The notes under the pieces were generated by a model that was given only the letters and a program-made list of their open reading frames with translations, was not told the origin of the DNA and did no database searches. A program made the translations under genes and the position numbers. Positions 1 to 64,000 of a stretch of 64,000 bases of DNA are shown piece after piece. The DNA is from Solirubrobacter pauli (GTDB lineage: Bacteria; Actinomycetota; Thermoleophilia; Solirubrobacterales; Solirubrobacteraceae), in the NCBI RefSeq assembly GCF_003633755.1, contig NZ_RBIL01000002.1, positions 124,001 to 188,000 of the forward strand. Reading direction: 5' to 3'. Position 1 is the first letter of the stretch. Each line of letters starts with the position of its first letter.

Positions 1-642
1 ACCGATGGCCGGCACCCGCTGCCGTCGCTGGAGGCGCTGCAGTCGGCGGCGCGGCGCTGGGGCGTGCGCGCCGACCGGCCGGTCGTCGTCTACGACGGCG
101 AGGGCAACCTCGCCGCGGCGCGCGCCTGGTGGCTGCTGCGCTGGGCGGGCGTGCCCGACGTGCGGCTGCTCGACGGTGCCCTGCCCGCGTGGGAGGGCGA
201 GCTGGAGACCGACGACGTCGTGCCTGAGCCGAGCGCGATCGAGCTGCACGGCGGCGGGCTGCCGACGCTCGCGCTGGACGAGGTGGGCGCGTTCGCCGGC
301 TCCGGCGTCCTGCTCGACGCGCGTGCGGGCGAGCGCTACCGCGGCGAGGTCGAGCCGATCGACCCGAAGGCGGGGCACATCCCGGGCGCGGTGAGCGCGC
401 CCACGACCGAGAACCTCGGCGACGGCGGGCGCTTCCGGCCGGCCGAGGAGCTGCGGGAGCGGTTCGCGGCGCTCGGCGCGGACGGCTCGCGCCCGGTCGG
501 CGTCTACTGCGGGTCCGGGGTGACCGCGGCGCACGAGATCGCCGCGCTCGCGGTCGCGGGCGTGGACGCCGCGCTCTACGCCGGATCGTGGTCCCAGTGG
601 AGCAACCACGATGCGCTTCCGGTGGCCACCGGGGAGGGCTGA
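1..642 (+). CDS. Rhodanese-type sulfurtransferase (tandem domain), 5' end cut by window edge
   Basis: Transfers sulfane sulfur from thiosulfate or 3-mercaptopyruvate to a thiol acceptor, presumably in the cytoplasm. The frame is open from base 1, and the residues ahead of the first internal Met include the family motif GRHPLP (about residues 4-9), so the true start lies upstream; about 213 of a usual ~280 residues are visible. The second rhodanese domain fills roughly residues 88-213 and carries the active loop CGSGVTA, with the nucleophile Cys near residue 170. The loop type fits the MST/TST group, but the preferred donor cannot be decided. The gene is followed after 38 bases by a diguanylate cyclase with no evident functional link. 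Confidence 0.9.
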   Translation, partial: TDGRHPLPSLEALQSAARRWGVRADRPVVVYDGEGNLAAARAWWLLRWAGVPDVRLLDGALPAWEGELETDDVVPEPSAIELHGGGLPTLALDEVGAFAGSGVLLDARAGERYRGEVEPIDPKAGHIPGAVSAPTTENLGDGGRFRPAEELRERFAALGADGSRPVGVYCGSGVTAAHEIAALAVAGVDAALYAGSWSQWSNHDALPVATGEG

Positions 643-680
643 GCTGAAGCTTGCGCCGGGCGGGCCGATCACCCGGGGCG

Positions 681-1694
681 ATGGAACCCACGTGGCTCTG
701 CCCTGACCTCGCAGCCCGGGACCGCCTGCTCGACATGGACGAGCGGCTGCGGCGTCCCCGCGCGGCCGCGTTCGGGTTGCTGGGCGCGGGGGTGCTGGCG
801 GCGGTTCCGCACCTCGGCTGGCGGCCGCTCGTGCTGCTCGCGGGGGCGATCGTCGTGCTCGTCGTCGCGAGCCTGGCGGCCAAGCGCGTGCGCACGCCGG
901 AGTACGGCTTCGCGCTCTCGTGGGCGTTCTCGCAGGTGATGCTGGCGATCGCGGTCGCGCTCACCGGCGGCATCGAGTCCTACGTGCTCAGCTGGCTGAT
1001 CGTTCCGCTCGTGACGGTGCCGGCGCGCTTCGGCGCGCGCGGCGTCGTCGCCGCGGTCGGGTTCGTCACCGTGCTCGTCCTGGTCATCGCCGTCGCGGTC
1101 GAGCCGAGCCATCCGCTGCCGCAGTGGTACGCCACCACCGGGTTCCTCTCGACGCTCGCGGGCGTGTCGATCCTGTCCTTCGCGTTGATGCGCTCGGACG
1201 TCGACCACCGCACCGAGGCCGTGCTCGACGGGCTCACCGGGATGCTCAACCGCCGCGCGCTCTCCGAGCGCCTGGAGGAGCTGCGCGCCCAGGCCGGGTT
1301 CACGGGCCAGACCGTCGCCGCGATCGCGGCGGACATCGACCACTTCAAGCGCATCAACGACGAGCACGGCCACGCGCGCGGCGACACCGTGCTGGTCGAG
1401 GTCGCCCACCGGCTGCGCACCCGGCTGCGCGCGTTCGACCTCGCCTACCGGGTCGGCGGCGAGGAGTTCGTCGTGCTGTTGCCGGGCGCGGGGGTCGCGG
1501 AGGCGACCGCGCTGGCCGCCGAGCTGCGCGACACGATCGCCGCCGAGCCGATCGACGGCCTGCCGGTGACCATGTCCTTCGGCGTCTCGGCCACGTCCGG
1601 CGGCACGTTCGTCGGCGCCGAGCTGCTCGCCGAGGCCGACGCGGCGCTGTACGTCGCCAAGGCCCGCGGGCGCGATCGCGTGATCGCGGCCTAG
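681..1694 (+). CDS. Membrane-bound GGDEF diguanylate cyclase
   Basis: Makes the second messenger cyclic di-GMP from two GTP. The N-terminal half (about residues 15-165) holds roughly six hydrophobic segments without a recognised ligand domain. The C-terminal half (about 170-337) is a GGDEF domain with DGLTGMLNRRAL at its start, the catalytic GGEEF motif near residue 262, and an inhibitory-site RxxD (RAFD) exactly five residues before it, so product inhibition is expected. I chose the ATG at 681; a TTG at 651 would add ten residues of unlikely composition. It converges on the DUF5996 gene, the two stop codons sharing the sequence CTAG at 1691-1694. An HD-GYP protein that could degrade the product is at 36192-37919. 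Confidence 0.9.
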   Translation: MEPTWLCPDLAARDRLLDMDERLRRPRAAAFGLLGAGVLAAVPHLGWRPLVLLAGAIVVLVVASLAAKRVRTPEYGFALSWAFSQVMLAIAVALTGGIESYVLSWLIVPLVTVPARFGARGVVAAVGFVTVLVLVIAVAVEPSHPLPQWYATTGFLSTLAGVSILSFALMRSDVDHRTEAVLDGLTGMLNRRALSERLEELRAQAGFTGQTVAAIAADIDHFKRINDEHGHARGDTVLVEVAHRLRTRLRAFDLAYRVGGEEFVVLLPGAGVAEATALAAELRDTIAAEPIDGLPVTMSFGVSATSGGTFVGAELLAEADAALYVAKARGRDRVIAA

Positions 1695-2620
1695 GCCGGG
1701 CGGGCGCCCTCCACCGGCCGGTAGTCGAGCGTGTCGCGGTCCCACTCGCCCAGGTCGGCGGCCGCGTCGTACGTGGTCTGCAGGAACCGCAGCGCGGTGG
1801 CCTCCGGATCGGCCGCCGTGCGGACGGCCTCGTACGGCAGCAGGAACTGGCGGAAGTCGGCGGAGTAGAACGCCTCGGCCGGCTCCACCGAGGCGGTGCT
1901 GTAGCCGTCCGGCTCGGGATAGGCGTAGCTGTAGAACGCGCCCTCCTCACCGCCGCCCGGCCAGAACCCGCAGCTGGCCAGCTCGTGCGAGTAGCCCTCG
2001 ACCATCACCCAGTCGCCGCAGTTCGGCGCGCCTCCGGGATGGCGCGGGGCGGTGCGTCCGGAGAACCGGGTGACGGCCATGTCCATCGCGCCCCAGAAGA
2101 AGTGCACGGGGCTGACCTTGCCCTGGAAGCCGGCCCGGAAGCGCGTCAGCACGCGGTCGACCTGCACGAGCTGGCGCCAGAACAACTGCGCCGCGGCCGG
2201 GTCGTAGCTCGCGTGCGCCGTGTCCTCCGTGAACGGCGTGGCGTCCTCGATCTCCACGGGCACCGGCCAGATCCTCACGTCCAGGTTCAGCGCCGCGAGC
2301 GCGTCCATCACCTCGCCGTAGAACGCCGCCACCGACTTGGGCTCAAGCGCGACCTCCCGATGCTCACCGCCCTCGACCGTGATCCGCAGCTGATGCGCGC
2401 AGAAGTCGAACTCGATCTCGAACGCCCGCCCGCCCGGCGCCGGCATCGACGACGTCGACAGCCCCCGCGGCGTCACGTACAGCGTCACCTGCCACCAGTG
2501 GTTGAGCATCGGCGCCTGCGCCAACCGGACCTTGCCGACGATCTGCATCCACCGGTGGAGCGTCTCGCGCGTGTCGGTCCAGTCGTCGACGCGCAGTGCG
2601 GGCCAGGTGCTCTCGGTCAT
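1691..2620 (-). CDS. DUF5996 family protein
   Basis: A 309-residue protein of a conserved but functionally unknown family. Family-like features are the N-terminal WPALRVDDW and the HWWQ segment (residues about 41-44), and the central HFFWGAMDMAVTRFSGR stretch. It has no signal peptide or membrane segment and looks cytoplasmic. It is the last gene of the minus-strand set cupin-hyuA-hyuB-DUF5996, starting 9 bases after the hyuB stop, so it can be co-transcribed. A TAGCCT box at 2627-2632, six bases before the ATG, could also give it its own leaderless transcript. No reaction can be proposed from sequence. Confidence 0.8.
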   Translation of the reverse strand: MTESTWPALRVDDWTDTRETLHRWMQIVGKVRLAQAPMLNHWWQVTLYVTPRGLSTSSMPAPGGRAFEIEFDFCAHQLRITVEGGEHREVALEPKSVAAFYGEVMDALAALNLDVRIWPVPVEIEDATPFTEDTAHASYDPAAAQLFWRQLVQVDRVLTRFRAGFQGKVSPVHFFWGAMDMAVTRFSGRTAPRHPGGAPNCGDWVMVEGYSHELASCGFWPGGGEEGAFYSYAYPEPDGYSTASVEPAEAFYSADFRQFLLPYEAVRTAADPEATALRFLQTTYDAAADLGEWDRDTLDYRPVEGARPA

Positions 2621-2626
2621 GCCTTG

Positions 2627-2632
2627 AGGCTA
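2627..2632 (-). promoter_or_regulatory. Possible -10 box of a leaderless promoter for the DUF5996 gene
   Basis: TAGCCT on the minus strand lies six bases before the ATG, the geometry of a -10 box whose transcript would start at the start codon. It overlaps the stop codon (TAG) of hyuB, so chance is a real alternative. No clear -35 was seen. Confidence 0.35.
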
Positions 2633-4585
2633 CGCCCACTGTGACGCGCTCCGGCGGCGCAGCAGCTCGCGGTACTGCTCGGTGGTGCGCGGCAGCAGCT
2701 CGCCGCTGCCCCAGTCGAGGATGACGCCGTAGTGGCGGACCAGGTCGAGCACGTCGAGGTCGCCGTCGCGGAAGCGGCGGGCGACGTCCTCGGGGTCCTC
2801 GTCGAGGCGGGCGGCGCGGGCGCCGCGCTGCTCGTCGCGGAGCGTCGTCGTGGCGTCGGCGTCGATCCGGTACTCGGCGAGCTCGGCGTCGACCTCCTCG
2901 ATCACGACGCCGTAGTCGAGGGCGGCGCGCTCGATCGTGACGTAGCCGTCGGCGACGTCCTCCAGCACGGCGTCGGGGTCGCGGTCGAGGGGGTCGCCGA
3001 GGCCGCCGCCGCCCGCCGAGGGACGCTCGAAGCGGTCGCCCTCCTTGACCGGGACGCCGGAGAAGTTCGCGCCGAGGAAACGCTCCTCGTCGGAGCCGCG
3101 GTTGAGCCAGACGCCGTGGGGGAGGGAGGGCAGGCCGCCGCCGATGCCCCACGTGACCGAGCGGGCGCGGTCGCAGCAGTAGGACATGACCGCCGCCTCG
3201 ACCTGGGTGAGCGTCCCGCCCTTGCGGACGCCGCAGCCGCCACGGTGCTTCCCGGGGCCGCCCGAGTCGGGGATGATCTCGTGCTGGCTGGTGAGCACCG
3301 GCGTCAGCCGCTCCTGCCCTTCGAAGGGCTGGACGGCGAGCCCGACGCCGAACACGGGCGACGTGCAGTCCTGCCCGTCACGGCCGTTGCGGCCGCCCCA
3401 GCCGCCGGCCATCCAGTCGTACCACATGAAGAACGGGCGGTCGTCGCGACGCGCGTCGCGGCCGCCGACCAGCAGGTACTCGAGGTTGAAGCAGCACGCC
3501 ATCGCGCGCTCGGGCATCAGCTGCGACCACAGCTCGAAGCCCGCGTTCATGATCTTCTCGTAGGCGCCGCTCACGCTGCCCGTGACCGCGTTGGGCCAGC
3601 CCGCGTTGACGACGGTGCCCTCGGGGCCGACGTCGACCTTGATCGCGCGGTAGAAGCCGCTGTTGAGCGGGATCTCGGGCAGGAACGTCTTGGCGGAGGC
3701 GATCGCCCCGGAGAACGCCACGCCCGCGCCCGAGTTCAGGAAGGACTTGATCGCGGGATCGGAGCCGCTGAGGTCGTAGAGGATCTCGTCGCCCTTGATC
3801 GTCAGCTTGACCTTCACGGTGACGAGCCCCTCTTCGCCACCCGGGTCGAAGTCGACGTGGTCGGCGGTCTCCCACTCGCCGTCCGGCAGGTCGGCGATGC
3901 GCGCGCGGGTGAGGCGCTCGACGTAGTCCTGGACCTCGCCGAAGGCCGCGACCACGTCCTCGGATCCGTACTTGTCGATCAGCCGGAACAGCTCTTGCTC
4001 GGCGACCCGCGTCGCCTCGATCTGGGCGTGGCAGTCGCCGACGATGTCGCCGGGCGCGCGGCTGTTGGAGGCGATCATGCCGATCACGTCGTCGCGCGGG
4101 GTGCCCTTGTCGACGACGCGGATCGGCGGGACGCGGATGCCCTCGCCGAAGTGGTCGGTCGCGCCGACGTCGAACGAGCCGGGAACGCTGCCCCCGACGT
4201 CCGCCCAGTGCCCGTTGGCCTGGGCAAGCGCGATCAGCTCGCCGTCGGCGAACACGGGCCGGATGAGGCTGAAGTCCGGGAAGTGCGTGCCGCCGCGATA
4301 GGGGTCGTTGACGGCGAACACGTCGCCCTCGTGGATGTCGCCCTCGAAGTCCTCGAGCACGGCCTTGGCCTTCAGGTGCAGCGTGCCGACGTGCACGGCG
4401 ATGTCCTGGGAGCCCTGCATGATCGTGTCGCCGTGGGCGTCGTGCAGCGCGCAGCTGAAGTCGCGGCTGAAGATCACGAACGAGTGGCACGTGCGCAGGA
4501 TCTGCTCGGCCATCTCGTCGACGACGGTCACGAACGAGTTCTTGAGGACCTCGAACGTGACGGGGTCGAGCGTGCGCGTGGCCAT
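2630..4585 (-). CDS. hyuB: Hydantoinase B / oxoprolinase family subunit
   Basis: The HyuB-type subunit (651 residues) that pairs with HyuA for ATP-dependent opening of a lactam ring, as in N-methylhydantoin amidohydrolase or 5-oxoprolinase. Typical segments are DPVTFEVLKNSF at the start, NDPYRGGTHFPDF (about residues 91-103), the HWADVGG motif near 125, and SGGPGKHRGGCG near 450. It begins one base after the hyuA stop, so the two are surely co-translated. It is somewhat longer than many family members because of a charged C-terminal region after about residue 560. The substrate (hydantoin, oxoproline, or acetone-carboxylase-like) is not fixed by sequence; no third small subunit of an acetone carboxylase is adjacent. 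Confidence 0.9.
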   Translation of the reverse strand: MATRTLDPVTFEVLKNSFVTVVDEMAEQILRTCHSFVIFSRDFSCALHDAHGDTIMQGSQDIAVHVGTLHLKAKAVLEDFEGDIHEGDVFAVNDPYRGGTHFPDFSLIRPVFADGELIALAQANGHWADVGGSVPGSFDVGATDHFGEGIRVPPIRVVDKGTPRDDVIGMIASNSRAPGDIVGDCHAQIEATRVAEQELFRLIDKYGSEDVVAAFGEVQDYVERLTRARIADLPDGEWETADHVDFDPGGEEGLVTVKVKLTIKGDEILYDLSGSDPAIKSFLNSGAGVAFSGAIASAKTFLPEIPLNSGFYRAIKVDVGPEGTVVNAGWPNAVTGSVSGAYEKIMNAGFELWSQLMPERAMACCFNLEYLLVGGRDARRDDRPFFMWYDWMAGGWGGRNGRDGQDCTSPVFGVGLAVQPFEGQERLTPVLTSQHEIIPDSGGPGKHRGGCGVRKGGTLTQVEAAVMSYCCDRARSVTWGIGGGLPSLPHGVWLNRGSDEERFLGANFSGVPVKEGDRFERPSAGGGGLGDPLDRDPDAVLEDVADGYVTIERAALDYGVVIEEVDAELAEYRIDADATTTLRDEQRGARAARLDEDPEDVARRFRDGDLDVLDLVRHYGVILDWGSGELLPRTTEQYRELLRRRSASQWA

Positions 4586-4586
4586 C

Positions 4587-6605
4587 TCACTGCACCTCCA
4601 TGACGATGTTCAGGTACTCATCGACCTCGGCTTTGACGCCGGGCGGGACGAGCGTCGTCGTGTCGAGCTGGTCGATCACCGCGGGGCCTTCGAAGGCCAC
4701 GCCGGCGGGGAGCTCGCTGCGCTCGTAGACGGGCGTGTCGTGCGCTTCGCCGTCGAACCAGACGGCGCGCGTCTCGATCGGGTCGGGCAGCTCGCCACCG
4801 CGCTCGTGCTTGGGCAGCTCGACCTCCTGCGTCTTGCCGGTCGCGACGAGCTGCAGGCGGTAGAGCTCCACCGGCGCGTCGTCGCGGCGGTAGGAGAACT
4901 CGCGCTCGTGCTCGGAGTGGAAGCGTTCGACGGCCTGGTCGAGGTCGCCGTCGAAGGCCACCTGCAGCGACCGCCACTGGCCGAGGTAGCGCATCGCGAT
5001 GGAGCGCTCGAGCGTGATGTCGTCCTCGGCGACCCCCTCGGACGCGAGCAGCTTGCGGCCCTGCTCCTCGAGGCGGCCGAACGCCGCGTCGAGCTCTTCG
5101 CCGTCCGCCTCGGACGCCGGCCGCAGGAACATCTCGCTCAGGTCGTGGCGGATGTCCACCATCAGGCACCCGAGCGCCGACCACGTGCCGGGACGGGGCG
5201 GCACGAGCACGGTCGGCACGCCGAGCTCCTTCGCGAGCGCCGCGCCGTGCAGCGGTCCGGCTCCGCCGAAGACGACGAGCGCGAACTCGCGCGGGTCGTA
5301 GCCGCGCTGGAGCGAGATGATCCGCACGGCGTCGGCCATGTTCGCGTTGGCGACGGCGATGATCGCCTCCGCGGCGGCGTGCGTGTCCAGGTTCAACGGC
5401 TCGCCGACCGTGTCGACGGCGGCGGCCGCGGCGTCGGCGTCGAGCGACATCCCGCCGCCGACGAGCTTCGCGCCCAGCCGGCCGAGGACGAGGTTCGCGT
5501 CGGTGTTGGTGGGCTCCTCGCCGCCCTTGCCGTACGCCGCGGGGCCGGGGTCGGAGCCGGCGGATTGCGGGCCGTTGCGGAGCGAGCCGGCCGCGTCGAT
5601 GGTCGCCAGCGAGCCGCCGCCGGCGCCGATCGTCAGCACCTCGATCGACGGGAAGCAGATCGGGTGCCCGTACTCGACGAACCACTCGTTCGTCGTGCGC
5701 AGCGCGCCGTCGTAGACGAGGCTGATGTCCGTGCTGGTGCCGCCCATGTCGACGCCGATCACGTTCTTGAAGCCGCACCGCTGCGCCGTGTAGCGCGCGG
5801 CCACCGCGCCCGCCGCGATGCCCGACGCGGCGAGCCGTACGGCGAGCTCCTGGACCGCCTCAGGGGTCATCACGCCGCCGCCGGAGTGCAGGATCAGCAG
5901 GTCCCCGTCGTAGCCGTCGTCCTTCAGGCGCCGGTCGAGCTCGTTCACGTAGCCGGTGACCAGGGGGGACAGCACGGCGTTCGCGACCGTGGTCGAGAAG
6001 CGCTCGTGCTCGAACAGCTCGGGCAGCACGCCGGACGAGGTGGAGATCGTCGCGTCCGGCAGCGCCTCCTCGAGGATCTCGGCCATCCGCTGCTCGTGGT
6101 CGCCGTTCGCGTACGCGTTGACGAAGCACACCGCGACCGCCTCGACCTCGCGCCGGGCGAGGATGCGGGCGACGTCGCGCGCCTCCTCCTCGTCGAGCTC
6201 GGTGATGACGGCGCCGGTCTGGTCGACGCGCTCGGTCACCTCGAGCCGGTCCCGCCGGCGGATGTACGGCTCGGCGTTGTCCTTGTACGCGTCCCACAGG
6301 TCGTCGCGCGTGCCGCGGCCGATCTCGACCACGTCGCGGAACCCCTTCGTGCACACCATCGCCGCCTTCGGCAGCCGGCGCGTGATCAGCGCGTTCGTGG
6401 CGACCGTCGTGCCGTGGCAGAACAGCGCGGTGCGGCTGAGGTCGATCCCGGCCTGCTCGACGCCCGCCATCACGCCGTCGATCGGGTCTTTGGTGGACGC
6501 GACCTTCGCCACCTGCAGCTCCCCGCTGCCTTGGTCGAGGACGCACACGTCGGTGAAGGTGCCGCCGACGTCGACGGCGACCACACGAGTCGCTTCGGAG
6601 CCCAT
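4587..6605 (-). CDS. hyuA: Hydantoinase A / oxoprolinase family subunit
   Basis: The ATP-binding subunit (672 residues) of the hydantoinase/oxoprolinase pair. The actin-like ATPase fold is shown by DVGGTFTD at about residues 12-19, CHGTTVATNALI near 63-74, GVDMGGTSTDISL near 285-297, and FGGAGPLHGAALA near 442-454. Length and order of motifs are normal for the family. The start at 6605 lies just before the first beta strand (RVVAVDVGG). It follows the cupin gene after 30 bases and precedes hyuB by one base. The cupin could be a sensor or an accessory enzyme for the same substrate, but that is inference from position only. Confidence 0.92.
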   Translation of the reverse strand: MGSEATRVVAVDVGGTFTDVCVLDQGSGELQVAKVASTKDPIDGVMAGVEQAGIDLSRTALFCHGTTVATNALITRRLPKAAMVCTKGFRDVVEIGRGTRDDLWDAYKDNAEPYIRRRDRLEVTERVDQTGAVITELDEEEARDVARILARREVEAVAVCFVNAYANGDHEQRMAEILEEALPDATISTSSGVLPELFEHERFSTTVANAVLSPLVTGYVNELDRRLKDDGYDGDLLILHSGGGVMTPEAVQELAVRLAASGIAAGAVAARYTAQRCGFKNVIGVDMGGTSTDISLVYDGALRTTNEWFVEYGHPICFPSIEVLTIGAGGGSLATIDAAGSLRNGPQSAGSDPGPAAYGKGGEEPTNTDANLVLGRLGAKLVGGGMSLDADAAAAAVDTVGEPLNLDTHAAAEAIIAVANANMADAVRIISLQRGYDPREFALVVFGGAGPLHGAALAKELGVPTVLVPPRPGTWSALGCLMVDIRHDLSEMFLRPASEADGEELDAAFGRLEEQGRKLLASEGVAEDDITLERSIAMRYLGQWRSLQVAFDGDLDQAVERFHSEHEREFSYRRDDAPVELYRLQLVATGKTQEVELPKHERGGELPDPIETRAVWFDGEAHDTPVYERSELPAGVAFEGPAVIDQLDTTTLVPPGVKAEVDEYLNIVMEVQ

Positions 6606-6635
6606 GAAGTGCTCCGTGCCCCGATCCCGCGGTGC

Positions 6636-6959
6636 TTACGCCAACGCGTCGATGATGAACAGCCGAGCGGGCTGGTCGCCGTCGTTGCGCCCCCGGTGTC
6701 GCGGATGGCTGGGGAGCGCGAACGCCTCGCCGGGCGCGAGCGCCATGTCGTCCCGCCCGTCCTCGAACGCGTACGTGAGCGCACCGCTGATCACGAAGCC
6801 GCTGTGCGGCGTCTCGCACCAGTCGGCCCGGCCATGTCCGGGCGCGTACTCGACGAGCGCCCAGCGCGTGCCGCCCACGTCCGCCTCGCGGTCGCCGACG
6901 CCCTCGTCGTGGATCGCCGGCTCAAGGCCCGAGAAGTCGATCTTGCGTGGCTCGATCAT
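6636..6959 (-). CDS. Small single-domain cupin protein
   Basis: A 107-residue protein that is one cupin beta barrel. The first cupin motif is degenerate (HSGFVISGALTYAFEDG, about residues 48-64) and the second is PGEAFALPSHPRHRG (about 73-87), leaving one or two possible metal-binding His. The ATG at 6959 gives MIEPRKIDFSGL, the usual cupin beginning; the frame is open back to a GTG at 7067, but that 36-residue extension is Ser/Leu-rich and overlaps an inverted repeat. It is the first gene of the hydantoinase operon and may bind or detoxify a pathway compound. Its substrate is unknown. Confidence 0.8.
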   Translation of the reverse strand: MIEPRKIDFSGLEPAIHDEGVGDREADVGGTRWALVEYAPGHGRADWCETPHSGFVISGALTYAFEDGRDDMALAPGEAFALPSHPRHRGRNDGDQPARLFIIDALA

Positions 6960-7265
6960 GCGGTGAAGCGTCCCACGCAGGAGGGAGGGGGAGCCTGCTC
7001 CACAAAGAAAGGGCTCGGCCAGTGAGGAGGAGAGGGTGTTGACCGAGACGCTGTGGAGCAGGCTCACGGGCTCTATCGGCGCGTCGTCGCGCGGCCTTTA
7101 GCGTTTTTCGTCGGACCTGCTCGCACGAGCCGGTCGCTCGGCTCCTCGCGGAACGCCTGCCCGTATCCGTCGCGCATGGGTGCATCATGCCGGTGACGTG
7201 GGTTGGGGCGCGCGGCTGGTCGGCGAGCAGCCCGCGGCACGGGACGACGACGACATCGACGCCGC
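6960..7265. other. 306-base stretch without a confident gene; leader of the hydantoinase operon
   Basis: This lies upstream of the cupin gene and downstream of the L,D-transpeptidase gene, both on the minus strand. It holds the inverted repeat at 6991-7065, a small hairpin with GAGCCG/CGGCTC arms at 7127-7144, and a relatively AT-rich patch around 7097-7109. A 34-codon basic reading frame on the minus strand (7073-7177) has no ribosome binding site, and I do not call it a gene. A promoter for the operon should lie here, but I could not place it with confidence. Confidence 0.6.
6991..7065. repeat. Perfect 14-bp inverted repeat with 47-base spacer in the hydantoinase operon leader
   Basis: Arms GAGCCTGCTCCACA (6991-7004) and its exact reverse complement (7052-7065). 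In the minus-strand transcript they could pair into a long stem ending about 30 bases before the cupin start codon; alternatively each arm is a binding half-site. No target-site duplication or transposase accompanies it, so it does not look like an insertion element. Confidence 0.8.
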
Positions 7266-8024
7266 TCACGCGCGGATCTCGACCGGGGTACCGGGCCCGA
7301 CCTCGCGGATCAGCCGGCGCAGCGCGGCGTGGGGGACGCGCACGCATCCGGCGCTGCCGACGCCGGACCGCGCCGCGGGCGGGACCCCGTGGATCGCCAG
7401 CCGGGAGGTGCGCGCGGGCGTTCCGTACGCCGAGAGCGGGAGGACCCATGCGCCGTAGGTGCCGCCGAAGCGCTCGCCGGGCAGGCGGTCCGTGACCTGG
7501 AAGGTGCCCAGGGGCGTCGGCGTCGACGGCGCGCCGACGACGACCCGCGTGCTCCAGCGGGAACGCCCGCCGCGCACGATCAGGCGCTGCTCGGAGCGGT
7601 CGATCACCACGCGGCGCTTCGCGTTCGGCGCGGGCCGGGTGTGGCGGCTGTGGATCCAGCCGACGCCGCCCGGGGCGTCGAGCGCCGCGACCTTCAGCCA
7701 CGGCCCGCGGCGCGCCCGCACCCACAAGCGGGTGCGGCTTCCGTAGGGCGTGCGCGCGTGGAGCCGGGTGACGGGCCGCGCGTCGGGCGACGGGCGCACG
7801 GCCGCGGTGCGGCGGTTGAGCTGCACGGTCTCCGTGCCCGCGGCGCTCGACCGGACGGCGGCGCGCCCCGCGACAGCACGCTGGGGCTCCGCGGTCGCGG
7901 TGCGCTGCGGCTCCGTGCGGGCGGGGGTCGACGACTGCCCGCAGCCGAGCAGCGAAGCGCCGGCACCGGCGACCGCGGCGACCGCGGCGAGCCGTCGGCT
8001 CCGACCCTGGAGCGGCGAGCGCAT
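7266..8024 (-). CDS. Lipoprotein L,D-transpeptidase (YkuD domain)
   Basis: A peptidoglycan L,D-transpeptidase, which forms 3-3 cross-links or anchors proteins in the wall. The ATG at 8024 gives a signal peptide ending in a lipobox (LLGC, Cys at about residue 23), so the protein is membrane-tethered outside the cell. A Thr/Ala-rich linker is followed by a small SH3-like region (about 80-125) and the YkuD domain (about 130-252). The catalytic block has IHGVP and then SAGCVRV, with Cys as nucleophile; the position after Ser varies in this family (Lys in B. subtilis YkuD), so activity is expected. It is divergent from the chemoreceptor gene across 170 bases that contain an 18-bp palindrome. Confidence 0.9.
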   Translation of the reverse strand: MRSPLQGRSRRLAAVAAVAGAGASLLGCGQSSTPARTEPQRTATAEPQRAVAGRAAVRSSAAGTETVQLNRRTAAVRPSPDARPVTRLHARTPYGSRTRLWVRARRGPWLKVAALDAPGGVGWIHSRHTRPAPNAKRRVVIDRSEQRLIVRGGRSRWSTRVVVGAPSTPTPLGTFQVTDRLPGERFGGTYGAWVLPLSAYGTPARTSRLAIHGVPPAARSGVGSAGCVRVPHAALRRLIREVGPGTPVEIRA

Positions 8025-8056
8025 GAGCAGATGATGCACGAACGGCGGGCGCGCCT

Positions 8057-8074
8057 GCGGACCACGTGGTCCGC
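8057..8074. promoter_or_regulatory. Perfect 18-bp palindrome, candidate operator between two divergent genes
   Basis: Reads GCGGACCACGTGGTCCGC, identical on both strands, with a central CACGTG. It lies 33 bases upstream of the L,D-transpeptidase start and 121 bases upstream of the chemoreceptor start. The even symmetry without a loop suits a protein dimer better than an RNA hairpin. No regulator gene is adjacent. Confidence 0.5.
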
Positions 8075-8194
8075 GCGCCAACTGGCGCACCGGGCTCAGG
8101 TGGACGGCGCGTTGGCCGACACCTCTCGTAAGACGCATATCTCCTTGCGCGGCCGTTGCCCGTGCTCCCGTTCCTACCGAGGCACTCGACTTTC

Positions 8195-9409
8195 ATGGCC
8201 ATCGCACTGCTCGGCGCCAAAGGGCGCGAACACACCGGCTCGCTCGCCGACGATCCGGTGATGCTCGAGCTCACCCACCGGCTGACGAGCCTTCACGACC
8301 ACTGCCTCACCAACCTGGTCGCGGAGTTGGACGCGATGCGCGCGGGCGACCTGACCGTCGAGGTCACGCCGGTGACGACGCCGATCGTCGCCGCGAGCGA
8401 TCAGCCCGCCGTGCAGGCGCTCGTGGACCTCTTCAACTCGATGCTCGGCAAGGCGCAGGCCGCCTTGGAGGGCTACAACGACGTGCGCGAGACGCAGCGC
8501 CGCGCTCTGGGTGACCACTCGGTCCTCGGAGGGCTCGAGACGCGGCTGGTGAGCCTGTCCGACAACTGCCTCGTCGGCCTCGGCGAGGGCCTGGCCGCCG
8601 TGGCGGAGGGTGACCTCACTGTCGATGCGAACCCGGTCACGACGCCGCTGGAGGCCCGCCCGGGCGAGTCGATCGGTGAGCTGGGCGAGGTCTTCAACCA
8701 GATGCTGGCCCGAGCGCAGGGCGGCATCTCCGCGTACAACGCGATGCGCGTGCGGCTCAACGACAAGGTCGGCGGGATGATCGACGACATCGGGTCGCTG
8801 GCCACGCGGGTCGCGTCGAGCTCACAGCAGCTGTCGGCCAGTGCGCAGGAGACCGGCGTCGCGATCGGTGAGATCGCGACCGCCGTCGGCTCGGTGGCCG
8901 AAGGCGCCGAGCGGCAGGTCCGCCTCGTCACCTCGACGCGGGACGCGGCGCACGTCGCGGTCGAGCGCGCCACCGCGGCGCAGGCGGTCGCCGCCCGCGG
9001 CGTCTCGCTGACCAGCGAGATCGCCTCGATCGCCGACCAGACCAACCTGCTGGCGCTCAACGCCGCCATCGAGGCCGCGCGTGCCGGCGAGCAGGGCCGC
9101 GGGTTCGCGGTCGTCGCCGACGAGGTGCGCAAGCTCGCCGAGTCCTCCTCGAAGACCGTGGAAGAGACCCGCGCCGCCTTCGACGCGCTCGCCGCCAGCA
9201 TCGAAGACGTCAGCGACTGCATCACGCGGGTGGCCGAGTCGACCGAGGAGGTCGCCCAGGTGGCGACGAACTCGAGCGCGGTCACCGAGGAGGTGTCCGC
9301 CGCGGCCCAGCAATCGACGGCGTCGACCGACCAGGTCGCGACGACCAGCGGCGAGCTGGCGGGCTACGCCTCCGAGCTGGAGGAGCTGGTCAGCGTCTTC
9401 AGCGTCTGA
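8195..9409 (+). CDS. Soluble methyl-accepting chemotaxis protein with duplicated N-terminal module
   Basis: A 404-residue chemoreceptor that would form CheA/CheW signalling arrays. The C-terminal signalling domain has the conserved hairpin [20 protein letters not shown] near residues 278-297, followed by [15 protein letters not shown]. There is no transmembrane segment or signal peptide, so it should act in the cytoplasm. The N-terminal part consists of two similar HAMP-like modules (about 25-105 and 108-185), each with a GDLTV-x4-PVTTP core, which looks like an internal duplication. The ATG at 8195 was chosen over an upstream GTG at 8156. No che gene is nearby, so the partner kinase lies elsewhere. 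Confidence 0.88.
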
Positions 9410-9418
9410 GCGGCGTCG

Positions 9419-10450
9419 ATGATCCGGATGCGCGCGCACGCGCGTATCCGGGCAGCCATGGCGGGGCGGCTGACGGACAGGCTCGACCGGGTTCAGCGCC
9501 GCCGGCACTGGGCCGGGTTCCCGATCGCGGTGATCTACAAGTTCGCCGACGACCAGGGGTCCTACCTGGCGGCGCTGATCGCGTACTACGGGTTCTTGTC
9601 GCTGTTCCCGTTGCTGCTGTTGCTGGTCACGATCCTCGGGTTCGTCCTCGACGGCGATCCGCAGCTCCAGGAGCAGCTGCTCGACTCGGCGCTGGCCCAG
9701 TTCCCGGTCATCGGGAGCCAGCTCCGCGACAACGTCCAGTCGCTCTCGGGGAGCGGCGTGGGCCTCGCGATCGGCATCGTGCTGACGCTCTACGGCTGCC
9801 TCGGGGTGGCCGGCGCCGCGCAGAACGCGTTCAACCGTGCGTGGGCGGTGCCCCGCAACCGGCGCCCGAACCCGATCAAGGCCCGGCTCCGCAGCCTGCT
9901 GCTCCTGCCGATCCTCAGCCTCGGCATCATCGTGACGACCGGTCTGGCCGGGCTCACGACGAGCGCGAGTGCCTACGGCGCCGATCTCGGCGCCGCGGCG
10001 CGGATCCTGGGCGTGCTGCTGGCCGTCGTCGCCAACGTCGGGCTCTTCCTGGTCATCTTCCGCGTGCTCACGGCGAGTGAGATCCCCACGCGGGACCTGC
10101 GCGTGGGCGCGGTGGTGGCCGGCGTCGGCTGGCAGGTCGTGCAGGTGCTCGGCGCGTACTTCGTCACCAGCATGCTGCGCGGGCGCAACGAGGCGTACGG
10201 CGTCTTCGGACTGGTGCTCGGCCTGATCGCGTGGATCTACCTGCTGGCCCTGGTCCTGGTCCTCGCCGCGGAGGTCAACGTCGTCGCCCAGCGCCGGCTG
10301 TGGCCGCGCGCGCTGTTGACGCCGTTCACCGACGACGTCCAGCTGACCGCGGCCGACCAGCGCGCGTACACCGGGTACGCCACCAGCGAGGGCCACAAGG
10401 GCTTCGAGGTCATCGACGTCGACTTCGGCCCGCGGGACCCGGACCCGTGA
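9419..10450 (+). CDS. YihY/BrkB family inner-membrane protein
   Basis: A polytopic membrane protein (343 residues) of the YihY/BrkB family, once called ribonuclease BN; its transport or structural role is not established. The family start is clear (AALIAYYGFLSLFPLLLLL, about residues 55-73), followed by about six hydrophobic helices up to residue 290 and a short acidic cytoplasmic tail. It begins 9 bases after the chemoreceptor stop and may be co-transcribed with it. An alternative ATG 39 bases further in (9458) would remove only a basic N-terminal stretch. Confidence 0.85.
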   Translation: MIRMRAHARIRAAMAGRLTDRLDRVQRRRHWAGFPIAVIYKFADDQGSYLAALIAYYGFLSLFPLLLLLVTILGFVLDGDPQLQEQLLDSALAQFPVIGSQLRDNVQSLSGSGVGLAIGIVLTLYGCLGVAGAAQNAFNRAWAVPRNRRPNPIKARLRSLLLLPILSLGIIVTTGLAGLTTSASAYGADLGAAARILGVLLAVVANVGLFLVIFRVLTASEIPTRDLRVGAVVAGVGWQVVQVLGAYFVTSMLRGRNEAYGVFGLVLGLIAWIYLLALVLVLAAEVNVVAQRRLWPRALLTPFTDDVQLTAADQRAYTGYATSEGHKGFEVIDVDFGPRDPDP

Positions 10451-10459
10451 CCGCATGGC

Positions 10460-11341
10460 TCAGGGGCGGATGCGCTCCAGGTCGTCCAGCAGCGAGGGGT
10501 GGCGCGGTTCCCAGCCGAGGACCGTCCGGGTGTGATCGCTGGATGCGGGCTGGTCGGTCGCGAAGATCGGCCCGAGCGGGCCGAAGGCCTCGTCGGGCAC
10601 TGGCTGGACCGGCAGATCGAGGCGCCGTCCGATGACCGTGGCGATGTCTCGCACCTGATCGCCTTCGTCCGCGACCGCGTGCCAGGCGGTACCCGCCGGC
10701 GCGTGCTCGAGCGCGAGCCGGAAGAGCACGGCGGCGTCCCGCGCGTGCACGGCGGGCCAGCGCTGCGTGCCGTCGCCCGGGTAGCCGGAGATCCCCGTGC
10801 TCCGGGCGATGTCGGTGAGCAGCCCGGCGAACCCGCCCCGGCCCTCGTCGTGCACCGTGCGCGGGAGCCGGATGGCCGACGTGCGGACACCGCTGGACGC
10901 GAGCGCGAGGATCGCGTTGACCGTGCGGCCGCGGCCGCCGACCGGGCCGTCGGTGGGGAGGGAGTCGGACTCGACCGAAGGACGGCCGGGGATCCACGGG
11001 GTGCCGGACACCGTCACGAGCGGGCGGTCGCTGCCGACGAGCGCGTCTCCGAGCGTGGTGACCGCGGCGGTCTCCTCCGCCACCGACCGGGCGACGGCCC
11101 CGGCGGTGCTGAAGTCGTTGGCGAAGGCGAGGTGGATGACGCCGTCGGCCTCCTCGGCTGCGGCGCGGAGGACGTCGAGATCCTGCAGCGCCCCGCGCAG
11201 CGGGGTCGCGCCGGCGGTGGTGACGGCGTGCGCCGACGCGTCGGAGCGAGCCAGGACCGTGGCGGTGTGGCCGGCGGCGAGCAGCTCGGTGACGACGGCC
11301 GATCCGACGAGGCCGGTGCCGCCGGTGATGAACACGTGCAT
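10460..11341 (-). CDS. Extended SDR (NmrA/epimerase-like) NAD(P)-binding protein
   Basis: A 293-residue extended short-chain dehydrogenase with the nucleotide-binding motif TGGTGLVGS at residues 6-14 and the family's C-terminal pattern (GWEPRHPSLLDDLE). The usual catalytic YxxxK is not obvious, so it may be an atypical SDR that binds rather than reduces. A Shine-Dalgarno GGGAG lies nine bases before the ATG. It is divergent from the TetR gene at 11426 across 84 bases with two similar palindromes, the classic arrangement of a TetR repressor controlling its neighbour. Confidence 0.85.
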   Translation of the reverse strand: MHVFITGGTGLVGSAVVTELLAAGHTATVLARSDASAHAVTTAGATPLRGALQDLDVLRAAAEEADGVIHLAFANDFSTAGAVARSVAEETAAVTTLGDALVGSDRPLVTVSGTPWIPGRPSVESDSLPTDGPVGGRGRTVNAILALASSGVRTSAIRLPRTVHDEGRGGFAGLLTDIARSTGISGYPGDGTQRWPAVHARDAAVLFRLALEHAPAGTAWHAVADEGDQVRDIATVIGRRLDLPVQPVPDEAFGPLGPIFATDQPASSDHTRTVLGWEPRHPSLLDDLERIRP

Positions 11342-11358
11342 GCGCTTCTCCCGATGAG

Positions 11359-11380
11359 TGATGGGACTCTTGTCCCGTCA
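11359..11380. promoter_or_regulatory. Operator palindrome 1 of the SDR/TetR divergent promoter
   Basis: Inverted repeat with arms TGATGGGAC and GTCCCGTCA around a 4-base centre, one mismatch between the arms. It matches palindrome 2 in both arms. Centre-to-centre distance to palindrome 2 is 33 bases, about three helical turns, so both sites face the same side of DNA. Confidence 0.7.
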
Positions 11381-11391
11381 CTGTAGCGGGG

Positions 11392-11413
11392 TGATGGGAC
11401 AAAGGTCCCATCG
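11392..11413. promoter_or_regulatory. Operator palindrome 2 of the SDR/TetR divergent promoter
   Basis: Arms GATGGGAC and GTCCCATC are a perfect inverted repeat around AAAG. The site directly abuts the -10 box of the TetR gene at 11414, so an occupied site would block TetR transcription, which suggests autorepression. Confidence 0.72.
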
Positions 11414-11419
11414 TAGGAT
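11414..11419 (+). promoter_or_regulatory. -10 box of a leaderless promoter for the TetR gene
   Basis: TAGGAT followed by six bases and then the ATG at 11426. There is no room for a Shine-Dalgarno sequence, so transcription probably starts at or next to the start codon. Confidence 0.6.
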
Positions 11420-11425
11420 TGGGGC

Positions 11426-12004
11426 ATGGCCCGCTGGGAACCCGGAGCACGCGAGCGGCTCGTCGTGGCAGCGGTCGACCTGTTCATCGAGCAGGGGTAC
11501 GACCAGACGACGGTCGCCCAGATCGCCGAGCGCGCCGGTGTCACCAAGAGCACGTTCTTCCGGCATTTCCCCGACAAGCGGGAGCTGCTCGTCGCCGGTC
11601 AGGAGACGCTCAGCCGCCTGCTCAGCGAAGGCATCGCCGAGGCCCCCGAGGGCGCGACGCCGCTGGAGGCGGTCGCCGCCGGGCTTCGGCGCGCGTCGAG
11701 CGAGATGACCGAGTTCAACCGTCAGCTCGGCCCACGGCTCAAGGCGGCGGTCGCGGCGAGTGCCGAGCTCCAGGAACGCGACGCGCTCAAGAGCGTCGGG
11801 CTCGGCGTCGCCATGGCCGAGGCGCTCGTGGCGCGTGGCGTCCCCGACCCCACCGCGCTCGTCGCCGCCGAGCTCGGGATGCTCGCCTTCAAGCGCGGCT
11901 ACGCGCTGTGGAGCGAGTCCGACCGCGACGACGGCACGGATCTCGCGACGTACACCAGCCGCGTCCTCGACGAGCTCCGCGCGGCCAGCGCGCAACTCGG
12001 CTGA
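11426..12004 (+). CDS. TetR family transcriptional regulator
   Basis: A 192-residue one-component repressor. The N-terminal helix-turn-helix (about residues 10-55) has the standard pattern with TTVAQIAERAGVTKSTFFRHF; the C-terminal ligand domain is all-helical and not assignable to a ligand. The divergent SDR gene and the two palindromes between them make the SDR gene and its own promoter the probable targets. The start at 11426 is fixed by the leaderless -10 box. Confidence 0.9.
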   Translation: MARWEPGARERLVVAAVDLFIEQGYDQTTVAQIAERAGVTKSTFFRHFPDKRELLVAGQETLSRLLSEGIAEAPEGATPLEAVAAGLRRASSEMTEFNRQLGPRLKAAVAASAELQERDALKSVGLGVAMAEALVARGVPDPTALVAAELGMLAFKRGYALWSESDRDDGTDLATYTSRVLDELRAASAQLG

Positions 12005-12057
12005 CGCGGTCGGTCACACTGTTGCGGAAGCCCTGACCGCTACCCGCCTGGTTGCCC

Positions 12058-13155
12058 ATGCTCAAATCTGCATTGACCGTCCTCGCTGTCGCCGGCGCCG
12101 GCCTGCTCGGCGACGGCGCACCCACGGACCCCGTGGCGACGGTCAACGGGAAGGTGATCGAGCGGCAGGCCTTCGACCACTGGATGACGATCGCCGCCAC
12201 GTCGACGGGGAACGCGGGGGCCACGGTTCCCGACCGGGCGGACGACTACCGCCGCTGCATCGCCACCAAGCGCAAGGCGCTGTCGCCGGCGCAGCGCCGG
12301 CGGATCTCGGACCCGACCCTGAGGGCGCGGTGCCGGCGTGACTATGCGCAGCTGCGCAACCAGGTCATGCAGCTGCTGATCAGCTTCGAGTGGATCGACG
12401 GGGAGGCGACGCTGCGCGGCTTGATCGTGACCGACGCCGAGGTCACCCGGTCGTTCGAGAAGCAGAAGCGCCAGAGCTTCCCCAAGGACTCGGACTTCCA
12501 GACGTTCCTGAAGACGTCCGGCCAGACGGTCGCCGACATCAAAGGGCGCGTCCGGCTCGACCTGCTGTCGAACAAGATCCGCGAGCAGGTGACCGCGACC
12601 CGCGTCCCGGTCACCGATCAAGTGGTCGAGCAGTACTACGACCAGCACCGGTCGCGCTTCGTCGAGCCCGAGGAGCGCTCGTTGCGGATCGTGGTCACCA
12701 AGCGCAGGGCCGCCGCGGAGCGTGCACGGGCGGAGCTCGAGCGCGGCGTGTCCTGGGAGTCCGTCGCGCGCCGGTACTCGACCGACTTCGCGAGCAAGGA
12801 CAACGGCGGCAAGCTGGCACCGCTCGCGGAGGGCGCAGCCGACCCGGTGTTCGACCAGGCCATCTTCCGTGCCCGCAGGGGCCGGCTGGTCGGTCCGGTC
12901 CGCCTGGGCTCCGAGTACTACGTCTTCACGGTCACCAAGGTCAAGCGGGAGCGCCAACGGCCACTGGCCGAGGTCAAGAAGACGATCCGCCAGCTGATCC
13001 AGTCGGAGGCCGAGCAGGCGGCGCTCGACGCCTTCGTCCAGGACTTCTCCACGCGCTGGCGGGCGCTGACCGAGTGCGCCGCGGGGTACCGGACGTCGGA
13101 CTGCCGCAACGGTCCCGCGCCCGCGCCCGTGGTCTGGGACGACACCCGCCGCTGA
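12058..13155 (+). CDS. Secreted parvulin-type peptidyl-prolyl isomerase (SurA/PrsA-like)
   Basis: A foldase of 365 residues that would assist folding of exported proteins. It has a short hydrophobic N-terminus, a chaperone-like region (about 25-195) and a rotamase domain (about 200-305), including the segment FASKDNGGKLAPL near residues 240-252. The N-terminus looks like a lipoprotein signal, but the expected lipobox Cys is Asp (LLGD, residue 19, codon 12112-12114), so lipid anchoring is doubtful; it may be a plain signal peptide or a membrane anchor. The ATG at 12058 was preferred to a TTG two codons upstream. It follows the TetR gene by 53 bases. Confidence 0.87.
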   Translation: MLKSALTVLAVAGAGLLGDGAPTDPVATVNGKVIERQAFDHWMTIAATSTGNAGATVPDRADDYRRCIATKRKALSPAQRRRISDPTLRARCRRDYAQLRNQVMQLLISFEWIDGEATLRGLIVTDAEVTRSFEKQKRQSFPKDSDFQTFLKTSGQTVADIKGRVRLDLLSNKIREQVTATRVPVTDQVVEQYYDQHRSRFVEPEERSLRIVVTKRRAAAERARAELERGVSWESVARRYSTDFASKDNGGKLAPLAEGAADPVFDQAIFRARRGRLVGPVRLGSEYYVFTVTKVKRERQRPLAEVKKTIRQLIQSEAEQAALDAFVQDFSTRWRALTECAAGYRTSDCRNGPAPAPVVWDDTRR

Positions 13156-13162
13156 CGAGCGC

Positions 13163-14191
13163 TCACCCGCGCGTCGCGGACTCGCCGCGCCACTCGACGT
13201 GCGGCTTGCCGTCGCGGAACGACGCGCGCGGCTCCGTCGGGCGGTCGGTGATGCGCTCGCCCGGGGCGGCGTAGAGGCCGTCGCTCTGCGTCCAGACGGC
13301 CAGCGTGCGCCCGTCGGAGCGGATGGCGACGTCGCCCGGTGTGCCGTCGCGGGTGAGCTGGCGCGGTCGGCCGAACCGGCCGTCGCGCCCGGCCTCGGCG
13401 AGGCGGACGGTGGTGCGGTCGTCGAGGTCGCCGCTCGCGGTCGTGGCCCACATGAGGACGGCGCGGCCGTTGGGCGCCACCGCCAGCCGGATCTCCGACG
13501 GGGTGGACTCGGCGATGTTCAGGTGCTTGGCCCGGTCGACCAGGCGGGCTTTGGAGAAGCGCGCGCCGCGACCGCTGACGGCGTAGATGCGGCGGCGCTC
13601 GTTGCGCTCCTCGCCGGCGTCGATCGTCGTCCAGGCGATGACGAAGCGGCCGCCGGAGGAGCTGTCGGCGGCGAGCTCGGTGACCTCGGAAGCGGGGCCG
13701 AGGCGGAACGGCGTGCCGAGCGTGCCGGAACGCGACACCCGCACGGCCATCACGGCCTTCGGCACCGAGTAGGCGACGAGGGCCGAGCCATCGGGCGCGA
13801 ACGCGACCGCGAGGCCCGGCCCGGCGTAGGCCTGCCGGACGGTGTCGACCGTCTGGCCCTCGACGCGGACGCGGTAGTCGTCGTCGTGGTCCTCGGTCCA
13901 CACGGCCAAGGTCCTGCCGTCGCGGCCACAGGCCAGCGCGCGCTCGTCCGCCGGGCCGTCGGCACCGAGGTCCTCGCGCTGGAGGATGTGCCCGCGCGCG
14001 TCGACGGTCACGCGGTGCGGGCGGCTCGCCCAGAGCTTGACGAAGGTGCCGTCGCCGAGGGCGAGGACACGGCTCGGCCAGCCGGCGCGGGTGCTGGAGG
14101 CCGGGCAGGGCAGCGGGGCTCTCGCCGGCGCCTCGCGCACGGTCCAGCCCGGTGCGAGGCTCAACAGGGCCGAGAGGACCAGCTCGAGCAT
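13163..14191 (-). CDS. Secreted protein of unknown function, probable beta-propeller
   Basis: A 342-residue protein not assigned to a named family. It starts with a hydrophobic signal-like segment (MLELVLSALLSLAPG). The rest is made of repeated strands of the type 'GRTLAVWT' (near residues 115, 265 and 310), 'GRFVIAWT' and 'GRAVLMWA', spaced 45-65 residues apart, typical of WD40/PQQ-like beta-propellers. No catalytic motif is visible. The start at ATG 14191 puts the signal segment first; an open frame further upstream is Arg-rich and unlikely to be coding. It sits between a foldase gene, which ends 7 bases away in convergent orientation, and an MFS exporter gene upstream on the same strand. 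Confidence 0.65.
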   Translation of the reverse strand: MLELVLSALLSLAPGWTVREAPARAPLPCPASSTRAGWPSRVLALGDGTFVKLWASRPHRVTVDARGHILQREDLGADGPADERALACGRDGRTLAVWTEDHDDDYRVRVEGQTVDTVRQAYAGPGLAVAFAPDGSALVAYSVPKAVMAVRVSRSGTLGTPFRLGPASEVTELAADSSSGGRFVIAWTTIDAGEERNERRRIYAVSGRGARFSKARLVDRAKHLNIAESTPSEIRLAVAPNGRAVLMWATTASGDLDDRTTVRLAEAGRDGRFGRPRQLTRDGTPGDVAIRSDGRTLAVWTQSDGLYAAPGERITDRPTEPRASFRDGKPHVEWRGESATRG

Positions 14192-14247
14192 GACGTCAGC
14201 GTCGCTCGGGCGACGGGGCCCGCACAGCCCCACAGGTGGAGGCCGGG

Positions 14248-15765
14248 CTACACCTCGGCGCGCGCGGGCTGCGCGGCGTGCGCGTGCTCGACGAAGTCGC
14301 GCGGGCGGATCAGCACGAAGCACAGCGCGGCGCCGGCGAACGCCACGATCCCGCCGATCAGGAGGATCTCGTTGAGGCCGTCGAGGAACGCGGCGCGGCC
14401 CGGCTCCAGCGCCTTCTCGCCGAGCTGCTTGTAGGCGCCGAAGACGATGAAGTCCGAGAAGGAGCCCTGCGCCTCGCTCGGGGGACGACCGCCGACGGCC
14501 TCCCCGAACGCCTGCGCGCGACCGTCGATCACGCCCGCGACGACCGCGCCGTACAGCGCGGTCCCGGTGGCGATGCCGACCTGCCGGGCGGTCGAGTTGA
14601 TGCCGGACGCCATCCCGGACCGCTGCGGCTCGACCACGCCCACGGCGGTCGTCGCCAGCGGCGCGTTGACCATGCCGATCCCGATGCCGCCGAGGATCAT
14701 CCCGGGCAGCAGCGCGGTCCAGTCATCATCCACCGACAGCCCGCCGAACAGGATCAGCGCGAAGCCGACGCACGCGAGCCCGGCCCCGATGAACCAGCGC
14801 ACGCCGACGCGCTCCGCGAGCTTGCCCGAGATCGGCGCCACGAGGAACGACAGCAGCGAGATCGGCAGGAACCGCAGGCCGGCCTCGAGCGCCGAGTAGC
14901 CGAGCTGGTTCTGCATGTAGAGCGTCAGGTACAGGAACGAGGCGAACATCGCCGCGCTGAGCACGAACGCCGCCACGAGCCCACCGACGAACGTCGGCAC
15001 GCGGAACAGCGACAGGTCGAACGTCGGGTAGGCGACGGACCGCTGCACCAGCACGAAGGCCACCAGCAGCACGCCCGCGCCGATCAGCAGCGTGAGGATG
15101 AGCGGGGAGGTGAAGCCCTCGTCGTTGCCGCGGATCAGCCCGAACACCAACGCCGCGAGCGCCGCCGAGAACAGCACGAGCCCGAGCCAGTCGATCGGCC
15201 CGGCGTGCTCGTTGCGCGTCTCGCCGACGTACCGCAGCGTGAGGAAGATCACGAGCGCGCCGATCGGCAGGTTCACGAAGAAGATCGCCTCCCAGCCGAT
15301 CAGCTGGGTCAGCACGCCGCCGGCCAGCGGCCCGACCGCGACGGCGGCGCCGGTGGTCGCGCCCCAGACGCCGAACGCGGTGCCCCGGTCCTTCCCGCGG
15401 TAGGTGCTCGCCAGCAGCGCGAGCGAGCACGCGAACATGAGGCCCGCGCCGACGCCCTGCACGCCACGCGCCAGGTTGAGCATCAGCGGCGAGCCGGCCA
15501 GCCCGCACAGCAGCGAGGCGCCCGTGAAGATGCCGACGCCGATGACGTAGATGCGCCGCCTGCCGAGCCGGTCGGCCAGCGATCCGCCGGCCAGGAGCGC
15601 CGCGGCGAGCGTCAGCGCGTACGCGTCGATCACCCACTGCAGGTCGTCGAACGCCGAGTGCAGATCCGCCTCGATGGCGGGCAGCGCGACGTTCACGATC
15701 GTGACGTCGACCAGCAACATGAACGTGCCGAGGCACACCGCAACCAACGTCCACCAGCGACCCAT
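14248..15765 (-). CDS. MFS drug/proton antiporter, DHA2 (EmrB/QacA) family
   Basis: A 505-residue multidrug exporter of the 14-helix DHA2 group. Supporting motifs are the family start FMLLVDVTIVNVALPAIE (residues about 15-32), the helix-2/3 loop motif GGSLADRLGRRR (about 61-72), and 14 hydrophobic segments over the whole length. Substrate is unknown; there is no membrane-fusion partner, as expected for a monoderm. A TAGCGT box six bases before the ATG suggests a leaderless transcript. No dedicated regulator gene is adjacent. Confidence 0.9.
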   Translation of the reverse strand: MGRWWTLVAVCLGTFMLLVDVTIVNVALPAIEADLHSAFDDLQWVIDAYALTLAAALLAGGSLADRLGRRRIYVIGVGIFTGASLLCGLAGSPLMLNLARGVQGVGAGLMFACSLALLASTYRGKDRGTAFGVWGATTGAAVAVGPLAGGVLTQLIGWEAIFFVNLPIGALVIFLTLRYVGETRNEHAGPIDWLGLVLFSAALAALVFGLIRGNDEGFTSPLILTLLIGAGVLLVAFVLVQRSVAYPTFDLSLFRVPTFVGGLVAAFVLSAAMFASFLYLTLYMQNQLGYSALEAGLRFLPISLLSFLVAPISGKLAERVGVRWFIGAGLACVGFALILFGGLSVDDDWTALLPGMILGGIGIGMVNAPLATTAVGVVEPQRSGMASGINSTARQVGIATGTALYGAVVAGVIDGRAQAFGEAVGGRPPSEAQGSFSDFIVFGAYKQLGEKALEPGRAAFLDGLNEILLIGGIVAFAGAALCFVLIRPRDFVEHAHAAQPARAEV

Positions 15766-15771
15766 GCGCGC

Positions 15772-15777
15772 ACGCTA
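15772..15777 (-). promoter_or_regulatory. -10 box of a leaderless promoter for the MFS gene
   Basis: TAGCGT on the minus strand ends six bases before the ATG at 15765. A TTGACG lies 13 bases further upstream, slightly too close to be a standard -35. Confidence 0.55.
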
Positions 15778-15849
15778 CCCCTCGACGGACCGTCAATAGC
15801 GCGAGACCGGAACGTTTTCTCATGAGAGGGACCGGGCACCGGTTACTCC

Positions 15850-16851
15850 ATGAAGCAGTCATTCATCCGCGGTCTCGTCGCCGCCACGCTCGCCCTCGGG
15901 ATGAGCGCCGGCGTCGCCGACACCGCCATGGCGGGAGGCAAGAAGGGCCATGGCGGCCGCGGCGTCCCCACGCAGCAGGTGTCCGTCCAGCTCTGGACCT
16001 TCGCCGAGTACATCGGCTTCGGCACCGACGCCGCCACCATCGCGCGCACCGAAGAGGTGTTCTCCAAGCTGCGCTCGTTCGGCTACAAGAACGTCGAGCC
16101 GTTCACGCTCAGCGGCCTGACCGCCGAGCAGTACCGCGATCTCCTGCGCAAGTACGGCCTCAAGTCGCCTTCGCGCCACGTCGACGTGGGTGATCCCACG
16201 GCGCCGGCGAACATCGACCAGATCATCGCCGACAACAAGGTCCTCGGGATCAAGTTCTTCTCGTCCGGCGCCACGCCGAACGACAAGCTCAACACCGAGG
16301 CGGACTGGGTCAACTACGCCAAGTACCTGGACGCGGTCGGCGCCAAGGCGCGCCAGGCCGGCCAGCAGCTGATGATCCACAACCACAACTGGGAGTTCGA
16401 GAAGGTCTACAACGGCCGCACGGCCTACGACCTGCTGATGGCGAACACGTCGAAGAAGAACGTCGCCTTCCAGCTCGACCTCTACTGGGCCGTCCAGGGC
16501 GGCCAGGACCCGATCGCGCTGCTGAAGAAGTACGGCAAGCGGATCCAGCTCTTCCACGTCAAGGACCGCCGTCCGAGCGACGGCCGGATCGAGATCGTGG
16601 GCCGCGGCAGCATCGACTTCCCGAAGATCTTCGCGGCCGCCAAGGGCCAGATCCGGTACTACGTCGTCGAGCACGACCCGCGCTTCGGCGACGCGACCTT
16701 CAACCCGTTCGAGGCGGCGCAGGTCGGCTTCGACTACCTCAAGAAGGTCAAGTTCTCGGGCAAGGCCAAGGGCCACGACAAGCCGCACGGCCACGGCCAC
16801 GGCCACGACAAGCCCGGCAAGGGCCGCGGCAAGGGGCACGACCGCCACTAG
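15850..16851 (+). CDS. Secreted sugar phosphate isomerase/epimerase-like protein with His-rich tail
   Basis: A xylose-isomerase-like TIM-barrel protein (333 residues) with a signal peptide of about 28 residues (...TAMAGG). The barrel covers about 38-300; VSVQLWTF at its first strand, IHNHNWEF near 175-182, FQLDLYW near 207-213 and LFHVKDRR near 235-242 supply the usual metal ligands (Glu, Asp, His). The last 30 residues are almost only Gly, His, Lys, Asp and Pro (GHGHGHDKPGKGRGKGHD), which should bind divalent metal outside the cell. Secretion and the tail are unusual for this fold. Substrate is unknown. It is divergent from the MFS gene across 84 bases. Confidence 0.82.
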   Translation: MKQSFIRGLVAATLALGMSAGVADTAMAGGKKGHGGRGVPTQQVSVQLWTFAEYIGFGTDAATIARTEEVFSKLRSFGYKNVEPFTLSGLTAEQYRDLLRKYGLKSPSRHVDVGDPTAPANIDQIIADNKVLGIKFFSSGATPNDKLNTEADWVNYAKYLDAVGAKARQAGQQLMIHNHNWEFEKVYNGRTAYDLLMANTSKKNVAFQLDLYWAVQGGQDPIALLKKYGKRIQLFHVKDRRPSDGRIEIVGRGSIDFPKIFAAAKGQIRYYVVEHDPRFGDATFNPFEAAQVGFDYLKKVKFSGKAKGHDKPHGHGHGHDKPGKGRGKGHDRH

Positions 16852-16862
16852 CTGAGACGCCT

Positions 16863-16888
16863 GTCACCGTGGCGTGATGCACGGTGAC
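16863..16888 (+). promoter_or_regulatory. Hairpin enclosing the start codon of the LLM oxidoreductase gene
   Basis: Arms GTCACCGTG (16863-16871) and CACGGTGAC (16880-16888) are perfect, with the GTG/ATG start codons at 16874 and 16877 in the 8-base loop. It starts 12 bases after the preceding stop codon, so it could act as a terminator for that gene or as a brake on translation of the next. Confidence 0.5.
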
Positions 16889-17716
16889 CTTCCTCGCCTC
16901 GGGTTCGGCCTACCAGTGGCCGGACCCTGGGCGACGCCGGAGGCGATGCGCCACGTCGCGCGTCGCGCCGAAGCCCTCGGGTACGCCTCGCTGTGGACGT
17001 TCCAGCGCGTGCTGCACCCGGTCGGCGGGCCGCACCCGCCGGTGCTCGACCCGGTCCTCGCGCTCGCGCATGTCGCGGGCCACACCGACCGCATCCGCCT
17101 CGGCACCGCGACCCTGTGCGCGCCGTTCACCGCGCCCGCGCTGCTCGCGAAGGCGCTCACCTCGCTCGACGTGCTGTCCGGCGGCCGCCTCACGGTCGGC
17201 CTCGGGCTCGGCTGGATGCCCGAGGAGTACGCCGCCGCCGGCGTGCCGTACGAGCGCCGCGGCGCGCGCATGGGCGAGTACCTGCGCTGCCTGACGACGC
17301 TCTGGACGCAGGACCCGGCGGCGTTCGCGGGCGCCTTCTACACCGTGCCGCGCGCGCACCAGCAGCCGCGGCCCGTGCAGCGTCCCCACCCGCCGCTGCT
17401 GCTGGGGGCCACGGCCCCACCGGCGCTGCGCCGCGCCGGGCGGCTCGCGAACGGCTGGATCGCGAGCAGCCGGCACGATCCGACCGACCTCGCCCCGTCG
17501 ATCGCCCACGTGCGGGAGGGCGCGCGCGAGGCGGGACGCGACCCGGACGCGCTGCAGATCGTCGTCCGGCTGATCGAGGAGCCGTCGCGCGACACCCTCG
17601 CGCGGCTCGGCGCGCAGGGCGTCACGGACGTCTTCATCGACCTCAACCTCGCTGCGACGCCGCCGACGCTCGAGCGCGCCGAGCGCGTGCTCGAGGCCCA
17701 CGCGCCCCGCGACTAG
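16877..17716 (+). CDS. LLM class (F420-dependent type) oxidoreductase
   Basis: A luciferase-like TIM-barrel flavin/F420 oxidoreductase of 279 residues. Diagnostic segments are RLGFGLPVAG at the start, IRLGTATLCAPFTAPALLAK (about 76-95), LDVLSGGRLTVGLGLGW (about 100-116) and PEEYAAAG. The substrate is unknown. The gene converges on a second LLM gene, and the two stops share CTAG at 17713-17716. I chose the ATG at 16877; a GTG one codon earlier is possible. Confidence 0.87.
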   Translation: MHGDLPRLGFGLPVAGPWATPEAMRHVARRAEALGYASLWTFQRVLHPVGGPHPPVLDPVLALAHVAGHTDRIRLGTATLCAPFTAPALLAKALTSLDVLSGGRLTVGLGLGWMPEEYAAAGVPYERRGARMGEYLRCLTTLWTQDPAAFAGAFYTVPRAHQQPRPVQRPHPPLLLGATAPPALRRAGRLANGWIASSRHDPTDLAPSIAHVREGAREAGRDPDALQIVVRLIEEPSRDTLARLGAQGVTDVFIDLNLAATPPTLERAERVLEAHAPRD

Positions 17717-18714
17717 GCCGGCGCGGCCGCCGCCTCGTCGACCCTCGGCATGATGTCCTCCTTCAGCCGCTTGAGGTCGTCCAGCGTCTTGGCCACCGGC
17801 ACGTCCGCGAACGGCGGCCACAAGAGCGGCATCGTCAGCCCCGCCTCCTTGTAGCGCTTGAGCTGGTCGGTGATCTGCCGCTCGGAGCCGACGAGGATGT
17901 TGGTGCCCTTGCCCGCGGGCGTCTGGTCCATGTCGGCGTCGGTGATGACGAACCAGATCATGCTCGAGAGCTCGATGTCGTCGATCGACTTGCCGAGCTC
18001 CTCGAGCTCGCGCCCGATCGCGGTGCGCCACTGGCCGAGCGCGTCCGGCGTGTCCTGGATGCCGATCCAGCCGGACAGGCCGTACTTGGCGACCCGGCGG
18101 GCGGAGCGCTTGGGGTCCTTGAGGCCGCTGAACCAGATCGGCGGGTACGGCTTCTGCAGCGGCTTGGCGCCGAAGCCGCAGCGGTCGAAGTCCGCGAACT
18201 CGCCGTGGTACTCGAACACGTCGTTCGTCCAGATCCCCTGCATGATCTCGATCGTCTCGCGCACGTGCTGGTGGCGCTTGGGGAAGATGTGCGTGGCGCT
18301 CGACGCCGCGAACTCCTCGGGCATCCAGCCGGCCCCGATGCCGACGTTGAGCCGGCCGTTGCAGAGGTGGTCGACCGTCGCGAGCTCCGCGGCCAGCACA
18401 CCGGGCGCGCGGTAGGGCGTGTCGGTGATGCTCATCCCGATCCGCACCTTCTCCGTCTTGGCCGCGAGCCACGGGATCAGCGGCCAGCCCTGGTACCACT
18501 CGCCGCGCGAGGACACCGGCAGCTGCTTCGGGAACTCCTCCATCATCCCGAACGAGTACTGGAGCTCGCCACGGTCGGAGGCCTCCGGGACCACGATCCG
18601 GTCGAGCGTCCAGACGGAGTCGAAGTCGAGGTCTTCGGCGAGCTGCGTGAGGTCCTCGAGCTCCTGCACCGTGACCTTGTCACGGAAGTTCGGCAGGTAC
18701 AGCGCCAGCTTCAT
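17713..18714 (-). CDS. LLM class F420-dependent oxidoreductase
   Basis: A second luciferase-like oxidoreductase, 333 residues, only distantly similar to its convergent neighbour. It starts MKLALYLPNF and contains the family segment LATVDHLCNGRLNVGIGAGW (about residues 107-126) followed by PEEF. A strong Shine-Dalgarno (GAGGAGGAGA) precedes the ATG at 18714 and fixes the start. It follows the acyl-CoA ligase gene at 18756 by 41 bases on the same strand, so the two may be co-transcribed and act on related carboxylic or lipid substrates; that is inference from position. Confidence 0.88.
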   Translation of the reverse strand: MKLALYLPNFRDKVTVQELEDLTQLAEDLDFDSVWTLDRIVVPEASDRGELQYSFGMMEEFPKQLPVSSRGEWYQGWPLIPWLAAKTEKVRIGMSITDTPYRAPGVLAAELATVDHLCNGRLNVGIGAGWMPEEFAASSATHIFPKRHQHVRETIEIMQGIWTNDVFEYHGEFADFDRCGFGAKPLQKPYPPIWFSGLKDPKRSARRVAKYGLSGWIGIQDTPDALGQWRTAIGRELEELGKSIDDIELSSMIWFVITDADMDQTPAGKGTNILVGSERQITDQLKRYKEAGLTMPLLWPPFADVPVAKTLDDLKRLKEDIMPRVDEAAAAPA

Positions 18715-18755
18715 GTCGGTCTCCTCCTCGAGTGGCGTCGAGAACGTAACAGGAG

Positions 18756-20174
18756 TCACAACCGCTCGCGCAACTCGCGCTTGACCACCTTGCCGTAGTG
18801 GTTCGTCGGGAGGCTGTCGACGAAGCGGTAGTCCTTCGGGCGCTTGTAGCGCGCGATCCGGTCCAGGCAGGTGCGGTCGAGCTCCTCCGCCGGGGGTGGC
18901 GCGCCCGCGGGCACGACGAACGCGACCACGGTCTCGCCCCACTCGGCATCGGGCTTGCCGACCACCGCGACGGCCTGCACGCCGGCGTGGTGCAGCAGCG
19001 CCTCCTCGACCTCGCGCGGGTAGATGTTCATGCCGCCGCTGATGATCAGGTCCTTGGAGCGGTCGTGCAGGCTGAGGTAGCCGTGCTCGTCGAAGCGGCC
19101 GACGTCACCGGTGTGCAGCCAGCCGTCGCGCAGCGTCTCCGCCGTGGCGTCCGGGTCGTTCCAGTAGCCGGCCATCACGACGTCACCGCGGACGAGGATC
19201 TCGCCGTCGTCGCCGAGCCGGACCTCGACGTCGGTGCGCGGGACGCCGACGCTCTGCAGCCGCCGTGGGTCGCCCTCGGCGTGGTCGGCCTTCGAGAGCG
19301 CGGTGATCGTCATCGGCGACTCGCCCTGCCCGTAGATCTGGGCCAGCCGGGGACCGAGGCGGTCCAGCGCGACCTGCAGGTCGGCCAGGTACATCGGCGC
19401 GCCGCCGTAGATGATCGTCTTGAAGCCGGCGTCCACCATCGCGGGGTCGTCGGCGAGCCGCTTGACCATCGTCGGCGCGGCGAACAGCGACAGGCCGGGC
19501 CAGCGGGCCGCGAGCGCGGGCACGTCGTCGCCGATCACGCTCACCGCCCCGCGGGCCACGTGCGGCAGGCCGTAGAGCCCCGAGCCGTGCGAGAGCGGCG
19601 CGAGGTGCAGGATGCTGTCCCGCGCCGAGACCGCGTCGATGTCCGCGTAGTAGCTGAGCGTCATCAGCAGCAGGTTGCGGTTCGTGAGCGTCGCGCCCTT
19701 CGGCCGGCCGGTCGTGCCGCTGGTGTAGAAGAGCCACGCGGGGTCGTCGGGAGCGCGGTCGACGAGCGGCATCGGCGCCGCCGCGCACACGCGCTCCCAC
19801 TGCGGACCGGGCGCCGACACGGTGGTCGCGTCGACGTCGTCGGCGTGCTCGGGATCGGTCACGACCACGGTCGCGGCGCTGTGCTCGAGGATGTAGGCGA
19901 TCTCGTCGCGGTGCAGCCGCGCGTTGACGGGCACCGCCACCAGCCCGGCGTGCCAGACGGCGAACATCGCCTCCAGGTACTCCGGGCGGTTGCGCATGAC
20001 GATCGCCACGCGGTCGCCGGGGGAGAGGCCGAAGCCGGCGCGCAGCCCCGCGGCCGCGGCGGCGGTGCGCGCGGCGAACGTGGCCCAGTCCGCGTGGACG
20101 CGCTCGCCGTCGGCCAGCGCGGGGGCTTCGGGCCGGACGGCGCCGTGGCGCTGCACCCAGACCGCGGGGTTCAT
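18756..20174 (-). CDS. AMP-dependent acyl-CoA ligase
   Basis: Activates a carboxylic acid to its CoA thioester through an acyl-adenylate. It is 472 residues long and complete: the P-loop motif YTSGTTGRPKGATLTNRN lies near 150-167, the adenine-binding YGQGESP near 275, the GWLHTGDVG hinge region near 365 and the catalytic Lys region (NHYGKVVKREL) at the end. Substrate length is not predictable. A TACGCT box six bases before the ATG suggests a leaderless transcript. It is divergent from an SDR/acyl-CoA ligase operon at 20224, so two ligases flank one promoter region of 49 bases. Confidence 0.9.
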   Translation of the reverse strand: MNPAVWVQRHGAVRPEAPALADGERVHADWATFAARTAAAAAGLRAGFGLSPGDRVAIVMRNRPEYLEAMFAVWHAGLVAVPVNARLHRDEIAYILEHSAATVVVTDPEHADDVDATTVSAPGPQWERVCAAAPMPLVDRAPDDPAWLFYTSGTTGRPKGATLTNRNLLLMTLSYYADIDAVSARDSILHLAPLSHGSGLYGLPHVARGAVSVIGDDVPALAARWPGLSLFAAPTMVKRLADDPAMVDAGFKTIIYGGAPMYLADLQVALDRLGPRLAQIYGQGESPMTITALSKADHAEGDPRRLQSVGVPRTDVEVRLGDDGEILVRGDVVMAGYWNDPDATAETLRDGWLHTGDVGRFDEHGYLSLHDRSKDLIISGGMNIYPREVEEALLHHAGVQAVAVVGKPDAEWGETVVAFVVPAGAPPPAEELDRTCLDRIARYKRPKDYRFVDSLPTNHYGKVVKRELRERL

Positions 20175-20180
20175 CGCGCC

Positions 20181-20186
20181 AGCGTA
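20181..20186 (-). promoter_or_regulatory. -10 box of a leaderless promoter for the minus-strand acyl-CoA ligase
   Basis: TACGCT on the minus strand, six bases before the ATG at 20174. No Shine-Dalgarno sequence fits in the gap. Confidence 0.55.
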
Positions 20187-20223
20187 TAGGGTCCTCAGCG
20201 TCCAGCCGAAAGAGGAGAGACGG

Positions 20224-21006
20224 ATGGCTTCAGACGTGCTTGCGGGGCGCCACGCGCTCGTCACCGGCGGTGCCCAGGGCCTGGGTGCCGGGATGGCCCA
20301 GGCGCTGGCCGCGGCCGGTGCGCAGGTGATGATCGGCGACCTGCTCGACGCGGGCGACGTGGCCGAGCAGATCGGCGCCGAGGCGCTGCGTCTGGACGTG
20401 ACCGACGAGGGCTCGTGGGAGGCCGCGATCACCGCGACCGTCGACCGCCTCGGCGGCCTCGACATCCTCGTCAACAACGCCGGCATCGAGCTCTCGGGGC
20501 TGATGGTCGACATCGAGGCCGAGGACGTCCGCCGGATGCTCGAGGTCAACGTGCTTGGCACGGCGCTCGGGATCAAGCACGGGCTGCGCGCGATGCGCCC
20601 CGGCGGCAGCGCCGGAGCGGGCGGCGCGATCGTCAACATCGCGTCGGTCGCCGCGACGATCGCGTTCCCCGGCATCGGCGGCTACTCGGCGACCAAGTCG
20701 GCGGTCGACCGGCTCACGCGCGTCGCCGCGTTCGAGGCGGGCAAGCTCGGGTTCGGCGTGCGCGTGAACTGCGTCTATCCGGGGCTCGTGCCGACCGAGA
20801 TGGGGCAGAAGCTCGCGGTCGACATGGCGGAGCTCGGCCTGTTCGAGAGCCCGGAGGCCGCAGTCGGCGCGGTGGTCGAGCAGACACCCGCCGGGCGGCT
20901 CGGCGAGGTGGCGGACATGGCCGACGCGGTCGTGTTCCTCGCGTCCGACCAGGCGCGGTTCATCACCGGCATCGGCCTGCCCGTCGATGGAGGGATGGGC
21001 ATGTGA
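20224..21006 (+). CDS. Short-chain dehydrogenase/reductase
   Basis: A classical 260-residue SDR. It has the cofactor motif TGGAQGLGAGM (about 14-24), NNAG near 85, the catalytic Ser in NIASVAA and YSATK (Tyr-x3-Lys) near 158-162, and the C-terminal DGGMGM. The missing basic residue after the glycine motif and the acidic residue at the end of the second strand (GDLLD) suggest NAD(H) rather than NADP(H). A Shine-Dalgarno GAGGAGA precedes the ATG. The stop overlaps the start of the next gene by one base (TGATG), so it is translationally coupled to the acyl-CoA ligase and probably works on the same chain. Confidence 0.92.
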   Translation: MASDVLAGRHALVTGGAQGLGAGMAQALAAAGAQVMIGDLLDAGDVAEQIGAEALRLDVTDEGSWEAAITATVDRLGGLDILVNNAGIELSGLMVDIEAEDVRRMLEVNVLGTALGIKHGLRAMRPGGSAGAGGAIVNIASVAATIAFPGIGGYSATKSAVDRLTRVAAFEAGKLGFGVRVNCVYPGLVPTEMGQKLAVDMAELGLFESPEAAVGAVVEQTPAGRLGEVADMADAVVFLASDQARFITGIGLPVDGGMGM

Positions 21007-22490
21007 TGGGCTCGCTCTGCGACTACCTCGACAAGGGCGCGTCGCTCGGCCGGGACGCGCCCTGCCTGGTGGAGGGCGGGCGGACGCTGACCTACGGCGA
21101 CGTCGTCGACCTCAGCCACCGGGTCGCGGGCGGGCTCGCGCGGGACGGGGTGGCGCCGGGCGCGAAGGTCGGGGTGCTCAGCGCGAACAGCGCGGTCGCG
21201 TTCGCGTGCGTGTTCGGGATCGCCCGGCGCGGTGCCGTCTGGTGCCCGATCAACCCGCGCAACGAGGCGGCCGAGAACCAGGCGCTGCTCGAGCTCTTCG
21301 ACTGCGAGGCGCTGCTGTTCCACCCCGCCTACGCCGAGATGGTCGAGGCGTTCGACGTGCGCGTGAAGGTGCGCCTGGACGAGCTCGACGGGTGGCTCGG
21401 CGACCCGGGCGGCGCGGCGGGGCTCGTGGACGACCTGGCGATGCTCGTCGGCACGGGCGGCACCACGGGGCTGCCGAAGGGTGTGATGCTCACCAGCCGC
21501 AACCTCGAGACGATGACCGCGCTGACGCTGATGGGGTACCCGTTCGAAGGGCGCCCGTCGTACCTGGCGCTGGCGCCGCTCACGCACGCCGCAGGCGTCC
21601 TCTGCTTCCCGGTGATGACGCGGGGCGGGCGGATCGTCGTGATGCCCAAGCCCGACGTCGGCGCGTTCATCGCGCTGATCGAGCGCGAGCGGATCACGCA
21701 CACGTTCCTCCCGCCGACGCTGATCTACATGCTGCTCGGCCACGAGGCGCTCGACGCCACCGACCTCAGCTCGCTGCAGTGCTTCTGGTACGGCGCGGCC
21801 CCGATGTCGACCAGCCGGCTGGAGGAGGCGCTGACGCGGATCGGGCCGGTGATGGCGCAGCTGTTCGGGCAGACCGAGGCGCCGATGATGGTCTCGATGC
21901 TGCCGCCCGCCGAGCACTTCGAGGCCGACGGGAGCGTGGCGGTCGGGCGGCTCGCCTCCGCGGGGCGGCCGGCGCCGCTCGTGACGGTGGCGATCATGGA
22001 CCCCGAGTCGGGCGCGGTGCTGGCGGCCGGAGAGCGCGGCGAGATCGTCGTGCGCAGCTCGCTGGTGATGGCCGGCTACTACAAGAACCCCGAGGCGACC
22101 GCGGCCGCCTCCCAGCACGGCTGGCACCACACCGGTGACATCGGCTACCTGGACGAGGACGGCTACCTGTTCATCGTCGACCGCCTGAAGGACATGATCA
22201 TCACGGGTGGCTTCAACGTCTACTCGGCGGAGGTCGAGCAGGCGCTGATGGCGCATCCCGCCGTGCGCGACTGCGCCGTGGTCGGGCTGCCCGACGACAA
22301 GTGGGGCGAGCGCGTGACGGCCGTGATCGAGCCGGGCGCGGACGTCTCGCCGGACGAGCTGGTCACGTTCGTGAAGGCGCGGATCGGGTCCGTGAAGGCG
22401 CCGAAGCAGATCGAGCTGTGGCCGGAGCTGCCGCGCTCGAAGGTCGGCAAGGTGCTCAAGGCCGACATCCGCGCGCAGCTCCTCGAGTAG
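21006..22490 (+). CDS. AMP-dependent acyl-CoA ligase (fatty-acid/aromatic acid type)
   Basis: A complete 494-residue adenylating ligase. The P-loop reads GTGGTTGLPKGVMLTSRN (about 151-168), the adenine motif YGAAPMS near 263, GQTEAP near 292, GWHHTGDIGYLDEDGY near 372-387, and the catalytic Lys lies in SKVGKVLK near the end. It is coupled to the upstream SDR by a one-base overlap. Together with the divergent ligase and LLM gene this makes a small catabolic or lipid-modifying cluster whose substrate is not evident. Confidence 0.9.
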   Translation: MGSLCDYLDKGASLGRDAPCLVEGGRTLTYGDVVDLSHRVAGGLARDGVAPGAKVGVLSANSAVAFACVFGIARRGAVWCPINPRNEAAENQALLELFDCEALLFHPAYAEMVEAFDVRVKVRLDELDGWLGDPGGAAGLVDDLAMLVGTGGTTGLPKGVMLTSRNLETMTALTLMGYPFEGRPSYLALAPLTHAAGVLCFPVMTRGGRIVVMPKPDVGAFIALIERERITHTFLPPTLIYMLLGHEALDATDLSSLQCFWYGAAPMSTSRLEEALTRIGPVMAQLFGQTEAPMMVSMLPPAEHFEADGSVAVGRLASAGRPAPLVTVAIMDPESGAVLAAGERGEIVVRSSLVMAGYYKNPEATAAASQHGWHHTGDIGYLDEDGYLFIVDRLKDMIITGGFNVYSAEVEQALMAHPAVRDCAVVGLPDDKWGERVTAVIEPGADVSPDELVTFVKARIGSVKAPKQIELWPELPRSKVGKVLKADIRAQLLE

Positions 22491-22491
22491 C

Positions 22492-23310
22492 TCAGGGCGC
22501 GGCGAGCATCCGCTCGCTGCGCTCCCACAGCTTCCGCGCGAGCGTGCCGTCGTCCTGGAGCTTGAGCGCGAGCGGCGTCCGGTTGCCGTAGAACCCGCCC
22601 GGCTCCCAGTCCTCGCCCGGCGTGCCGTCGACGAGCCACCCGAGCCGCTCCGCGCTCGTCGTGGCACTGATCGTGAACAGGTACTTCAGCGGCGAGTGGT
22701 ACAGCAGCCGCAGCCCGAGCCCGGTCTCCTTCGCGAAGTTCGACCGCACCACGCCCGGGTGGAACGCGACGGCGGCGATGCCGTCCGCGCGGTGACGGCG
22801 GTCCAGCTCACGCGTGAACAGCACGTTCGCCAGCTTCCCGTCGCCGTAGGCCCGCATCGGCGCGTAGCCGCGCTCGTGGTTGAGGTCGTCGATGTCGAAG
22901 CTCCCGCCGAAGTGGTTGGCGGCGGCGCTGGCGGTCTGGATGACCTTGGCCCGTGCCGCGATCAACCGCGGCAAGAGCAGGGTCGTCAGCAGGAACGGCG
23001 CGAGGTGGTTCACCTGGAACGTCTGCTCGAACCCGTCCTCGGTGACCGCGCGCCGGCCCATGACGCCGCCCGCGTTGTTGACGAGCACGTCGATGCGCTC
23101 GTAGGCCTCGAGCTCGCCCGCCAGCCGCCGGACGTCCTCGAGCCGCGCGAAGTCGGCGAGGTGGAACGGCGCGCCGAGCTCCGCCCCGACCGCCTCCGTC
23201 TTGCTGCGCGAGCGGCCGACGAGCACCACCTCGTGGCCGTCGGCGCGCAACCGCCGCGCGCCCGCGGCACCGATCCCGTCGCTGGCGCCGGTGATGACGA
23301 TCGTCGACAC
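22492..23310 (-). CDS. Short-chain dehydrogenase, retinol-dehydrogenase-like
   Basis: A 272-residue SDR with TGASDGIGAAG at residues 7-17, VNNAGG near 78-83 and the catalytic YGDGK (Tyr-x3-Lys) near 152-156. GRSRSKTEA after the second strand (Arg/Ser/Lys) points to NADP(H). The C-terminal pattern resembles the WW-domain oxidoreductase/retinol dehydrogenase group. It begins with GTG. It converges on the acyl-CoA ligase with one base between the stop codons. Substrate unknown. Confidence 0.88.
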   Translation of the reverse strand: MSTIVITGASDGIGAAGARRLRADGHEVVLVGRSRSKTEAVGAELGAPFHLADFARLEDVRRLAGELEAYERIDVLVNNAGGVMGRRAVTEDGFEQTFQVNHLAPFLLTTLLLPRLIAARAKVIQTASAAANHFGGSFDIDDLNHERGYAPMRAYGDGKLANVLFTRELDRRHRADGIAAVAFHPGVVRSNFAKETGLGLRLLYHSPLKYLFTISATTSAERLGWLVDGTPGEDWEPGGFYGNRTPLALKLQDDGTLARKLWERSERMLAAP

Positions 23311-23415
23311 ACGTCAAGCCTGCCAGCCGCGTGCGCCCGGTGTCGCAATCGTCCAAGACGAGGGTTCGACCGAGCGCGTACGGTCCCCGGGAAACCCGAC
23401 TTGGAGGAATGCTTG

Positions 23416-23988
23416 ATGCGTGAGCTCGTGTACACCGGCTTCATGTCGCTCGACGGCGTGGTCGACTCGCCCGGCGCGACGAGCGAGGGGCACCGGGGCG
23501 GCGGCTGGGTGATGGACACCGAGTTCGTGCCGGAGGCGTTCTCGCTCAAGGGCGAGGAGCTGGCGGAGACGACCGCGCTGCTGTTCGGCCGTCGCAGCTA
23601 CGAGGCGTTCGCCGCGGTCTGGCCGGACTCCGAGGACCACAGCGCGTACAAGGAGCTGCCGAAGTACGTCGCGTCGAGCACCCTCGGCGAGGACGCCCTC
23701 GTCGACGGATGGGGGCCGACGACCATCCTGCGGTCCAGCGCCGACGTCGCCGCGCTCAAAGCGGAGGACGGCGGCGCGATCTTCATCCACGGCAGCGCCG
23801 AGCTGGCGCGCAACCTGGCGGACGCCGACCTCATCGACCGCTACAACCTGCTCGTGTTCCCGGTGCTGCTGGGCGCCGGCAAGAGCCTCTTCAGCCGCGC
23901 CGACCGCGACCGGCTGCGGCTGCACCTCCGGGAGTCCGCGACCTACGGCAACGGCGTGGCGAAGCTCGTCTACGACGTCAAGCGCTGA
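23416..23988 (+). CDS. Dihydrofolate reductase family protein (RibD C-terminal domain)
   Basis: A 190-residue stand-alone RibD-C/DHFR-like reductase. It has MSLDGVVDSPG at about residues 10-20, LLFGRRSYEAFA near 56-67, FIHGSAELARNL near 122-133 and PVLLGAGKSLF near 150-160, the family's pattern for NADPH binding. Such stand-alone proteins are common in actinomycetes and their substrates are mostly unknown. GGAGGA precedes the ATG with good spacing. Its stop overlaps the stop of the convergent AraC gene by 11 bases. Confidence 0.88.
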   Translation: MRELVYTGFMSLDGVVDSPGATSEGHRGGGWVMDTEFVPEAFSLKGEELAETTALLFGRRSYEAFAAVWPDSEDHSAYKELPKYVASSTLGEDALVDGWGPTTILRSSADVAALKAEDGGAIFIHGSAELARNLADADLIDRYNLLVFPVLLGAGKSLFSRADRDRLRLHLRESATYGNGVAKLVYDVKR

Positions 23989-24694
23989 GGGCGGAGACGA
24001 ACTCGGGGTCGAGCGCGAGCGCACCGCCGACGCCCTCGCGCAGCTGGACCGCGGTGCGGCCGACGTACCGTCGCAGGGCACGCGCGAGGTGCGGCTCGTC
24101 GTAGTAGCCGAGCCGCTCCACGACGTCGCCGACGTCGTCACCGGCCATCAGGTGCAGCGCGGCGGCGCGCGCTCGCTCGATCTGCCGCACGGCGCCGCGG
24201 CTGAGGCCCGTGGCCGCGCGGAAGCGGCGCTGGAGCGTGCGCTCGGACACCCCCGGGCGCTCGCCGCGCATGACGTCGGTGACGACGCGGTCGCGGACCA
24301 CCGCTCCGTGCCGGACCAGGCGGTCGACGAGCAGCTCGGCGTCGTCGGCGGCCGGCGTCTCCCACCGGCGACCGTCGAGCCGGAACGACCGCCGCGTCAC
24401 GTCCGGGAGGACGATCCCGCTGTCCACCAGGGTGGGAGCGACGACCGTCCGCAGCGCCGTGCCGACCGCGAACTGCACGCCGACGAAGCGCGCGTCCTGC
24501 GGCACCGGAGCGGTGCCCGTGGCGCACTCCGGCCCGGTCACCGCGGCGAACGCCGCATCGTCCTGCTCCCAGAACACGAGGCCCCAGGTCTCGGTGGCCA
24601 CCGACGTCATCTCCGCCACCCGCTCGCTCCGGCACGTCCACACGGAGGCGATCCAGGGCGAGTCCGACGTACGGGTCTCGAAGCGCAAGCCCAC
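23978..24694 (-). CDS. AraC family transcriptional regulator
   Basis: A 238-residue regulator with a C-terminal AraC double helix-turn-helix (about 135-230): VSERTLQRRFRAATGLS near residue 149-165 and the conserved second helix region with DVVERLGYYDEPHLARAL. The N-terminal half lacks a clear cupin signature and its ligand is unknown. It starts with GTG, supported by a TAGGAT box six bases upstream. It is divergent from the thioredoxin-like gene at 24765 across 70 bases and convergent with the DHFR-family gene. Confidence 0.87.
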   Translation of the reverse strand: MGLRFETRTSDSPWIASVWTCRSERVAEMTSVATETWGLVFWEQDDAAFAAVTGPECATGTAPVPQDARFVGVQFAVGTALRTVVAPTLVDSGIVLPDVTRRSFRLDGRRWETPAADDAELLVDRLVRHGAVVRDRVVTDVMRGERPGVSERTLQRRFRAATGLSRGAVRQIERARAAALHLMAGDDVGDVVERLGYYDEPHLARALRRYVGRTAVQLREGVGGALALDPEFVSALSA

Positions 24695-24700
24695 CGGGCG

Positions 24701-24706
24701 ATCCTA
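24701..24706 (-). promoter_or_regulatory. -10 box of a leaderless promoter for the AraC gene
   Basis: TAGGAT on the minus strand, six bases before the GTG at 24694; the same hexamer serves the TetR gene at 11414. Confidence 0.55.
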
Positions 24707-24751
24707 GAGGCGCGTTCAGAGAACCGTAATGGCGGCGCGCGCGAACGCCGC

Positions 24752-24757
24752 TAGGTT
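24752..24757 (+). promoter_or_regulatory. -10 box of a leaderless promoter for the thioredoxin-like gene
   Basis: TAGGTT, seven bases before the GTG at 24765. It lies inside the reading frame that would result from the upstream ATG at 24729, so it argues for the GTG start. Confidence 0.55.
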
Positions 24758-24764
24758 CACGGCT

Positions 24765-25265
24765 GTGAAGCGCCTCGTCGCCGCCCTGCTGTTCGTCGCG
24801 CTGATCGCGCTCGCGCTCGTGCTCACCACCGGAGGCGAGGATGAGCGCCGCGCGGCGGCCGTGCCCGCGCTGACCGTGACCCGCATGGACGGCGCGGGCG
24901 ACTACGAGCTGACGCAGCTCGCCTCGGCGCAGACGCCGACGCTGCTGTGGTTCTGGGCGCCCTGGTGCACCGTCTGCAACGGCGAGGCGCCGAAGATCCA
25001 GCAGCTCACCGAGCAGGCCGGGGACCGGCTCCAGGTCGTCGCCATCGGCGGCCGGGACGAGCTGGCCAACGCGCCGGCGTTCGTCGAGCGCCACGGCCTG
25101 ACCGGACCGACGTTGCTGTTCGACGAGTCGATGCAGACGTGGGAGCACTACCGCATCCCCGGCCAGCCGGGCGCGATCCTGCTCGACCGCGACGGCCGTG
25201 AACGCGGCCGCTGGCTCGGCGCGTTCGACCCCACCCTCGCCCTCGAAGCCGCGGAGAACCTATGA
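24765..25265 (+). CDS. Membrane-anchored thioredoxin-like (TlpA/ResA-type) protein
   Basis: An extracytoplasmic thiol-disulfide protein of 166 residues. An N-terminal hydrophobic segment (about 3-22) anchors or exports it. The thioredoxin fold shows FWAPWCTVCNGEAPKIQQL, with the redox pair C-x-x-C near residues 68-71, and the cis-Pro region near 137 (IPGQPGAI). The GTG start at 24765 gives a normal Lys-Arg-hydrophobic signal; an ATG at 24729 would put 12 extra residues first. Its last four bases overlap the next gene (ATGA), so the pair is one operon and may handle redox chemistry of the secreted partner, which has Cys residues. Confidence 0.88.
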   Translation: MKRLVAALLFVALIALALVLTTGGEDERRAAAVPALTVTRMDGAGDYELTQLASAQTPTLLWFWAPWCTVCNGEAPKIQQLTEQAGDRLQVVAIGGRDELANAPAFVERHGLTGPTLLFDESMQTWEHYRIPGQPGAILLDRDGRERGRWLGAFDPTLALEAAENL

Positions 25266-25684
25266 GACGCTCGCTCCTCCTGCTGGTGCCGGTCATCGCG
25301 CTGCTCCTCGGGGCGGCGCCGGCGTCGGCCGCGGGCACGCGCATCACCGTCGCGAGCTCGGAGTTCGGCCCGATGCTCTGGGGTCCGAAGCGGCAGGCGA
25401 TCTACGTCTTCCAGCGCGACCGGTTCAAGGAGTCGCGCTGCACTGGCGCGTGCGCCGAGGCCTGGCCACCGGTCTACACCACCGGCAAGCCCGTCGCGGG
25501 CAAGGGCGCACGCTCCTCGCTGCTCGGCACGATCCGCCGCGGCAACCGGCGGCAGGTGACCTATCGCGGCCGGCCGCTGTACTACTACGCGCACGAGCAG
25601 GCGGGCGAGGTGCGCTGCCACGACGTGAACCTCCACGGCGGCCTGTGGTGGGTCATCGGCGCCGACGGCAAGCGCCGCCCCTGA
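25262..25684 (+). CDS. Secreted repeat protein (COG4315 / YxFxxD type)
   Basis: A 140-residue exported protein with a typical signal peptide cut after ASA (about residue 23). It carries two copies of the family repeat: IYVFQRD (Y-x-F-x-x-D, about 46-52) followed by CTGACAEAWPPV, and LYYYAHE (about 104-110) followed by CHDVNLHGGLWWVI. The conserved Cys pair and Trp are as in the family. The function of the family is not known; a role in extracellular electron transfer or metal binding has been suggested but is not shown by this sequence. It is translationally coupled to the thioredoxin-like gene. Confidence 0.85.
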   Translation: MRRSLLLLVPVIALLLGAAPASAAGTRITVASSEFGPMLWGPKRQAIYVFQRDRFKESRCTGACAEAWPPVYTTGKPVAGKGARSSLLGTIRRGNRRQVTYRGRPLYYYAHEQAGEVRCHDVNLHGGLWWVIGADGKRRP

Positions 25685-25685
25685 C

Positions 25686-26441
25686 TCAGCCCCGCGCCGC
25701 GGCCTGCAGCTGCGTGATCGCGGCCCGGATCACGCGTGAGACGTGCATCTGCGAGAGGCCGACGCGCTCGCCGATCTCGGTCTGCGTGAGGTCCTCGTGG
25801 AAGCGCAGGCGGAGGATGAGCTCGTCGCGCTCGCACAGGGAGCGGAGGAGGCCGTCCAGCAGCGCGGCCTGCTCGGCGGTCTCGTAGGCGGGTTCGTCGA
25901 CGGCGAACAGCGCGCCGATCGACTCGGAGCCGTCGTCTCCGGTCGTCGGCTGGTCGAGCGAGACGGCGCGCCGGGCGGTGACGGCCTGACGGGCCTCGAG
26001 GACGGCCTCCACCGTGTGGTTCGTGCGGTCGGCCAGCTCGCTCGCCGTCGGTGCGCGGCCGAGCTCGGCCGTCAGGTCGGCCGTCGCGCGGTCGAGGTGG
26101 AGGTAGGTCTCCTGCAGGTCGCGCGGGACGCGGACCGACCAGGCGTGGTCGCGCAGATAGCGCTTGACCTCGCCGGCGATCGTCGGGACGGCGAGCGACG
26201 AGAAGGCCAGCCCGCGACCGGGGTCGAAGCGGTCGACGGCTTTCACAAGGCCCATCGCCGCCACCTGCTCGAGGTCGTCGAGCTCGGCGGCCGGGAGGTA
26301 GCGACGCGCGATCTGGCGGGCGAGCGGCATGAAGCGCTCGACGATCGCGTCGCGTGCGGCGGGTGTGCGCTCACGTGCGAGCCGCGCGAACAGCGCGTGC
26401 TCCTCGGCACGTCGGCTGCGGGGATGCGTGGGGTGCGTCAA
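25686..26441 (-). CDS. SigB/SigF/SigG-type RNA polymerase sigma factor
   Basis: A 251-residue group 3 sigma factor for general stress or developmental control. Region 2 spans about 28-95 (DLEQVAAMGLVKAVDRFDPGRG), region 3 about 100-165, and region 4 about 195-245 with the helix-turn-helix LTQTEIGERVGLSQMHVSRVIR. It starts with TTG, the first start codon available in the frame. A promoter-like sequence of its own class lies 39-66 bases upstream (26480-26507), so it probably amplifies its own expression. The gene directly upstream encodes a SpoIIE-type phosphatase, the usual activator of this sigma class through an anti-anti-sigma; no anti-sigma gene is adjacent. Confidence 0.92.
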   Translation of the reverse strand: MTHPTHPRSRRAEEHALFARLARERTPAARDAIVERFMPLARQIARRYLPAAELDDLEQVAAMGLVKAVDRFDPGRGLAFSSLAVPTIAGEVKRYLRDHAWSVRVPRDLQETYLHLDRATADLTAELGRAPTASELADRTNHTVEAVLEARQAVTARRAVSLDQPTTGDDGSESIGALFAVDEPAYETAEQAALLDGLLRSLCERDELILRLRFHEDLTQTEIGERVGLSQMHVSRVIRAAITQLQAAARG

Positions 26442-26479
26442 GTGGGGCTCACAACGGCGGGGGACGACTCCCGCCCTGC

Positions 26480-26507
26480 TTACCCCGGTCGTGGAACATC
26501 GGCAAAC
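26480..26507 (-). promoter_or_regulatory. SigB/F-type promoter upstream of the sigma gene
   Basis: On the minus strand GTTT (26504-26507) and GGGTAA (26480-26485) are separated by 18 bases; the class consensus is GTTT, about 15-17 bases, GGGTA. Spacing is one base long. The position, about 39 bases ahead of the sigma start codon, fits an autoregulated promoter. Confidence 0.5.
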
Positions 26508-26554
26508 GACATGGGACAGTTATCGGGACGAGCTGTCCCGGACGTGGGACAACG

Positions 26555-27933
26555 TCACTCCACGGCGAGGCAGACGACGGTCGCGTCGTCGCGCAGCCCG
26601 TCGCCCGTGGCGGCGAGCACGGCACGGTGCACCTGGCGCACCGTGTCGGCCGCGGAGCCGCGCTCGGAGCGCAGCGCCGCCGCCGCGACGCCCGCTTGCC
26701 CGAGGCCCGCCTGGCCCTCGCCCGAGTCGAACACCCCGTCCGAGCACAGCACGAGCCGGTCGCCGGGAGCGAGCGTCGTCGTCAACTCGGAAGGACGCGG
26801 GCTCGCGCGGCCGCCGAGCCCGCGGCGGACCGCGATGTCGAGCGTCTCGACCTCGCGGCTGGCGGGATCACCATCGGCGGGAGGTGCCCGCAGTTGACGA
26901 CCTCCAGCAGGAACGTGGCGGGGTCCCAGCGCGCGACGAGCGCGGTCATCTCCGCCGCGGGGCCGGGCATCTCGCGCAGCGTGCGGTGCATGAGCATCAG
27001 CGCGTCCTGCGCCGTCCCGCCGCTGCGGCGGCTCGCCCGCAGCGCCCCGAGCGCGACCGCGCTGCTGGCCGCGGCGCGCGTGCTCGGCCCGAGCCCGTCG
27101 GCGAGCGTGATCCACACGCCGTCCAGGTTCTCGACGATGTCGAACCAGTCGCCGGCCACCTCGTAGCTCGGCAGCACGTTCCCGGCCACCTCGCCGCCGG
27201 AGATGCGCGAGATGCGCGGCGGCAGCAGGCTCTGCTGGATCTCCGCCGCGGCTCGCGGCTGCTTGCGCCGCTGCCCGCGCGCGAACGTGTCCGTGTAGCG
27301 GTCGGCGAGCGTGATCGCGGCGGCCGCCTGGCGCGCGATCTCCGCGAGCGGCCGGCGCGGCCGGCCGAGCGTGAGCATCACACCCGTCGCCCGCCCGCGC
27401 AGCCACAGCGGTACCACCTCGATCCCCGGGCGATCCGCCAGCGCCGCGCGCAGCTGCGACAGTCCGTCGGAGTCGAGCTCCGGGCCGACCGCGAGCGGCG
27501 CCTCGATCCGCTCGGGCAGCCGCTCCGGCCCGGCCACCCGCAGCAGGTGCGAGCCGTCGATGTCGAGCACGTACAGCGCGAGCGGCACGTCGGCGATCCG
27601 CTGCGCCTCCGCCACCAGCTGCTCGGGCAGCACCGGCGGGGCGACGACGTCGAACACGTGGATGCCCTCCAGCGGCACCGGGCGCTCGCGACCCAGGTGC
27701 CCGGGCGGCAGCGGATGCTCGGACGGCTCGTCCGCCTCGCGCGGACGGTGCGCCTGCGCGGCGCGCAGCAGGCTCTCGCGGTCCGGGAAGTGCCGGTACA
27801 GCGTCGAGCGCGAGACTCCGGCGGCGGCCGCCACGTCGGCGACGGGCGCGGTCGGCGACTGCTCGAGCAGCCGACGGCTCGCCTCGATGATCCGCACGCG
27901 GGTGCGTTCCGCGTCGGCGCGGTTGGAGGGCAT
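26555..27933 (-). CDS. TetR-HTH / GAF-like / SpoIIE phosphatase fusion, interrupted by a frameshift near 26870
   Basis: The N-terminal 60 residues are a TetR-type helix-turn-helix (ADVAAAAGVSRSTLYRHFPDRESLL). Residues about 95-235 look like a GAF sensor, and from about 260 a SpoIIE/PP2C serine phosphatase begins (QQSLLPP, then AGDWFDIV and ADGLGPS). The frame runs to NCGHLPPM (about residue 355), then reads nonsense and stops at 26782. The rest of the phosphatase (EVETLDIAVRRG, APGDRLVLCSDGVFDSGE, DDATVVCLAVE) continues in the next frame to 26555. Inserting one base near 26870-26876 restores one 459-residue protein. Either a one-base deletion has broken the gene or the base was lost in sequencing. 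It lies 113 bases upstream of the SigB/F-type gene on the same strand. Confidence 0.8.
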
Positions 27934-27993
27934 GCGGGGCACTGCGGAAGCAGTGTCGCAAGCCGAGCTCGAGCGAACGCGCAGTTCGGCTCG

Positions 27994-27999
27994 TAAGGT
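27994..27999 (+). promoter_or_regulatory. -10 box of a leaderless promoter for the beta-lactamase-like gene
   Basis: TAAGGT, seven bases before the GTG at 28007. It supports that GTG over one at 27998, which would lie inside the box. Confidence 0.5.
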
Positions 28000-28006
28000 G
28001 CAGCGC

Positions 28007-29083
28007 GTGCGGCGGCGGTGGCGCATCCCGGTGGCGGCGGCGACCACGCTGCTCGTCATGGCCGTGGGCGCGGTCTGGTGGCGCTCGCGCCCGCCCGCCT
28101 TCCGGCCGCCGGCGAGCGTCTCGGCGCTGGCCCGCGAGATCGACCGCACCGTGCCCGCGTCCCTGCGTGCGCACCGGGTCCCCGGCGCGTCCGTCGCGGT
28201 CGTCCACCGGGGCCGCGTGGTCTGGACCGGCGCCTACGGAGCGGCCGACGAGCGCACCCCGATGCGCCCGGACACCGTAATGCAGGTCGCGTCGGTGTCG
28301 AAGACCGTGGCGGCGTACGCGCTCGTGCGCCTCGCGGGTGCCGGCACGCTGCCGCTGGACGCGCCGATCGAGCGCTTCACCGGCACCTGGCGCCTGCCGG
28401 CGTCGCGGTTCGACGCGCGTGCGGTGACGCTGCGGCGGCTGCTCAGCCACACGGCCGGCCTGAACGTGGACGGCTATCCCGGGCTGGCGCCGGACGTTCC
28501 GGTGCCCTCGACCCGGGCGTCGCTGGACGGCGCGTCGGGCGTGGGGAAGGTGCGCATCGTCGACGAGCCCGGAAGCGGCTGGCGCTACTCGGGCGGCGGC
28601 TACACGGTCGCGCAGCTCGCGGCCGAGACGGCGACCGGCCGGCCGTTCGCGGAGATCGTCGAGCGCGAGGTGCTGCGCCCGGCGGAGATGACGCGCACCG
28701 GCTTCACCTGCGACGGCGTCGCTCGCGGCCACGACGGCACGGGTGCGCCCGTGCCGCGCTACCGGTTCGCCGAGCAGGCGGCCGGCGGCCTGTGCTCCAC
28801 GGCCCCCGACCTCGCGCGCTTCTCGGCGCTGCTGATGCGCGGCGGACCGGTCGCGCACGCCATGGGCGTGCCCGCCGCCGCGACGGACGGGAGCTACGGC
28901 CTGGGCCTGCACACCGAGCGCACGCGCGACGGCGGGCGCCGGCTGTGGCACGACGGCTCCAATCGCGGCTGGCGCTCGCGCATCGAGGTCTTCCCGGACG
29001 ACGGCTGGGCGCTCGTCGTGCTCACCAACGGCGACCACGGGAACGACGTCATCGCCGACGTGCGGCGGCTGATCCTCCGCTGA
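28007..29083 (+). CDS. Serine beta-lactamase / penicillin-binding-protein-like hydrolase (class C fold)
   Basis: A 358-residue exported or membrane-anchored serine hydrolase of the beta-lactamase/esterase/D-Ala carboxypeptidase superfamily. A hydrophobic segment (about residues 7-25) leads. The catalytic SxxK is SVSK near residue 97-100, the second motif is YSG near 193-195 (Y-S-G in place of Y-x-N), and the third is HDG near 319-321. This set is common in esterases and peptidases of the family, so true beta-lactamase activity is uncertain. It is divergent from the phosphatase gene and followed after 44 bases by a VanX-like dipeptidase, so both may act on D-Ala-containing peptides. Confidence 0.85.
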   Translation: MRRRWRIPVAAATTLLVMAVGAVWWRSRPPAFRPPASVSALAREIDRTVPASLRAHRVPGASVAVVHRGRVVWTGAYGAADERTPMRPDTVMQVASVSKTVAAYALVRLAGAGTLPLDAPIERFTGTWRLPASRFDARAVTLRRLLSHTAGLNVDGYPGLAPDVPVPSTRASLDGASGVGKVRIVDEPGSGWRYSGGGYTVAQLAAETATGRPFAEIVEREVLRPAEMTRTGFTCDGVARGHDGTGAPVPRYRFAEQAAGGLCSTAPDLARFSALLMRGGPVAHAMGVPAAATDGSYGLGLHTERTRDGGRRLWHDGSNRGWRSRIEVFPDDGWALVVLTNGDHGNDVIADVRRLILR

Positions 29084-29127
29084 CGCGCGAGGACTGCGCA
29101 GCGCGCGCGGGTGGGTACGACGCCGGC

Positions 29128-29898
29128 ATGCGCCTTCGTCTTCTGCTCGCCACCGCGCTGCTCGCCGTGGCCGTGCCCGCAGGCCCGGCCGTGGGCCAGA
29201 CGCCGACCGCGCCGCCCGGCGCCTACGTCGACCTGCACGACGCGGCGCCGACGATCGTGATCGAGATGCGGTACCGGACCACGCACAACTTCCTGGGCCG
29301 GCGGGTGCCCGGCTACCGCGAGAGCACGTGCATCCTCACCCGGCAGGCGGCCGAGGCGCTCGCACGCGTGCAGGCGCAGGTGGCCGCGGACGGGTACACG
29401 CTCAAGGTCTACGACTGCTACCGGCCGCAGCGGTCGGTGGACGCGTTCGTCGCCTGGGCGAAGGACCTCGACGACACGCGCATGCGGGCCGAGTTCTACC
29501 CGCGCGTGCGCAAGAGCCGGCTGTTCAAGGACGGCTACATCGCGGAGCAGTCGGGGCATAGCCGCGGCAGCACCGTCGACCTGACGCTCGTGCGCACACC
29601 GCCGCGGCGGCAGGAGACGTACACGCGCGGCGACCGCCTGCGCGACTGCACGGCGAAGGCGCGCTTCCGCGACAACTCGCTCGACATGGGCACCGGCTAC
29701 GACTGCTTCGACCCGCTCTCGCACACGTTCAACGGGCGCGTGAAGGGCAAGCAGCGGGCGAACCGCCTGCGGCTCCGCGCCCCGATGATCGCGGCCGGCT
29801 TCAAGGGCCTCAAAGAGGAGTGGTGGCACTTCACGCTGCGCGACGAGCCGTTCCCGGAGACCTTCTTCGACTTCCCGGTCGAGCGCGCGGCGCTGTAG
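29128..29898 (+). CDS. Secreted M15 D-alanyl-D-alanine dipeptidase (VanX/DdpX-like)
   Basis: A zinc peptidase of 256 residues with a signal peptide (cut near residue 23, VGQ). The zinc ligands are in SGHSRGSTVDL (His and Asp, about residues 142-152) and EEWWHF (Glu base and His ligand, about 231-236), the VanX pattern. Being secreted, it more likely recycles or trims wall peptides than confers vancomycin resistance; there is no vanH or vanA ligase nearby. It follows the beta-lactamase-like gene in the same direction. Confidence 0.9.
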   Translation: MRLRLLLATALLAVAVPAGPAVGQTPTAPPGAYVDLHDAAPTIVIEMRYRTTHNFLGRRVPGYRESTCILTRQAAEALARVQAQVAADGYTLKVYDCYRPQRSVDAFVAWAKDLDDTRMRAEFYPRVRKSRLFKDGYIAEQSGHSRGSTVDLTLVRTPPRRQETYTRGDRLRDCTAKARFRDNSLDMGTGYDCFDPLSHTFNGRVKGKQRANRLRLRAPMIAAGFKGLKEEWWHFTLRDEPFPETFFDFPVERAAL

Positions 29899-29975
29899 CC
29901 GCTGGCGGTTTCTCGCCACGACGGGTCGAGAGAGCACGACAGCGCTCGCGCGGCGCGGCCGGGACACTCGCTCGC

Positions 29976-30803
29976 ATGCTCTCTCGCTCCCTCCTCAAGC
30001 GCGTCGCCCAGGCGTTCGGCGCGGTCCCGCCCGGCGTCGTGTACGACGCGGAGACGCTCGAGCTCGTGGCCGAGCTGTCCGCCGGCGGGCGCGGCGGTGA
30101 CCTGGTGGCCAGCGCCGATGGCGTCTGGTTCGCCACGCCCGGCGACCGGTCGCTGACGCACGTCGGCCGCGACGGGCAGACGCTCATGCACGTCGAGCTG
30201 CCCGCTCTTCCGAAGCAGCTCGCGCTCGACGCCGACCGGCCGCTCGTGCTCTGCGACGACGGCCGGCTGCTCCGCGTCGACCCCGTGACCGGACGGATCG
30301 GCGACGACCGGCTCGCGCCGCCCGGGACGACCGCGGTGGCGGCGGAGCACGGATGCGTCTGGGTGCTGATGACCGACGAGGGCCAGGCGGACGGCTGGCA
30401 GCTGACGCTCGCGCAGCTTCACCCGGCGACGTTCTCCGTCACGCAGACGGTCACGCTCGGCCGGAGCCGCTTCTTCGACGGCCCGCAGATGCGCGACGGC
30501 ACCGTCAACGTGCTGCACGAGGCGACGCCCGGTGCGATGGGGTACGCGTCGTTCGACGCCGTCAGCGGCGCCGAACGACCCACCCCCGGAGAGCTCCTGC
30601 GCGTCCGCGGCATCGGCGAGCGCGGCGGCGTGCGCTGGGTGCACGACGACGGTCACCTGCGCCGGCTCGACGCCGTGACCGGGCAGGAGCTGAGCTCCGG
30701 GCGCCTGGGCGTCCCGCGCGCCGGCAGCTTCCTGCTCGCGCACGGCCGGATCTGGGCGCTCGCGTGGAGTCCGTCGACCTGGAACAGCGCCGCGGAGGTG
30801 TGA
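29976..30803 (+). CDS. Unknown protein, probable beta-propeller
   Basis: A 275-residue protein without a recognised family. It is built of short repeats such as GDLVASADGVWFATPGD, ADRPLVLCDDGRLLRVDPVTG and GGVRWVHDDGHLRRLDAVTG, spaced about 40-50 residues, the look of a WD40/PQQ-like propeller. There is no signal peptide. Start chosen at the ATG 29976, which puts a basic helix before the first blade. Ends four bases before the convergent small secreted-protein gene. No function can be proposed. Confidence 0.6.
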   Translation: MLSRSLLKRVAQAFGAVPPGVVYDAETLELVAELSAGGRGGDLVASADGVWFATPGDRSLTHVGRDGQTLMHVELPALPKQLALDADRPLVLCDDGRLLRVDPVTGRIGDDRLAPPGTTAVAAEHGCVWVLMTDEGQADGWQLTLAQLHPATFSVTQTVTLGRSRFFDGPQMRDGTVNVLHEATPGAMGYASFDAVSGAERPTPGELLRVRGIGERGGVRWVHDDGHLRRLDAVTGQELSSGRLGVPRAGSFLLAHGRIWALAWSPSTWNSAAEV

Positions 30804-30806
30804 CGC

Positions 30807-31184
30807 CTACCGGCCGTCGGTGCCCGGGACGGTGCCGCTCACGGTCGTGGTCGCGGAGACCGAGTAGACGGGCGGCGGCGTGTAGCCGGCCGGCGCCGCG
30901 GCGACGGCGGCCGCCCACAGCTCGACGGCCTCCAGGTAGGTCACGTTGTAGAAGACGTAGCCGCCGATCGCGTGGACCGACGTGACGGTGGCCGCCGAGG
31001 TGGTCGGCGCCGGCGTCGTGGCGGCGGTGGCGGGGGACGTCGTCGCCGCCTTCGTCCAGGTGGCGCGCTTGCCCTTGACCGGAGCAGCAGAGGCGGTGCC
31101 CGCGGCGAACGGGACGGCGAGGACGGCGAGGGCGACAGCGGCGAGGTGACGGGGCTTGACGGTGAAGCGGGGCTTGGTGTTCAT
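30807..31184 (-). CDS. Small secreted protein, Ala/Thr-rich, unknown
   Basis: A 125-residue protein with a clear signal peptide (about residues 1-33, ending ASA). The mature part starts with a Thr/Ala/Pro-rich low-complexity stretch (about 45-70) and then a short ordered region (GGYVFYNVTYLEAVELWAAA). No family recognised. The upstream 135 bases (31185-31319) are less GC-rich than average and hold an inverted repeat AATGTT/AACATT at 31227-31247 that might be an operator. Confidence 0.6.
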   Translation of the reverse strand: MNTKPRFTVKPRHLAAVALAVLAVPFAAGTASAAPVKGKRATWTKAATTSPATAATTPAPTTSAATVTSVHAIGGYVFYNVTYLEAVELWAAAVAAAPAGYTPPPVYSVSATTTVSGTVPGTDGR

Positions 31185-31319
31185 GCCCTATGCGTCGGCA
31201 TCCGCGGCGCACTCCGTGACGGCCAAAATGTTGTTCATAGGAACATTGGTCACCCCCGTAACAACCCGGATAACCCCGCCTCACAGCCCCTGATTTCGGC
31301 GCTATAGAGTGCGCGCCCG

Positions 31320-31850
31320 ATGGCCCGCTTTCTGCTCCTGCCCGAGGACGAGCTCGCGCTGATCGCGCATCTGCTGGAGGCGGAGTCGCTGACGCGCCTG
31401 GCGCACGACGACCTCGCGTACGGCCCGCCGGTGGTCGGGCTCCCGGCGGCGCCGCTGCCGCTTCCGGACACGCCGCAGCCGTTCACGTTCTGGGTCCCCG
31501 CGCTCGGCGAGCTGCGCACGCGGGACGGCCGATCGCTGCTCGACCGCGAGCGCTCGCCGATCCTCACGTGGCAGCGGTCCAGCTGGCACCCGAGCGGGGC
31601 GTTGCGCCCCGGCCGGCTCACCGCCCAGGCCCGCCCGCGCAAGGACCAGCCGAAGGCGCTGCTGCGCGTGCACGAGGGCGTGGAGCGCTGGATGAAGCGC
31701 GAGGGCACGAAGCTCAACCCGTTCGACCACGCGCCGGACGATCCGCCGCTCGAGCGCCCGGAGCACGAGCGGCCGTTCGCGGTCTTCGCGCTCCCGCACG
31801 CCGGTCGGTGGGTGCGCGAAGGCGGGTCGATCTGGCCGTGGGACGGCTGA
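31320..31850 (+). CDS. Conserved-looking protein of unknown function
   Basis: A 176-residue soluble protein, not recognised. It is rich in Pro, Arg and Trp, begins MARFLLLPEDELALIAHLLE, and has a central FTFWVPALGELRTRDG. It has no signal peptide or membrane helix. TATAGAGT 10-17 bases upstream of the ATG looks like a -10 region with almost no leader. It precedes the ECF sigma gene by 49 bases in the same direction, without evident link. Confidence 0.6.
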   Translation: MARFLLLPEDELALIAHLLEAESLTRLAHDDLAYGPPVVGLPAAPLPLPDTPQPFTFWVPALGELRTRDGRSLLDRERSPILTWQRSSWHPSGALRPGRLTAQARPRKDQPKALLRVHEGVERWMKREGTKLNPFDHAPDDPPLERPEHERPFAVFALPHAGRWVREGGSIWPWDG

Positions 31851-31899
31851 CGGGCACGCGGGTGTCACACGTGGGTGACCTGCGCCGAAGTCCCTGGTG

Positions 31900-32457
31900 A
31901 TGGATGATCGAGCCACCGACGAGCAGCTGCTGGTCGCCGCGCGGGAGGACGCCGACGCGTTCGCGCGCTTCTATCGCCTTCACGCGGGCGCGCTGCTCGG
32001 GTTCCTGGTGCGCAGGCTGCGCGATCCGGAGCTGGCCGCGGACGTGTGCGCCGAGACGTTCGCCGTCGCGCTGCTGGACGTGCACCGCTTCGACCCCGAG
32101 CGCGGCCCGGCCACCGCGTGGCTGTACGGCATCGCGCGGCACAAGCTGGCCGACGCGCTCCGCCGGGGCCGGGCGGAGGACCGCGCGCGCCGGCGCCTCG
32201 GCATTCCGCGGCTGGAGCTGACCGACGAGGCGATCGAGCGGGTCGAGGCGCTCGCCGGCGTCGACGCCGCGCGCCTGGACGCCGTCTTCGGCGCCCTTCC
32301 CGAGGCGCAGCAGGAAGCCGTCCGCGCGCGCGTCCTGCACGAGCACAGCTACGCCGAGATCGCGGCGGCGCAGCACACGACCGAGGCCAACGTCCGCCAG
32401 CGCGTCAAGCGCGGGCTCGCCCGGCTCCGCCGCGACCTGCAGGAGGACCCCCGATGA
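31900..32457 (+). CDS. ECF sigma factor (sigma-70 family)
   Basis: A 185-residue extracytoplasmic-function sigma factor. Region 2 is at about 12-80 (DPELAADVCAETFAVALLDVHRF and the WLYGIARHKLADALRR helix) and region 4 at about 128-180 (LPEAQQEAVRARVLHEHSYAEIAAAQ then a KRGLARLRR helix). It overlaps the next gene by four bases (ATGA); in ECF loci this partner is normally the anti-sigma factor. The start is the ATG at 31900, with a GTG just before it. Confidence 0.9.
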   Translation: MDDRATDEQLLVAAREDADAFARFYRLHAGALLGFLVRRLRDPELAADVCAETFAVALLDVHRFDPERGPATAWLYGIARHKLADALRRGRAEDRARRRLGIPRLELTDEAIERVEALAGVDAARLDAVFGALPEAQQEAVRARVLHEHSYAEIAAAQHTTEANVRQRVKRGLARLRRDLQEDPR

Positions 32458-33224
32458 GGACCGACGACTTCCTGACCGACTACGAGCGCGTGCTGCGGGA
32501 AGCCGCCGGGCGACGGCCGCGGAGGGCACCGGCGCCGCGACGGATCGCCCGCGCGAGCGTGGCGTTGGCCGCGCTTGCCGCGGTGGTCGCCGCGGTCATC
32601 CTCGTCCCGGGGCGCGGCGGTGCCGGCCCGGCCACGGACGAGCGCCCGGTGCCGACCGCGACGGCGTCGCCACCGGTCGTCGCGACCCCGACGCCCGGTG
32701 ACGATCCCTACCGCGGCGCGCCCGACAGCCAGATCGTCGCCGCCACCGCGCCGATCCCCGGCAGCCAGGACGTGGCGGGGATCCTCACGTACCGCAGCGC
32801 CGGCGGGAAGGCATGCCTCGCCGCCGGGTACGTCGTGGACGCCCGTGTCGGACGCTACGGCCGCGACGGGCGCTTCACGCCACTCGACGCCGCCGACGCG
32901 CCCGGCTCCTGCGGCGACATCCGGGAGAACCTCGCCGACTTCGGGGGCGTCGTGCTCGGCCGCAACGACGTCGTGCCCGGCACCTCCCGGCGTGCGCAAG
33001 CCATCGTCCACGGGCTGGTGGCGTCGCGCTCGACGCGCGTCACCGTCACCTGGCGCGACGGGGAGCGCGCGCGGGCCAGGGTCGCGCCCACGCGGGCCCC
33101 GGAGGACCTCGACGGCGCGACGGGTGCGTTCGTGCTCGCGGGCCGGCCGGGTGTGGAGCTCCGCGGCGCGACGGTCGAGCTCACGGCTCCGGACGGCACG
33201 GTGCTGCACCGGTTCGAGCTCTAG
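32454..33224 (+). CDS. Single-pass membrane protein coupled to the ECF sigma gene, probable anti-sigma factor
   Basis: A 256-residue protein with a short cytoplasmic N-terminus (about 1-30), one transmembrane segment (about 34-50), a Pro/Thr-rich linker (about 58-85) and an extracellular domain of about 165 residues with two Cys. The layout and the four-base overlap with the sigma gene fit an anti-sigma factor, but the cytoplasmic part lacks the zinc-binding HxxxCxxC motif and is very short, so the sigma-binding element is atypical. The external domain is unrecognised and may be the sensor. Confidence 0.65.
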   Translation: MRTDDFLTDYERVLREAAGRRPRRAPAPRRIARASVALAALAAVVAAVILVPGRGGAGPATDERPVPTATASPPVVATPTPGDDPYRGAPDSQIVAATAPIPGSQDVAGILTYRSAGGKACLAAGYVVDARVGRYGRDGRFTPLDAADAPGSCGDIRENLADFGGVVLGRNDVVPGTSRRAQAIVHGLVASRSTRVTVTWRDGERARARVAPTRAPEDLDGATGAFVLAGRPGVELRGATVELTAPDGTVLHRFEL

Positions 33225-33290
33225 CCGCGAGGGTCAAGGCGCCGCCCCGCGATGACGCCCGACGAGCTGTGCCGGTTCGCGGCCGAGCGG

Positions 33291-34175
33291 TCAGCCCGCG
33301 TCCAGGGCCGCGAGCTCGTCGGGCGAGAGCTCGAGGTCGGCGGCGGCCGCTGAGTCCGTGATCGACTGCGGGCGCTTGGCCCCGGGGATCGGGATCACGC
33401 ACTCGGACTGGGCGAGCTCCCACGCGAGCGCGACCTGCTGGGCGCTGACGCCGTGGTCGTCGGCGACCGCCTTGAACGCGGGGTGCTTGTCGGCCAGGCC
33501 TTTGGCGCTGGTGAGCCCGCCGAGCGGCGACCAGGGCAGGAAGGCGAGGCCGAGCTCCTCGCACACGTCGATCTCGGGCCGGCTCGAGCGGAAGGCGGGC
33601 GAGAACTCGTTCTGGACGCTCACGAGCGCAGGGCCGAGGACCGAGTGCGCGAGGCGGATCTGGTCGGGGTTGGCGTTCGAGAGCCCGACCATCCGGACCT
33701 TGCCGGAGTCGGAGATCTCCTTCAACGTCCCGACGACCTCGGCGTAGTCGCGCTTGGGGTCGGGACGGTGGTGCTGCCAGAGCGCGATCTGGTCGACGCC
33801 CAGCCGCTGCAGCGACGCGTCGACCGCCGCCCGCAGGTGCTCCGGCGAGCTGTCGGTGTCCCAGCCGCCGCCGTCGGTCCGGGTATGGCCGCCCTTGGTG
33901 GCGAGGAACACCTCCGAGCGCAGGCCGAGCTCGTCGAGCAGGCCGGCGATCAGCTGCTCGTTCTCGCCCTGCGCCTTGGCGCCGAGCTCGTCCCCGGGGC
34001 CGTAGGCGTCGGCGGTGTCGAAGAGGCGCACGCCCGCGTCGACGGCCGCGCGGACGGTCGCCGCGAGCTGCTCGCGGGGCTGCGTGCCGGTCTGGTCGAA
34101 CGTCATCAGGCCGAGGCCGATCGCGCCCACGCGCTCCCGGCCGACGGTGTCGTTGCCGATCTCTCGAGTCTTCAT
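33291..34175 (-). CDS. Aldo/keto reductase
   Basis: An NADPH-dependent aldo/keto reductase, 294 residues. The catalytic tetrad is visible as Asp and Tyr in FDTADAYGPGDE (about 50-61), Lys in FLATKGG (about 91-97) and His in LWQHHRPD (about 131-138). The C-terminal cofactor motif IPIPGAKRPQSI is near 262-273. Substrate unknown. AAGGAC upstream of the ATG serves as ribosome binding site. It is divergent from the exonuclease III gene across 67 bases. Confidence 0.9.
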   Translation of the reverse strand: MKTREIGNDTVGRERVGAIGLGLMTFDQTGTQPREQLAATVRAAVDAGVRLFDTADAYGPGDELGAKAQGENEQLIAGLLDELGLRSEVFLATKGGHTRTDGGGWDTDSSPEHLRAAVDASLQRLGVDQIALWQHHRPDPKRDYAEVVGTLKEISDSGKVRMVGLSNANPDQIRLAHSVLGPALVSVQNEFSPAFRSSRPEIDVCEELGLAFLPWSPLGGLTSAKGLADKHPAFKAVADDHGVSAQQVALAWELAQSECVIPIPGAKRPQSITDSAAAADLELSPDELAALDAG

Positions 34176-34230
34176 CGATGGGTGTCCTTCCCCACAGCGG
34201 CCGCGGGCACGCCGGGCACGGCGCGCCGCG

Positions 34231-34236
34231 TAGGCT
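34231..34236 (+). promoter_or_regulatory. -10 box of a leaderless promoter for the exonuclease III gene
   Basis: TAGGCT, six bases before the GTG at 34243. The GGAGG between them is only one base from the start codon, too close to act as a ribosome binding site. Confidence 0.5.
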
Positions 34237-34242
34237 GGAGGC

Positions 34243-35109
34243 GTGCGAATCGCGACCTGGAACGTGAACTCGGTCAAGCAGCGCGTCCCCCGGCTGCTGC
34301 CGTGGCTGGACGAGCGCAAGCCCGACGTGGTGTGCCTGCAGGAGACGAAGCTGACCGACGACGCGTTCGGCGAGCTGCTGGACGAGGAGCTCGAGCAGCG
34401 CGGCTACGCAGTCGCGGCGCACGGCGAGTCGGCGTGGAACGGCGTCGCGATCCTCAGCCGGGTCGGGCTCGACGACGTCGTCCGTGGCATCCCGGACGGA
34501 CCGGGCTTCCCGCACCAGGAGGCGCGGGCGATCACGGCGACGACCGGCGGCATCCGCACGACGTGCGTGTACGTGCCCAACGGCCGGTCGCCCGGCTCCG
34601 ACCACTACGCGTACAAGCTCGAGTGGCTCGCCGCGCTGCGGGACATGGTCGCCGCCGGCCCGGACGCCGCGGTCGTGCTCGGCGACATGAACATCGCACC
34701 CACCGACGAGGACGTCTTCGACCCCGAGGCGTACGTCGACCAGACGCACGTCACCCCGCCGGAGCGCGCGGCGCTGACCGCGCTGCAGGAGGCCAAGGGG
34801 CTGCGTGACGTCGTCCGCGAGCGCTGGCCCGAGGAGCGCGTCTTCACCTACTGGGACTACCGGGCGGGCATGTTCCACAAGGACCTGGGCATGCGGATCG
34901 ACCTGATCCTCGCGAGCGAGCCGGTCGCCGAGCGGCGCGCGGCGGCATGGGTCGACCGGCAGGCGCGCAAGGGGTCAGGGCCGAGCGATCACGCGCCGGT
35001 GATCCTCGACCTGGACGAGGCGCCGGACGGGGACATCGGGCCGATGATCCCGCCGCCGTCGGCCAAGCCCGCGCGGCGCGGGTCGCACAAGCTGCCGCAG
35101 GCACCCTGA
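34243..35109 (+). CDS. xth: Exodeoxyribonuclease III (AP endonuclease)
   Basis: Base-excision repair enzyme that cuts DNA at abasic sites and has 3'-phosphatase and exonuclease activity. The 288-residue protein has all motifs of the EEP fold: WNVNSVKQR (residues about 6-14), Glu in CLQETKL (about 31-37), the GDMNIAPTD block (about 147-155), and the final SDHAPV (about 247-252) with the catalytic Asp-His pair. Length is normal apart from a short Lys/Arg/Pro tail. Start codon is GTG. Confidence 0.95.
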   Translation: MRIATWNVNSVKQRVPRLLPWLDERKPDVVCLQETKLTDDAFGELLDEELEQRGYAVAAHGESAWNGVAILSRVGLDDVVRGIPDGPGFPHQEARAITATTGGIRTTCVYVPNGRSPGSDHYAYKLEWLAALRDMVAAGPDAAVVLGDMNIAPTDEDVFDPEAYVDQTHVTPPERAALTALQEAKGLRDVVRERWPEERVFTYWDYRAGMFHKDLGMRIDLILASEPVAERRAAAWVDRQARKGSGPSDHAPVILDLDEAPDGDIGPMIPPPSAKPARRGSHKLPQAP

Positions 35110-35229
35110 GCGGGGGTCGGACCGGCCGAGCGGCGCCCCGTCCGTGCGACCGAGTCACCCGAGCGGAGTGATGCCCGCTCACCTCGTCCGCTTCGACGAT
35201 CCCCGCATGCTCAGGAGCAGGACCGCGAC

Positions 35230-36171
35230 ATGACCGAGCGTCACGTCCTGATCGCCTACGACGGCTCAGCGCACGCGGGCACCGCGGTCCGTGCGGCCGC
35301 AGGGCTCTTTCCCGAGGCGCGCGCCTCGATCGCGACGGTGCCGAGGGACCCGCTGACACGGGCCGCGAACGCGTTCGCGATGGCGGCTGCCGCCTCGCCC
35401 GTGGTGGTGGACCAGACCGTTGCGCAGCTCGCCCGGGAGGCACGCGAGGACGCCGACGAGACGGCCGGGCAAGGCGTCGAGCAGGCGCGGGCGCTCGGGC
35501 TCGTCGCCGAGCCCGTGGCGATCCAGCCGACGGCGCCCGCGTGGACCGCGCTGCTCGACGCCGCGCACGCCGTCGGCGCCGACGTCCTCGTCTGCGGGAC
35601 GCGCGGGCGCGGCGCGATCGCCCGCGCGCTCTTGGGCTCCACGTCCACGAGCCTGCTGCACAACACGACGCTGCCGCTGCTGCTCGTGCCCGACGACGAC
35701 GTGCGCCTCGACGGGCCGGTGGTGGTGGCCTACGACGGCTCGGACGGAGCCAACGGCGCGATCGGCGCGGTGGCCCGTCTGCTCGCGCGCCGCACGGTCG
35801 TCGTGCACGCGTGGGAGCCGGTGCACCACCGCGCGCTCGGGCACCGCGCGCTCGATGCCGGGCCGATCGACGACGTCCCGGCCATGCTGCTGGAGCTGCA
35901 CCGCGCGCTGGCCGACGACGCGGCCGAGACGACCGAGCGGGGAGTGCAGGTGGCCCGCGCCGCAGGACTCGACGCCGTGGGGGACACGGTGGAGGCGGAC
36001 GAGGGCACGTGGCGGGCCGTCGTGTCCGCCGCGCGTGCGCACGACGCCGCCGTCGTCGCCACCGGCACGCGCGGGCTGGGCGCGGCGCGCTCGGTCCTGC
36101 TCGGGTCCGTCTCCTCGGGGCTGGTGCAGAACGCCGTGCTCCCGGTCCTGGTGGTGCCGGGCGCGCCCTGA
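35230..36171 (+). CDS. Universal stress protein with two Usp domains
   Basis: A 313-residue cytoplasmic tandem Usp protein. Domain 1 (about 3-155) has GTRGRGAIARALLGSTST and domain 2 (about 160-313) has GTRGLGAARSVLLGSVSSG, both giving the ATP-binding G-x2-G-x9-G-[ST] pattern. Such proteins respond to stress or hypoxia in actinomycetes. GGAGCAGGA is upstream of the ATG. The 120 bases before it show no recognised stress-sigma promoter. Confidence 0.92.
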   Translation: MTERHVLIAYDGSAHAGTAVRAAAGLFPEARASIATVPRDPLTRAANAFAMAAAASPVVVDQTVAQLAREAREDADETAGQGVEQARALGLVAEPVAIQPTAPAWTALLDAAHAVGADVLVCGTRGRGAIARALLGSTSTSLLHNTTLPLLLVPDDDVRLDGPVVVAYDGSDGANGAIGAVARLLARRTVVVHAWEPVHHRALGHRALDAGPIDDVPAMLLELHRALADDAAETTERGVQVARAAGLDAVGDTVEADEGTWRAVVSAARAHDAAVVATGTRGLGAARSVLLGSVSSGLVQNAVLPVLVVPGAP

Positions 36172-36191
36172 CGCCGACCGGGTGCGGCGGA

Positions 36192-37919
36192 TCAGGCCCG
36201 GGCGACCGCGCGCTCGGGCGTCTCCGTCTCGCTGAGGCGCCTCGGGGCGGCCGCGGTGTCGCGCTGCAGCGCCAGGAACAGCGCGGCCAGCTCCGGGTCG
36301 AAGTGGTGCCCGGCGTCCTTCTCGATCTCCGCGAGCGCGTCCTCGACCGGCCACGCGCGCTTGTAGACGCGCGGCGACACGAGGGCGTCGAACACGTCGC
36401 AGACCGCGGTGATCCGGCCGACCAGCGGGATGTCCTCGCCGGACAGGCCCGCGGGGTAGCCCTTGCCGTCCCAGCGCTCGTGGTGCGTCAGCGCGATCAC
36501 CTCGGCCATCTGCACCAGCGGCGAGCGTGAGCCGGCGAGCAGCGAGGCGCCGACCGTGGTGTGCGTCTGCATGACGGCGCGCTCCTCGTCGGTCAGGCGC
36601 CCGGGCTTGCGCAGGATGCTGTCGGGGATCGCGACCTTGCCGACGTCGTGCATGGCGCTCGCGCGGCGCAGCCGCTCGGCGGTCTCGAGGTCCAGGCCCG
36701 CGGCGAGCCCGAGGCGGAAGGCGAGGCCACCGATCCGGTCGATGTGGTCGCCGGTCTCCTCGTCGCGTGACTCGACCGCATGCCCCAGCCGCTCGATGAT
36801 CTCCAGCTCGGCGTCCGCCACCTCCTGGCGCAGCTCGACGTTGCGGTCGCCCATCCGCCGGCGGGCACGCGTCTCGAGCAGGTGTGAGACGGCGACCACC
36901 GCCACGGCGGACACCGCCAGTCCGAGCAGGGGCGCGCTCACCGGCAGCACCGTGCCGGTCAGGAACACGAGCTGGGCGAGCCCCACGTACGCGACGCCGA
37001 CCAGCGGCGCGGCCAGCGCGGCGATCAGCGGCCGGACGCGCAACGCGAGCAGCGGCACGGCGAACGCCAGCAGCGCGGTGACGAGCGCACCCAGCCAGCC
37101 GGGCGCGGTGCGCAGCGGCAGGCCTCGCAGCAACGTCGAGATCGCGTTGGCCTGGATCTCCGGGCCGGACATCGGCGCGTCGCTCACCGCGGTCACGTGG
37201 ACGTCCTGCACGGTCGGGGCGGTCGCGCCGATGACGACGGTCCGGCCGCGCAGCGCGGCGGCGTTGACCTTGCCGTCCAGCAGTGCCGAGAGCGAGTAGG
37301 TCGGGACGGTCCCGGGTGGGCCGTAGAAGTCGATCAGCGCGCCGTCGTCCGGGAAGCCGTCGGCGTCCACCCGGTCACCGCGGCGCTTGGCGACCACGAC
37401 CGCCAGCGTCTCGAGCCCCGCGACCGAGCGCCCGAAGCGGCGCAGCACGCCTTCGCGCTCGTCCGGCAGGTTGCCCGCGCCGGCCTGGGCGCCGATGGCG
37501 CGCAGGTTCTCGTCGCCACCGAGCACGTTCGTCCCGCCGCGCCCGTCGCTTTCGCTCGTCGCGAGGACGGCGCCGCCGGCGCGGTCGATCGCGTCGTAGA
37601 GCGCCATGTCCTCGCGCTCCTCGGTCGGCTCGGTGAACTGGATGTCGAGGACGATCTCGCGCGCGCCCGCCTTGCGGAGCCGGTCGACGGCGTCGGCGTA
37701 GAGCGAGCGCGGGAGGGGCCACGGCCGGCCGAGCTCTGAGAACGTCACGTCATCGACGCCGATCACCGCGACGTCCGTGGCCGGCCCCACGCCGCGCCAG
37801 TGGAAGCGCTGGTCGACGGTCCGGCTCTCCGGGCCCGCGAGCGTGCCGCTCAGCAGCGCGGCGACGGCCAGCGCCGCGGCCAGCAGCCCCGCGAGGACGA
37901 CGAGCCGGGCGCGGGTCAT
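36192..37919 (-). CDS. CHASE2 sensor / HD-GYP cyclic-di-GMP phosphodiesterase
   Basis: A 575-residue membrane receptor enzyme. One N-terminal membrane segment (about 5-25) is followed by an extracellular CHASE2 domain (about 30-275, with the FTEPTEERED and VIGATAPTVQDVH segments), three membrane helices (about 285-360), a short coiled coil and an HD-GYP domain (about 385-555). Catalytic motifs are intact: MHDVGK, HHERWDG and GKGYPAGLSGEDIPLVGR, so cyclic-di-GMP hydrolysis is expected. The ATG overlaps the stop of the upstream FecR/beta-helix gene by four bases (ATGA), so the two are co-translated. FecR/CHASE2 pairing is a known theme; here the external partner probably presents or senses the wall or surface signal. 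Confidence 0.92.
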   Translation of the reverse strand: MTRARLVVLAGLLAAALAVAALLSGTLAGPESRTVDQRFHWRGVGPATDVAVIGVDDVTFSELGRPWPLPRSLYADAVDRLRKAGAREIVLDIQFTEPTEEREDMALYDAIDRAGGAVLATSESDGRGGTNVLGGDENLRAIGAQAGAGNLPDEREGVLRRFGRSVAGLETLAVVVAKRRGDRVDADGFPDDGALIDFYGPPGTVPTYSLSALLDGKVNAAALRGRTVVIGATAPTVQDVHVTAVSDAPMSGPEIQANAISTLLRGLPLRTAPGWLGALVTALLAFAVPLLALRVRPLIAALAAPLVGVAYVGLAQLVFLTGTVLPVSAPLLGLAVSAVAVVAVSHLLETRARRRMGDRNVELRQEVADAELEIIERLGHAVESRDEETGDHIDRIGGLAFRLGLAAGLDLETAERLRRASAMHDVGKVAIPDSILRKPGRLTDEERAVMQTHTTVGASLLAGSRSPLVQMAEVIALTHHERWDGKGYPAGLSGEDIPLVGRITAVCDVFDALVSPRVYKRAWPVEDALAEIEKDAGHHFDPELAALFLALQRDTAAAPRRLSETETPERAVARA

Positions 37920-39544
37920 CGACGGGCGAGGTAGGACTCGCCGGCGCGGACGAGCTTCGTGCGCCGCGTGCGCAGGTCGCGGACGGCGACGGCGCCTTCG
38001 ACGACGCGCGTGCGGGTGCCCGCGCACGTGTCCTCGGTCAGCCAGTCGGTGCCGCGGGCGGTGGCGACGCTGTTGTGCCCGTGGGTGCGGAAGCGGCCGT
38101 TCTTGTCCTTGGACCACAGCTTGCGCTTGGGCTTGGCCTTCGACACCGCCGCGGCGCTGGCGCGGACGCGCTTGGCGCAGTCCCTGAAGCTGCCGCCCTT
38201 GAGCACCAGCGACGTCATCCCCACGCCCTTGCGCTCCTGGCGGACGGTGAAGCGCCCGCCCCAGAACGTGCCGTCCTGCAGGCCGCCGGCGACCGCGGTG
38301 ACGAGCGTCACGCGGCCCTTGGTGGCGTCGATCTCGCTGCCGAGCGGGATCTGCGCGCCCGCCTCCAGCTCGACGAAGCGGTTCGTGCCCGGCTCGCGGA
38401 AGCGGATCGTGCCCTGCCCGGGGCTGATCACCATCGACGTGCCCTGCGCCGGGGCGGGGACGCCGGGCGGCAGCTCGGCCGTCGTGTCCGGTTCGGGCCC
38501 GGGCGCCGAGGGCACGGGCGGGGCGGCGGTCGGGCTCGGTGTGGCGGTGGGCGTGGGGGTGGGGGGCGTGTCGACGGGCGGCTCGGGGGTGGCCGGCGGT
38601 CCGTCGACCGCCGCGACCGCGCACGCGCCGGTGGTGTACTCGTAGGCGCCGATGTCCGGCCCCGCGCCGACCGTCCGCGGACAGCCGCCGACGTCGGTCG
38701 TGCCGAGGCCCGGGTCGGTCGCGCCGGCGTCGATCGTCGGCGAGCCCGCCGTCGGGCGCCCGTCCGCGTCGAGCAGCGGGTCACCGGACTGGTTGGCCGT
38801 CCCCGCGCTGACGTTGGGGGAGAGCGCCGGGCGGAAGCTCGAGGCATTCGCGGTGCAGTGGCTCGAGGACGCCGCCTTGATGTCCTTGGCGCCGCGCGCG
38901 ATCGTGTTGACGATCGTGGCGCTGCTGACGGTCAGCTCGCAGCGGATGCCGTTGGCGCCGGGCGCGAGCGCCGTGACGTTGAGCAGGGCCACGTCGCCGG
39001 CTCCGGAGCTCTTCAGGCGCAGCGCGGCGCGGTCGGAGTCGCCCTGGACCGCCGTGCGTGCGAGCACGTCCCGGATGACCGTCCCGTTGGGCGCGCCGTA
39101 CACCTTCACGCCGTTGCCGCCGGCGGACGACACCATGACGTCCTCGACGAGGCCGCCCTGGACCTCCAGGGCGTCCTGCTGGCCTCGGGTCGCCTCGACC
39201 TGCAGGTGGCGCAGCGTGCTCGCGGTCCGCACCGTGAGCACCGCGTCGTCCTCGGAGCTCTCGCTGCCGACGATCACCGGTCGTTCCGGATCCGCGCCGC
39301 GGAGCGTGACGCGTGCGAACGCGGTCAGCGGCCCGCCGAGCACGTAGCGGCCGGCCGACAGCAGGATCGTGTCACCGGTCGCGGCGCCGTTGAGCGCCGC
39401 GCGGAGCGTGCACGGGTCGACCGAGAGGCACGGCCCGGAGGTCTGCACGCTGGCCGGCGAGGCCCAGCGCTCAGCGGCACCGGCCGTCGCGGGCGCGAAC
39501 GCCACGGCCGCGAGGCCCACTGCTGACGCGACGACAATGCGCAT
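37916..39544 (-). CDS. Secreted right-handed beta-helix protein with C-terminal FecR domain
   Basis: A 542-residue exported protein (signal peptide about 1-23, ending AGA). Residues about 25-305 form a right-handed parallel beta-helix of the choice-of-anchor type (CTLRAALNGAATGDTILLSAG, ending DIGAYEY). A Pro/Thr-rich spacer follows (about 315-360), then a FecR-like domain (about 380-480; GAQIPLGSEIDATKGRVTLVTA) and a basic tail with TARGTDWLTEDTCAGTRTRVVEGAVAVRD. FecR domains usually relay external signals. It is the first gene of a two-gene operon with the CHASE2-HD-GYP enzyme. A 16-bp palindrome spans its start codon. Confidence 0.85.
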   Translation of the reverse strand: MRIVVASAVGLAAVAFAPATAGAAERWASPASVQTSGPCLSVDPCTLRAALNGAATGDTILLSAGRYVLGGPLTAFARVTLRGADPERPVIVGSESSEDDAVLTVRTASTLRHLQVEATRGQQDALEVQGGLVEDVMVSSAGGNGVKVYGAPNGTVIRDVLARTAVQGDSDRAALRLKSSGAGDVALLNVTALAPGANGIRCELTVSSATIVNTIARGAKDIKAASSSHCTANASSFRPALSPNVSAGTANQSGDPLLDADGRPTAGSPTIDAGATDPGLGTTDVGGCPRTVGAGPDIGAYEYTTGACAVAAVDGPPATPEPPVDTPPTPTPTATPSPTAAPPVPSAPGPEPDTTAELPPGVPAPAQGTSMVISPGQGTIRFREPGTNRFVELEAGAQIPLGSEIDATKGRVTLVTAVAGGLQDGTFWGGRFTVRQERKGVGMTSLVLKGGSFRDCAKRVRASAAAVSKAKPKRKLWSKDKNGRFRTHGHNSVATARGTDWLTEDTCAGTRTRVVEGAVAVRDLRTRRTKLVRAGESYLARR

Positions 39545-39549
39545 TGTCC
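39534..39549. promoter_or_regulatory. Perfect 16-bp palindrome spanning the start of the FecR gene
   Basis: GACAATGCGCATTGTC covers the ATG (39542-39544 on the minus strand) and the AGGAC ribosome binding site partly. It could be an operator that also limits translation. Coding sequence constrains only half of it, so symmetry by chance is possible. Confidence 0.4.
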
Positions 39550-39620
39550 TGGTTTTCGGCAGCCGCGCGGCGCTGATACATGATCTGGACGGAAAGCGGA
39601 CGTCTGGTCGATCGACTCAC

Positions 39621-40463
39621 CTAAAGGGTCAGACCTCTGAGGAAGTCGAGGAGCAGCGCGTTGACCGCCTCCGGGGCCTGGAGCTGCACCCAATGGCCGA
39701 CGCCCGGGACGATGTGGGCGCCCTCGGGGTCGCCCATCCAGAGCCGTGAGCTGTCGTGCTCGCCCGTGATGAAGATCGACGGGGCTTGGAGCTCCTCGAA
39801 CGCGGCGAGGTCCTCCCAGTCGCGGGTGAAGTTCCGGTACCGGTTGAGCGGGCCGCGCAGGCCGTTGCGCTCGAACGCGGCGACGATCGCGTCGAAGTCG
39901 TCGACCCAGGCGGGCAGCGGCGCGTCCGGGAGGTTCATCGGCACGCCGAACCAGCCCGGCGTGCCGTCGCCGAGCGCGGCGTAGAAGCGGCGCAGCCAGC
40001 CGCCCACGTCCGCCTCGATCTCGTCCTCGCCCTGCTGCTGGAAGTGGCCGACGTAGAAGTCCGGCGGGAACTGCGGCGGGGCGTCCGCGCGCGGGGTGTA
40101 GGGGACGCCGAGCAGCGCGACCGCTCCGAACAGGTCCGGCCGCACCTGCGCGGACGCGGCGGCGATCGGCGAGCCCCAGTCGTGCCCGACGACCACGGCG
40201 CGCTCGGCTCCGAGCGCCTTCACGACCGCGACGTTGTCGGCCACGTGGGCGAGCATCCGGTACGCCTCGACCGGCTCGGGGTTCAGCGACTCGCCGTAGC
40301 CGCGCACGTCGATCGCGACGGCGCGGTAGCCCGCCGCGGCCAGCGCCGGCAGCTGATGCCGCCACGCCCATGCACCTTCCGGGAACCCGTGCACGAGCAG
40401 CACGAGCGGCCCCTCACCTTCCGAGATCGCGTGGATGTGGCCGCCGGGGACGTCGATCTGCAT
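39621..40463 (-). CDS. Alpha/beta hydrolase, epoxide-hydrolase-like
   Basis: A 280-residue alpha/beta hydrolase. The oxyanion motif is HGFPEGAWAWRHQLP (about 25-39), the nucleophile elbow is GHDWGS (Asp, about 94-99), and the catalytic His is in GVGHWVQLQAPE (about 259-270). Asp as nucleophile with the HGFPE motif points to epoxide hydrolase or haloalkane dehalogenase rather than an esterase. The ATG at 40463 (MQIDVPGGHIHA) matches the fold start. It follows the phosphodiester glycosidase gene on the same strand after 49 bases. Confidence 0.9.
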   Translation of the reverse strand: MQIDVPGGHIHAISEGEGPLVLLVHGFPEGAWAWRHQLPALAAAGYRAVAIDVRGYGESLNPEPVEAYRMLAHVADNVAVVKALGAERAVVVGHDWGSPIAAASAQVRPDLFGAVALLGVPYTPRADAPPQFPPDFYVGHFQQQGEDEIEADVGGWLRRFYAALGDGTPGWFGVPMNLPDAPLPAWVDDFDAIVAAFERNGLRGPLNRYRNFTRDWEDLAAFEELQAPSIFITGEHDSSRLWMGDPEGAHIVPGVGHWVQLQAPEAVNALLLDFLRGLTL

Positions 40464-40512
40464 GCCTTCGACTGTGCTGCGCGGGCGGCGCCGCTTCCAG
40501 TCGGCTTGCCGA

Positions 40513-41250
40513 TCAGTCAAACAGCAGCGCGGTCACGACCGGCCGGGACTCCGGCGCGGGCTGGTCGTGGTTCGAGTACGGGCGGTTGAGGAGGTGGCCA
40601 CGGTGCACGAGCGTCGCGGACCCACCGCCGTCGAGGTTGATCGCGTCCCGCGCGCCGCAGGAGATCAGCAGCCGCGCCAGCTCGGCGAGCTCCAGGCCCG
40701 CGTCCACGCCCGAGCGGCGCCCGTCGCAGCAGACCGCGAGCAGCTCGTCGTCGTTGACGCCGAGCGCCGCCCGCGGGTAGCGGCCGTCGGTGATGTCGGA
40801 GTCGAACTGGCCCGCGCCGGCGGAGAAGCCCTCGGCGTCGGTGCCGTCGACCACCGAGCAGCCGTCGCGGACGAGCAGCGGGCCGGCCTGGACGAGATCG
40901 CCGACCGGGTGCTCGGGCAGCGCGCTGCGCGGCCCGACGCGCACGGCGCCGTCGACGTGCAGGCACGCGCGCGCACCTGCCCACGGCTCCGCCACCGGCT
41001 CGTGCGGGACCGCCGCGCCGCCGATCCACACCTCGCCGAGCGGGCGGTACGGGTCGCGCAGGAAGAAGCCGCCGACCATCGCCTCCTTGTGGCCGGCCGC
41101 GGCGCACCAGTGGTCCAGGCGTTCCGGCGGATCGAAGCGGACGACCGAGATCCGCGTGCGGCGGAGCGGGTGGCGGACCAGGTAGACGGTCGTCTCCTCC
41201 CCGTCGCGGTTCTGCAAGCGCAGGAGCTCGTACACGCTGCGGCGCATCAT
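40513..41250 (-). CDS. Phosphodiester glycosidase (NAGPA domain) family protein
   Basis: A 245-residue protein of the family that includes the human uncovering enzyme (N-acetylglucosamine-1-phosphodiester alpha-N-acetylglucosaminidase). The family signatures CCDGRRSGVDAGLELAELA (about 175-193) and INLDGGGSATLVHRG (about 206-220) are present. It has no signal peptide, unlike many relatives that act on surface glycans, so it may act inside the cell. It lies in a minus-strand row with the baeRF gene (32 bases upstream) and the hydrolase downstream. Confidence 0.85.
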   Translation of the reverse strand: MMRRSVYELLRLQNRDGEETTVYLVRHPLRRTRISVVRFDPPERLDHWCAAAGHKEAMVGGFFLRDPYRPLGEVWIGGAAVPHEPVAEPWAGARACLHVDGAVRVGPRSALPEHPVGDLVQAGPLLVRDGCSVVDGTDAEGFSAGAGQFDSDITDGRYPRAALGVNDDELLAVCCDGRRSGVDAGLELAELARLLISCGARDAINLDGGGSATLVHRGHLLNRPYSNHDQPAPESRPVVTALLFD

Positions 41251-41282
41251 CCCGCATGGGCGGGCCGGCTCGCCGTGGCGGC

Positions 41283-42281
41283 TTAGACCGGATGCCGGAG
41301 CAGCGCGGCGGCGGTCACGCCGTGCGGCACGTCGTCGCGGCGGACGGCCAGCACCTTGCCGCCCGAGGCGATCACGCGGCGCGCGATCTCGTCGACGACG
41401 CCCTGGGTGCCGTCGCCGTCGGCGCCGATCGTGCCGCTGTCGTCGAGGCTGCCCTCGACGAGGTCGTCGATGTCGACGAACAGCGTGTCGACCGCGCCGA
41501 ACGTGGCCGCGCGGGCGACGTCCGACAGGTCGGTGGCGGCGCGGCCGCGCGACTGCCAGTCCTCGAAGCGGGCGCGCAGGTCCTCGAGCTGGGAGGCGTA
41601 GAGCGCGTCCAGGATCGGGCGCGCGGCGGCCGCCAGATGGGCGGGGGACAGGTGCTCGGGGTTGCCGGGGATGCCCTGCTCGAGCAGATCCGGGTACGTG
41701 TTGGTCGCGCGGTAGAACGAGTCGAGCGGCTCGGTCGCGGCGAGGATCAGCGGCAGTCCCAGGCCGGCGAGCGTCGGCCGCAGCGCGCGGTCGACCTGGC
41801 GCGCGTAGCGGTGGATGTACGCCGTGTCGAGCGGGAACAGGTCGGGCAGCTCGATCTCCGACGGCGGCACGTCGCCGGCGACCTCGACCAGGCGCACGTC
41901 GTGCTGGGAAAGCGCGAGGACGAGCGCGGCCTGCGGGAACGTGACCGCGCGCAGCAGCGGCTTGACGTGGAACCGGTCCGCGACCACCACGAGGCTGGAG
42001 AGCGTGTTCGGCAGCCGGAAGCTCCGCAGCGTGTCGGGCGTCGCGAACACGGCGAGGCTGTGCGCGAGCAGCGACCATGCGACGAAGTCCTCGGCGAAGT
42101 CGTCGAGCAGCGCGTTCTTCGTGCCCGCCTCGGCGACGAGGTTCTTGAACTCGATCCGAGCAGCGTCCGCGTCGTGCGGCAGCGGGCTCGTCGGCAGGTA
42201 GATCGAGACGCAGTCGGAGGCCCGCGTGTCGAGCAGCGTCGTCAGCTGGGCGGGCGTGGGGATGTCGATGTGCAGGGCCAC
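41283..42281 (-). CDS. baeRF-family protein (bacterial eRF1/Vms1-like domain)
   Basis: A 332-residue protein of the bacterial archaeo-eukaryotic release factor-like group, related in fold to eRF1 and the peptidyl-tRNA hydrolase Vms1, thought to act in ribosome rescue or related stress. It begins LHIDIPTPAQLTTLLDTRASDCVSIYLPT-like (first 30 residues) and ends with the characteristic DTLFVDIDDLVEGSLDD and VLAVRRDDVPHGVTAAALLR blocks. The start is a GTG at 42281. It is divergent from the PI-PLC-type gene at 42405. The role in this organism is inferred from family only. Confidence 0.75.
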   Translation of the reverse strand: MALHIDIPTPAQLTTLLDTRASDCVSIYLPTSPLPHDADAARIEFKNLVAEAGTKNALLDDFAEDFVAWSLLAHSLAVFATPDTLRSFRLPNTLSSLVVVADRFHVKPLLRAVTFPQAALVLALSQHDVRLVEVAGDVPPSEIELPDLFPLDTAYIHRYARQVDRALRPTLAGLGLPLILAATEPLDSFYRATNTYPDLLEQGIPGNPEHLSPAHLAAAARPILDALYASQLEDLRARFEDWQSRGRAATDLSDVARAATFGAVDTLFVDIDDLVEGSLDDSGTIGADGDGTQGVVDEIARRVIASGGKVLAVRRDDVPHGVTAAALLRHPV

Positions 42282-42391
42282 GTCGCGCAGCCTGGCCGGG
42301 CGGTGGGTGAACGCGCTTCGTTCCGCGAGGGTGAGACCTGCGTGCCCCGCGCCCCGCGGCGCCGTGACGCGCGCGGGGTGAGGTCGTGCCG

Positions 42392-42397
42392 TAGCGT
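42392..42397 (+). promoter_or_regulatory. -10 box of a leaderless promoter for the PI-PLC-like gene
   Basis: TAGCGT, seven bases before the ATG at 42405; the same hexamer is used by the MFS gene at 15772. No Shine-Dalgarno sequence is present. Confidence 0.55.
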
Positions 42398-42404
42398 TCG
42401 CCCG

Positions 42405-44534
42405 ATGCGTCGTGCGCTCTCGTGGGCCCTCGCCGTGCTGGCGGCCGTCGCGCTGATGACGGCGGTCGTCGCCGCGTACGCGGACCGCGAGGTCTTCGAC
42501 GCCGACGCGTTCGCCGCACACGCCGAGGAGGCGCTGCGCCAGCCGGCGGTGAGCGCGGAGGTCGCACGTCGCCTCACCGACGCCGCGATCCGCGCGGAGC
42601 CCGACCTCGTCGCCATCCGCCCGCTGGTCGTGAGCGTGGCCGAGGGCGTGGTCCGCAGCAGCGCGTTCGGCGCGCTCGTGCGCGGCGCCGTCCGCGACGT
42701 GCACCGCTCCGCCTTCGACGCCGACGCGACCACGGTGACGCTGACCGTCGCCGACGTCGGCCTGCTGCTCGCCGACGCGCTCGACAGCCTCCGGCCGGAC
42801 CTCGCCGCCCGCATCCCGGACACGCTCCGGGTGGCGCTGACCGACCGCACGGCGGGCGTGCCGCTCGACGTCGCCCAGACGGCCCAGGACGTGCACCGCC
42901 TGGGGTGGATCGCGCTGGTCGTTGCGCTCGTGCTGGCGGCCGCGGCGATCGCCGTGGGCGGCGCGGCGCCACGAGTGCGCGCGGGCGGCGCGGAGGGCGC
43001 GGGTGGCGCGGGCGCGGGCGCGGGTGGCGCGGGCGACGCGGGCGGCGCGGGGCGCGCCGGTCAGGCGGGCGGCGCGCGGCGCGACGTCGCGCTCCGGCTC
43101 GGCGTGTCGGTCGGCGCCGTGGCCGGGCTGACCGCGATCGCGGCGACCCTCGCGCCCCACGTGGTGACCGGCGACCGGGCGGCGCGGGCCGTGCTGGACG
43201 TGTGGCTCGAGCCGCTCGCCGCGCGGTGCTGGATCATCTTCGGGGCGGCGCTGCTGCTCACCACCGCGGCCGCGTCGTTGTGGCGGCCGCCGCCGCTCGA
43301 CGCCGTGTGGGCGCGAGTTCGCGGCGGCGCTGCGCGGATGCCGCCGCCGTTGCGGGCGTTCGGCGCGATCGCGCTGGGGATCGTGGCGCTCGCCGAGCCG
43401 TCGGTCGTCCTGCGCGTGCTCGTCATGGCCGCGGGTGCGGTCGCCGTGCTGTGGGGCACGACCGAGCTGCTGCGACAGGTCTCGCCCGGTGCGCCCGTCG
43501 GGCGGCGGCGAGTGGCGCTACGGCCGGTCGTCGTCGGGGTGGGCGTGTTGCTCGTCGTCGGCGCGGCCACCGCGTACGCGCTCAGCGGTGGCGCCGAGCC
43601 GGTCAAGGCGGGCCGGTGCAACGGCGAGGCGGCGCTGTGCGCGAAGCCGCTCGACCAGGTCGCGTTCCTGGGCACGCACAACTCGATGTCCGCCGACGGC
43701 GAGCCCGGCTGGCTGTTCCCGGCCCAGAACGCCGGGATCACGCAGCAGCTCGACGACGGCGTGCGCTCGCTGCTGATCGACACGCACTACGGCTTCCAGA
43801 CGCCGCGCGGCGTCGCCACCGACCTCGAGCGCGACTCCAAGAGCCGCGAGAAGGTCGTGTCGGAGTTGGGCGAGGCGTTCGTCGAGACCGCCCAGCGGCT
43901 GCGCGCGCGGATCGGCTTCACCGGCGACGAGCCACGCGAGATCTTCCTCTGCCACGCGTTCTGCGAGGTCGGCGCGACGAAGGCGATCGACGCGCTGCGC
44001 GGCGTGCACGAGTGGCTCGTGGCGCATCCGGAGGAGGTGCTGATCCTGTCGATCGAGGACGACACCGACGCGCAGGACACGGCGCGGCTGATCCGCGACA
44101 GCGGCCTCATCCGCGAGGTCTACACCGGCCCGGCGAAGCCGCCGTGGCCGACGCTGCAGCAGCTGATCGAGCGCAACCAGCGCGTGCTCGTGCTGATCGA
44201 GAACGAGCCCGGCGACGAGCCGTGGATGCACCGCCAGGACGCCGTCACGCAGGAGACGCCGTACCACTTCGCGACCGCCGCGGAGCTCGCCGCGCCCGAC
44301 TCCTGCCAGGAGCACCGCGGCGGCGACGCCGGCTCGCTGCTGCTGGTCAACCACTGGGTCGACACGTCGCCGGCGCCGCGCCGGACGATCGCCCGCGAGG
44401 TCAACGCCCGCGCGTTCCTGACCGAGCGCCTGGAGCGTTGCCGGCGCGAGCGCGGACTGCTCCCGACCGTCGTCGCCGTCGACTTCTACCGCGACGGCGA
44501 CGCGCTAGGCACCGTCCGCGAGCTCAACCGCTAG
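42405..44534 (+). CDS. Polytopic membrane protein fused to a PI-PLC X-like phosphodiesterase domain
   Basis: A 709-residue fusion. The N-terminal part has a first membrane helix (about 5-25), an extracellular helical region (about 28-165) and about six more helices to residue 395, interrupted by a Gly/Ala/Arg linker (about 190-225). The C-terminal domain (about 400-709) is a PI-specific phospholipase C type TIM barrel: catalytic His in FLGTHNSM (about 422-429), metal/acid residues in SLLIDTHYGF, and the second His in FLCHAFCEVGA (about 518-528). It should face outside and cut a phosphodiester lipid or polyol phosphate. It overlaps the convergent ECF42 gene by 30 bases. Confidence 0.82.
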   Translation: MRRALSWALAVLAAVALMTAVVAAYADREVFDADAFAAHAEEALRQPAVSAEVARRLTDAAIRAEPDLVAIRPLVVSVAEGVVRSSAFGALVRGAVRDVHRSAFDADATTVTLTVADVGLLLADALDSLRPDLAARIPDTLRVALTDRTAGVPLDVAQTAQDVHRLGWIALVVALVLAAAAIAVGGAAPRVRAGGAEGAGGAGAGAGGAGDAGGAGRAGQAGGARRDVALRLGVSVGAVAGLTAIAATLAPHVVTGDRAARAVLDVWLEPLAARCWIIFGAALLLTTAAASLWRPPPLDAVWARVRGGAARMPPPLRAFGAIALGIVALAEPSVVLRVLVMAAGAVAVLWGTTELLRQVSPGAPVGRRRVALRPVVVGVGVLLVVGAATAYALSGGAEPVKAGRCNGEAALCAKPLDQVAFLGTHNSMSADGEPGWLFPAQNAGITQQLDDGVRSLLIDTHYGFQTPRGVATDLERDSKSREKVVSELGEAFVETAQRLRARIGFTGDEPREIFLCHAFCEVGATKAIDALRGVHEWLVAHPEEVLILSIEDDTDAQDTARLIRDSGLIREVYTGPAKPPWPTLQQLIERNQRVLVLIENEPGDEPWMHRQDAVTQETPYHFATAAELAAPDSCQEHRGGDAGSLLLVNHWVDTSPAPRRTIAREVNARAFLTERLERCRRERGLLPTVVAVDFYRDGDALGTVRELNR
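42975..43078 (+). repeat. Low-complexity Gly/Ala-coding stretch
   Basis: Irregular repeats of GGCGCG/GGGCGC units encode an Ala/Gly-rich loop between two membrane helices of the PI-PLC-type protein. Such DNA is prone to length change; the reading frame is kept. Confidence 0.6.
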
Positions 44535-45689
44535 GAACGCCCGCTCGGCTATGTTCTCCGCGAGCGCGAGCGCCGCCGCGTAGGCCGCGTCCGCCTCCGC
44601 GTGGCGGCCGAGGCGACGCAGGAAGTCCGCGCGCGTGCTGTGCAGGTAGCGGTAGCCGTCGAGCCCTTCGAGCGCGTCCACCGCGGCCAGCCCCGCGTCC
44701 GGCCCCTCGACCTCCGCCAACGCCACCGCCCGGTTGAGCGCGACGACCGCCGACGGCCACACGCGCAGCAGCGCGTCGTAGAGCACGAGGATCTGCGGCC
44801 AGTCCGTCTCCGCGACGCTCGGCGCCTGGGCGTGCAGGGCGGCGATCGCCGCCTGGAGCACGTAGCGCCCGGGCGGCGCCGACCGCAGCGCGCCCACGAT
44901 CAGCGCGTCGGCCTCTCCGATCAGCGCGCGATCCCAGCGACCGCGGTCCTGCTCGGCGAGGCGCAGCAGGCGTCCGCTCGCGTCCGTGCGCGTCTCCCGC
45001 CGCGCCTCGTGGACGAGCAGCAGCGCGAGCAGGCCGGCCGCCTCGCGCGCCGCGGGCAGCAGCGCACGCAGCATCCGCGCGAGGTCCAGCGCCCGGGTCG
45101 TCAGCTCGTCGCGCACGAGCGCGTCCCCGGCCGGCGCCGTGTGACCGGTCGTGTACAGCAGGTAGACCACCGAGAGCGCCGCGTCCAGCCGCGCCGGCAG
45201 GTCCTCCTGCGCAGGGATCGCGTACGGGATCCGCGCCCGCGCGATCTTCTTCTTGGCGCGCGTGATCCGCGCGGCCATCGTGGCTTCCGGGACGAGGAAC
45301 GCGTGCGCCACGTCCGGGGTCGCGACGCCGCACACGAGCCGCAGCGTCAGCGCGACCTGCGCCTCCCGCGACAGCGCCGGATGGCAGCAGGTGAAGACGA
45401 GCCGCAGCCGGTCGTCGGGGAGCGGGTCCGCCTCGGCCTCCGGGGCGTCGAGCAGCAGCGGCAGCTTCGTCGCCAGCGTCTTCGCGCGCGCGAGCCGGTT
45501 CAGCGCGAGCCGCCGCGCGACCGTCGTCAGCCACGCGCCCGGCTTGGCGGGCACGCCGTCGCGCGCCCAGCGCTCCAGCGCCTGCACGTACGCGTCCTGC
45601 ACGACCTCCTCGGCCGCGTCCAGGTCACGCGTGACGCGCACCGTCGCCGCGAGCACGAACGCCCACTCGCGCCGGTGCGCGTCCGCCAC
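44505..45689 (-). CDS. ECF42-type sigma factor with long C-terminal extension
   Basis: A sigma factor of about 394 residues. Region 2 (about 10-70, DLDAAEEVVQDAYVQALERW) and region 4 (about 105-155, VALTLRLVCGVATPDVAHAFLVPEATMAARITRAKKKI) are followed by a ~230-residue helical TPR-like extension that is typical of the ECF42 group and replaces the anti-sigma factor. The DGPF gene directly upstream is the known partner of this group. The start is uncertain: GTG at 45689 is used here, but homology reaches seven codons further to a CTG at 45710 that overlaps the DGPF stop. It overlaps the PI-PLC-type gene by 30 bases at the 3' ends. Confidence 0.88.
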   Translation of the reverse strand: MADAHRREWAFVLAATVRVTRDLDAAEEVVQDAYVQALERWARDGVPAKPGAWLTTVARRLALNRLARAKTLATKLPLLLDAPEAEADPLPDDRLRLVFTCCHPALSREAQVALTLRLVCGVATPDVAHAFLVPEATMAARITRAKKKIARARIPYAIPAQEDLPARLDAALSVVYLLYTTGHTAPAGDALVRDELTTRALDLARMLRALLPAAREAAGLLALLLVHEARRETRTDASGRLLRLAEQDRGRWDRALIGEADALIVGALRSAPPGRYVLQAAIAALHAQAPSVAETDWPQILVLYDALLRVWPSAVVALNRAVALAEVEGPDAGLAAVDALEGLDGYRYLHSTRADFLRRLGRHAEADAAYAAALALAENIAERAFLAVELADGA

Positions 45690-45706
45690 CGCGTGCTCGA
45701 CCGCGG

Positions 45707-46039
45707 TCAGAGGACCTGGAAGTCGAGCAGCGGACGGACCTCGACGCCGCCCTCGACGATCGGCGTGAGCTTGGCCAGCGCGAGCGCGTGGTCGAGGTCG
45801 CGCGCCTCGATGATGAACAGCCCGCCGAGCACCTCCTTGGTCTCCAGGAACGGTCCGTCGGTCAGCTCGTCGCCGCGGATCGCGGTCGTCGTGCCGACGT
45901 CCTCGAAGGCCATGCCCGCGACGATCCTCCCGCCCAGCGCGGTGACCTTCTCCGGCATGTCCATGTGCGCCTGCATCACCTCCGCCGGCAGCTCCTCCGG
46001 CGGCACCCGCTCGAACATGAACACCGCGTACTGCGCCAT
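45707..46039 (-). CDS. DGPF/YCII-domain protein, ECF42 partner
   Basis: A 110-residue small alpha/beta protein of the YCII family with the signature TDGPFLETKEVLGG (about 61-74). DGPF proteins are consistently encoded beside ECF42 sigma factors and often controlled by them; their biochemical function is unknown. The ATG shares one base with the stop of the SRPBCC gene (TGATG), and the sigma gene begins at or just after its stop, so the three are one translation-coupled operon. Confidence 0.9.
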   Translation of the reverse strand: MAQYAVFMFERVPPEELPAEVMQAHMDMPEKVTALGGRIVAGMAFEDVGTTTAIRGDELTDGPFLETKEVLGGLFIIEARDLDHALALAKLTPIVEGGVEVRPLLDFQVL

Positions 46040-46707
46040 CACGCCTCCGATCCGTTCGCGAACCGGTGGGACGTGACCCCCACCGGCCAGCCCCAAGTGT
46101 CACGACCGTAGACGCGGTAGAGCAGGTCGGCGCCGCGCGCGCCGAACATGGCCGCGCCCAGGTAGTCGACCACGGCGTCGACCGGCTCGCCGTCGTGGGG
46201 CGCGAGCGTGAACCGGTCGCCCACGACGGCGCCGTCGGGAACGCCGATCCGCCGCAGCACGTCGGCGAAGCTGCCCTCGACGTCCGCGCTCGCGTACGCC
46301 GCGCCCTGCCCGCTGAAGAAGCACGCGTGCACGCCGAGCGAGTGCAGGTAGAACGTCGTGTGCGCGCGGCACATCGCGAGCTGGACGTCGTACTCGGCCT
46401 CCGGGATCTCCGCCCGGTGCGTGTAGCGCAGGTAGGTGACGTCGCCGAGCGGCTCGAGCTCGTAGACGAGCTCGTTCAGCCCGTCGCGCTCGTCCTCGGG
46501 CCGCGTGCGCGTCGCGAAGCGCCGGTGCGGCTCCCACGCGGTGACCACGCCGCCGCCCTGCGTGAGCCCGCGCTCGGCGCCGCCGACGCGGGGCTCGTAC
46601 TCGATCGGCCACAGGTAGCCGTCGGCGTGCTCGGTGATCGTCGCCCACACCGCCGGCGGGCCGGCGGGCAGCTGTCCTTCCCAGGTCACTTCCCAGAGCT
46701 TGTTCAT
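46039..46707 (-). CDS. SRPBCC (START-like) domain protein
   Basis: A 222-residue protein whose first ~150 residues fit the hydrophobic-pocket SRPBCC/AHSA1 fold (LWEVTWEGQLPAGPPAVWATITEH start, VTYLRYTHRAEIPE strand). The last ~60 residues (from DVEGSFADVLRRIGVPDG) form an added module of unknown nature. Ligand unknown. It starts four bases after the stop of the upstream regulator and shares a base with the DGPF gene, so it belongs to the regulator-SRPBCC-DGPF-ECF42 operon. Confidence 0.75.
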   Translation of the reverse strand: MNKLWEVTWEGQLPAGPPAVWATITEHADGYLWPIEYEPRVGGAERGLTQGGGVVTAWEPHRRFATRTRPEDERDGLNELVYELEPLGDVTYLRYTHRAEIPEAEYDVQLAMCRAHTTFYLHSLGVHACFFSGQGAAYASADVEGSFADVLRRIGVPDGAVVGDRFTLAPHDGEPVDAVVDYLGAAMFGARGADLLYRVYGRDTWGWPVGVTSHRFANGSEA

Positions 46708-46711
46708 ACCC

Positions 46712-47551
46712 CTACGACAAACGAGGATCCTCGAAATCGACAACCACGCTCAGAAACGCCAGCGCCTCGGCGCTGGGGGAGCCGGCGGGCGCGCTGTAGA
46801 GCACCAGGTGCTGGTCGCGGTCGGTGAGCGCCAGCGTGTCGCAGTCGACGGTGACCTCGCCGACGACCGGGTGCTGGAACGTCTTGGTCAGCATCGGCGC
46901 CGCCTGCACGTCGTGGCGCTCCCACAGGCGCGCGAACTCGGGGCTGCCCGTGCGCAGCTCGTCGACGAGCTCCGCGATCACCGGGTCGGCCGGATAACGG
47001 GCGTGGGCCGAGCGGAGCTGCATCACGACGTGATGGCGGAACTCGGCCGCGTCGGATACGCCGTACAGCGTCGCGACGTCGAGGAACGCGCGCCGCGCGA
47101 GGTTGCGCTCGCGCGGGGCGCGCTCGCCGAAGTCCTCCATCAGCGCCGCCGCGAGGTCGTTCCAGGCGAGCACTTCGAACGCGGCCGAGGTGACGAACGC
47201 GGCGGTCTGCGGCAGCCGCTCCAGCAGGGCGAGGATGCTCGGGCGCACGTCGCGGCGGTGCAGCCCGGTGCGGCTCGGGGCGGTGCCGGCCAGCACGTGC
47301 AGGTGGTCGGACTCGGCGTCGGTCAGCCGCAGGGCGCCGGCGATCCCCGCCAGCACGTCGCCCGACGGCCGCGGCGCACGGCCCTGCTCGAGCCGCACGT
47401 AGTACTCGGTGGAGATGTGCGCGAGGACCGCCACCTCCTCGCGCCGCAGCCCCGGCGTCCGGCGGCGCGCACCCGACTCCAGGCCCACGTCCTCCGGCCG
47501 GAGCCGCTCGCGGCGGCTGCGCAGAAAGGCCCCGAGCTCCTGCTTGTCCAT
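46712..47551 (-). CDS. XRE-family regulator with MmyB-like ligand-binding domain
   Basis: A 279-residue regulator. An N-terminal XRE helix-turn-helix (about 5-75, RRTPGLRREEVAVLAHIS then YYVRLEQGRAPRPS) is followed by the MmyB-like ligand domain (about 100-275, with FEVLAWNDLAAAL and LDVATLYG), a PAS-like fold that binds fatty-acid-like ligands in a studied relative. This family is typically encoded next to, and divergent from, an SDR gene that it controls; here that SDR is at 47639. It also heads the SRPBCC-DGPF-ECF42 operon (gap of four bases). Confidence 0.9.
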   Translation of the reverse strand: MDKQELGAFLRSRRERLRPEDVGLESGARRRTPGLRREEVAVLAHISTEYYVRLEQGRAPRPSGDVLAGIAGALRLTDAESDHLHVLAGTAPSRTGLHRRDVRPSILALLERLPQTAAFVTSAAFEVLAWNDLAAALMEDFGERAPRERNLARRAFLDVATLYGVSDAAEFRHHVVMQLRSAHARYPADPVIAELVDELRTGSPEFARLWERHDVQAAPMLTKTFQHPVVGEVTVDCDTLALTDRDQHLVLYSAPAGSPSAEALAFLSVVVDFEDPRLS

Positions 47552-47638
47552 AGCCGCAGTATGGCCGCGGAACCCCTTCAGGAGCCTGGTACCGCCTGTG
47601 CCTGGATAGGGCCCGGCCGCGGCCGTAGAACGGCTGCC

Positions 47639-48412
47639 ATGACCAACGAGACATCCAGCGGCCTGCTCGCCGGCAAGGTCGTGCTCATCACCGGCGCGAG
47701 CCGCGGCATCGGCGCCGCCGCGGCCGAGCTGTTCGCGCACGAAGGAGCAGCCGTCGTGCTCGCCGCGCGCAGCACGGACGCACTCGACGCGGTCGTGGCC
47801 ACGGTGCGCGCCGCCGGAGGGACCGCCGACGCCGTGCCCATGGACCTCGCCGACCCCGCGAGCATCCGCGCGGCGCTCGACCGCGTGCACGCGCTGCACG
47901 GCCGGCTCGACGGTGCCTTCAACAACGGCGCGACGATCCAGCAGCCCGGCCCGCTCGACGCGACGAGCGACCACGACGTCGACCAGCAGTTCGCGGTCAA
48001 CTTCCGCGGGCACTGGACCGCGATGACCGCCGAGGCCGCGCTGATGCGCCGGTCCGGGGGCGGCGCGATCGTCAACACGTCGAGCATCGGCAGCCGCCGC
48101 GCGAACCCGGAGCTGCCGGCGTACGGGGCGATGAAGCGCGCGCTCAACAGCATCACCGAGAGCGCCGCCGTCACGTGGGGCCCGCAGGGGATCCGCGTGA
48201 ACGGGATCACGCCCGGCGGCACGGCGACCGAGATGATCGACGCGTGGGAGGCGGCCTCGCCCGGCGTGGTTGAGCGCATCAACGCGACGATCCCGCTGGG
48301 CCGCATGGCCGAGCCGCGTGAGGTCGCCGAGGTGGCCGCGTTCCTGCTCAGCGACCGGGCGTCGATGGTGACCGGCGCGATCGTGCCGGTGGACGGCGGC
48401 GCCGGCGCGTGA
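47639..48412 (+). CDS. Short-chain dehydrogenase, likely target of the MmyB-like regulator
   Basis: A 257-residue classical SDR with TGASRGIGAAA (about 19-29), AARST after the second strand (NADP preference), NNGAT near 97-101, the catalytic Ser in TSSIG and YGAMK (Tyr-x3-Lys) near 161-165, and the DGGAGA C-terminus. NNGA in place of NNAG is a common variant. It is divergent from the regulator gene across 87 bases. Substrate unknown. Confidence 0.9.
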   Translation: MTNETSSGLLAGKVVLITGASRGIGAAAAELFAHEGAAVVLAARSTDALDAVVATVRAAGGTADAVPMDLADPASIRAALDRVHALHGRLDGAFNNGATIQQPGPLDATSDHDVDQQFAVNFRGHWTAMTAEAALMRRSGGGAIVNTSSIGSRRANPELPAYGAMKRALNSITESAAVTWGPQGIRVNGITPGGTATEMIDAWEAASPGVVERINATIPLGRMAEPREVAEVAAFLLSDRASMVTGAIVPVDGGAGA

Positions 48413-48421
48413 GGCGACCGG

Positions 48422-48451
48422 CCGGGCGCCGCGGAACCCCGCGACGCCCGG
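48422..48451. terminator. Bidirectional hairpin terminator between convergent genes
   Basis: Stem CCGGGCG-C-CGCGG / CCGCG-A-CGCCCGG with an AACC loop, 12 pairs and one internal mismatch, placed between the SDR stop (48412) and the sugar dehydrogenase stop (48461). There is no U-run, as is usual for actinomycete hairpins. Confidence 0.65.
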
Positions 48452-48460
48452 CGATCGGTT

Positions 48461-50632
48461 CTAGCCCTGGTTGGTCGGCGGGGCCGGCGGGGTCAGCCGG
48501 ACCTCCGCGCTGCCCTGCAGCGGCGTCTCGCCGCCGCCCGGGTTGTCGGTGTACTGGGCGACGAACACGGCGCTCAGGTTGCTCGCGCCGGCGTGCCCTT
48601 CGTCGATCGGGACCGAGATGTCACCCTCGCAGCCCGCGGTCGAGGTCTGCGGGTGCCCGTGGGTCTCGTGGCCGAGGATGTAGGCCACGGTGACGCGCGA
48701 GCAGTCGACCGGTTGGTCGTCGGTGATCGTGACCTTGAAGTGCACGGTGTCACCGAAGTTGAACGGCGGGGTCGTGCTGACCGCGGTGAGCGACACCTGC
48801 GGTGCCTGGTTGCCCACGATCACACGCGCCTGCCAGGACGCCGAGCGCCCGGTCTGATCCGTCACCCGGAGCGTGGCCTCGAAGACGCCGCGCGTGGTGT
48901 AGGTGTAGCTGGGGTTCGCCTGCGTGGAGTCGACCGTCCCGTTGGAGTCGAAGTCCCAGGCGTAGCGCAGGCGGTCGCCGTTGGCGTCCGAGGTGCCGGC
49001 GCTGGAGAACTGCACCGTCAGCGGTGCGGTCGTCCCGGCCGACGGCGTGGCCGAGGCGCGCACGACCGGCGTGTACTGGCCGTTGCGCACGTAGTCGATC
49101 CGCGCGAGCTGCGCGGCCGGGAGCTCGGCGAAGTAGCCCGTCCCGTACTCGAGCACGTACAGCGCGTTGTCCGGACCGAACTCCATGTCCATCGGGTTGT
49201 CGAGGATCACGTTCGGGTTCTCGGACACCTTGCCGCCGAACAGGTGCTTGATGTCGGCGAGCTGCGGGCCGTTGGGCCGGTTGAGCTGCATGACCTTCGC
49301 GTAGTCGCGCGACCACTCGTAGAACAGCGGGTGGCCGGCGAAGACCTTCGGCCAGCGGAACGGCGAGGAGATGTTCGAGTCGAACACCATCGCCGGGCCG
49401 CCCATCGGGCTGATGCCGTTGCTGTCGGTGTGCTGGAACAGCTCCGGGAACAGGTCCTGGCCGGTGTTGTACGAGTACCAGACCTCCGGCCAGGCCACCT
49501 GTGGCAGCTGACGCAGGCCCGTGTTGTTGCGCGAGTCGTTGATCGGGCGGTTGCAGTTGAACGGCTCGCCCGACTGCTCGCTGTCAGGCGTGAAGTCGTA
49601 GTCGACGTACGGCTGATCCGGCGTGGCGCAGAACGGCCAGCCGTAGTTCACCGCGTTGCGGACGATCATCCAGCGGCCGGTGCCTTCCGGACCGCGCAAC
49701 GGGTTGGCGGTCGGCGAGTCCGGCGAGTAGTCGCCGACGTAGATGTCGCCGTTGACCTTGTTGACCGAGTAGCGGAACGGGTTGCGCAGGCCCATCACGT
49801 AGATCTCGGAGCGCGTCTGGGCCTGGCCGGGGCGGAACAGGTTGCCCTGCGGCACGTAGTAGGTGCCGTCGTCGCGGACGCGGATGCGCAGGATCTTGCC
49901 GCGCAGGTCGTTCGTGTTGCCCGAGGTGCGGCGCGCGTCGAACGCCGGGTTGCGGTTCTCCCGGTCGTCGATCGGCGTGAACCCGGACGACTGGAACGGG
50001 TTGGTGTCGTCGCCGGTCGACAGGTACAGGTTGCCGGCGTTGTCGAAGTCGATCTTGCCGCCGACGTGGCAGCAGATGCCGCGCGACGTGTTGACCCGCA
50101 GGATCTCCTGCTCGGTCGTGAAGTCGAGCTTGCCCTTGCTGAACTTGAAGCGCGACAGCACGTTGTAGCCGTTGAACAGCGCGAGGCGCGCGCGGTCCTC
50201 GGGGTTGCGCAGGTCCTCCGGCGCGTCACCCTCGTTGATGCCGGTGCCCACCACGTCGCTGGGCGTGTTCAGCTTCGGCGCGTAGTAGACGTAGACCCAG
50301 TGGTTCTCGTCGAAGTTCGGGTCGGTGGCCATGCCCTGCACGCCTTCTTCGTCGTGCTGGTAGAGCCCCTTGGGGGACTGCTTCATGTCCGTGACCACGT
50401 TGTTGGTGCCCGTCCGCGGGTCATGCAGGCGGATCTCACCTGTGCGAGCCGAGTGCAGCACTCGCCCGTCCGGAAGCACCGCAAGGCTCATCGGCTCGCC
50501 CGGACGGTCGTTGAGCGTGACCTTCTGGAACTGCGACTGATCCGGGAACTCCTGAGCGTGCGCGCTCCCCGCGAGCGCGCAGAAGACGCCAAGCGCAGCG
50601 ACACTGCCCGCGCAAATGGCCCGAACTGCCAT
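48461..50632 (-). CDS. Secreted PQQ-type glucose/sorbosone dehydrogenase with PKD domain
   Basis: A 723-residue exported protein (signal peptide about 1-27, AHAQ). Residues about 35-555 form the six-bladed soluble quinoprotein sugar dehydrogenase propeller (LAVLPDGRVLHSARTG; CHVGGKIDFDNAGNLYLSTGDD; GLRNPFRYSVNK; DMEFGPDNALYVLEYGTGYF). A PKD domain follows (about 565-650; YAWDFDSNGTVDST) and a last domain of about 70 residues with Cys. The PKD domain suggests carbohydrate or wall attachment. GGGAGG lies ahead of the ATG at 50632. It is divergent from the AraC/ECF gene pair at 50811, which may regulate it. Confidence 0.88.
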   Translation of the reverse strand: MAVRAICAGSVAALGVFCALAGSAHAQEFPDQSQFQKVTLNDRPGEPMSLAVLPDGRVLHSARTGEIRLHDPRTGTNNVVTDMKQSPKGLYQHDEEGVQGMATDPNFDENHWVYVYYAPKLNTPSDVVGTGINEGDAPEDLRNPEDRARLALFNGYNVLSRFKFSKGKLDFTTEQEILRVNTSRGICCHVGGKIDFDNAGNLYLSTGDDTNPFQSSGFTPIDDRENRNPAFDARRTSGNTNDLRGKILRIRVRDDGTYYVPQGNLFRPGQAQTRSEIYVMGLRNPFRYSVNKVNGDIYVGDYSPDSPTANPLRGPEGTGRWMIVRNAVNYGWPFCATPDQPYVDYDFTPDSEQSGEPFNCNRPINDSRNNTGLRQLPQVAWPEVWYSYNTGQDLFPELFQHTDSNGISPMGGPAMVFDSNISSPFRWPKVFAGHPLFYEWSRDYAKVMQLNRPNGPQLADIKHLFGGKVSENPNVILDNPMDMEFGPDNALYVLEYGTGYFAELPAAQLARIDYVRNGQYTPVVRASATPSAGTTAPLTVQFSSAGTSDANGDRLRYAWDFDSNGTVDSTQANPSYTYTTRGVFEATLRVTDQTGRSASWQARVIVGNQAPQVSLTAVSTTPPFNFGDTVHFKVTITDDQPVDCSRVTVAYILGHETHGHPQTSTAGCEGDISVPIDEGHAGASNLSAVFVAQYTDNPGGGETPLQGSAEVRLTPPAPPTNQG

Positions 50633-50810
50633 GTACAACCTCCCTACCTTCGCCCGAGCTTTCTCCCCAAGCCCGGATTGCGGGCGACAGTACCCCACGG
50701 GAGCGGAGCGCGCGTTCCCGTACGGGCCACCCTGTCAGAAGGTTGTCCGCGGACGGCGGTGATCCGCGTTCGCGGCGGGTGCGCAGTACCGGCTCAGGAG
50801 CTCACGTCTG

Positions 50811-51257
50811 TTGCCGTCTTCACATCGTTCATCCACCGTCACCGCGCGCCGGGAGATCTGGCACGCCGCGACGAGCTACATCGAGCTGCACCTGGCCACG
50901 TCGTTGAACGTGGACGAGGTCGCCCGCGCGGCGATCACGTCGCGCCGGCAGCTGCAACGCGTCTTCGCCGCCGAGGGCGAGACGACGGTCCGCGAGTACA
51001 TCACCGTGGCGCGCATGCGGCGCGCGACGTCGCTCGTGCTGGAGTCCGACGACCCGCTCGCGCGGATCGCGCCGGCGGTCGGCTACGGGCACGTGTCCGC
51101 GTTCATCAAGGCCTTCCGGCTGCATCACGGGACGACGCCGATCGAGCTGCGTCGCCGCCATCGCGATGTAGCCGGTGCGCCACGTGCCGTGGCGCGCGAT
51201 TGGGTCGGTGCCCGCGCGGGGGATGGTGCGGGCGATGACCTACGAGGTGCTGTGTGA
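50811..51257 (+). CDS. Short AraC-type DNA-binding protein
   Basis: A 148-residue protein that is little more than an AraC double helix-turn-helix (about 15-115): LNVDEVARAAITSRRQLQRVFAAEG and the second-helix block IAPAVGYGHVSAFIKAFRLHHGTTP. There is no ligand domain, so it would act constitutively or with a partner. It starts with TTG, ten bases after GGAG; other starts are possible. Its end overlaps the ECF sigma gene by 23 bases, which couples the two. Confidence 0.8.
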   Translation: MPSSHRSSTVTARREIWHAATSYIELHLATSLNVDEVARAAITSRRQLQRVFAAEGETTVREYITVARMRRATSLVLESDDPLARIAPAVGYGHVSAFIKAFRLHHGTTPIELRRRHRDVAGAPRAVARDWVGARAGDGAGDDLRGAV

Positions 51258-51807
51258 CGCCGAGCTGATCCGCCGCGTGGCGGATCGTGACCGCCAGGCG
51301 TTCGGCGAGCTGTACGCGCGGCACGCGGTGGCGATGGGGGCGACCGCTCGGCGGGTGTGCCGTCGGCCGGAGCTGGCCGAGGACGCCACGCAGGAGGCGT
51401 TCCTGTCGCTCTGGCGCGACGCGGGCGGCTTCTCCCCGCGCGCGGGCGCGCCGACCGCGTGGGTGCACACGATCGTCCACAACCGCAGCGTCGACGTCCT
51501 GCGCCGCGTCCTGGCCGCCGAGCGCCGTTCGGAGCATGACGACCTCGAGCTGTCGCTGCTGCCGTCGCTCGCGCCCTCGTCGCACGACGCCGCGCGGGCG
51601 CGCGAGTGCGAGGCGCGGCTCGCCGACGCGGTGGCCGCGCTGCCGGACGCGCAGCGCGAGGCGATCGAGCTCGCCTACTACGACGGGCTGTCCCAGCGCG
51701 AGATCGCCGACCGGCTCGCGCTGCCGCTCGGGACGGTCAAGGGCCGCGTGCGGCTGGCGCTCAAGCGGCTCGCCCTCGACGAGGACGTGCGCGCGCTCAC
51801 TCGATGA
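51235..51807 (+). CDS. ECF sigma factor
   Basis: A 190-residue sigma factor. Region 2 (about 20-90: AFGELYARHAVAMG, LAEDATQEAFLSLWRDAGGF, and WVHTIVHNRSVDVLRR) and region 4 (about 130-182: LPDAQREAIELAYYDGLSQREIADRL then a KRLAL helix) are intact and resemble the SigK/SigL type. No anti-sigma gene follows; the convergent neighbour ends 11 bases inside it. The ATG at 51235 lies within the AraC gene; a GTG/ATG a few codons earlier is possible. Confidence 0.88.
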   Translation: MTYEVLCDAELIRRVADRDRQAFGELYARHAVAMGATARRVCRRPELAEDATQEAFLSLWRDAGGFSPRAGAPTAWVHTIVHNRSVDVLRRVLAAERRSEHDDLELSLLPSLAPSSHDAARARECEARLADAVAALPDAQREAIELAYYDGLSQREIADRLALPLGTVKGRVRLALKRLALDEDVRALTR

Positions 51808-52852
51808 CGAGCGTGCGCAGGGCCACGTGGCCCTCCTCGTCGATCACGTAGTGCGAATCGCCCTCGTGGTCGATCGCCACGCCCTCGACGCGGCGGATCG
51901 CACCGAAGTGGTGGACGCGCTCGGTGGTGACCGCGCCGGCCGCGTCGGAGAGCTGGAAGCGGACGTGCTCGGATGCGGCCTTCCCGCCCTGCGGATGGTC
52001 CTCGAGCACGGTCGCCGACTTGTTGGCGGCGTCGAGGTCGCCGATGATCGCGTCGAAGCGGTCCTCGCCGCGCGTGTCGAGCGCGCGGAACCCGGCGGGC
52101 GCGTGCGGCTCGCCGACGTCCTCGAGCCACCAGACGCGGCCGGGCCGCGGCGCCTCGTCCTCGAACAGGCCGTCCGGGTTGGTGATCTCCACGAGGAGCG
52201 GATGGCCTTCCGCCGTGACGGGATAGCGCAGCCCGACCACGAGCGAGCCGTCGGCGCGGAACTCGGCGGCCTCCAGGTTGATCGGCTGGTCCGTCGGAAG
52301 GACCCGGCCGGCCCAGCGCTTGCCCTCCTCCTCGCCGATCGCGATCGTCGCGTCGATGTAGCGCTCCCGCGCGAGTGGCCCGAGCGGGAGCAGGTCGATG
52401 TCCCGCAACGCGTCGTTGACCGCCCGGTGCAGCCCGAAGCGCAGCCGCGCGATCTCCAGACGCGCGTCCTTGGTCACCAGGTCGTCCTCGCGGATGCGCG
52501 CGATCCACGACCGCCGCGCCGACAGCGGCCCGGCCTTCTTCCCGAACTGCGACCCGAGGATGTACGCGTACCCGTCCCGGACCGCGCACGCCTCGGCGTC
52601 CTCCGTCTTGCCCTTGCCGGTGTTCGGCTCGGCGTGCACCCGCCGCGCCTCCCAGCCCTCGTCGAGCGGGCACCCGGCGGTGTGCACGAGCAACGCGAGC
52701 GCGTCCTCGGCACACGCCTCGTCGAGCACGGTCAGCATCGCGCGGTCCCACCCGTTGGCCTGCAACGCGGCGGGGGACAGCACGCGGCTGAGGTCGGAGG
52801 CTTCGTTGGGGTCGAGATGGAGGTCGGTCTCGTGCACGGTGGGGAGCTTCAC
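51797..52852 (-). CDS. Unknown protein, DUF3616-like beta-propeller
   Basis: A 351-residue soluble protein. Repeated blades of the type 'AEACAVRDGYAYILGSQFG', 'NLEAAEFRADGSLVVGLRYPV' and 'VEGVAIDHEGDSHYVIDEEG' resemble the DUF3616 family, whose function is unknown. I am not certain of the family name. No signal peptide. The start is taken at the GTG 52852 (KLPTVHETDLHLDP), because the open frame before it is basic and unlike protein. Convergent with the ECF sigma gene, the stops overlapping by 11 bases. Confidence 0.65.
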   Translation of the reverse strand: MKLPTVHETDLHLDPNEASDLSRVLSPAALQANGWDRAMLTVLDEACAEDALALLVHTAGCPLDEGWEARRVHAEPNTGKGKTEDAEACAVRDGYAYILGSQFGKKAGPLSARRSWIARIREDDLVTKDARLEIARLRFGLHRAVNDALRDIDLLPLGPLARERYIDATIAIGEEEGKRWAGRVLPTDQPINLEAAEFRADGSLVVGLRYPVTAEGHPLLVEITNPDGLFEDEAPRPGRVWWLEDVGEPHAPAGFRALDTRGEDRFDAIIGDLDAANKSATVLEDHPQGGKAASEHVRFQLSDAAGAVTTERVHHFGAIRRVEGVAIDHEGDSHYVIDEEGHVALRTLVIE

Positions 52853-53016
52853 ACACGCGCGTTGGTGGGGGCTCGCCGGCCCCCGACGGTGCTCCCCGAC
52901 GCGCATCCAGCCCGGCGCGCGCCGCCCGAGCTGAACGCCACATCGCGCGGTCGCGGTCGTCGTCGCTCTGACGGGCGGGACGGCGGAGCTCCGGGCGGGC
53001 GGGTAGCTCCGCGCGG

Positions 53017-53739
53017 GTGACCGATCAACTGCTCACGCGCGCCGGCGGGACGGCGCTCGGTGCCGTGTTCGCCGCCGGGGCGGCGGCGCGGCGCGGCAAG
53101 GCGCTGCATCCGGACGGCGCGGTGTTCGAGGCGCGGCTCGTCGTGCCCGGCGTGGCGGCGGCGCCGGCCGGGGCGGAGCTGTTCGCGCGACCGGGTGAGC
53201 ACGCCGGCTTCGTGCGGTTCTCGCGCGGGATCGGGTTGCCGCGGCCGCTGCCGGACCTGCTCGGGCTGGCGCTGCGTGTACTCGACGCGTACGGGGCCGG
53301 CCAGGATCAGGACCTGCTGCTGACGTCGTCGTCCGACCGGCGGGTCGTGCACCACGGGTTCCTGCCCGCGCGGGACGTGCAGGACCGGCCGTACTCGTCC
53401 GCGCTGCCGTTCCGGGCGGGGGGCGAGCGGTTCCTGATCGGCGCGCTGCCGTGTGCGGACTCACCGCGGCCGGCGGGCGCGACCGAGCTCGACCGGGCAC
53501 GCGCGGCGGCCCGGACCGGGCGGATGCGCTTCGAGCTCGCCGTCGCCCGCCCGGGCCGGCGGTTCGAGCCGGTCGCCGACCTGCACGTCGGCGCGCCGCT
53601 GCCCGACGTATACGACGCGGTCGCGTTCAACCCGTGGCGGACGGGCGGCGGCCTGGAGCCGGCGGGCAGCGTCAACGCGATGCGGCGGCGCGTGTACCCG
53701 CTCGCGCACGCCGCGTGGCGGCGTCGACGCGCGTCCTAG
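53017..53739 (+). CDS. Catalase-like-fold protein of unknown activity
   Basis: A 240-residue protein of a group often labelled phosphodiesterase in actinomycetes but built like a minimal catalase core: GKALHPDGAVFEARL, VRFSRGIGLPRPLPDLLGLALRV (about 67-89) and DLLLTSS mirror the catalase RFS and RGFAIKF segments. The catalase distal His and proximal heme-ligand Tyr motifs are not evident, so peroxidase activity is doubtful. It starts with GTG. It is followed nine bases later by the convergent ROK gene. Confidence 0.6.
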   Translation: MTDQLLTRAGGTALGAVFAAGAAARRGKALHPDGAVFEARLVVPGVAAAPAGAELFARPGEHAGFVRFSRGIGLPRPLPDLLGLALRVLDAYGAGQDQDLLLTSSSDRRVVHHGFLPARDVQDRPYSSALPFRAGGERFLIGALPCADSPRPAGATELDRARAAARTGRMRFELAVARPGRRFEPVADLHVGAPLPDVYDAVAFNPWRTGGGLEPAGSVNAMRRRVYPLAHAAWRRRRAS

Positions 53740-53747
53740 GGGCCGGG

Positions 53748-54878
53748 TCAGGCGTCGAGCGCGTGCTCGAGCGCCATCGTGGTCGTCCCGATGATCCCGG
53801 CGCGCGCGCCGGCGCGGGCCCGCGCGATCTCGAGCTCGGACGTGGCGAGCGTGTTCGCCTCGCGGTAGACCGTCTCGCGCAGCGCGCTGAGCAGGAAGTC
53901 GCGGGCGTCCGTCAGGTCCCCGCCGACGACCAGCCGGGACGGGTTGAGGATGTTGACCACGGTCGCGAGGACGAAGCCGATGGCGTGGCCCGCCTCGCGG
54001 ACCATCGCGATGGCCTCGGGCACGCCGCCGCGGGCGAGCGTCGCCACCTCGGCCGTGTTCGCGCACGGGATGCCGGCCGCGGTCAGGCGATCCGCCATCC
54101 GCTGGCCGCCGGCGACCGCCTGCAGGCAGCCGCGCTTGCCGCAGCTGCACTCGATGTGCTCGTGGCCGGGCACCTGGGTGTGGCCGATCTCGCCGGCCGC
54201 GTGCTGGGCGCCGCGCAGCACGACGCCCTCGGCGACGTACGCGAGCCCGACGCCCGTGCCGGCCTTGACGACGACGATCTGCTCCTTCGGATCGTGCTGG
54301 CGGGCCTCGCCCAGCGCCATCACGTTCACGTCGTTGTCGACGAGGACGTCGACGCCGAAGTGGTCGCGCAACCGGTCGCCGACCGGGTAGCCGTCCCAGC
54401 CGGGCATCAGCTGCGGGCTGACGGGCCGGCCGGCCGCGTCGACCGAGCCGGGCAGGCCGACGCCCACCGCCCACACGTCCTCGCGCGTGCGCCCGAGCGC
54501 ATCGAGCATCGCGTCCAGCTCGCTCGTCGCCCACGCCAGGGTCGCCTCGGGGCCGGTCTCGATCGCGCGCAGGGCGCTGCGCTCGGAGAGCGACTCGCCG
54601 GCGAGGTCGGACACGGCGAGCGAGCTGCGGGTGGCGCCGCCGTCGATCGTGAGGATCACGCCCGCGCCGGCGTTGAACGCCAGCAGGCCCGACGGGCGCC
54701 CGCCCGTGGAGGCGGCGCTGCCGGACTCGGAGATGAGCCCGCGCTTGCTGAGCTCGGCGAGACGGGTGCCGATCGTCGTGCGCGAGAGCCCCGTCTGGTC
54801 CATCAGCTCGGACCGGGTGACCGCCTGCCCGTCGCGGATCAGCTTGAGGATGTCGGCGCTTGCGTACAAGGTGCGCAC
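53748..54878 (-). CDS. ROK family regulator/sugar kinase
   Basis: A 376-residue ROK protein with an N-terminal winged helix (about 10-65, VTRSELMDQTGLSRTTIGTRLAEL) and a C-terminal sugar-kinase-like domain. The ATP motif DGGATRSSLAV is near 78-88, and the zinc motif CSCGKRGCLQ near 248-257 has Gln where the ROK consensus usually has Glu. It starts with GTG. It probably represses sugar genes in response to a sugar or sugar phosphate; a target is not evident, though the secreted sugar dehydrogenase lies 3 kb away. Confidence 0.9.
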   Translation of the reverse strand: MRTLYASADILKLIRDGQAVTRSELMDQTGLSRTTIGTRLAELSKRGLISESGSAASTGGRPSGLLAFNAGAGVILTIDGGATRSSLAVSDLAGESLSERSALRAIETGPEATLAWATSELDAMLDALGRTREDVWAVGVGLPGSVDAAGRPVSPQLMPGWDGYPVGDRLRDHFGVDVLVDNDVNVMALGEARQHDPKEQIVVVKAGTGVGLAYVAEGVVLRGAQHAAGEIGHTQVPGHEHIECSCGKRGCLQAVAGGQRMADRLTAAGIPCANTAEVATLARGGVPEAIAMVREAGHAIGFVLATVVNILNPSRLVVGGDLTDARDFLLSALRETVYREANTLATSELEIARARAGARAGIIGTTTMALEHALDA

Positions 54879-54899
54879 ATCTAAGCAGCAGACGGGCGC

Positions 54900-55643
54900 C
54901 TAACGCCCTTCGAACGTCGCCCTGCCTGGGCCGTCGCGCAAGAACGAGCCGACCGCACCCTGGAGGTCCGCGGTCGCGAACAGCGCGCCGGACACCTCCG
55001 GGACGAGCGCGTCCGCCGCGGCGACCGTCGGCGCGTCGACGAGCCGCTTGGTCGCCGCGTGCGCGCGCGTCGGCCCGGCGGCGAGCCGCAACGCGAGCGC
55101 CCGCGCGTCCACGTCCAGGTCGGTCACCACACCCCAGCCGTGCAACGTGGAGGCGTCGAACAGCTCGCCGCTGTAGACGAGCCGCTTCGCACGCGCCGGG
55201 CCGGCCCGCCGGGCGAGCCGTTGCGGCCCGCCCATCGACGGCGTGAGGCCGACGACCGTCTCGACGAGCCCGAACGTCGCCTCCGAGGACGCCACCAGCA
55301 GGTCGCACGCGAGCGCGATCTCGAACGCGGCCGTCAGGCACAGCGCGTGCGCGGCGAAGACGGTCGGGCAGGGGAGGGTCTCGAGCGCGTGGATCGTCTC
55401 CAGCAACTCCCGCCACAGCGTCCCCGCGGCGTCCGGCGAGAGGCCTTCGAAGACGTGCACGTCGACGCCCGCCGACACCACGCGACCGCGCGCCTCGACC
55501 AGCAGCCCGCGCGGCGGCTGCGCGGCCAGCCGGCCGACCTCCTCCCGCAGCGACGCGAACACCGCGTCGTCGAACAGGTTCAGGTCGCCGTGGGCGAGGG
55601 TGAGGATCGCGAGCGGGCCGTCGTCGGTGCGGGTGAACGGCAT
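54900..55643 (-). CDS. Enoyl-CoA hydratase/isomerase family protein
   Basis: A 247-residue crotonase-fold protein. The first oxyanion segment is VVSAGVDVHVFEG (about 50-62). The second is altered: the usual Gly-Gly pair before the buried helix reads Ala-Ala in CLTAAFEIALACD (about 101-113). The catalytic Glu region GLVETVVGLTPSMGG (about 125-139) is kept. Activity is plausible but may differ from simple hydration. It lies three bases before the M42 peptidase gene's stop and is on the same strand, so they may be co-transcribed. Confidence 0.85.
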   Translation of the reverse strand: MPFTRTDDGPLAILTLAHGDLNLFDDAVFASLREEVGRLAAQPPRGLLVEARGRVVSAGVDVHVFEGLSPDAAGTLWRELLETIHALETLPCPTVFAAHALCLTAAFEIALACDLLVASSEATFGLVETVVGLTPSMGGPQRLARRAGPARAKRLVYSGELFDASTLHGWGVVTDLDVDARALALRLAAGPTRAHAATKRLVDAPTVAAADALVPEVSGALFATADLQGAVGSFLRDGPGRATFEGR

Positions 55644-55646
55644 CGG

Positions 55647-56696
55647 CTACGCGGGGCGGTCGGGAAGCGGGGTGCTGAGGAAGGCGCGCAGCAGGTCGGC
55701 GGTGGCGTCGAGATCACGCGGGTCGATCGTCTCGAAGGCCGTGTGCGTGTACCGGGTGCCGACGGTCAGCAGCGCGGTCGGCGTGCCGGTCTCGGCGATC
55801 GCGAGGCCGTCGGACCCGTAGCCCGCGAACAACCCGTCCTGGGCCGGGATCCCCCGTTCATGAGCGAGCGCGATCAGGTGCTGGGAGAGCCGGCGGTCGT
55901 AGACGATCCCGGTGTCCCGGTGCACGACGATCGGCCCGTCGCCGAGGCGGGTGCCGAACTCCTTCTCGGCCACGCTCGGGATGTCCCCGACGAGCCCGAC
56001 GTCCAGCGCGATCGCCGCGTCGAAGCGCTCGGCGAGCGCGAGCGCCCGCGCGCCGTGGAGCCCGTTCTCCTCCTGGACGGTCGCGCCGAGCCACAGCTCG
56101 CACGCGAGGTCCTCGGCGTCGATCAGCGCGTCCATCAGCGCCAGCCCGACGCGGTTGTCCAGCGCCGGCCCGACGAACAGCCCGCCGAGCTCGCGCGCAG
56201 GAGCGGAGAAGACCACCGGCGCGCCGACGTGCACGCCGGCGGCGAGCACGGCGTCGCGGTCGCCGAGCCCGAGCTCGACCCAGAAGTCGTCGTAGGCGAG
56301 CTTGTCCTTGTCCCGCTGCTCGGGCGTCAGCACGTGGCCGCTGCTGGCGACGATCTGCCCGTCCAGCCACGCGCCCTCGCGCGTGAGCAGCTTGACCGGC
56401 TGGCCGACGGGGTGGCGCCGCTCGGGGCCGTTGCGGCGGTCGCCCTGCGAGCCGTCCAGCAGGACGAAGCCCTCCTCGCTGACGAAGCGCGCGACGTAGC
56501 CGACCTGATCCATGTGCGCCTGCAGCAGCACCCGCGGCCCGCTCCCGCCGACGCGCGCGACGAGGTTCCCGACGCGGTCGCGCCGGACCTCCTGGCACCG
56601 TGAGGCCCAGCGGGCGTGCAGGAGTTCGGCGAGCTCGGACTCGGCACCGGACGGCGCCGGGACGGCGCACAACTCGGCGAGCAGGCTGGTCAGCAT
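55647..56696 (-). CDS. M42 family metallo-aminopeptidase
   Basis: A 349-residue cobalt/zinc aminopeptidase or cellulase-like M42 peptidase, normally forming large tetrahedral dodecamers in the cytoplasm. Metal and catalytic residues appear in order: AHMDQVG (about 64-70), GPALDNRVGLALMD (about 177-190), QEENGLHGA (about 211-219), and ALDVG (about 232-236). The ATG at 56696 is favoured by a TAGGGT box six bases upstream, over a GTG at 56702. Confidence 0.88.
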   Translation of the reverse strand: MLTSLLAELCAVPAPSGAESELAELLHARWASRCQEVRRDRVGNLVARVGGSGPRVLLQAHMDQVGYVARFVSEEGFVLLDGSQGDRRNGPERRHPVGQPVKLLTREGAWLDGQIVASSGHVLTPEQRDKDKLAYDDFWVELGLGDRDAVLAAGVHVGAPVVFSAPARELGGLFVGPALDNRVGLALMDALIDAEDLACELWLGATVQEENGLHGARALALAERFDAAIALDVGLVGDIPSVAEKEFGTRLGDGPIVVHRDTGIVYDRRLSQHLIALAHERGIPAQDGLFAGYGSDGLAIAETGTPTALLTVGTRYTHTAFETIDPRDLDATADLLRAFLSTPLPDRPA

Positions 56697-56702
56697 CAAC
56701 AC

Positions 56703-56708
56703 ACCCTA
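56703..56708 (-). promoter_or_regulatory. -10 box of a leaderless promoter for the M42 peptidase gene
   Basis: TAGGGT on the minus strand, six bases before the ATG at 56696. It lies in the 56-base gap shared with the divergent ABC-F gene. Confidence 0.5.
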
Positions 56709-56752
56709 TGCCGGAGGATGGACGGTCGTGCGCAGTTCTAGCCTCTTTTGGC

Positions 56753-58334
<1,582 letters not shown>

Positions 58335-58345
<11 letters not shown>

Positions 58346-59264
58346 CCGGCGTCTCCCGGTGCCAGACGGTCTGCTGCGGGAACGGGATCTCGATGCCCTC
58401 GTCGTCGAAGGCGGCCTTGATCCGGCGGCGTAGCTCGCGGCTCACGCGGAACTGCTCGGACGGGCGGGTCTTGACGACCAGGCGGATGACGATGCCGTTC
58501 GCCCCGAGCTGCTCGACGCCCCACACCTCGGGCTGCTCGATCACCTCGGGGTCCTCGGTCGCGACGTGGTCGGCGACGCGGGCGATCACGGCCTCCGCGT
58601 GGTCGAGGTCGGTGTCGTAGGCGACCTCGATGTCGATCAGCGCCCGCGACCAGTGCTGGGACTTGTTGCCGACGCGGCGGATCTCGCCGTTCGGGACGTG
58701 CCAGAGCGTGCCGTCGACGGCACGCAGACGGGTGGTGCGCAGCGAGACGGCGTCGACGACGCCCGCGGTCTGGCCGTCGAGGTCGACGATGTCGCCGACG
58801 CCGAACTGGTCCTCGACGAGGATGAAGACGCCCGACAGGAAGTCCTTGACGAGCGACTGCGACCCGAAGCCGAGCGCGACGCCGATGATGCCGGCGCCGG
58901 CGATCAGCGGACCGAGGTTGATGCCGATCTCGCCGAGGATCATGAACGTCGCGACCGTGTAGATCACGAACGTCACGAGCGAGCGCAGGACGCTGGTGAG
59001 CGCGTCGATGCGCTGCTCGGAGCGCAGGCTGTGCTCCTGCGTCTGCAGCAGCGCGGAAGGCGCCGCGGCGCGCATCGCGCCGACGCGCTCCTGCACCGCG
59101 CCGGAGCTCAGGGTCTTGAGCGCGCTGCGCACGCCGCGCCGCGCGATCCGGTTCACGAACCACGCGATCACGAGGATCGCGAGGATTCTCAGAGGGGCGC
59201 CGATGAGGAAGTCAGCCACGTCCGCCGGGTCGACGGAGACGGCCCCGAAGGTCGTCTGGAGCAT
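58335..59264 (-). CDS. Small-conductance mechanosensitive channel (MscS family)
   Basis: A 309-residue MscS-type channel that opens under membrane tension to release solutes. Two or three membrane helices occupy about 15-135, the pore-lining helix is Gly/Ala-rich (GPLIAGAGIIGVALGFGSQSLVKDF, split around residues 122-145), and the beta domain has QFGVGDIVDLDGQTAGVVDAVSLRTTRLR. Length is standard. A TACGTT box seven bases before the ATG suggests leaderless transcription. Confidence 0.93.
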
Positions 59265-59271
59265 CCCTCCG

Positions 59272-59277
59272 AACGTA
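59272..59277 (-). promoter_or_regulatory. -10 box of a leaderless promoter for the MscS gene
   Basis: TACGTT on the minus strand, seven bases before the ATG at 59264. GGAGGG directly abuts the ATG and is too close to be a ribosome binding site. Confidence 0.45.
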
Positions 59278-59284
59278 GCGGACG

Positions 59285-59316
59285 GGTTGGACGCGGCTTG
59301 TGAGCCGCGTCCAACC
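59285..59316 (-). terminator. Perfect 14-bp hairpin after the gamma-glutamyltransferase gene
   Basis: Arms GGTTGGACGCGGCT and AGCCGCGTCCAACC around a TGTG loop, eight bases past the stop codon at 59325. It separates this gene from the MscS gene downstream on the same strand. No U-run follows, as is common in high-GC actinomycetes. Confidence 0.75.
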
Positions 59317-59324
59317 TCCAGTGC

Positions 59325-61253
59325 TCAACGCTCGGTCTTGACGACCAGCGCGCTGCCGCCGCCGCGGCGGACCGGCTCGGCGGCCGCGAGCATCTTCCCG
59401 CGGTCGAAGAATTCGATGCCGGTGGTGGCGCCGATCTCGGCCTGCGGCGTGCCGAACGCGTGCCCGTACCGGGCCGTCAGCGCCGGCGCCTCGGTGTTCA
59501 TGAACTCGGGCTCGCCGATGCTGGTCGCGCCGTTGCGCTGGGACACGCGCGGCGCGGCGATCGCGCCCGGCAGGTCCTTGCCGAGCTCGAGGCGCTCGAG
59601 CAGGGTCTGCAGGACGGTGGTGATGATCATCGAGCCGCCCGGGGAGCCCACGGCGAGGAACGGCTTGCCGCCCTTCGTGACGATCGTGGGCGCCATCGAG
59701 CTGCGCGGGCGCTTGCCGCCCTCGGAGCGGTTGGGCGCGGTCAGCGACGTGTAGTCGAAGTCCGTCAGCTCGTTGTTGAGCAGGATGCCCGTGCCGGGGA
59801 CGACGATGCCGTTGCCGCCCGTGGACTCGACCGTGAACGTGTACGAGACGACCATGCCGTGCTTGTCGGCGATCGTCAGGTGCGTGGTCGACGGGCCGTC
59901 GCTGAGCGCCGGCGTGACGCCGGCCGGGCCGCAGTCGCCGCCTTCGACGGCGGCGTTCTTGGCCTGGTCGGTGATCAGCGCGCGGCGCGCGTCCGCGAAC
60001 TGCTGCGAGAGCAGGCACTCCAGCGGGACCTTCACGAACGCCGGGTCACCCAGGTACTTGCCGCGGTCCGCGAACGCGTAGCGGCTCGCCTCGAGGAAGC
60101 GGTGCAGCGCCTGCGTGCGGTCTGCGCCGATCGGCTTGTAGCCCTCGAGGATGTTGAGCGCCTCGCCGACGGTCGAGCCGCCCGAGGACGGCGGGCCCAT
60201 GCCCCAGACCTCGAGGCCCTTGTAGTCGACCTTGGTCGGCTTGCGCTCGATCGCGCGGTACTTCGCGATGTCCTGCTCGGTGATCAGGCCCGGTCGCCAC
60301 GTGTGGTTGGCGGTCGGCGCGATCGGCGGGCGCTGGGCGGCGTTCGCGATCGCCTTGGCGAGCGGGCCGCGGTAGAACGCGTCGGCGCCGTGGCGTCCGA
60401 TGTACTCGTACGTCTTCGCGAGGTCCGGGTTCTTGAGCGTGCTGCCGACGTCACGCGGCGTGCCGTCCGGGTCGAGGTAGATCGCGGCTGTGGACGGGAC
60501 GTCGTCGAAGTAGTCGATGTTCGGGACCGTCTGGTCGTAGAACGTCTGGTCGACGGTGAAGCCGTTGCGCGCGACGTTGATGCCGGGCTCGAGCAGCTTC
60601 CGCAGCGGCTTGCTGCCGTAGCGCTCGAGCGCGAGCTCCCACTTGGCCACCGTGCCCGGCACGCCCGCGGACAGGCCGCTGTAGCGCGCGTCGTTGAACG
60701 GCAGCGCGGCGCCGTTCTCCCAGAACGAGTCCGGCTTCATCGCGGCGCCGGCGGTCTCGCGGCCGTCGATCGTCGTCACCTGGCCGCGCGCGGTGCGGAT
60801 GACCATGAAGCCGCCGCCGCCGATGCCGGACGAGAACGGCTCGGTCACGCCCAGCACGCCCGCCGCGGCGACGGCCGCATCGACTGCGTTGCCGCCCTGC
60901 TTGAGCGTGTCGATCGCGGCGTCCGTGGCGAGCAGGTCGACGGTCGCGGCAGCGCCGCCCGTGCCGACCGCGGTCGCCGTCTTCTGCGGCAGGCCGCCGC
61001 CCGGACCGCCGGGGTGACCGGGGTGCCCGGGACCGCCGCCCGGCCCGCCCGGATGGCCGTGCCCGCCGCCGGGCCCGCCGCCCGGCCCGCCCGGATGGCC
61101 GTGCCCGCCACCCGGCCCGCCCTGGTGCCCGCCACCCTTGTGACCGGGCTTGTCGCGGTCCCCGTGCCCGCGATCGCCTGCCGTCGCGGTGGCCGCGCCG
61201 GCGCCTGAGACCGCGATCGCGATGGCGATCGTCGGCAGCAGCGTGCGTCTCAT
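59325..61253 (-). CDS. ggt: Secreted gamma-glutamyltransferase with Gly/His-rich N-terminal spacer
   Basis: Cleaves or transfers the gamma-glutamyl group of glutathione and related peptides outside the cell. The 642-residue precursor has a signal peptide (about 1-24), then a Gly/His/Pro spacer (about 25-82) and the Ntn-hydrolase. Large-subunit markers: GGNAVDAAVAAAGVLGVTEP and SGIGGGGFMV near 105-137. The self-cleavage/nucleophile Thr lies in PSTTHLTIADKHG (about 448-460), NNELTDF and GSPGG follow. GGAGGAAGG precedes the ATG at 61253. The spacer, with a 42-bp tandem repeat in the DNA, is not part of the normal family architecture and may bind metal or wall. Confidence 0.92.
   Translation of the reverse strand: MRRTLLPTIAIAIAVSGAGAATATAGDRGHGDRDKPGHKGGGHQGGPGGGHGHPGGPGGGPGGGHGHPGGPGGGPGHPGHPGGPGGGLPQKTATAVGTGGAAATVDLLATDAAIDTLKQGGNAVDAAVAAAGVLGVTEPFSSGIGGGGFMVIRTARGQVTTIDGRETAGAAMKPDSFWENGAALPFNDARYSGLSAGVPGTVAKWELALERYGSKPLRKLLEPGINVARNGFTVDQTFYDQTVPNIDYFDDVPSTAAIYLDPDGTPRDVGSTLKNPDLAKTYEYIGRHGADAFYRGPLAKAIANAAQRPPIAPTANHTWRPGLITEQDIAKYRAIERKPTKVDYKGLEVWGMGPPSSGGSTVGEALNILEGYKPIGADRTQALHRFLEASRYAFADRGKYLGDPAFVKVPLECLLSQQFADARRALITDQAKNAAVEGGDCGPAGVTPALSDGPSTTHLTIADKHGMVVSYTFTVESTGGNGIVVPGTGILLNNELTDFDYTSLTAPNRSEGGKRPRSSMAPTIVTKGGKPFLAVGSPGGSMIITTVLQTLLERLELGKDLPGAIAAPRVSQRNGATSIGEPEFMNTEAPALTARYGHAFGTPQAEIGATTGIEFFDRGKMLAAAEPVRRGGGSALVVKTER
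60997..61109. repeat. 42-bp tandem repeat inside the gamma-glutamyltransferase gene
   Basis: A 29-base block at 61039-61067 recurs exactly at 61081-61109, period 42 bases (14 codons), and a degraded third copy begins near 60997. Each unit encodes the peptide GGHGHPGGPGGGPG or close. The in-frame period lets copy number change without a frameshift. Confidence 0.75.
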
Positions 61254-61335
61254 AAACCTTCCTCCCGTCGGACGGTCGTCCCGGCGCGACCCTACTCGTT
61301 GCGCCGGTCCCGCACCTACCCTCCCGGCGACGCGG

Positions 61336-61410
61336 GAAATCGTCGTCTTGCACCACGCGCTGGGGCTCACCGACGACGTGACCGCGCTCGCGTCAACGCT
61401 GCGGGACTGG
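61336..61410 (+). pseudogene. Remnant of a dienelactone-hydrolase-family gene (N-terminal fragment)
   Basis: In the 260-base gap between ggt and the lipoprotein gene, one frame reads EIVVLHHALGLTDDVTALAS and then TLRDW, which matches the first strand and oxyanion region of dienelactone hydrolases (VLFHHA-GLT pattern). There is no start codon in a sensible place, and after about 25 codons the similarity stops; catalytic residues are absent. It looks like what is left of a deleted gene. Confidence 0.4.
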
Positions 61411-61513
61411 AGTAGGTGCGGACAGCTCCCGGGCGGCTGGCGGTGCCGCGCCGTGGAGAGACGAGCGAACCGCCTGGGGAAGCAAGCGTCCGAACGGGAG
61501 CCTTCGGGGCCTG

Positions 61514-62155
61514 ATGAAGACGCTGATCCTGACCTCGCTCGCCGCCGTCCTGCTGCTCGCCGGGTGCGGCGCCGACGCGCCCAAGAAGACCGATCGCGCC
61601 CACGCCGAGTCCGCCGTCCTGCGGCTGGCCGACTTCCCCTCCGGCTGGCGGGCGGCGGAGCAGGCGCGGACGGACATCAAGTCGCCGTGCCTGGCGGTCG
61701 AGGACGCCAAGCGCGCCGTCTCGGGCGGGGCGACCAGCCGGACGTTCCGGCGCGGGGAGAGCACGCAGGCCGAGAGCTCGGTGTACGTATTCCCCGACGA
61801 GGCCGCGGCGCGCACCGCGTTCGCCGGCGTGAGCGCCGACGAGACGACGAGCTGCTTCGGGGCGATCCTGGCCAAGAGCATCGCCTCGCAGCCGGGCGTT
61901 CAGTTCCGCAAGCTGCGCCTGGAGCCGATCGCGCAGGCCGAGCTGGGGGACGAGCGCGCGGCGCGCCGCGTCATCGTCTCCGCCGTGATCGACGAGGTCG
62001 ACCTGGAGCTGATCGCCGACTTCGTGTTCGTGCGCTCGGGCCGCGGCGTGTCGATCCAGAGCTACGTCGACGTGCTCCAGCCGTTCGGCGACGAGTTGCG
62101 CGATCGGCTCGCGCGCGCGACGGCGGAGCGCCTCGAGGCGGAGCTGCGCGTCTGA
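61514..62155 (+). CDS. Lipoprotein of unknown function
   Basis: A 213-residue protein with a signal peptide and lipobox LLAGC (Cys near residue 18), so it is a membrane-anchored extracellular lipoprotein. The mature part (about 30-205) has two Cys (near 57 and 116) and the segments LRLADFPSGWRA and SVYVFPDEAAARTAF, which recall the PknH-like/periplasmic sensor lipoproteins of actinomycetes; the family is not certain. It has no clear operon partner. Confidence 0.7.
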   Translation: MKTLILTSLAAVLLLAGCGADAPKKTDRAHAESAVLRLADFPSGWRAAEQARTDIKSPCLAVEDAKRAVSGGATSRTFRRGESTQAESSVYVFPDEAAARTAFAGVSADETTSCFGAILAKSIASQPGVQFRKLRLEPIAQAELGDERAARRVIVSAVIDEVDLELIADFVFVRSGRGVSIQSYVDVLQPFGDELRDRLARATAERLEAELRV

Positions 62156-62193
62156 TGTGATCCCGCGGTGGGACGACACCCGCACCGAACGTG

Positions 62194-63114
62194 ATGGACC
62201 CGATCCGCGCCGCCCTGCTCGCCGCCGACGTCGTCGTCCCCCACACCGACGCCGACGGGCTCGCGGCGGGCGCGATCGCGCTGCGCGCCCGCGGAGAGCC
62301 GGCTGCGGCCGCCGTGCTGTTCGGGCGCGGTGAGAACCCGTGGCGCACACCGCCGCCCGGCGTGCCCGCGCTGCTCGACTGGGGGCTGCGCGCGTCCGAC
62401 CTGCCCGTCGTGGTCGTGGACCACCACGTGCCCGAGGCGTCGCCCGGGCCCGACCAGCACGTGTTGTCCGGGGCGGGCGAGGACCCGGAGACGTCGACCG
62501 CGCCGTTGCTGCGAAGGCTGTTCCCGGAGCAGCCGGCGTGGCTGGCGGCGGTCGGTGCGGTCGGGGACCTGGGGGACCGTGGGTTCGCCCTGCCCGAGTG
62601 CGCCGGCGCGCCGAAGACCGCCGTGCGCAAGCTCGTCCCGCTGATCAACGCGCCGCGCCGCGGACCGGAGCTGGACGGCGTGCGGGTCGCGCTCGAGCTG
62701 CTCGTCGAGCACGAGGACCCGAAGGCCGCGCTCGCCGACCCTCGCATCACCGTGCTCGCAGCCGCCCGTGACGCTTGGCGCTCCGAGTGGGAGCGCGTCC
62801 GCCGCACCGCGCCGCAGGTCGGCGAGCGCGTGGCCGTGATCCGCTTCAGCTCGGCCTTCCAGGTCCACCCGCTGATCGCCCAGATGTGGGCCAAGCGCCT
62901 CGCTCCACGCCCCGTGCTCGCCGCCAACGACGGCTACCTGCCCGGCCGCGTCGCCTTCTCGATCCGCGGCACCGCCGGCGACCTGCGCGCGCTGCTGCGC
63001 GAGGCCCTCCCGGACGTGGGCGGCGAGTTCGCACACGGCCACCCGCGCGCGACGGGCGGCACGCTCACGCCCGAGGACTTCGAGCGGCTGCTCGTGGGGC
63101 TGGCCCGGCCGTAG
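62194..63114 (+). CDS. DHH family phosphoesterase
   Basis: A 306-residue metal-dependent phosphoesterase of the RecJ/NrnA superfamily. Motif I is HTDADGLAAGA (about 16-26), motif III is VVVVDHHVPE (about 70-79), and a further Asp is in GAVGDLGDRG (about 122-131). The C-terminal DHHA1 domain ends with GGEFAHGHPRATGG (about 276-289). It may degrade short oligonucleotides or cyclic dinucleotide products, or act on DNA ends; the sequence does not decide. Start at the ATG 62194, one codon after a GTG. Confidence 0.88.
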   Translation: MDPIRAALLAADVVVPHTDADGLAAGAIALRARGEPAAAAVLFGRGENPWRTPPPGVPALLDWGLRASDLPVVVVDHHVPEASPGPDQHVLSGAGEDPETSTAPLLRRLFPEQPAWLAAVGAVGDLGDRGFALPECAGAPKTAVRKLVPLINAPRRGPELDGVRVALELLVEHEDPKAALADPRITVLAAARDAWRSEWERVRRTAPQVGERVAVIRFSSAFQVHPLIAQMWAKRLAPRPVLAANDGYLPGRVAFSIRGTAGDLRALLREALPDVGGEFAHGHPRATGGTLTPEDFERLLVGLARP

Positions 63115-63185
63115 CGAGGCGGGCGGCGCCGAGCGGGCGCGCGCCGTGAGTTGCGCCGCGGGGACGCGTGCGTCCGTATCCGTGC

Positions 63186-63911
63186 GTGAGCTTCGTGGTC
63201 CTGGTGGCGGCAGCGGTCTCGTGCGCGGCGGTCCAGCGGGCGATCGGCGTCGGGTACTCGCTCGTGCTGCTGCCCGCCGCGATCGCCGTCCTGCCCGACG
63301 GCCAGGCCGTGCCGTGCGTGTTGGCGGTCGGCATCGTCCTGTCGGTCGGGCTGCTGCTCGCCGGCCGACGGGCGCCGGACGCGGACGACGTCACGCGCGG
63401 CCTGCTCACGTTCGCGCCCGCCGGGCAGCTCGTGGCGCTGCTCGCGCTCGGCGCGCTGCGCGGGCCCGAGCTGCGGGTGGCCGCGGCGGCGGTCCTGCTC
63501 ACGGGATGCGCCGCGGCGCTCGTGCAGCGGCGGGCACCACGCCGCGCCCCCGGACGCGCGACCGGGGCCGCGGCCGGCGTCGTGATCGGCGCCGTCGGCG
63601 CGCTCACCGCCGTCATCGGGCCGTTCGTCGCGTTGCTGCTGACGCTGCGCGCCGACGCCGGGGGCGACGAGCTCCGGCGGCGCCTGTGGCTGTGCACGAC
63701 GGTGCTCAGCACCACCGCGCTGGCGCTCGCCGCGCTGCTGGGGACGAGCGATCTGCGCGGCGCGCTGGTCGCGCTCGCATTGGCACCGGCCCTGGCGGTC
63801 GGGGCGCTCGTGGGCGCGCCGCTCGTCGGCCGGTTGCACCCGGCCGCCCACCGGCTGACCGTGCTGCTGATCGCCGCGGCCGGCGCGGCGACGCTGCTCG
63901 CCGGCGCGTGA
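63186..63911 (+). CDS. TauE/SafE family membrane transporter
   Basis: A 241-residue protein with about seven to eight hydrophobic helices and the family's first repeat motif AIGVGYSLVLLPA (about 19-31). Members export sulfite, sulfoacetate or related anions. The second repeat motif (about 132-150, GAVGALTAVIGPFVALLL) is present. The GTG at 63186 gives MSFVVLVAAAVS at the membrane; an upstream GTG at 63168 is less likely. The stop overlaps a possible next gene (GTGA at 63908). Confidence 0.85.
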   Translation: MSFVVLVAAAVSCAAVQRAIGVGYSLVLLPAAIAVLPDGQAVPCVLAVGIVLSVGLLLAGRRAPDADDVTRGLLTFAPAGQLVALLALGALRGPELRVAAAAVLLTGCAAALVQRRAPRRAPGRATGAAAGVVIGAVGALTAVIGPFVALLLTLRADAGGDELRRRLWLCTTVLSTTALALAALLGTSDLRGALVALALAPALAVGALVGAPLVGRLHPAAHRLTVLLIAAAGAATLLAGA

Positions 63912-64000
63912 AGCGGCCGGCGGCCGCGGCGGTGTCGGCCGGGCGCGTGACCCGCCGCGGGGGGTGTGGCGGCCGCCGCGGTGTCCGCCGGGCACGGGAT
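63908..64000 (+). CDS. Possible next gene, cut by window edge
   Basis: A frame opens with GTG overlapping the TauE/SafE stop by four bases (GTGA) and stays open to the window end. The 31 visible codons are Arg/Gly/Ala-rich and match nothing I recognise. The only support is the overlap geometry. Confidence 0.2.
   Translation, partial: MKRPAAAAVSAGRVTRRGGCGGRRGVRRARD

What the first reader, a model, noticed from the sequence alone, without database searches (positions are those of the whole stretch)
26555..27933. TetR helix-turn-helix, GAF-like domain and SpoIIE phosphatase in one gene, split by a frameshift
The sequence shows a TetR-type DNA-binding start, a GAF-like middle and a SpoIIE phosphatase that changes frame near 26870. 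Both halves of the phosphatase carry intact family motifs, so the break is recent, a sequencing error, or a way to make two products. A DNA-binding domain on a SpoIIE phosphatase next to its sigma gene would link transcription control and partner switching in one polypeptide.
Basis: partly seen in the sequence, partly recalled or inferred. Interest (0 to 1): 0.62.

Follow-up and report, generated by a model that had tools for sequence, protein, structure and literature searches.

The report
DNA-binding stress phosphatase, one copy frameshifted
A soil bacterium of the genus Solirubrobacter carries a gene that joins a TetR-type DNA-binding head, a GAF sensor and a SpoIIE-type phosphatase; this fusion is an undescribed but widespread family in its class with what looks like its own DNA target site, while the frame break that drew attention is private to this one genome and probably a sequencing error or a fresh mutation.

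Summary
Minus strand 27933-26555 encodes TetR_N + GAF + SpoIIE (PPM) phosphatase, and the frame changes at 26852-26865. The stretch is one base shorter than in relatives (38 vs 39 nt), not longer. Congeneric orthologs and all but one of roughly 60 listed relatives are open, the downstream half shows no relaxed constraint, and this is the only unexplained frame break in 64 kb: a sequencing error or very recent mutation, not a two-product device. The fusion itself is real and interesting. It is common in Thermoleophilia (about 50 of 399 genomes); in a phylum-wide sample its TetR part was seen only there. AlphaFold and structure searches support GAF and PPM folds. Upstream of 33 family genes a spacing-specific palindrome, GGGACA-N3-TGTCCC, is enriched (20/33 vs 21/208, p 5e-10; 0 of 10 TetR-less SpoIIE genes). 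In Solirubrobacter it instead follows the stop codon by 14-15 nt, before the sigma gene. Family genes cluster with DUF2382/PRC (YsnF-like general-stress) genes. Best reading: a DNA-bound partner-switching phosphatase that regulates itself and/or stress genes transcriptionally and releases a SigB/F-type sigma by dephosphorylation. Binding and catalysis are inferred.

The parts
26555..27933 (-). TetR-GAF-SpoIIE phosphatase gene, frame-broken in this genome
   Evidence: Pfam TetR_N and both halves of SpoIIE; intact orthologs at 92-93% identity over the N part
27757..27891 (-). TetR-type helix-turn-helix (aa 15-59), recognition helix VSRSTLYRHF
   Evidence: PF00440 E 9.6e-11; both R of R-S-T-L-Y-R invariant in 32 family members
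27286..27672 (-). GAF domain (approximate limits)
   Evidence: AlphaFold model of the ortholog's middle, pLDDT 85; best PDB matches are GAF domains, DevS GAF-B 2vks E 8.4e-5
26866..27210 (-). SpoIIE/PPM phosphatase, first half (GDWFD and ADG motifs; approximate upstream limit)
   Evidence: PF07228 positions 4-94; ortholog fold matches Rv1364c RsbU domain 3ke6 Z 25.7
26852..26865 (-). stretch in which the reading frame changes; one base shorter than in relatives
   Evidence: 38 vs 39 nt between conserved anchors; codon scan break at 26863/26864
26555..26851 (-). SpoIIE/PPM phosphatase, second half (SDG and DDAT motifs), other frame
   Evidence: PF07228 positions 100-191; constraint like that between intact orthologs
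26525..26539 (.). candidate operator GGGACAGCTCGTCCC (minus-strand reading), palindrome GGGAC-N5-GTCCC with no mismatch
   Evidence: Same place (stop+14 or +15) in G001 and G004 orthologs with 1 mismatch; family-wide enrichment of this palindrome upstream of the genes
26513..26551 (.). wider cluster of GGGACA/TGTCCC half-sites around the candidate operator
   Evidence: three half-sites within 39 bp against 20 in the whole 64 kb window
26480..26507 (-). possible SigB-type promoter (GTTT, 18 nt, GGGTA) in front of the sigma gene; weak
   Evidence: read directly from sequence; spacer somewhat longer than the 14-16 nt of the verified B. subtilis SigB promoters in PMC7824861; not tested statistically
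25686..26441 (-). SigB/SigF/SigG-type sigma factor gene
   Evidence: Sigma70 r2, r3, r4; TIGR02980 232.4 bits, just under its cut-off of 234.35

Best explanation
The gene belongs to a family of TetR-GAF-PPM proteins of Thermoleophilia. As a dimer the TetR head most likely binds a 15-bp palindrome GGGACA-N3-TGTCCC next to its own gene or, in Solirubrobacter, between its gene and the following sigma (or DUF2382-sigma) genes. The GAF domain senses a signal and passes it on both to DNA binding and to the PPM phosphatase, which dephosphorylates an RsbV-like STAS protein and so frees a SigB/F-type sigma from its RsbW-like inhibitor. One protein would thereby set both the amount and the activity of a stress sigma. 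Shown: domains, predicted folds, intact catalytic motifs in the family, spacing-specific enrichment of the palindrome, its conserved position before the sigma gene in the genus, and stress-gene neighbours. Inferred: DNA binding, ligand sensing, phosphatase activity, substrate, sign of regulation. In this genome the phosphatase half is out of frame through a private one-base difference; if real, the product keeps DNA-binding and GAF parts and lacks the SDG and DDAT catalytic motifs.
For: Domains: Pfam TetR_N and SpoIIE in 32 of 32 family members. Folds: ortholog model pLDDT 88.5, PPM match to Rv1364c RsbU domain Z 25.7 over 217 residues, GAF matches. Catalytic motifs: each of the four motif aspartates kept in 31 or 32 of 32 members. 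Palindrome: GGACA in 26/33 upstream regions vs 57/218 control genes, p 9e-9, best of 430 pentamers tested; GGGACA-N3-TGTCCC with at most 3 mismatches 20/33 vs 21/208, p 5.4e-10, peak at this one spacing, 20 vs mean 5.0 and maximum 9 in 100 shuffles, 0 of 10 TetR-less SpoIIE genes. Recognition helix nearly invariant. In G000, G001 and G004 the site sits 14-15 nt after the stop, with the sigma gene next or next but one on the same strand. Neighbours: 8 of 22 DUF2382 genes in 16 genomes lie within about 3 kb of a fusion gene (one search compared); BrkB, MS-channel, DUF3618, STAS and sigma genes recur. ysnF, the B. subtilis DUF2382-type gene (control; name from general knowledge), is listed as a SigB-regulon gene in PMC7824861. 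Frame break private.
Against: No binding or enzyme data. No PF13581 anti-sigma kinase match falls within the window, so the partner proteins act from elsewhere if at all. The sigma neighbour is not kept in the 63-69% orthologs. About 13 of 33 family genes lack a good palindrome within 250 bp, and several of the 20 counted have 3 mismatches. Start codons were set by rule, so distances are approximate. The palindrome was found by looking at these same sequences, so the p values are optimistic, although the spacing peak, the shuffles and the TetR-less control were separate tests.
Confidence: 0.6

Rival explanations
1. The frame break is a sequencing or assembly error; the living organism has an intact gene.
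For: All same-genus orthologs are intact; the downstream half keeps 79-81% identity and dN/dS 0.16-0.30, as between intact orthologs; no other SpoIIE paralog of this genome looks broken; single-base indels in GC-rich tracts are a common error type (general knowledge).
Against: No other unexplained frame break was found in 64 kb, so the assembly is not full of indels; no reads could be inspected.
Confidence: 0.6
2. The break is a real, recent inactivating mutation that leaves a TetR-GAF DNA-binding protein without phosphatase.
For: Private to this genome, one base, no decay yet downstream; G005 of the same genus holds a deleted remnant of a family member, so losses occur.
Against: Indistinguishable from an error without reads.
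Confidence: 0.36
3. Programmed frameshifting or two separate products.
For: Both halves keep motifs and constraint.
Against: No ortholog has the break; no A/T-rich slippery heptamer is seen at the site; either half alone lacks catalytic residues.
Confidence: 0.03
4. The enriched palindrome is the site of some other regulator of stress genes, or a terminator hairpin, and the TetR head does not bind it.
For: Palindrome near promoters could serve any dimeric regulator; a perfect copy in G000 lies between a MmyB-like regulator gene and an SDR gene.
Against: Absent from 10 TetR-less SpoIIE genes and rare before neighbouring genes (21/208); typical place 30-80 bp before starts argues against a terminator; the other G000 copies lie inside called ORFs.
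Confidence: 0.25

Closest known systems
RsbU/RsbP/SpoIIE-type PPM phosphatases of partner switching (B. subtilis)
   Same: PF07228 domain, PPM fold, acidic motifs, N-terminal sensor part; SigB/F-type sigma next door in the genus
   Different: N-terminal TetR helix-turn-helix and a candidate operator; RsbU has a four-helix-bundle dimerisation domain and RssB a receiver domain there (PMC12143880)
Rv1364c of Mycobacterium tuberculosis
   Same: Closest solved phosphatase structure (3ke6, Z 25.7); multidomain partner-switching protein
   Different: Rv1364c joins RsbU with RsbW (3ke6 title); no TetR head
TetR family regulators
   Same: TetR_N helix-turn-helix; palindromic site near own gene
   Different: The usual ligand-binding C-terminal domain is replaced by GAF and PPM domains
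Signalling-helix proteins with HTH domains (PMC1592074)
   Same: Precedent for helix-turn-helix domains joined to sensory and signalling modules
   Different: That paper reports HTH linked to sensory domains at low frequency; the terms searched in it gave no TetR-PP2C fusion

Membership tests
SpoIIE/RsbU-type PPM phosphatase | PF07228 domain over the whole profile | tested here: met
   32 of 32 family members; in the window copy as two halves, 4-94 and 100-191
SpoIIE/RsbU-type PPM phosphatase | PPM fold | tested here: met
   ortholog model, 3ke6 Z 25.7, rmsd 2.4, 217 aligned
SpoIIE/RsbU-type PPM phosphatase | motif aspartates GDWFD, ADG, SDG, DDAT | tested here: met
   31-32 of 32 members; in the window copy divided between two frames, so its predicted product is not catalytically complete
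SpoIIE/RsbU-type PPM phosphatase | dephosphorylates an RsbV-like STAS protein | not testable with these tools
   needs biochemistry
Partner-switching module | SigB/F-type sigma gene beside the phosphatase | tested here: met
   window, G001, G006, G004; not in G060 or G053b; G053a has one about 6.4 kb away
Partner-switching module | RsbW-like kinase and RsbV-like STAS genes beside it | tested here: not met
   no PF13581 match within the window; many elsewhere in the genome; an STAS gene lies beside the G162 ortholog
TetR family regulator | TetR_N helix-turn-helix | tested here: met
   E 9.6e-11, 32 of 32 members
TetR family regulator | all-helical ligand-binding C-terminal domain | tested here: not met
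   no TetR C-terminal Pfam match; model shows GAF and PPM there. So it works like a TetR regulator at most in its head
TetR family regulator | binds a palindromic operator near its gene | tested here: inconclusive
   spacing-specific palindrome enriched; binding itself not tested
GAF domain | GAF fold | tested here: met
   Foldseek top matches GAF, E 8.4e-5; Pfam GAF in only 2 of 32 members
Programmed frameshift gene | break conserved in orthologs | tested here: not met
   orthologs open

The most novel reading that the evidence does not exclude
TetR-GAF-PPM proteins are dual-output regulators: the same polypeptide sits on a GGGACA-N3-TGTCCC operator controlling its own and stress or sigma genes and, on a GAF signal, turns on as a partner-switching phosphatase, so that promoter occupancy and sigma release are coupled in one molecule. 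This would be a new way of wiring one-component DNA binding to partner switching, spread through Thermoleophilia.
Probability: 0.45. Interest if true: 0.7.

Novelty: new variant of a known kind. Interest (0 to 1): 0.5.

Why it matters
PPM phosphatases of the SpoIIE/RsbU kind control general stress responses and are known with many sensor heads, but the papers searched describe none with a TetR DNA-binding head. A class-wide family with a candidate operator makes a concrete, cheap test possible: does a partner-switching phosphatase also act as a transcription factor, and does its GAF signal set both outputs? It also offers an entry into stress control in Thermoleophilia, soil bacteria with little genetics. 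The frame break itself matters little.

Tried and rejected
Extra base at the break: rejected, one base fewer than in relatives. Programmed frameshift: rejected, no ortholog shares it. Old pseudogene: rejected, downstream constraint intact. Assembly generally rich in indels: not supported by the 64 kb codon scan. An inverted-repeat search in single upstream regions gave only weak unshared repeats; the motif appeared only when many loci were compared. Wider pair GGGACA-N15-TGTCCC: only 3 places in the genome, two of them long GC palindromes, superseded by the N3 spacing. Genome-wide regulon from the operator: 11 sites with at most 1 mismatch vs 2 in the reversed control, but apart from the window site all overlap called ORFs; one of them (C1:596082) lies near the start of a MmyB-like regulator gene, just before a divergent SDR gene, so no regulon is claimed. 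Literature searches for TetR-SpoIIE fusions, Solirubrobacter SpoIIE, DUF2382 with sigma, and Thermoleophilia partner switching gave nothing on point; only open-licence papers are held. Fold search of the full model listed only PPM matches; GAF needed its own model.

Full report
What is there. The gene runs on the minus strand from 27933 to 26555. Its first 383-codon frame holds a TetR helix-turn-helix (PF00440, E 9.6e-11) and the first half of a SpoIIE phosphatase (PF07228 positions 4-94). The second half (positions 100-191) lies in another frame. A SigB/F/G-type sigma gene follows on the same strand at 26441-25686 and a beta-lactamase-fold serine hydrolase gene is divergent upstream. The genome is a 7.1 Mb, 4-contig Solirubrobacter-group assembly: the same-genus relatives match records of S. 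deserti and S. taibaiensis. It has 22 SpoIIE matches counting the two halves of this gene.

The frame break. Orthologs in G001, G006 (identical proteins; both trace to records labelled CPCC 204708) and G004 are 92-93% identical over the first part and are open to the end. Between the conserved anchors ..GH.PP.V. and RRGLGG they have 39 nt; the window has 38. After the break, identity to G001 and G004 is 79-81% with dN/dS 0.30 and 0.16, against 79% and 0.15 between the two intact orthologs; identity to the three more distant orthologs is 60-69%, against 57-64% for G001 and G004. So the downstream half shows no decay. A codon-usage Viterbi scan of the window found this as the only same-strand frame change away from any stop and start, setting aside a low-complexity stretch near 61 kb. 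Of the roughly 60 relatives listed in the class search only one other has an internal stop. Error or very recent mutation are the two live options; nothing here separates them. If real, the product keeps TetR and GAF parts and loses the SDG and DDAT motifs.

The family. Searching 399 genomes of the class gave matches at E <= 1e-60 in 52, most of them starting at residue 1-3, that is, including the TetR head. In a phylum-wide sample of 396 genomes, matches outside the window's own family all began at profile position 91 or later, that is, without the TetR head; a very divergent head could be missed by this local search. In an alignment of 32 members TetR_N and SpoIIE were found in all 32, each of the four motif aspartates in 31-32, and the recognition helix V-x-R-S-T-L-Y-R-H-F is almost invariant. 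The intact ortholog was modelled with mean pLDDT 88.5. Its phosphatase part matches the RsbU domain of Rv1364c (3ke6) at Z 25.7. The middle, modelled alone, matches GAF domains best, DevS GAF-B at E 8.4e-5. A four-domain TetR-PAS-GAF-SpoIIE form exists in G056 (its GAF part inferred from alignment to the family).

A candidate operator. Reading the intergenic stretch after the stop codon in three species showed GGGACA and TGTCCC half-sites. Random placement of flank-sized windows in ten ortholog loci never reached the score of this hexamer, 0 of 400. Extended to 33 family genes against 208-218 neighbouring genes, GGACA/TGTCC was the best of 430 pentamers tested, 26/33 vs 57/218, p 9e-9. The inverted pair is enriched at one spacing: GGGACA-N3-TGTCCC with at most 3 mismatches in 20/33 vs 21/208, p 5.4e-10, with much weaker signals at other spacings. 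Dinucleotide shuffles gave mean 5.0 and maximum 9. Ten SpoIIE genes without TetR head had none. Many sites sit 30-80 bp before the start. In Solirubrobacter the site is instead 14-15 nt after the stop: GGGACAGCTCGTCCC in the window (26525-26539), GGGACACTTCGTACC in G001, GGGACGGTTTGTACC in G004. The next same-strand gene is the sigma gene in the window, a short DUF2382 remnant then sigma in G001, and a PRC-DUF2382 gene then sigma in G004. The motif was discovered on these same sequences, so the p values are optimistic; the shuffles and the TetR-less control are the independent checks.

Neighbourhood. In 20 loci and 134 neighbouring genes scanned, DUF2382 (7), PRC (6), BrkB (6), MS-channel (5), DUF3618 (3), holin-X (3), Sigma70_r2 (4) and STAS (2) recur. 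DUF2382 is rare, 22 matches in 16 genomes, yet 8 lie within about 3 kb of a fusion gene (one search compared); by my arithmetic chance would give well under one. The B. subtilis DUF2382-type gene ysnF is listed as a SigB-regulon gene (PMC7824861). No RsbW-type kinase match lies within the window.

How it probably works. PPM phosphatases of this kind are activated by ordering of a linker and dimerisation of the phosphatase domains, with diverse sensor heads (PMC12143880). By analogy a GAF signal, and possibly operator binding by a TetR dimer, would set that state. The phosphatase would act on RsbV-like proteins encoded elsewhere and release a SigB/F-type sigma; the TetR head would regulate its own gene or, in Solirubrobacter, the downstream sigma operon. 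The sequence supports the parts and the site; binding, activity, substrate and sign are inference.

Compared with what is known. As a phosphatase it is a member of the SpoIIE/RsbU PPM group. As a TetR regulator it has the head but not the usual C-terminal domain, so it is not filed there. The searches of open papers found no description of a TetR-PPM fusion. I rate it a new variant of a known kind.

Noticed in passing
L047 (G056) 6686-8896 minus; L049 (G043): A TetR-PAS-GAF-SpoIIE four-domain form is encoded in one frame in G056; in the same genus G043 the TetR part lies in a different frame from the rest.
   Followed up: partly
G153:C43:14086-15177: Another family member carries an internal TGA; the only other listed member with a stop inside.
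   Followed up: no
L031 (G005:C31, 9552-9869): Remnant of a family member in the same genus: GAF part joined to the SDG end with most of the phosphatase deleted.
   Followed up: no
G000:C1:596082-596096 (L123:2083-2097): Perfect GGGACA-N3-TGTCCC palindrome 44 bp before an SDR gene, overlapping the called start of a divergent MmyB-like regulator; probably another regulator's site.
   Followed up: partly
L103 (G000:C3:246500-253500): Cluster with a GAF-like plus SpoIIE protein, proteins that look like STAS and HATPase partners, and a short PP2C protein, resembling a stressosome set; all frames look intact (STAS assignment by eye).
   Followed up: no
L039:8371-8620: In S. deserti a shortened DUF2382 coding remnant sits between the fusion gene and the sigma gene; G004 has the full PRC-DUF2382 gene there and the window has none.
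   Followed up: partly
window 61000-61250: Low-complexity coding stretch where the codon scan switches frame briefly and returns; probably repeat composition, not a break.
   Followed up: no
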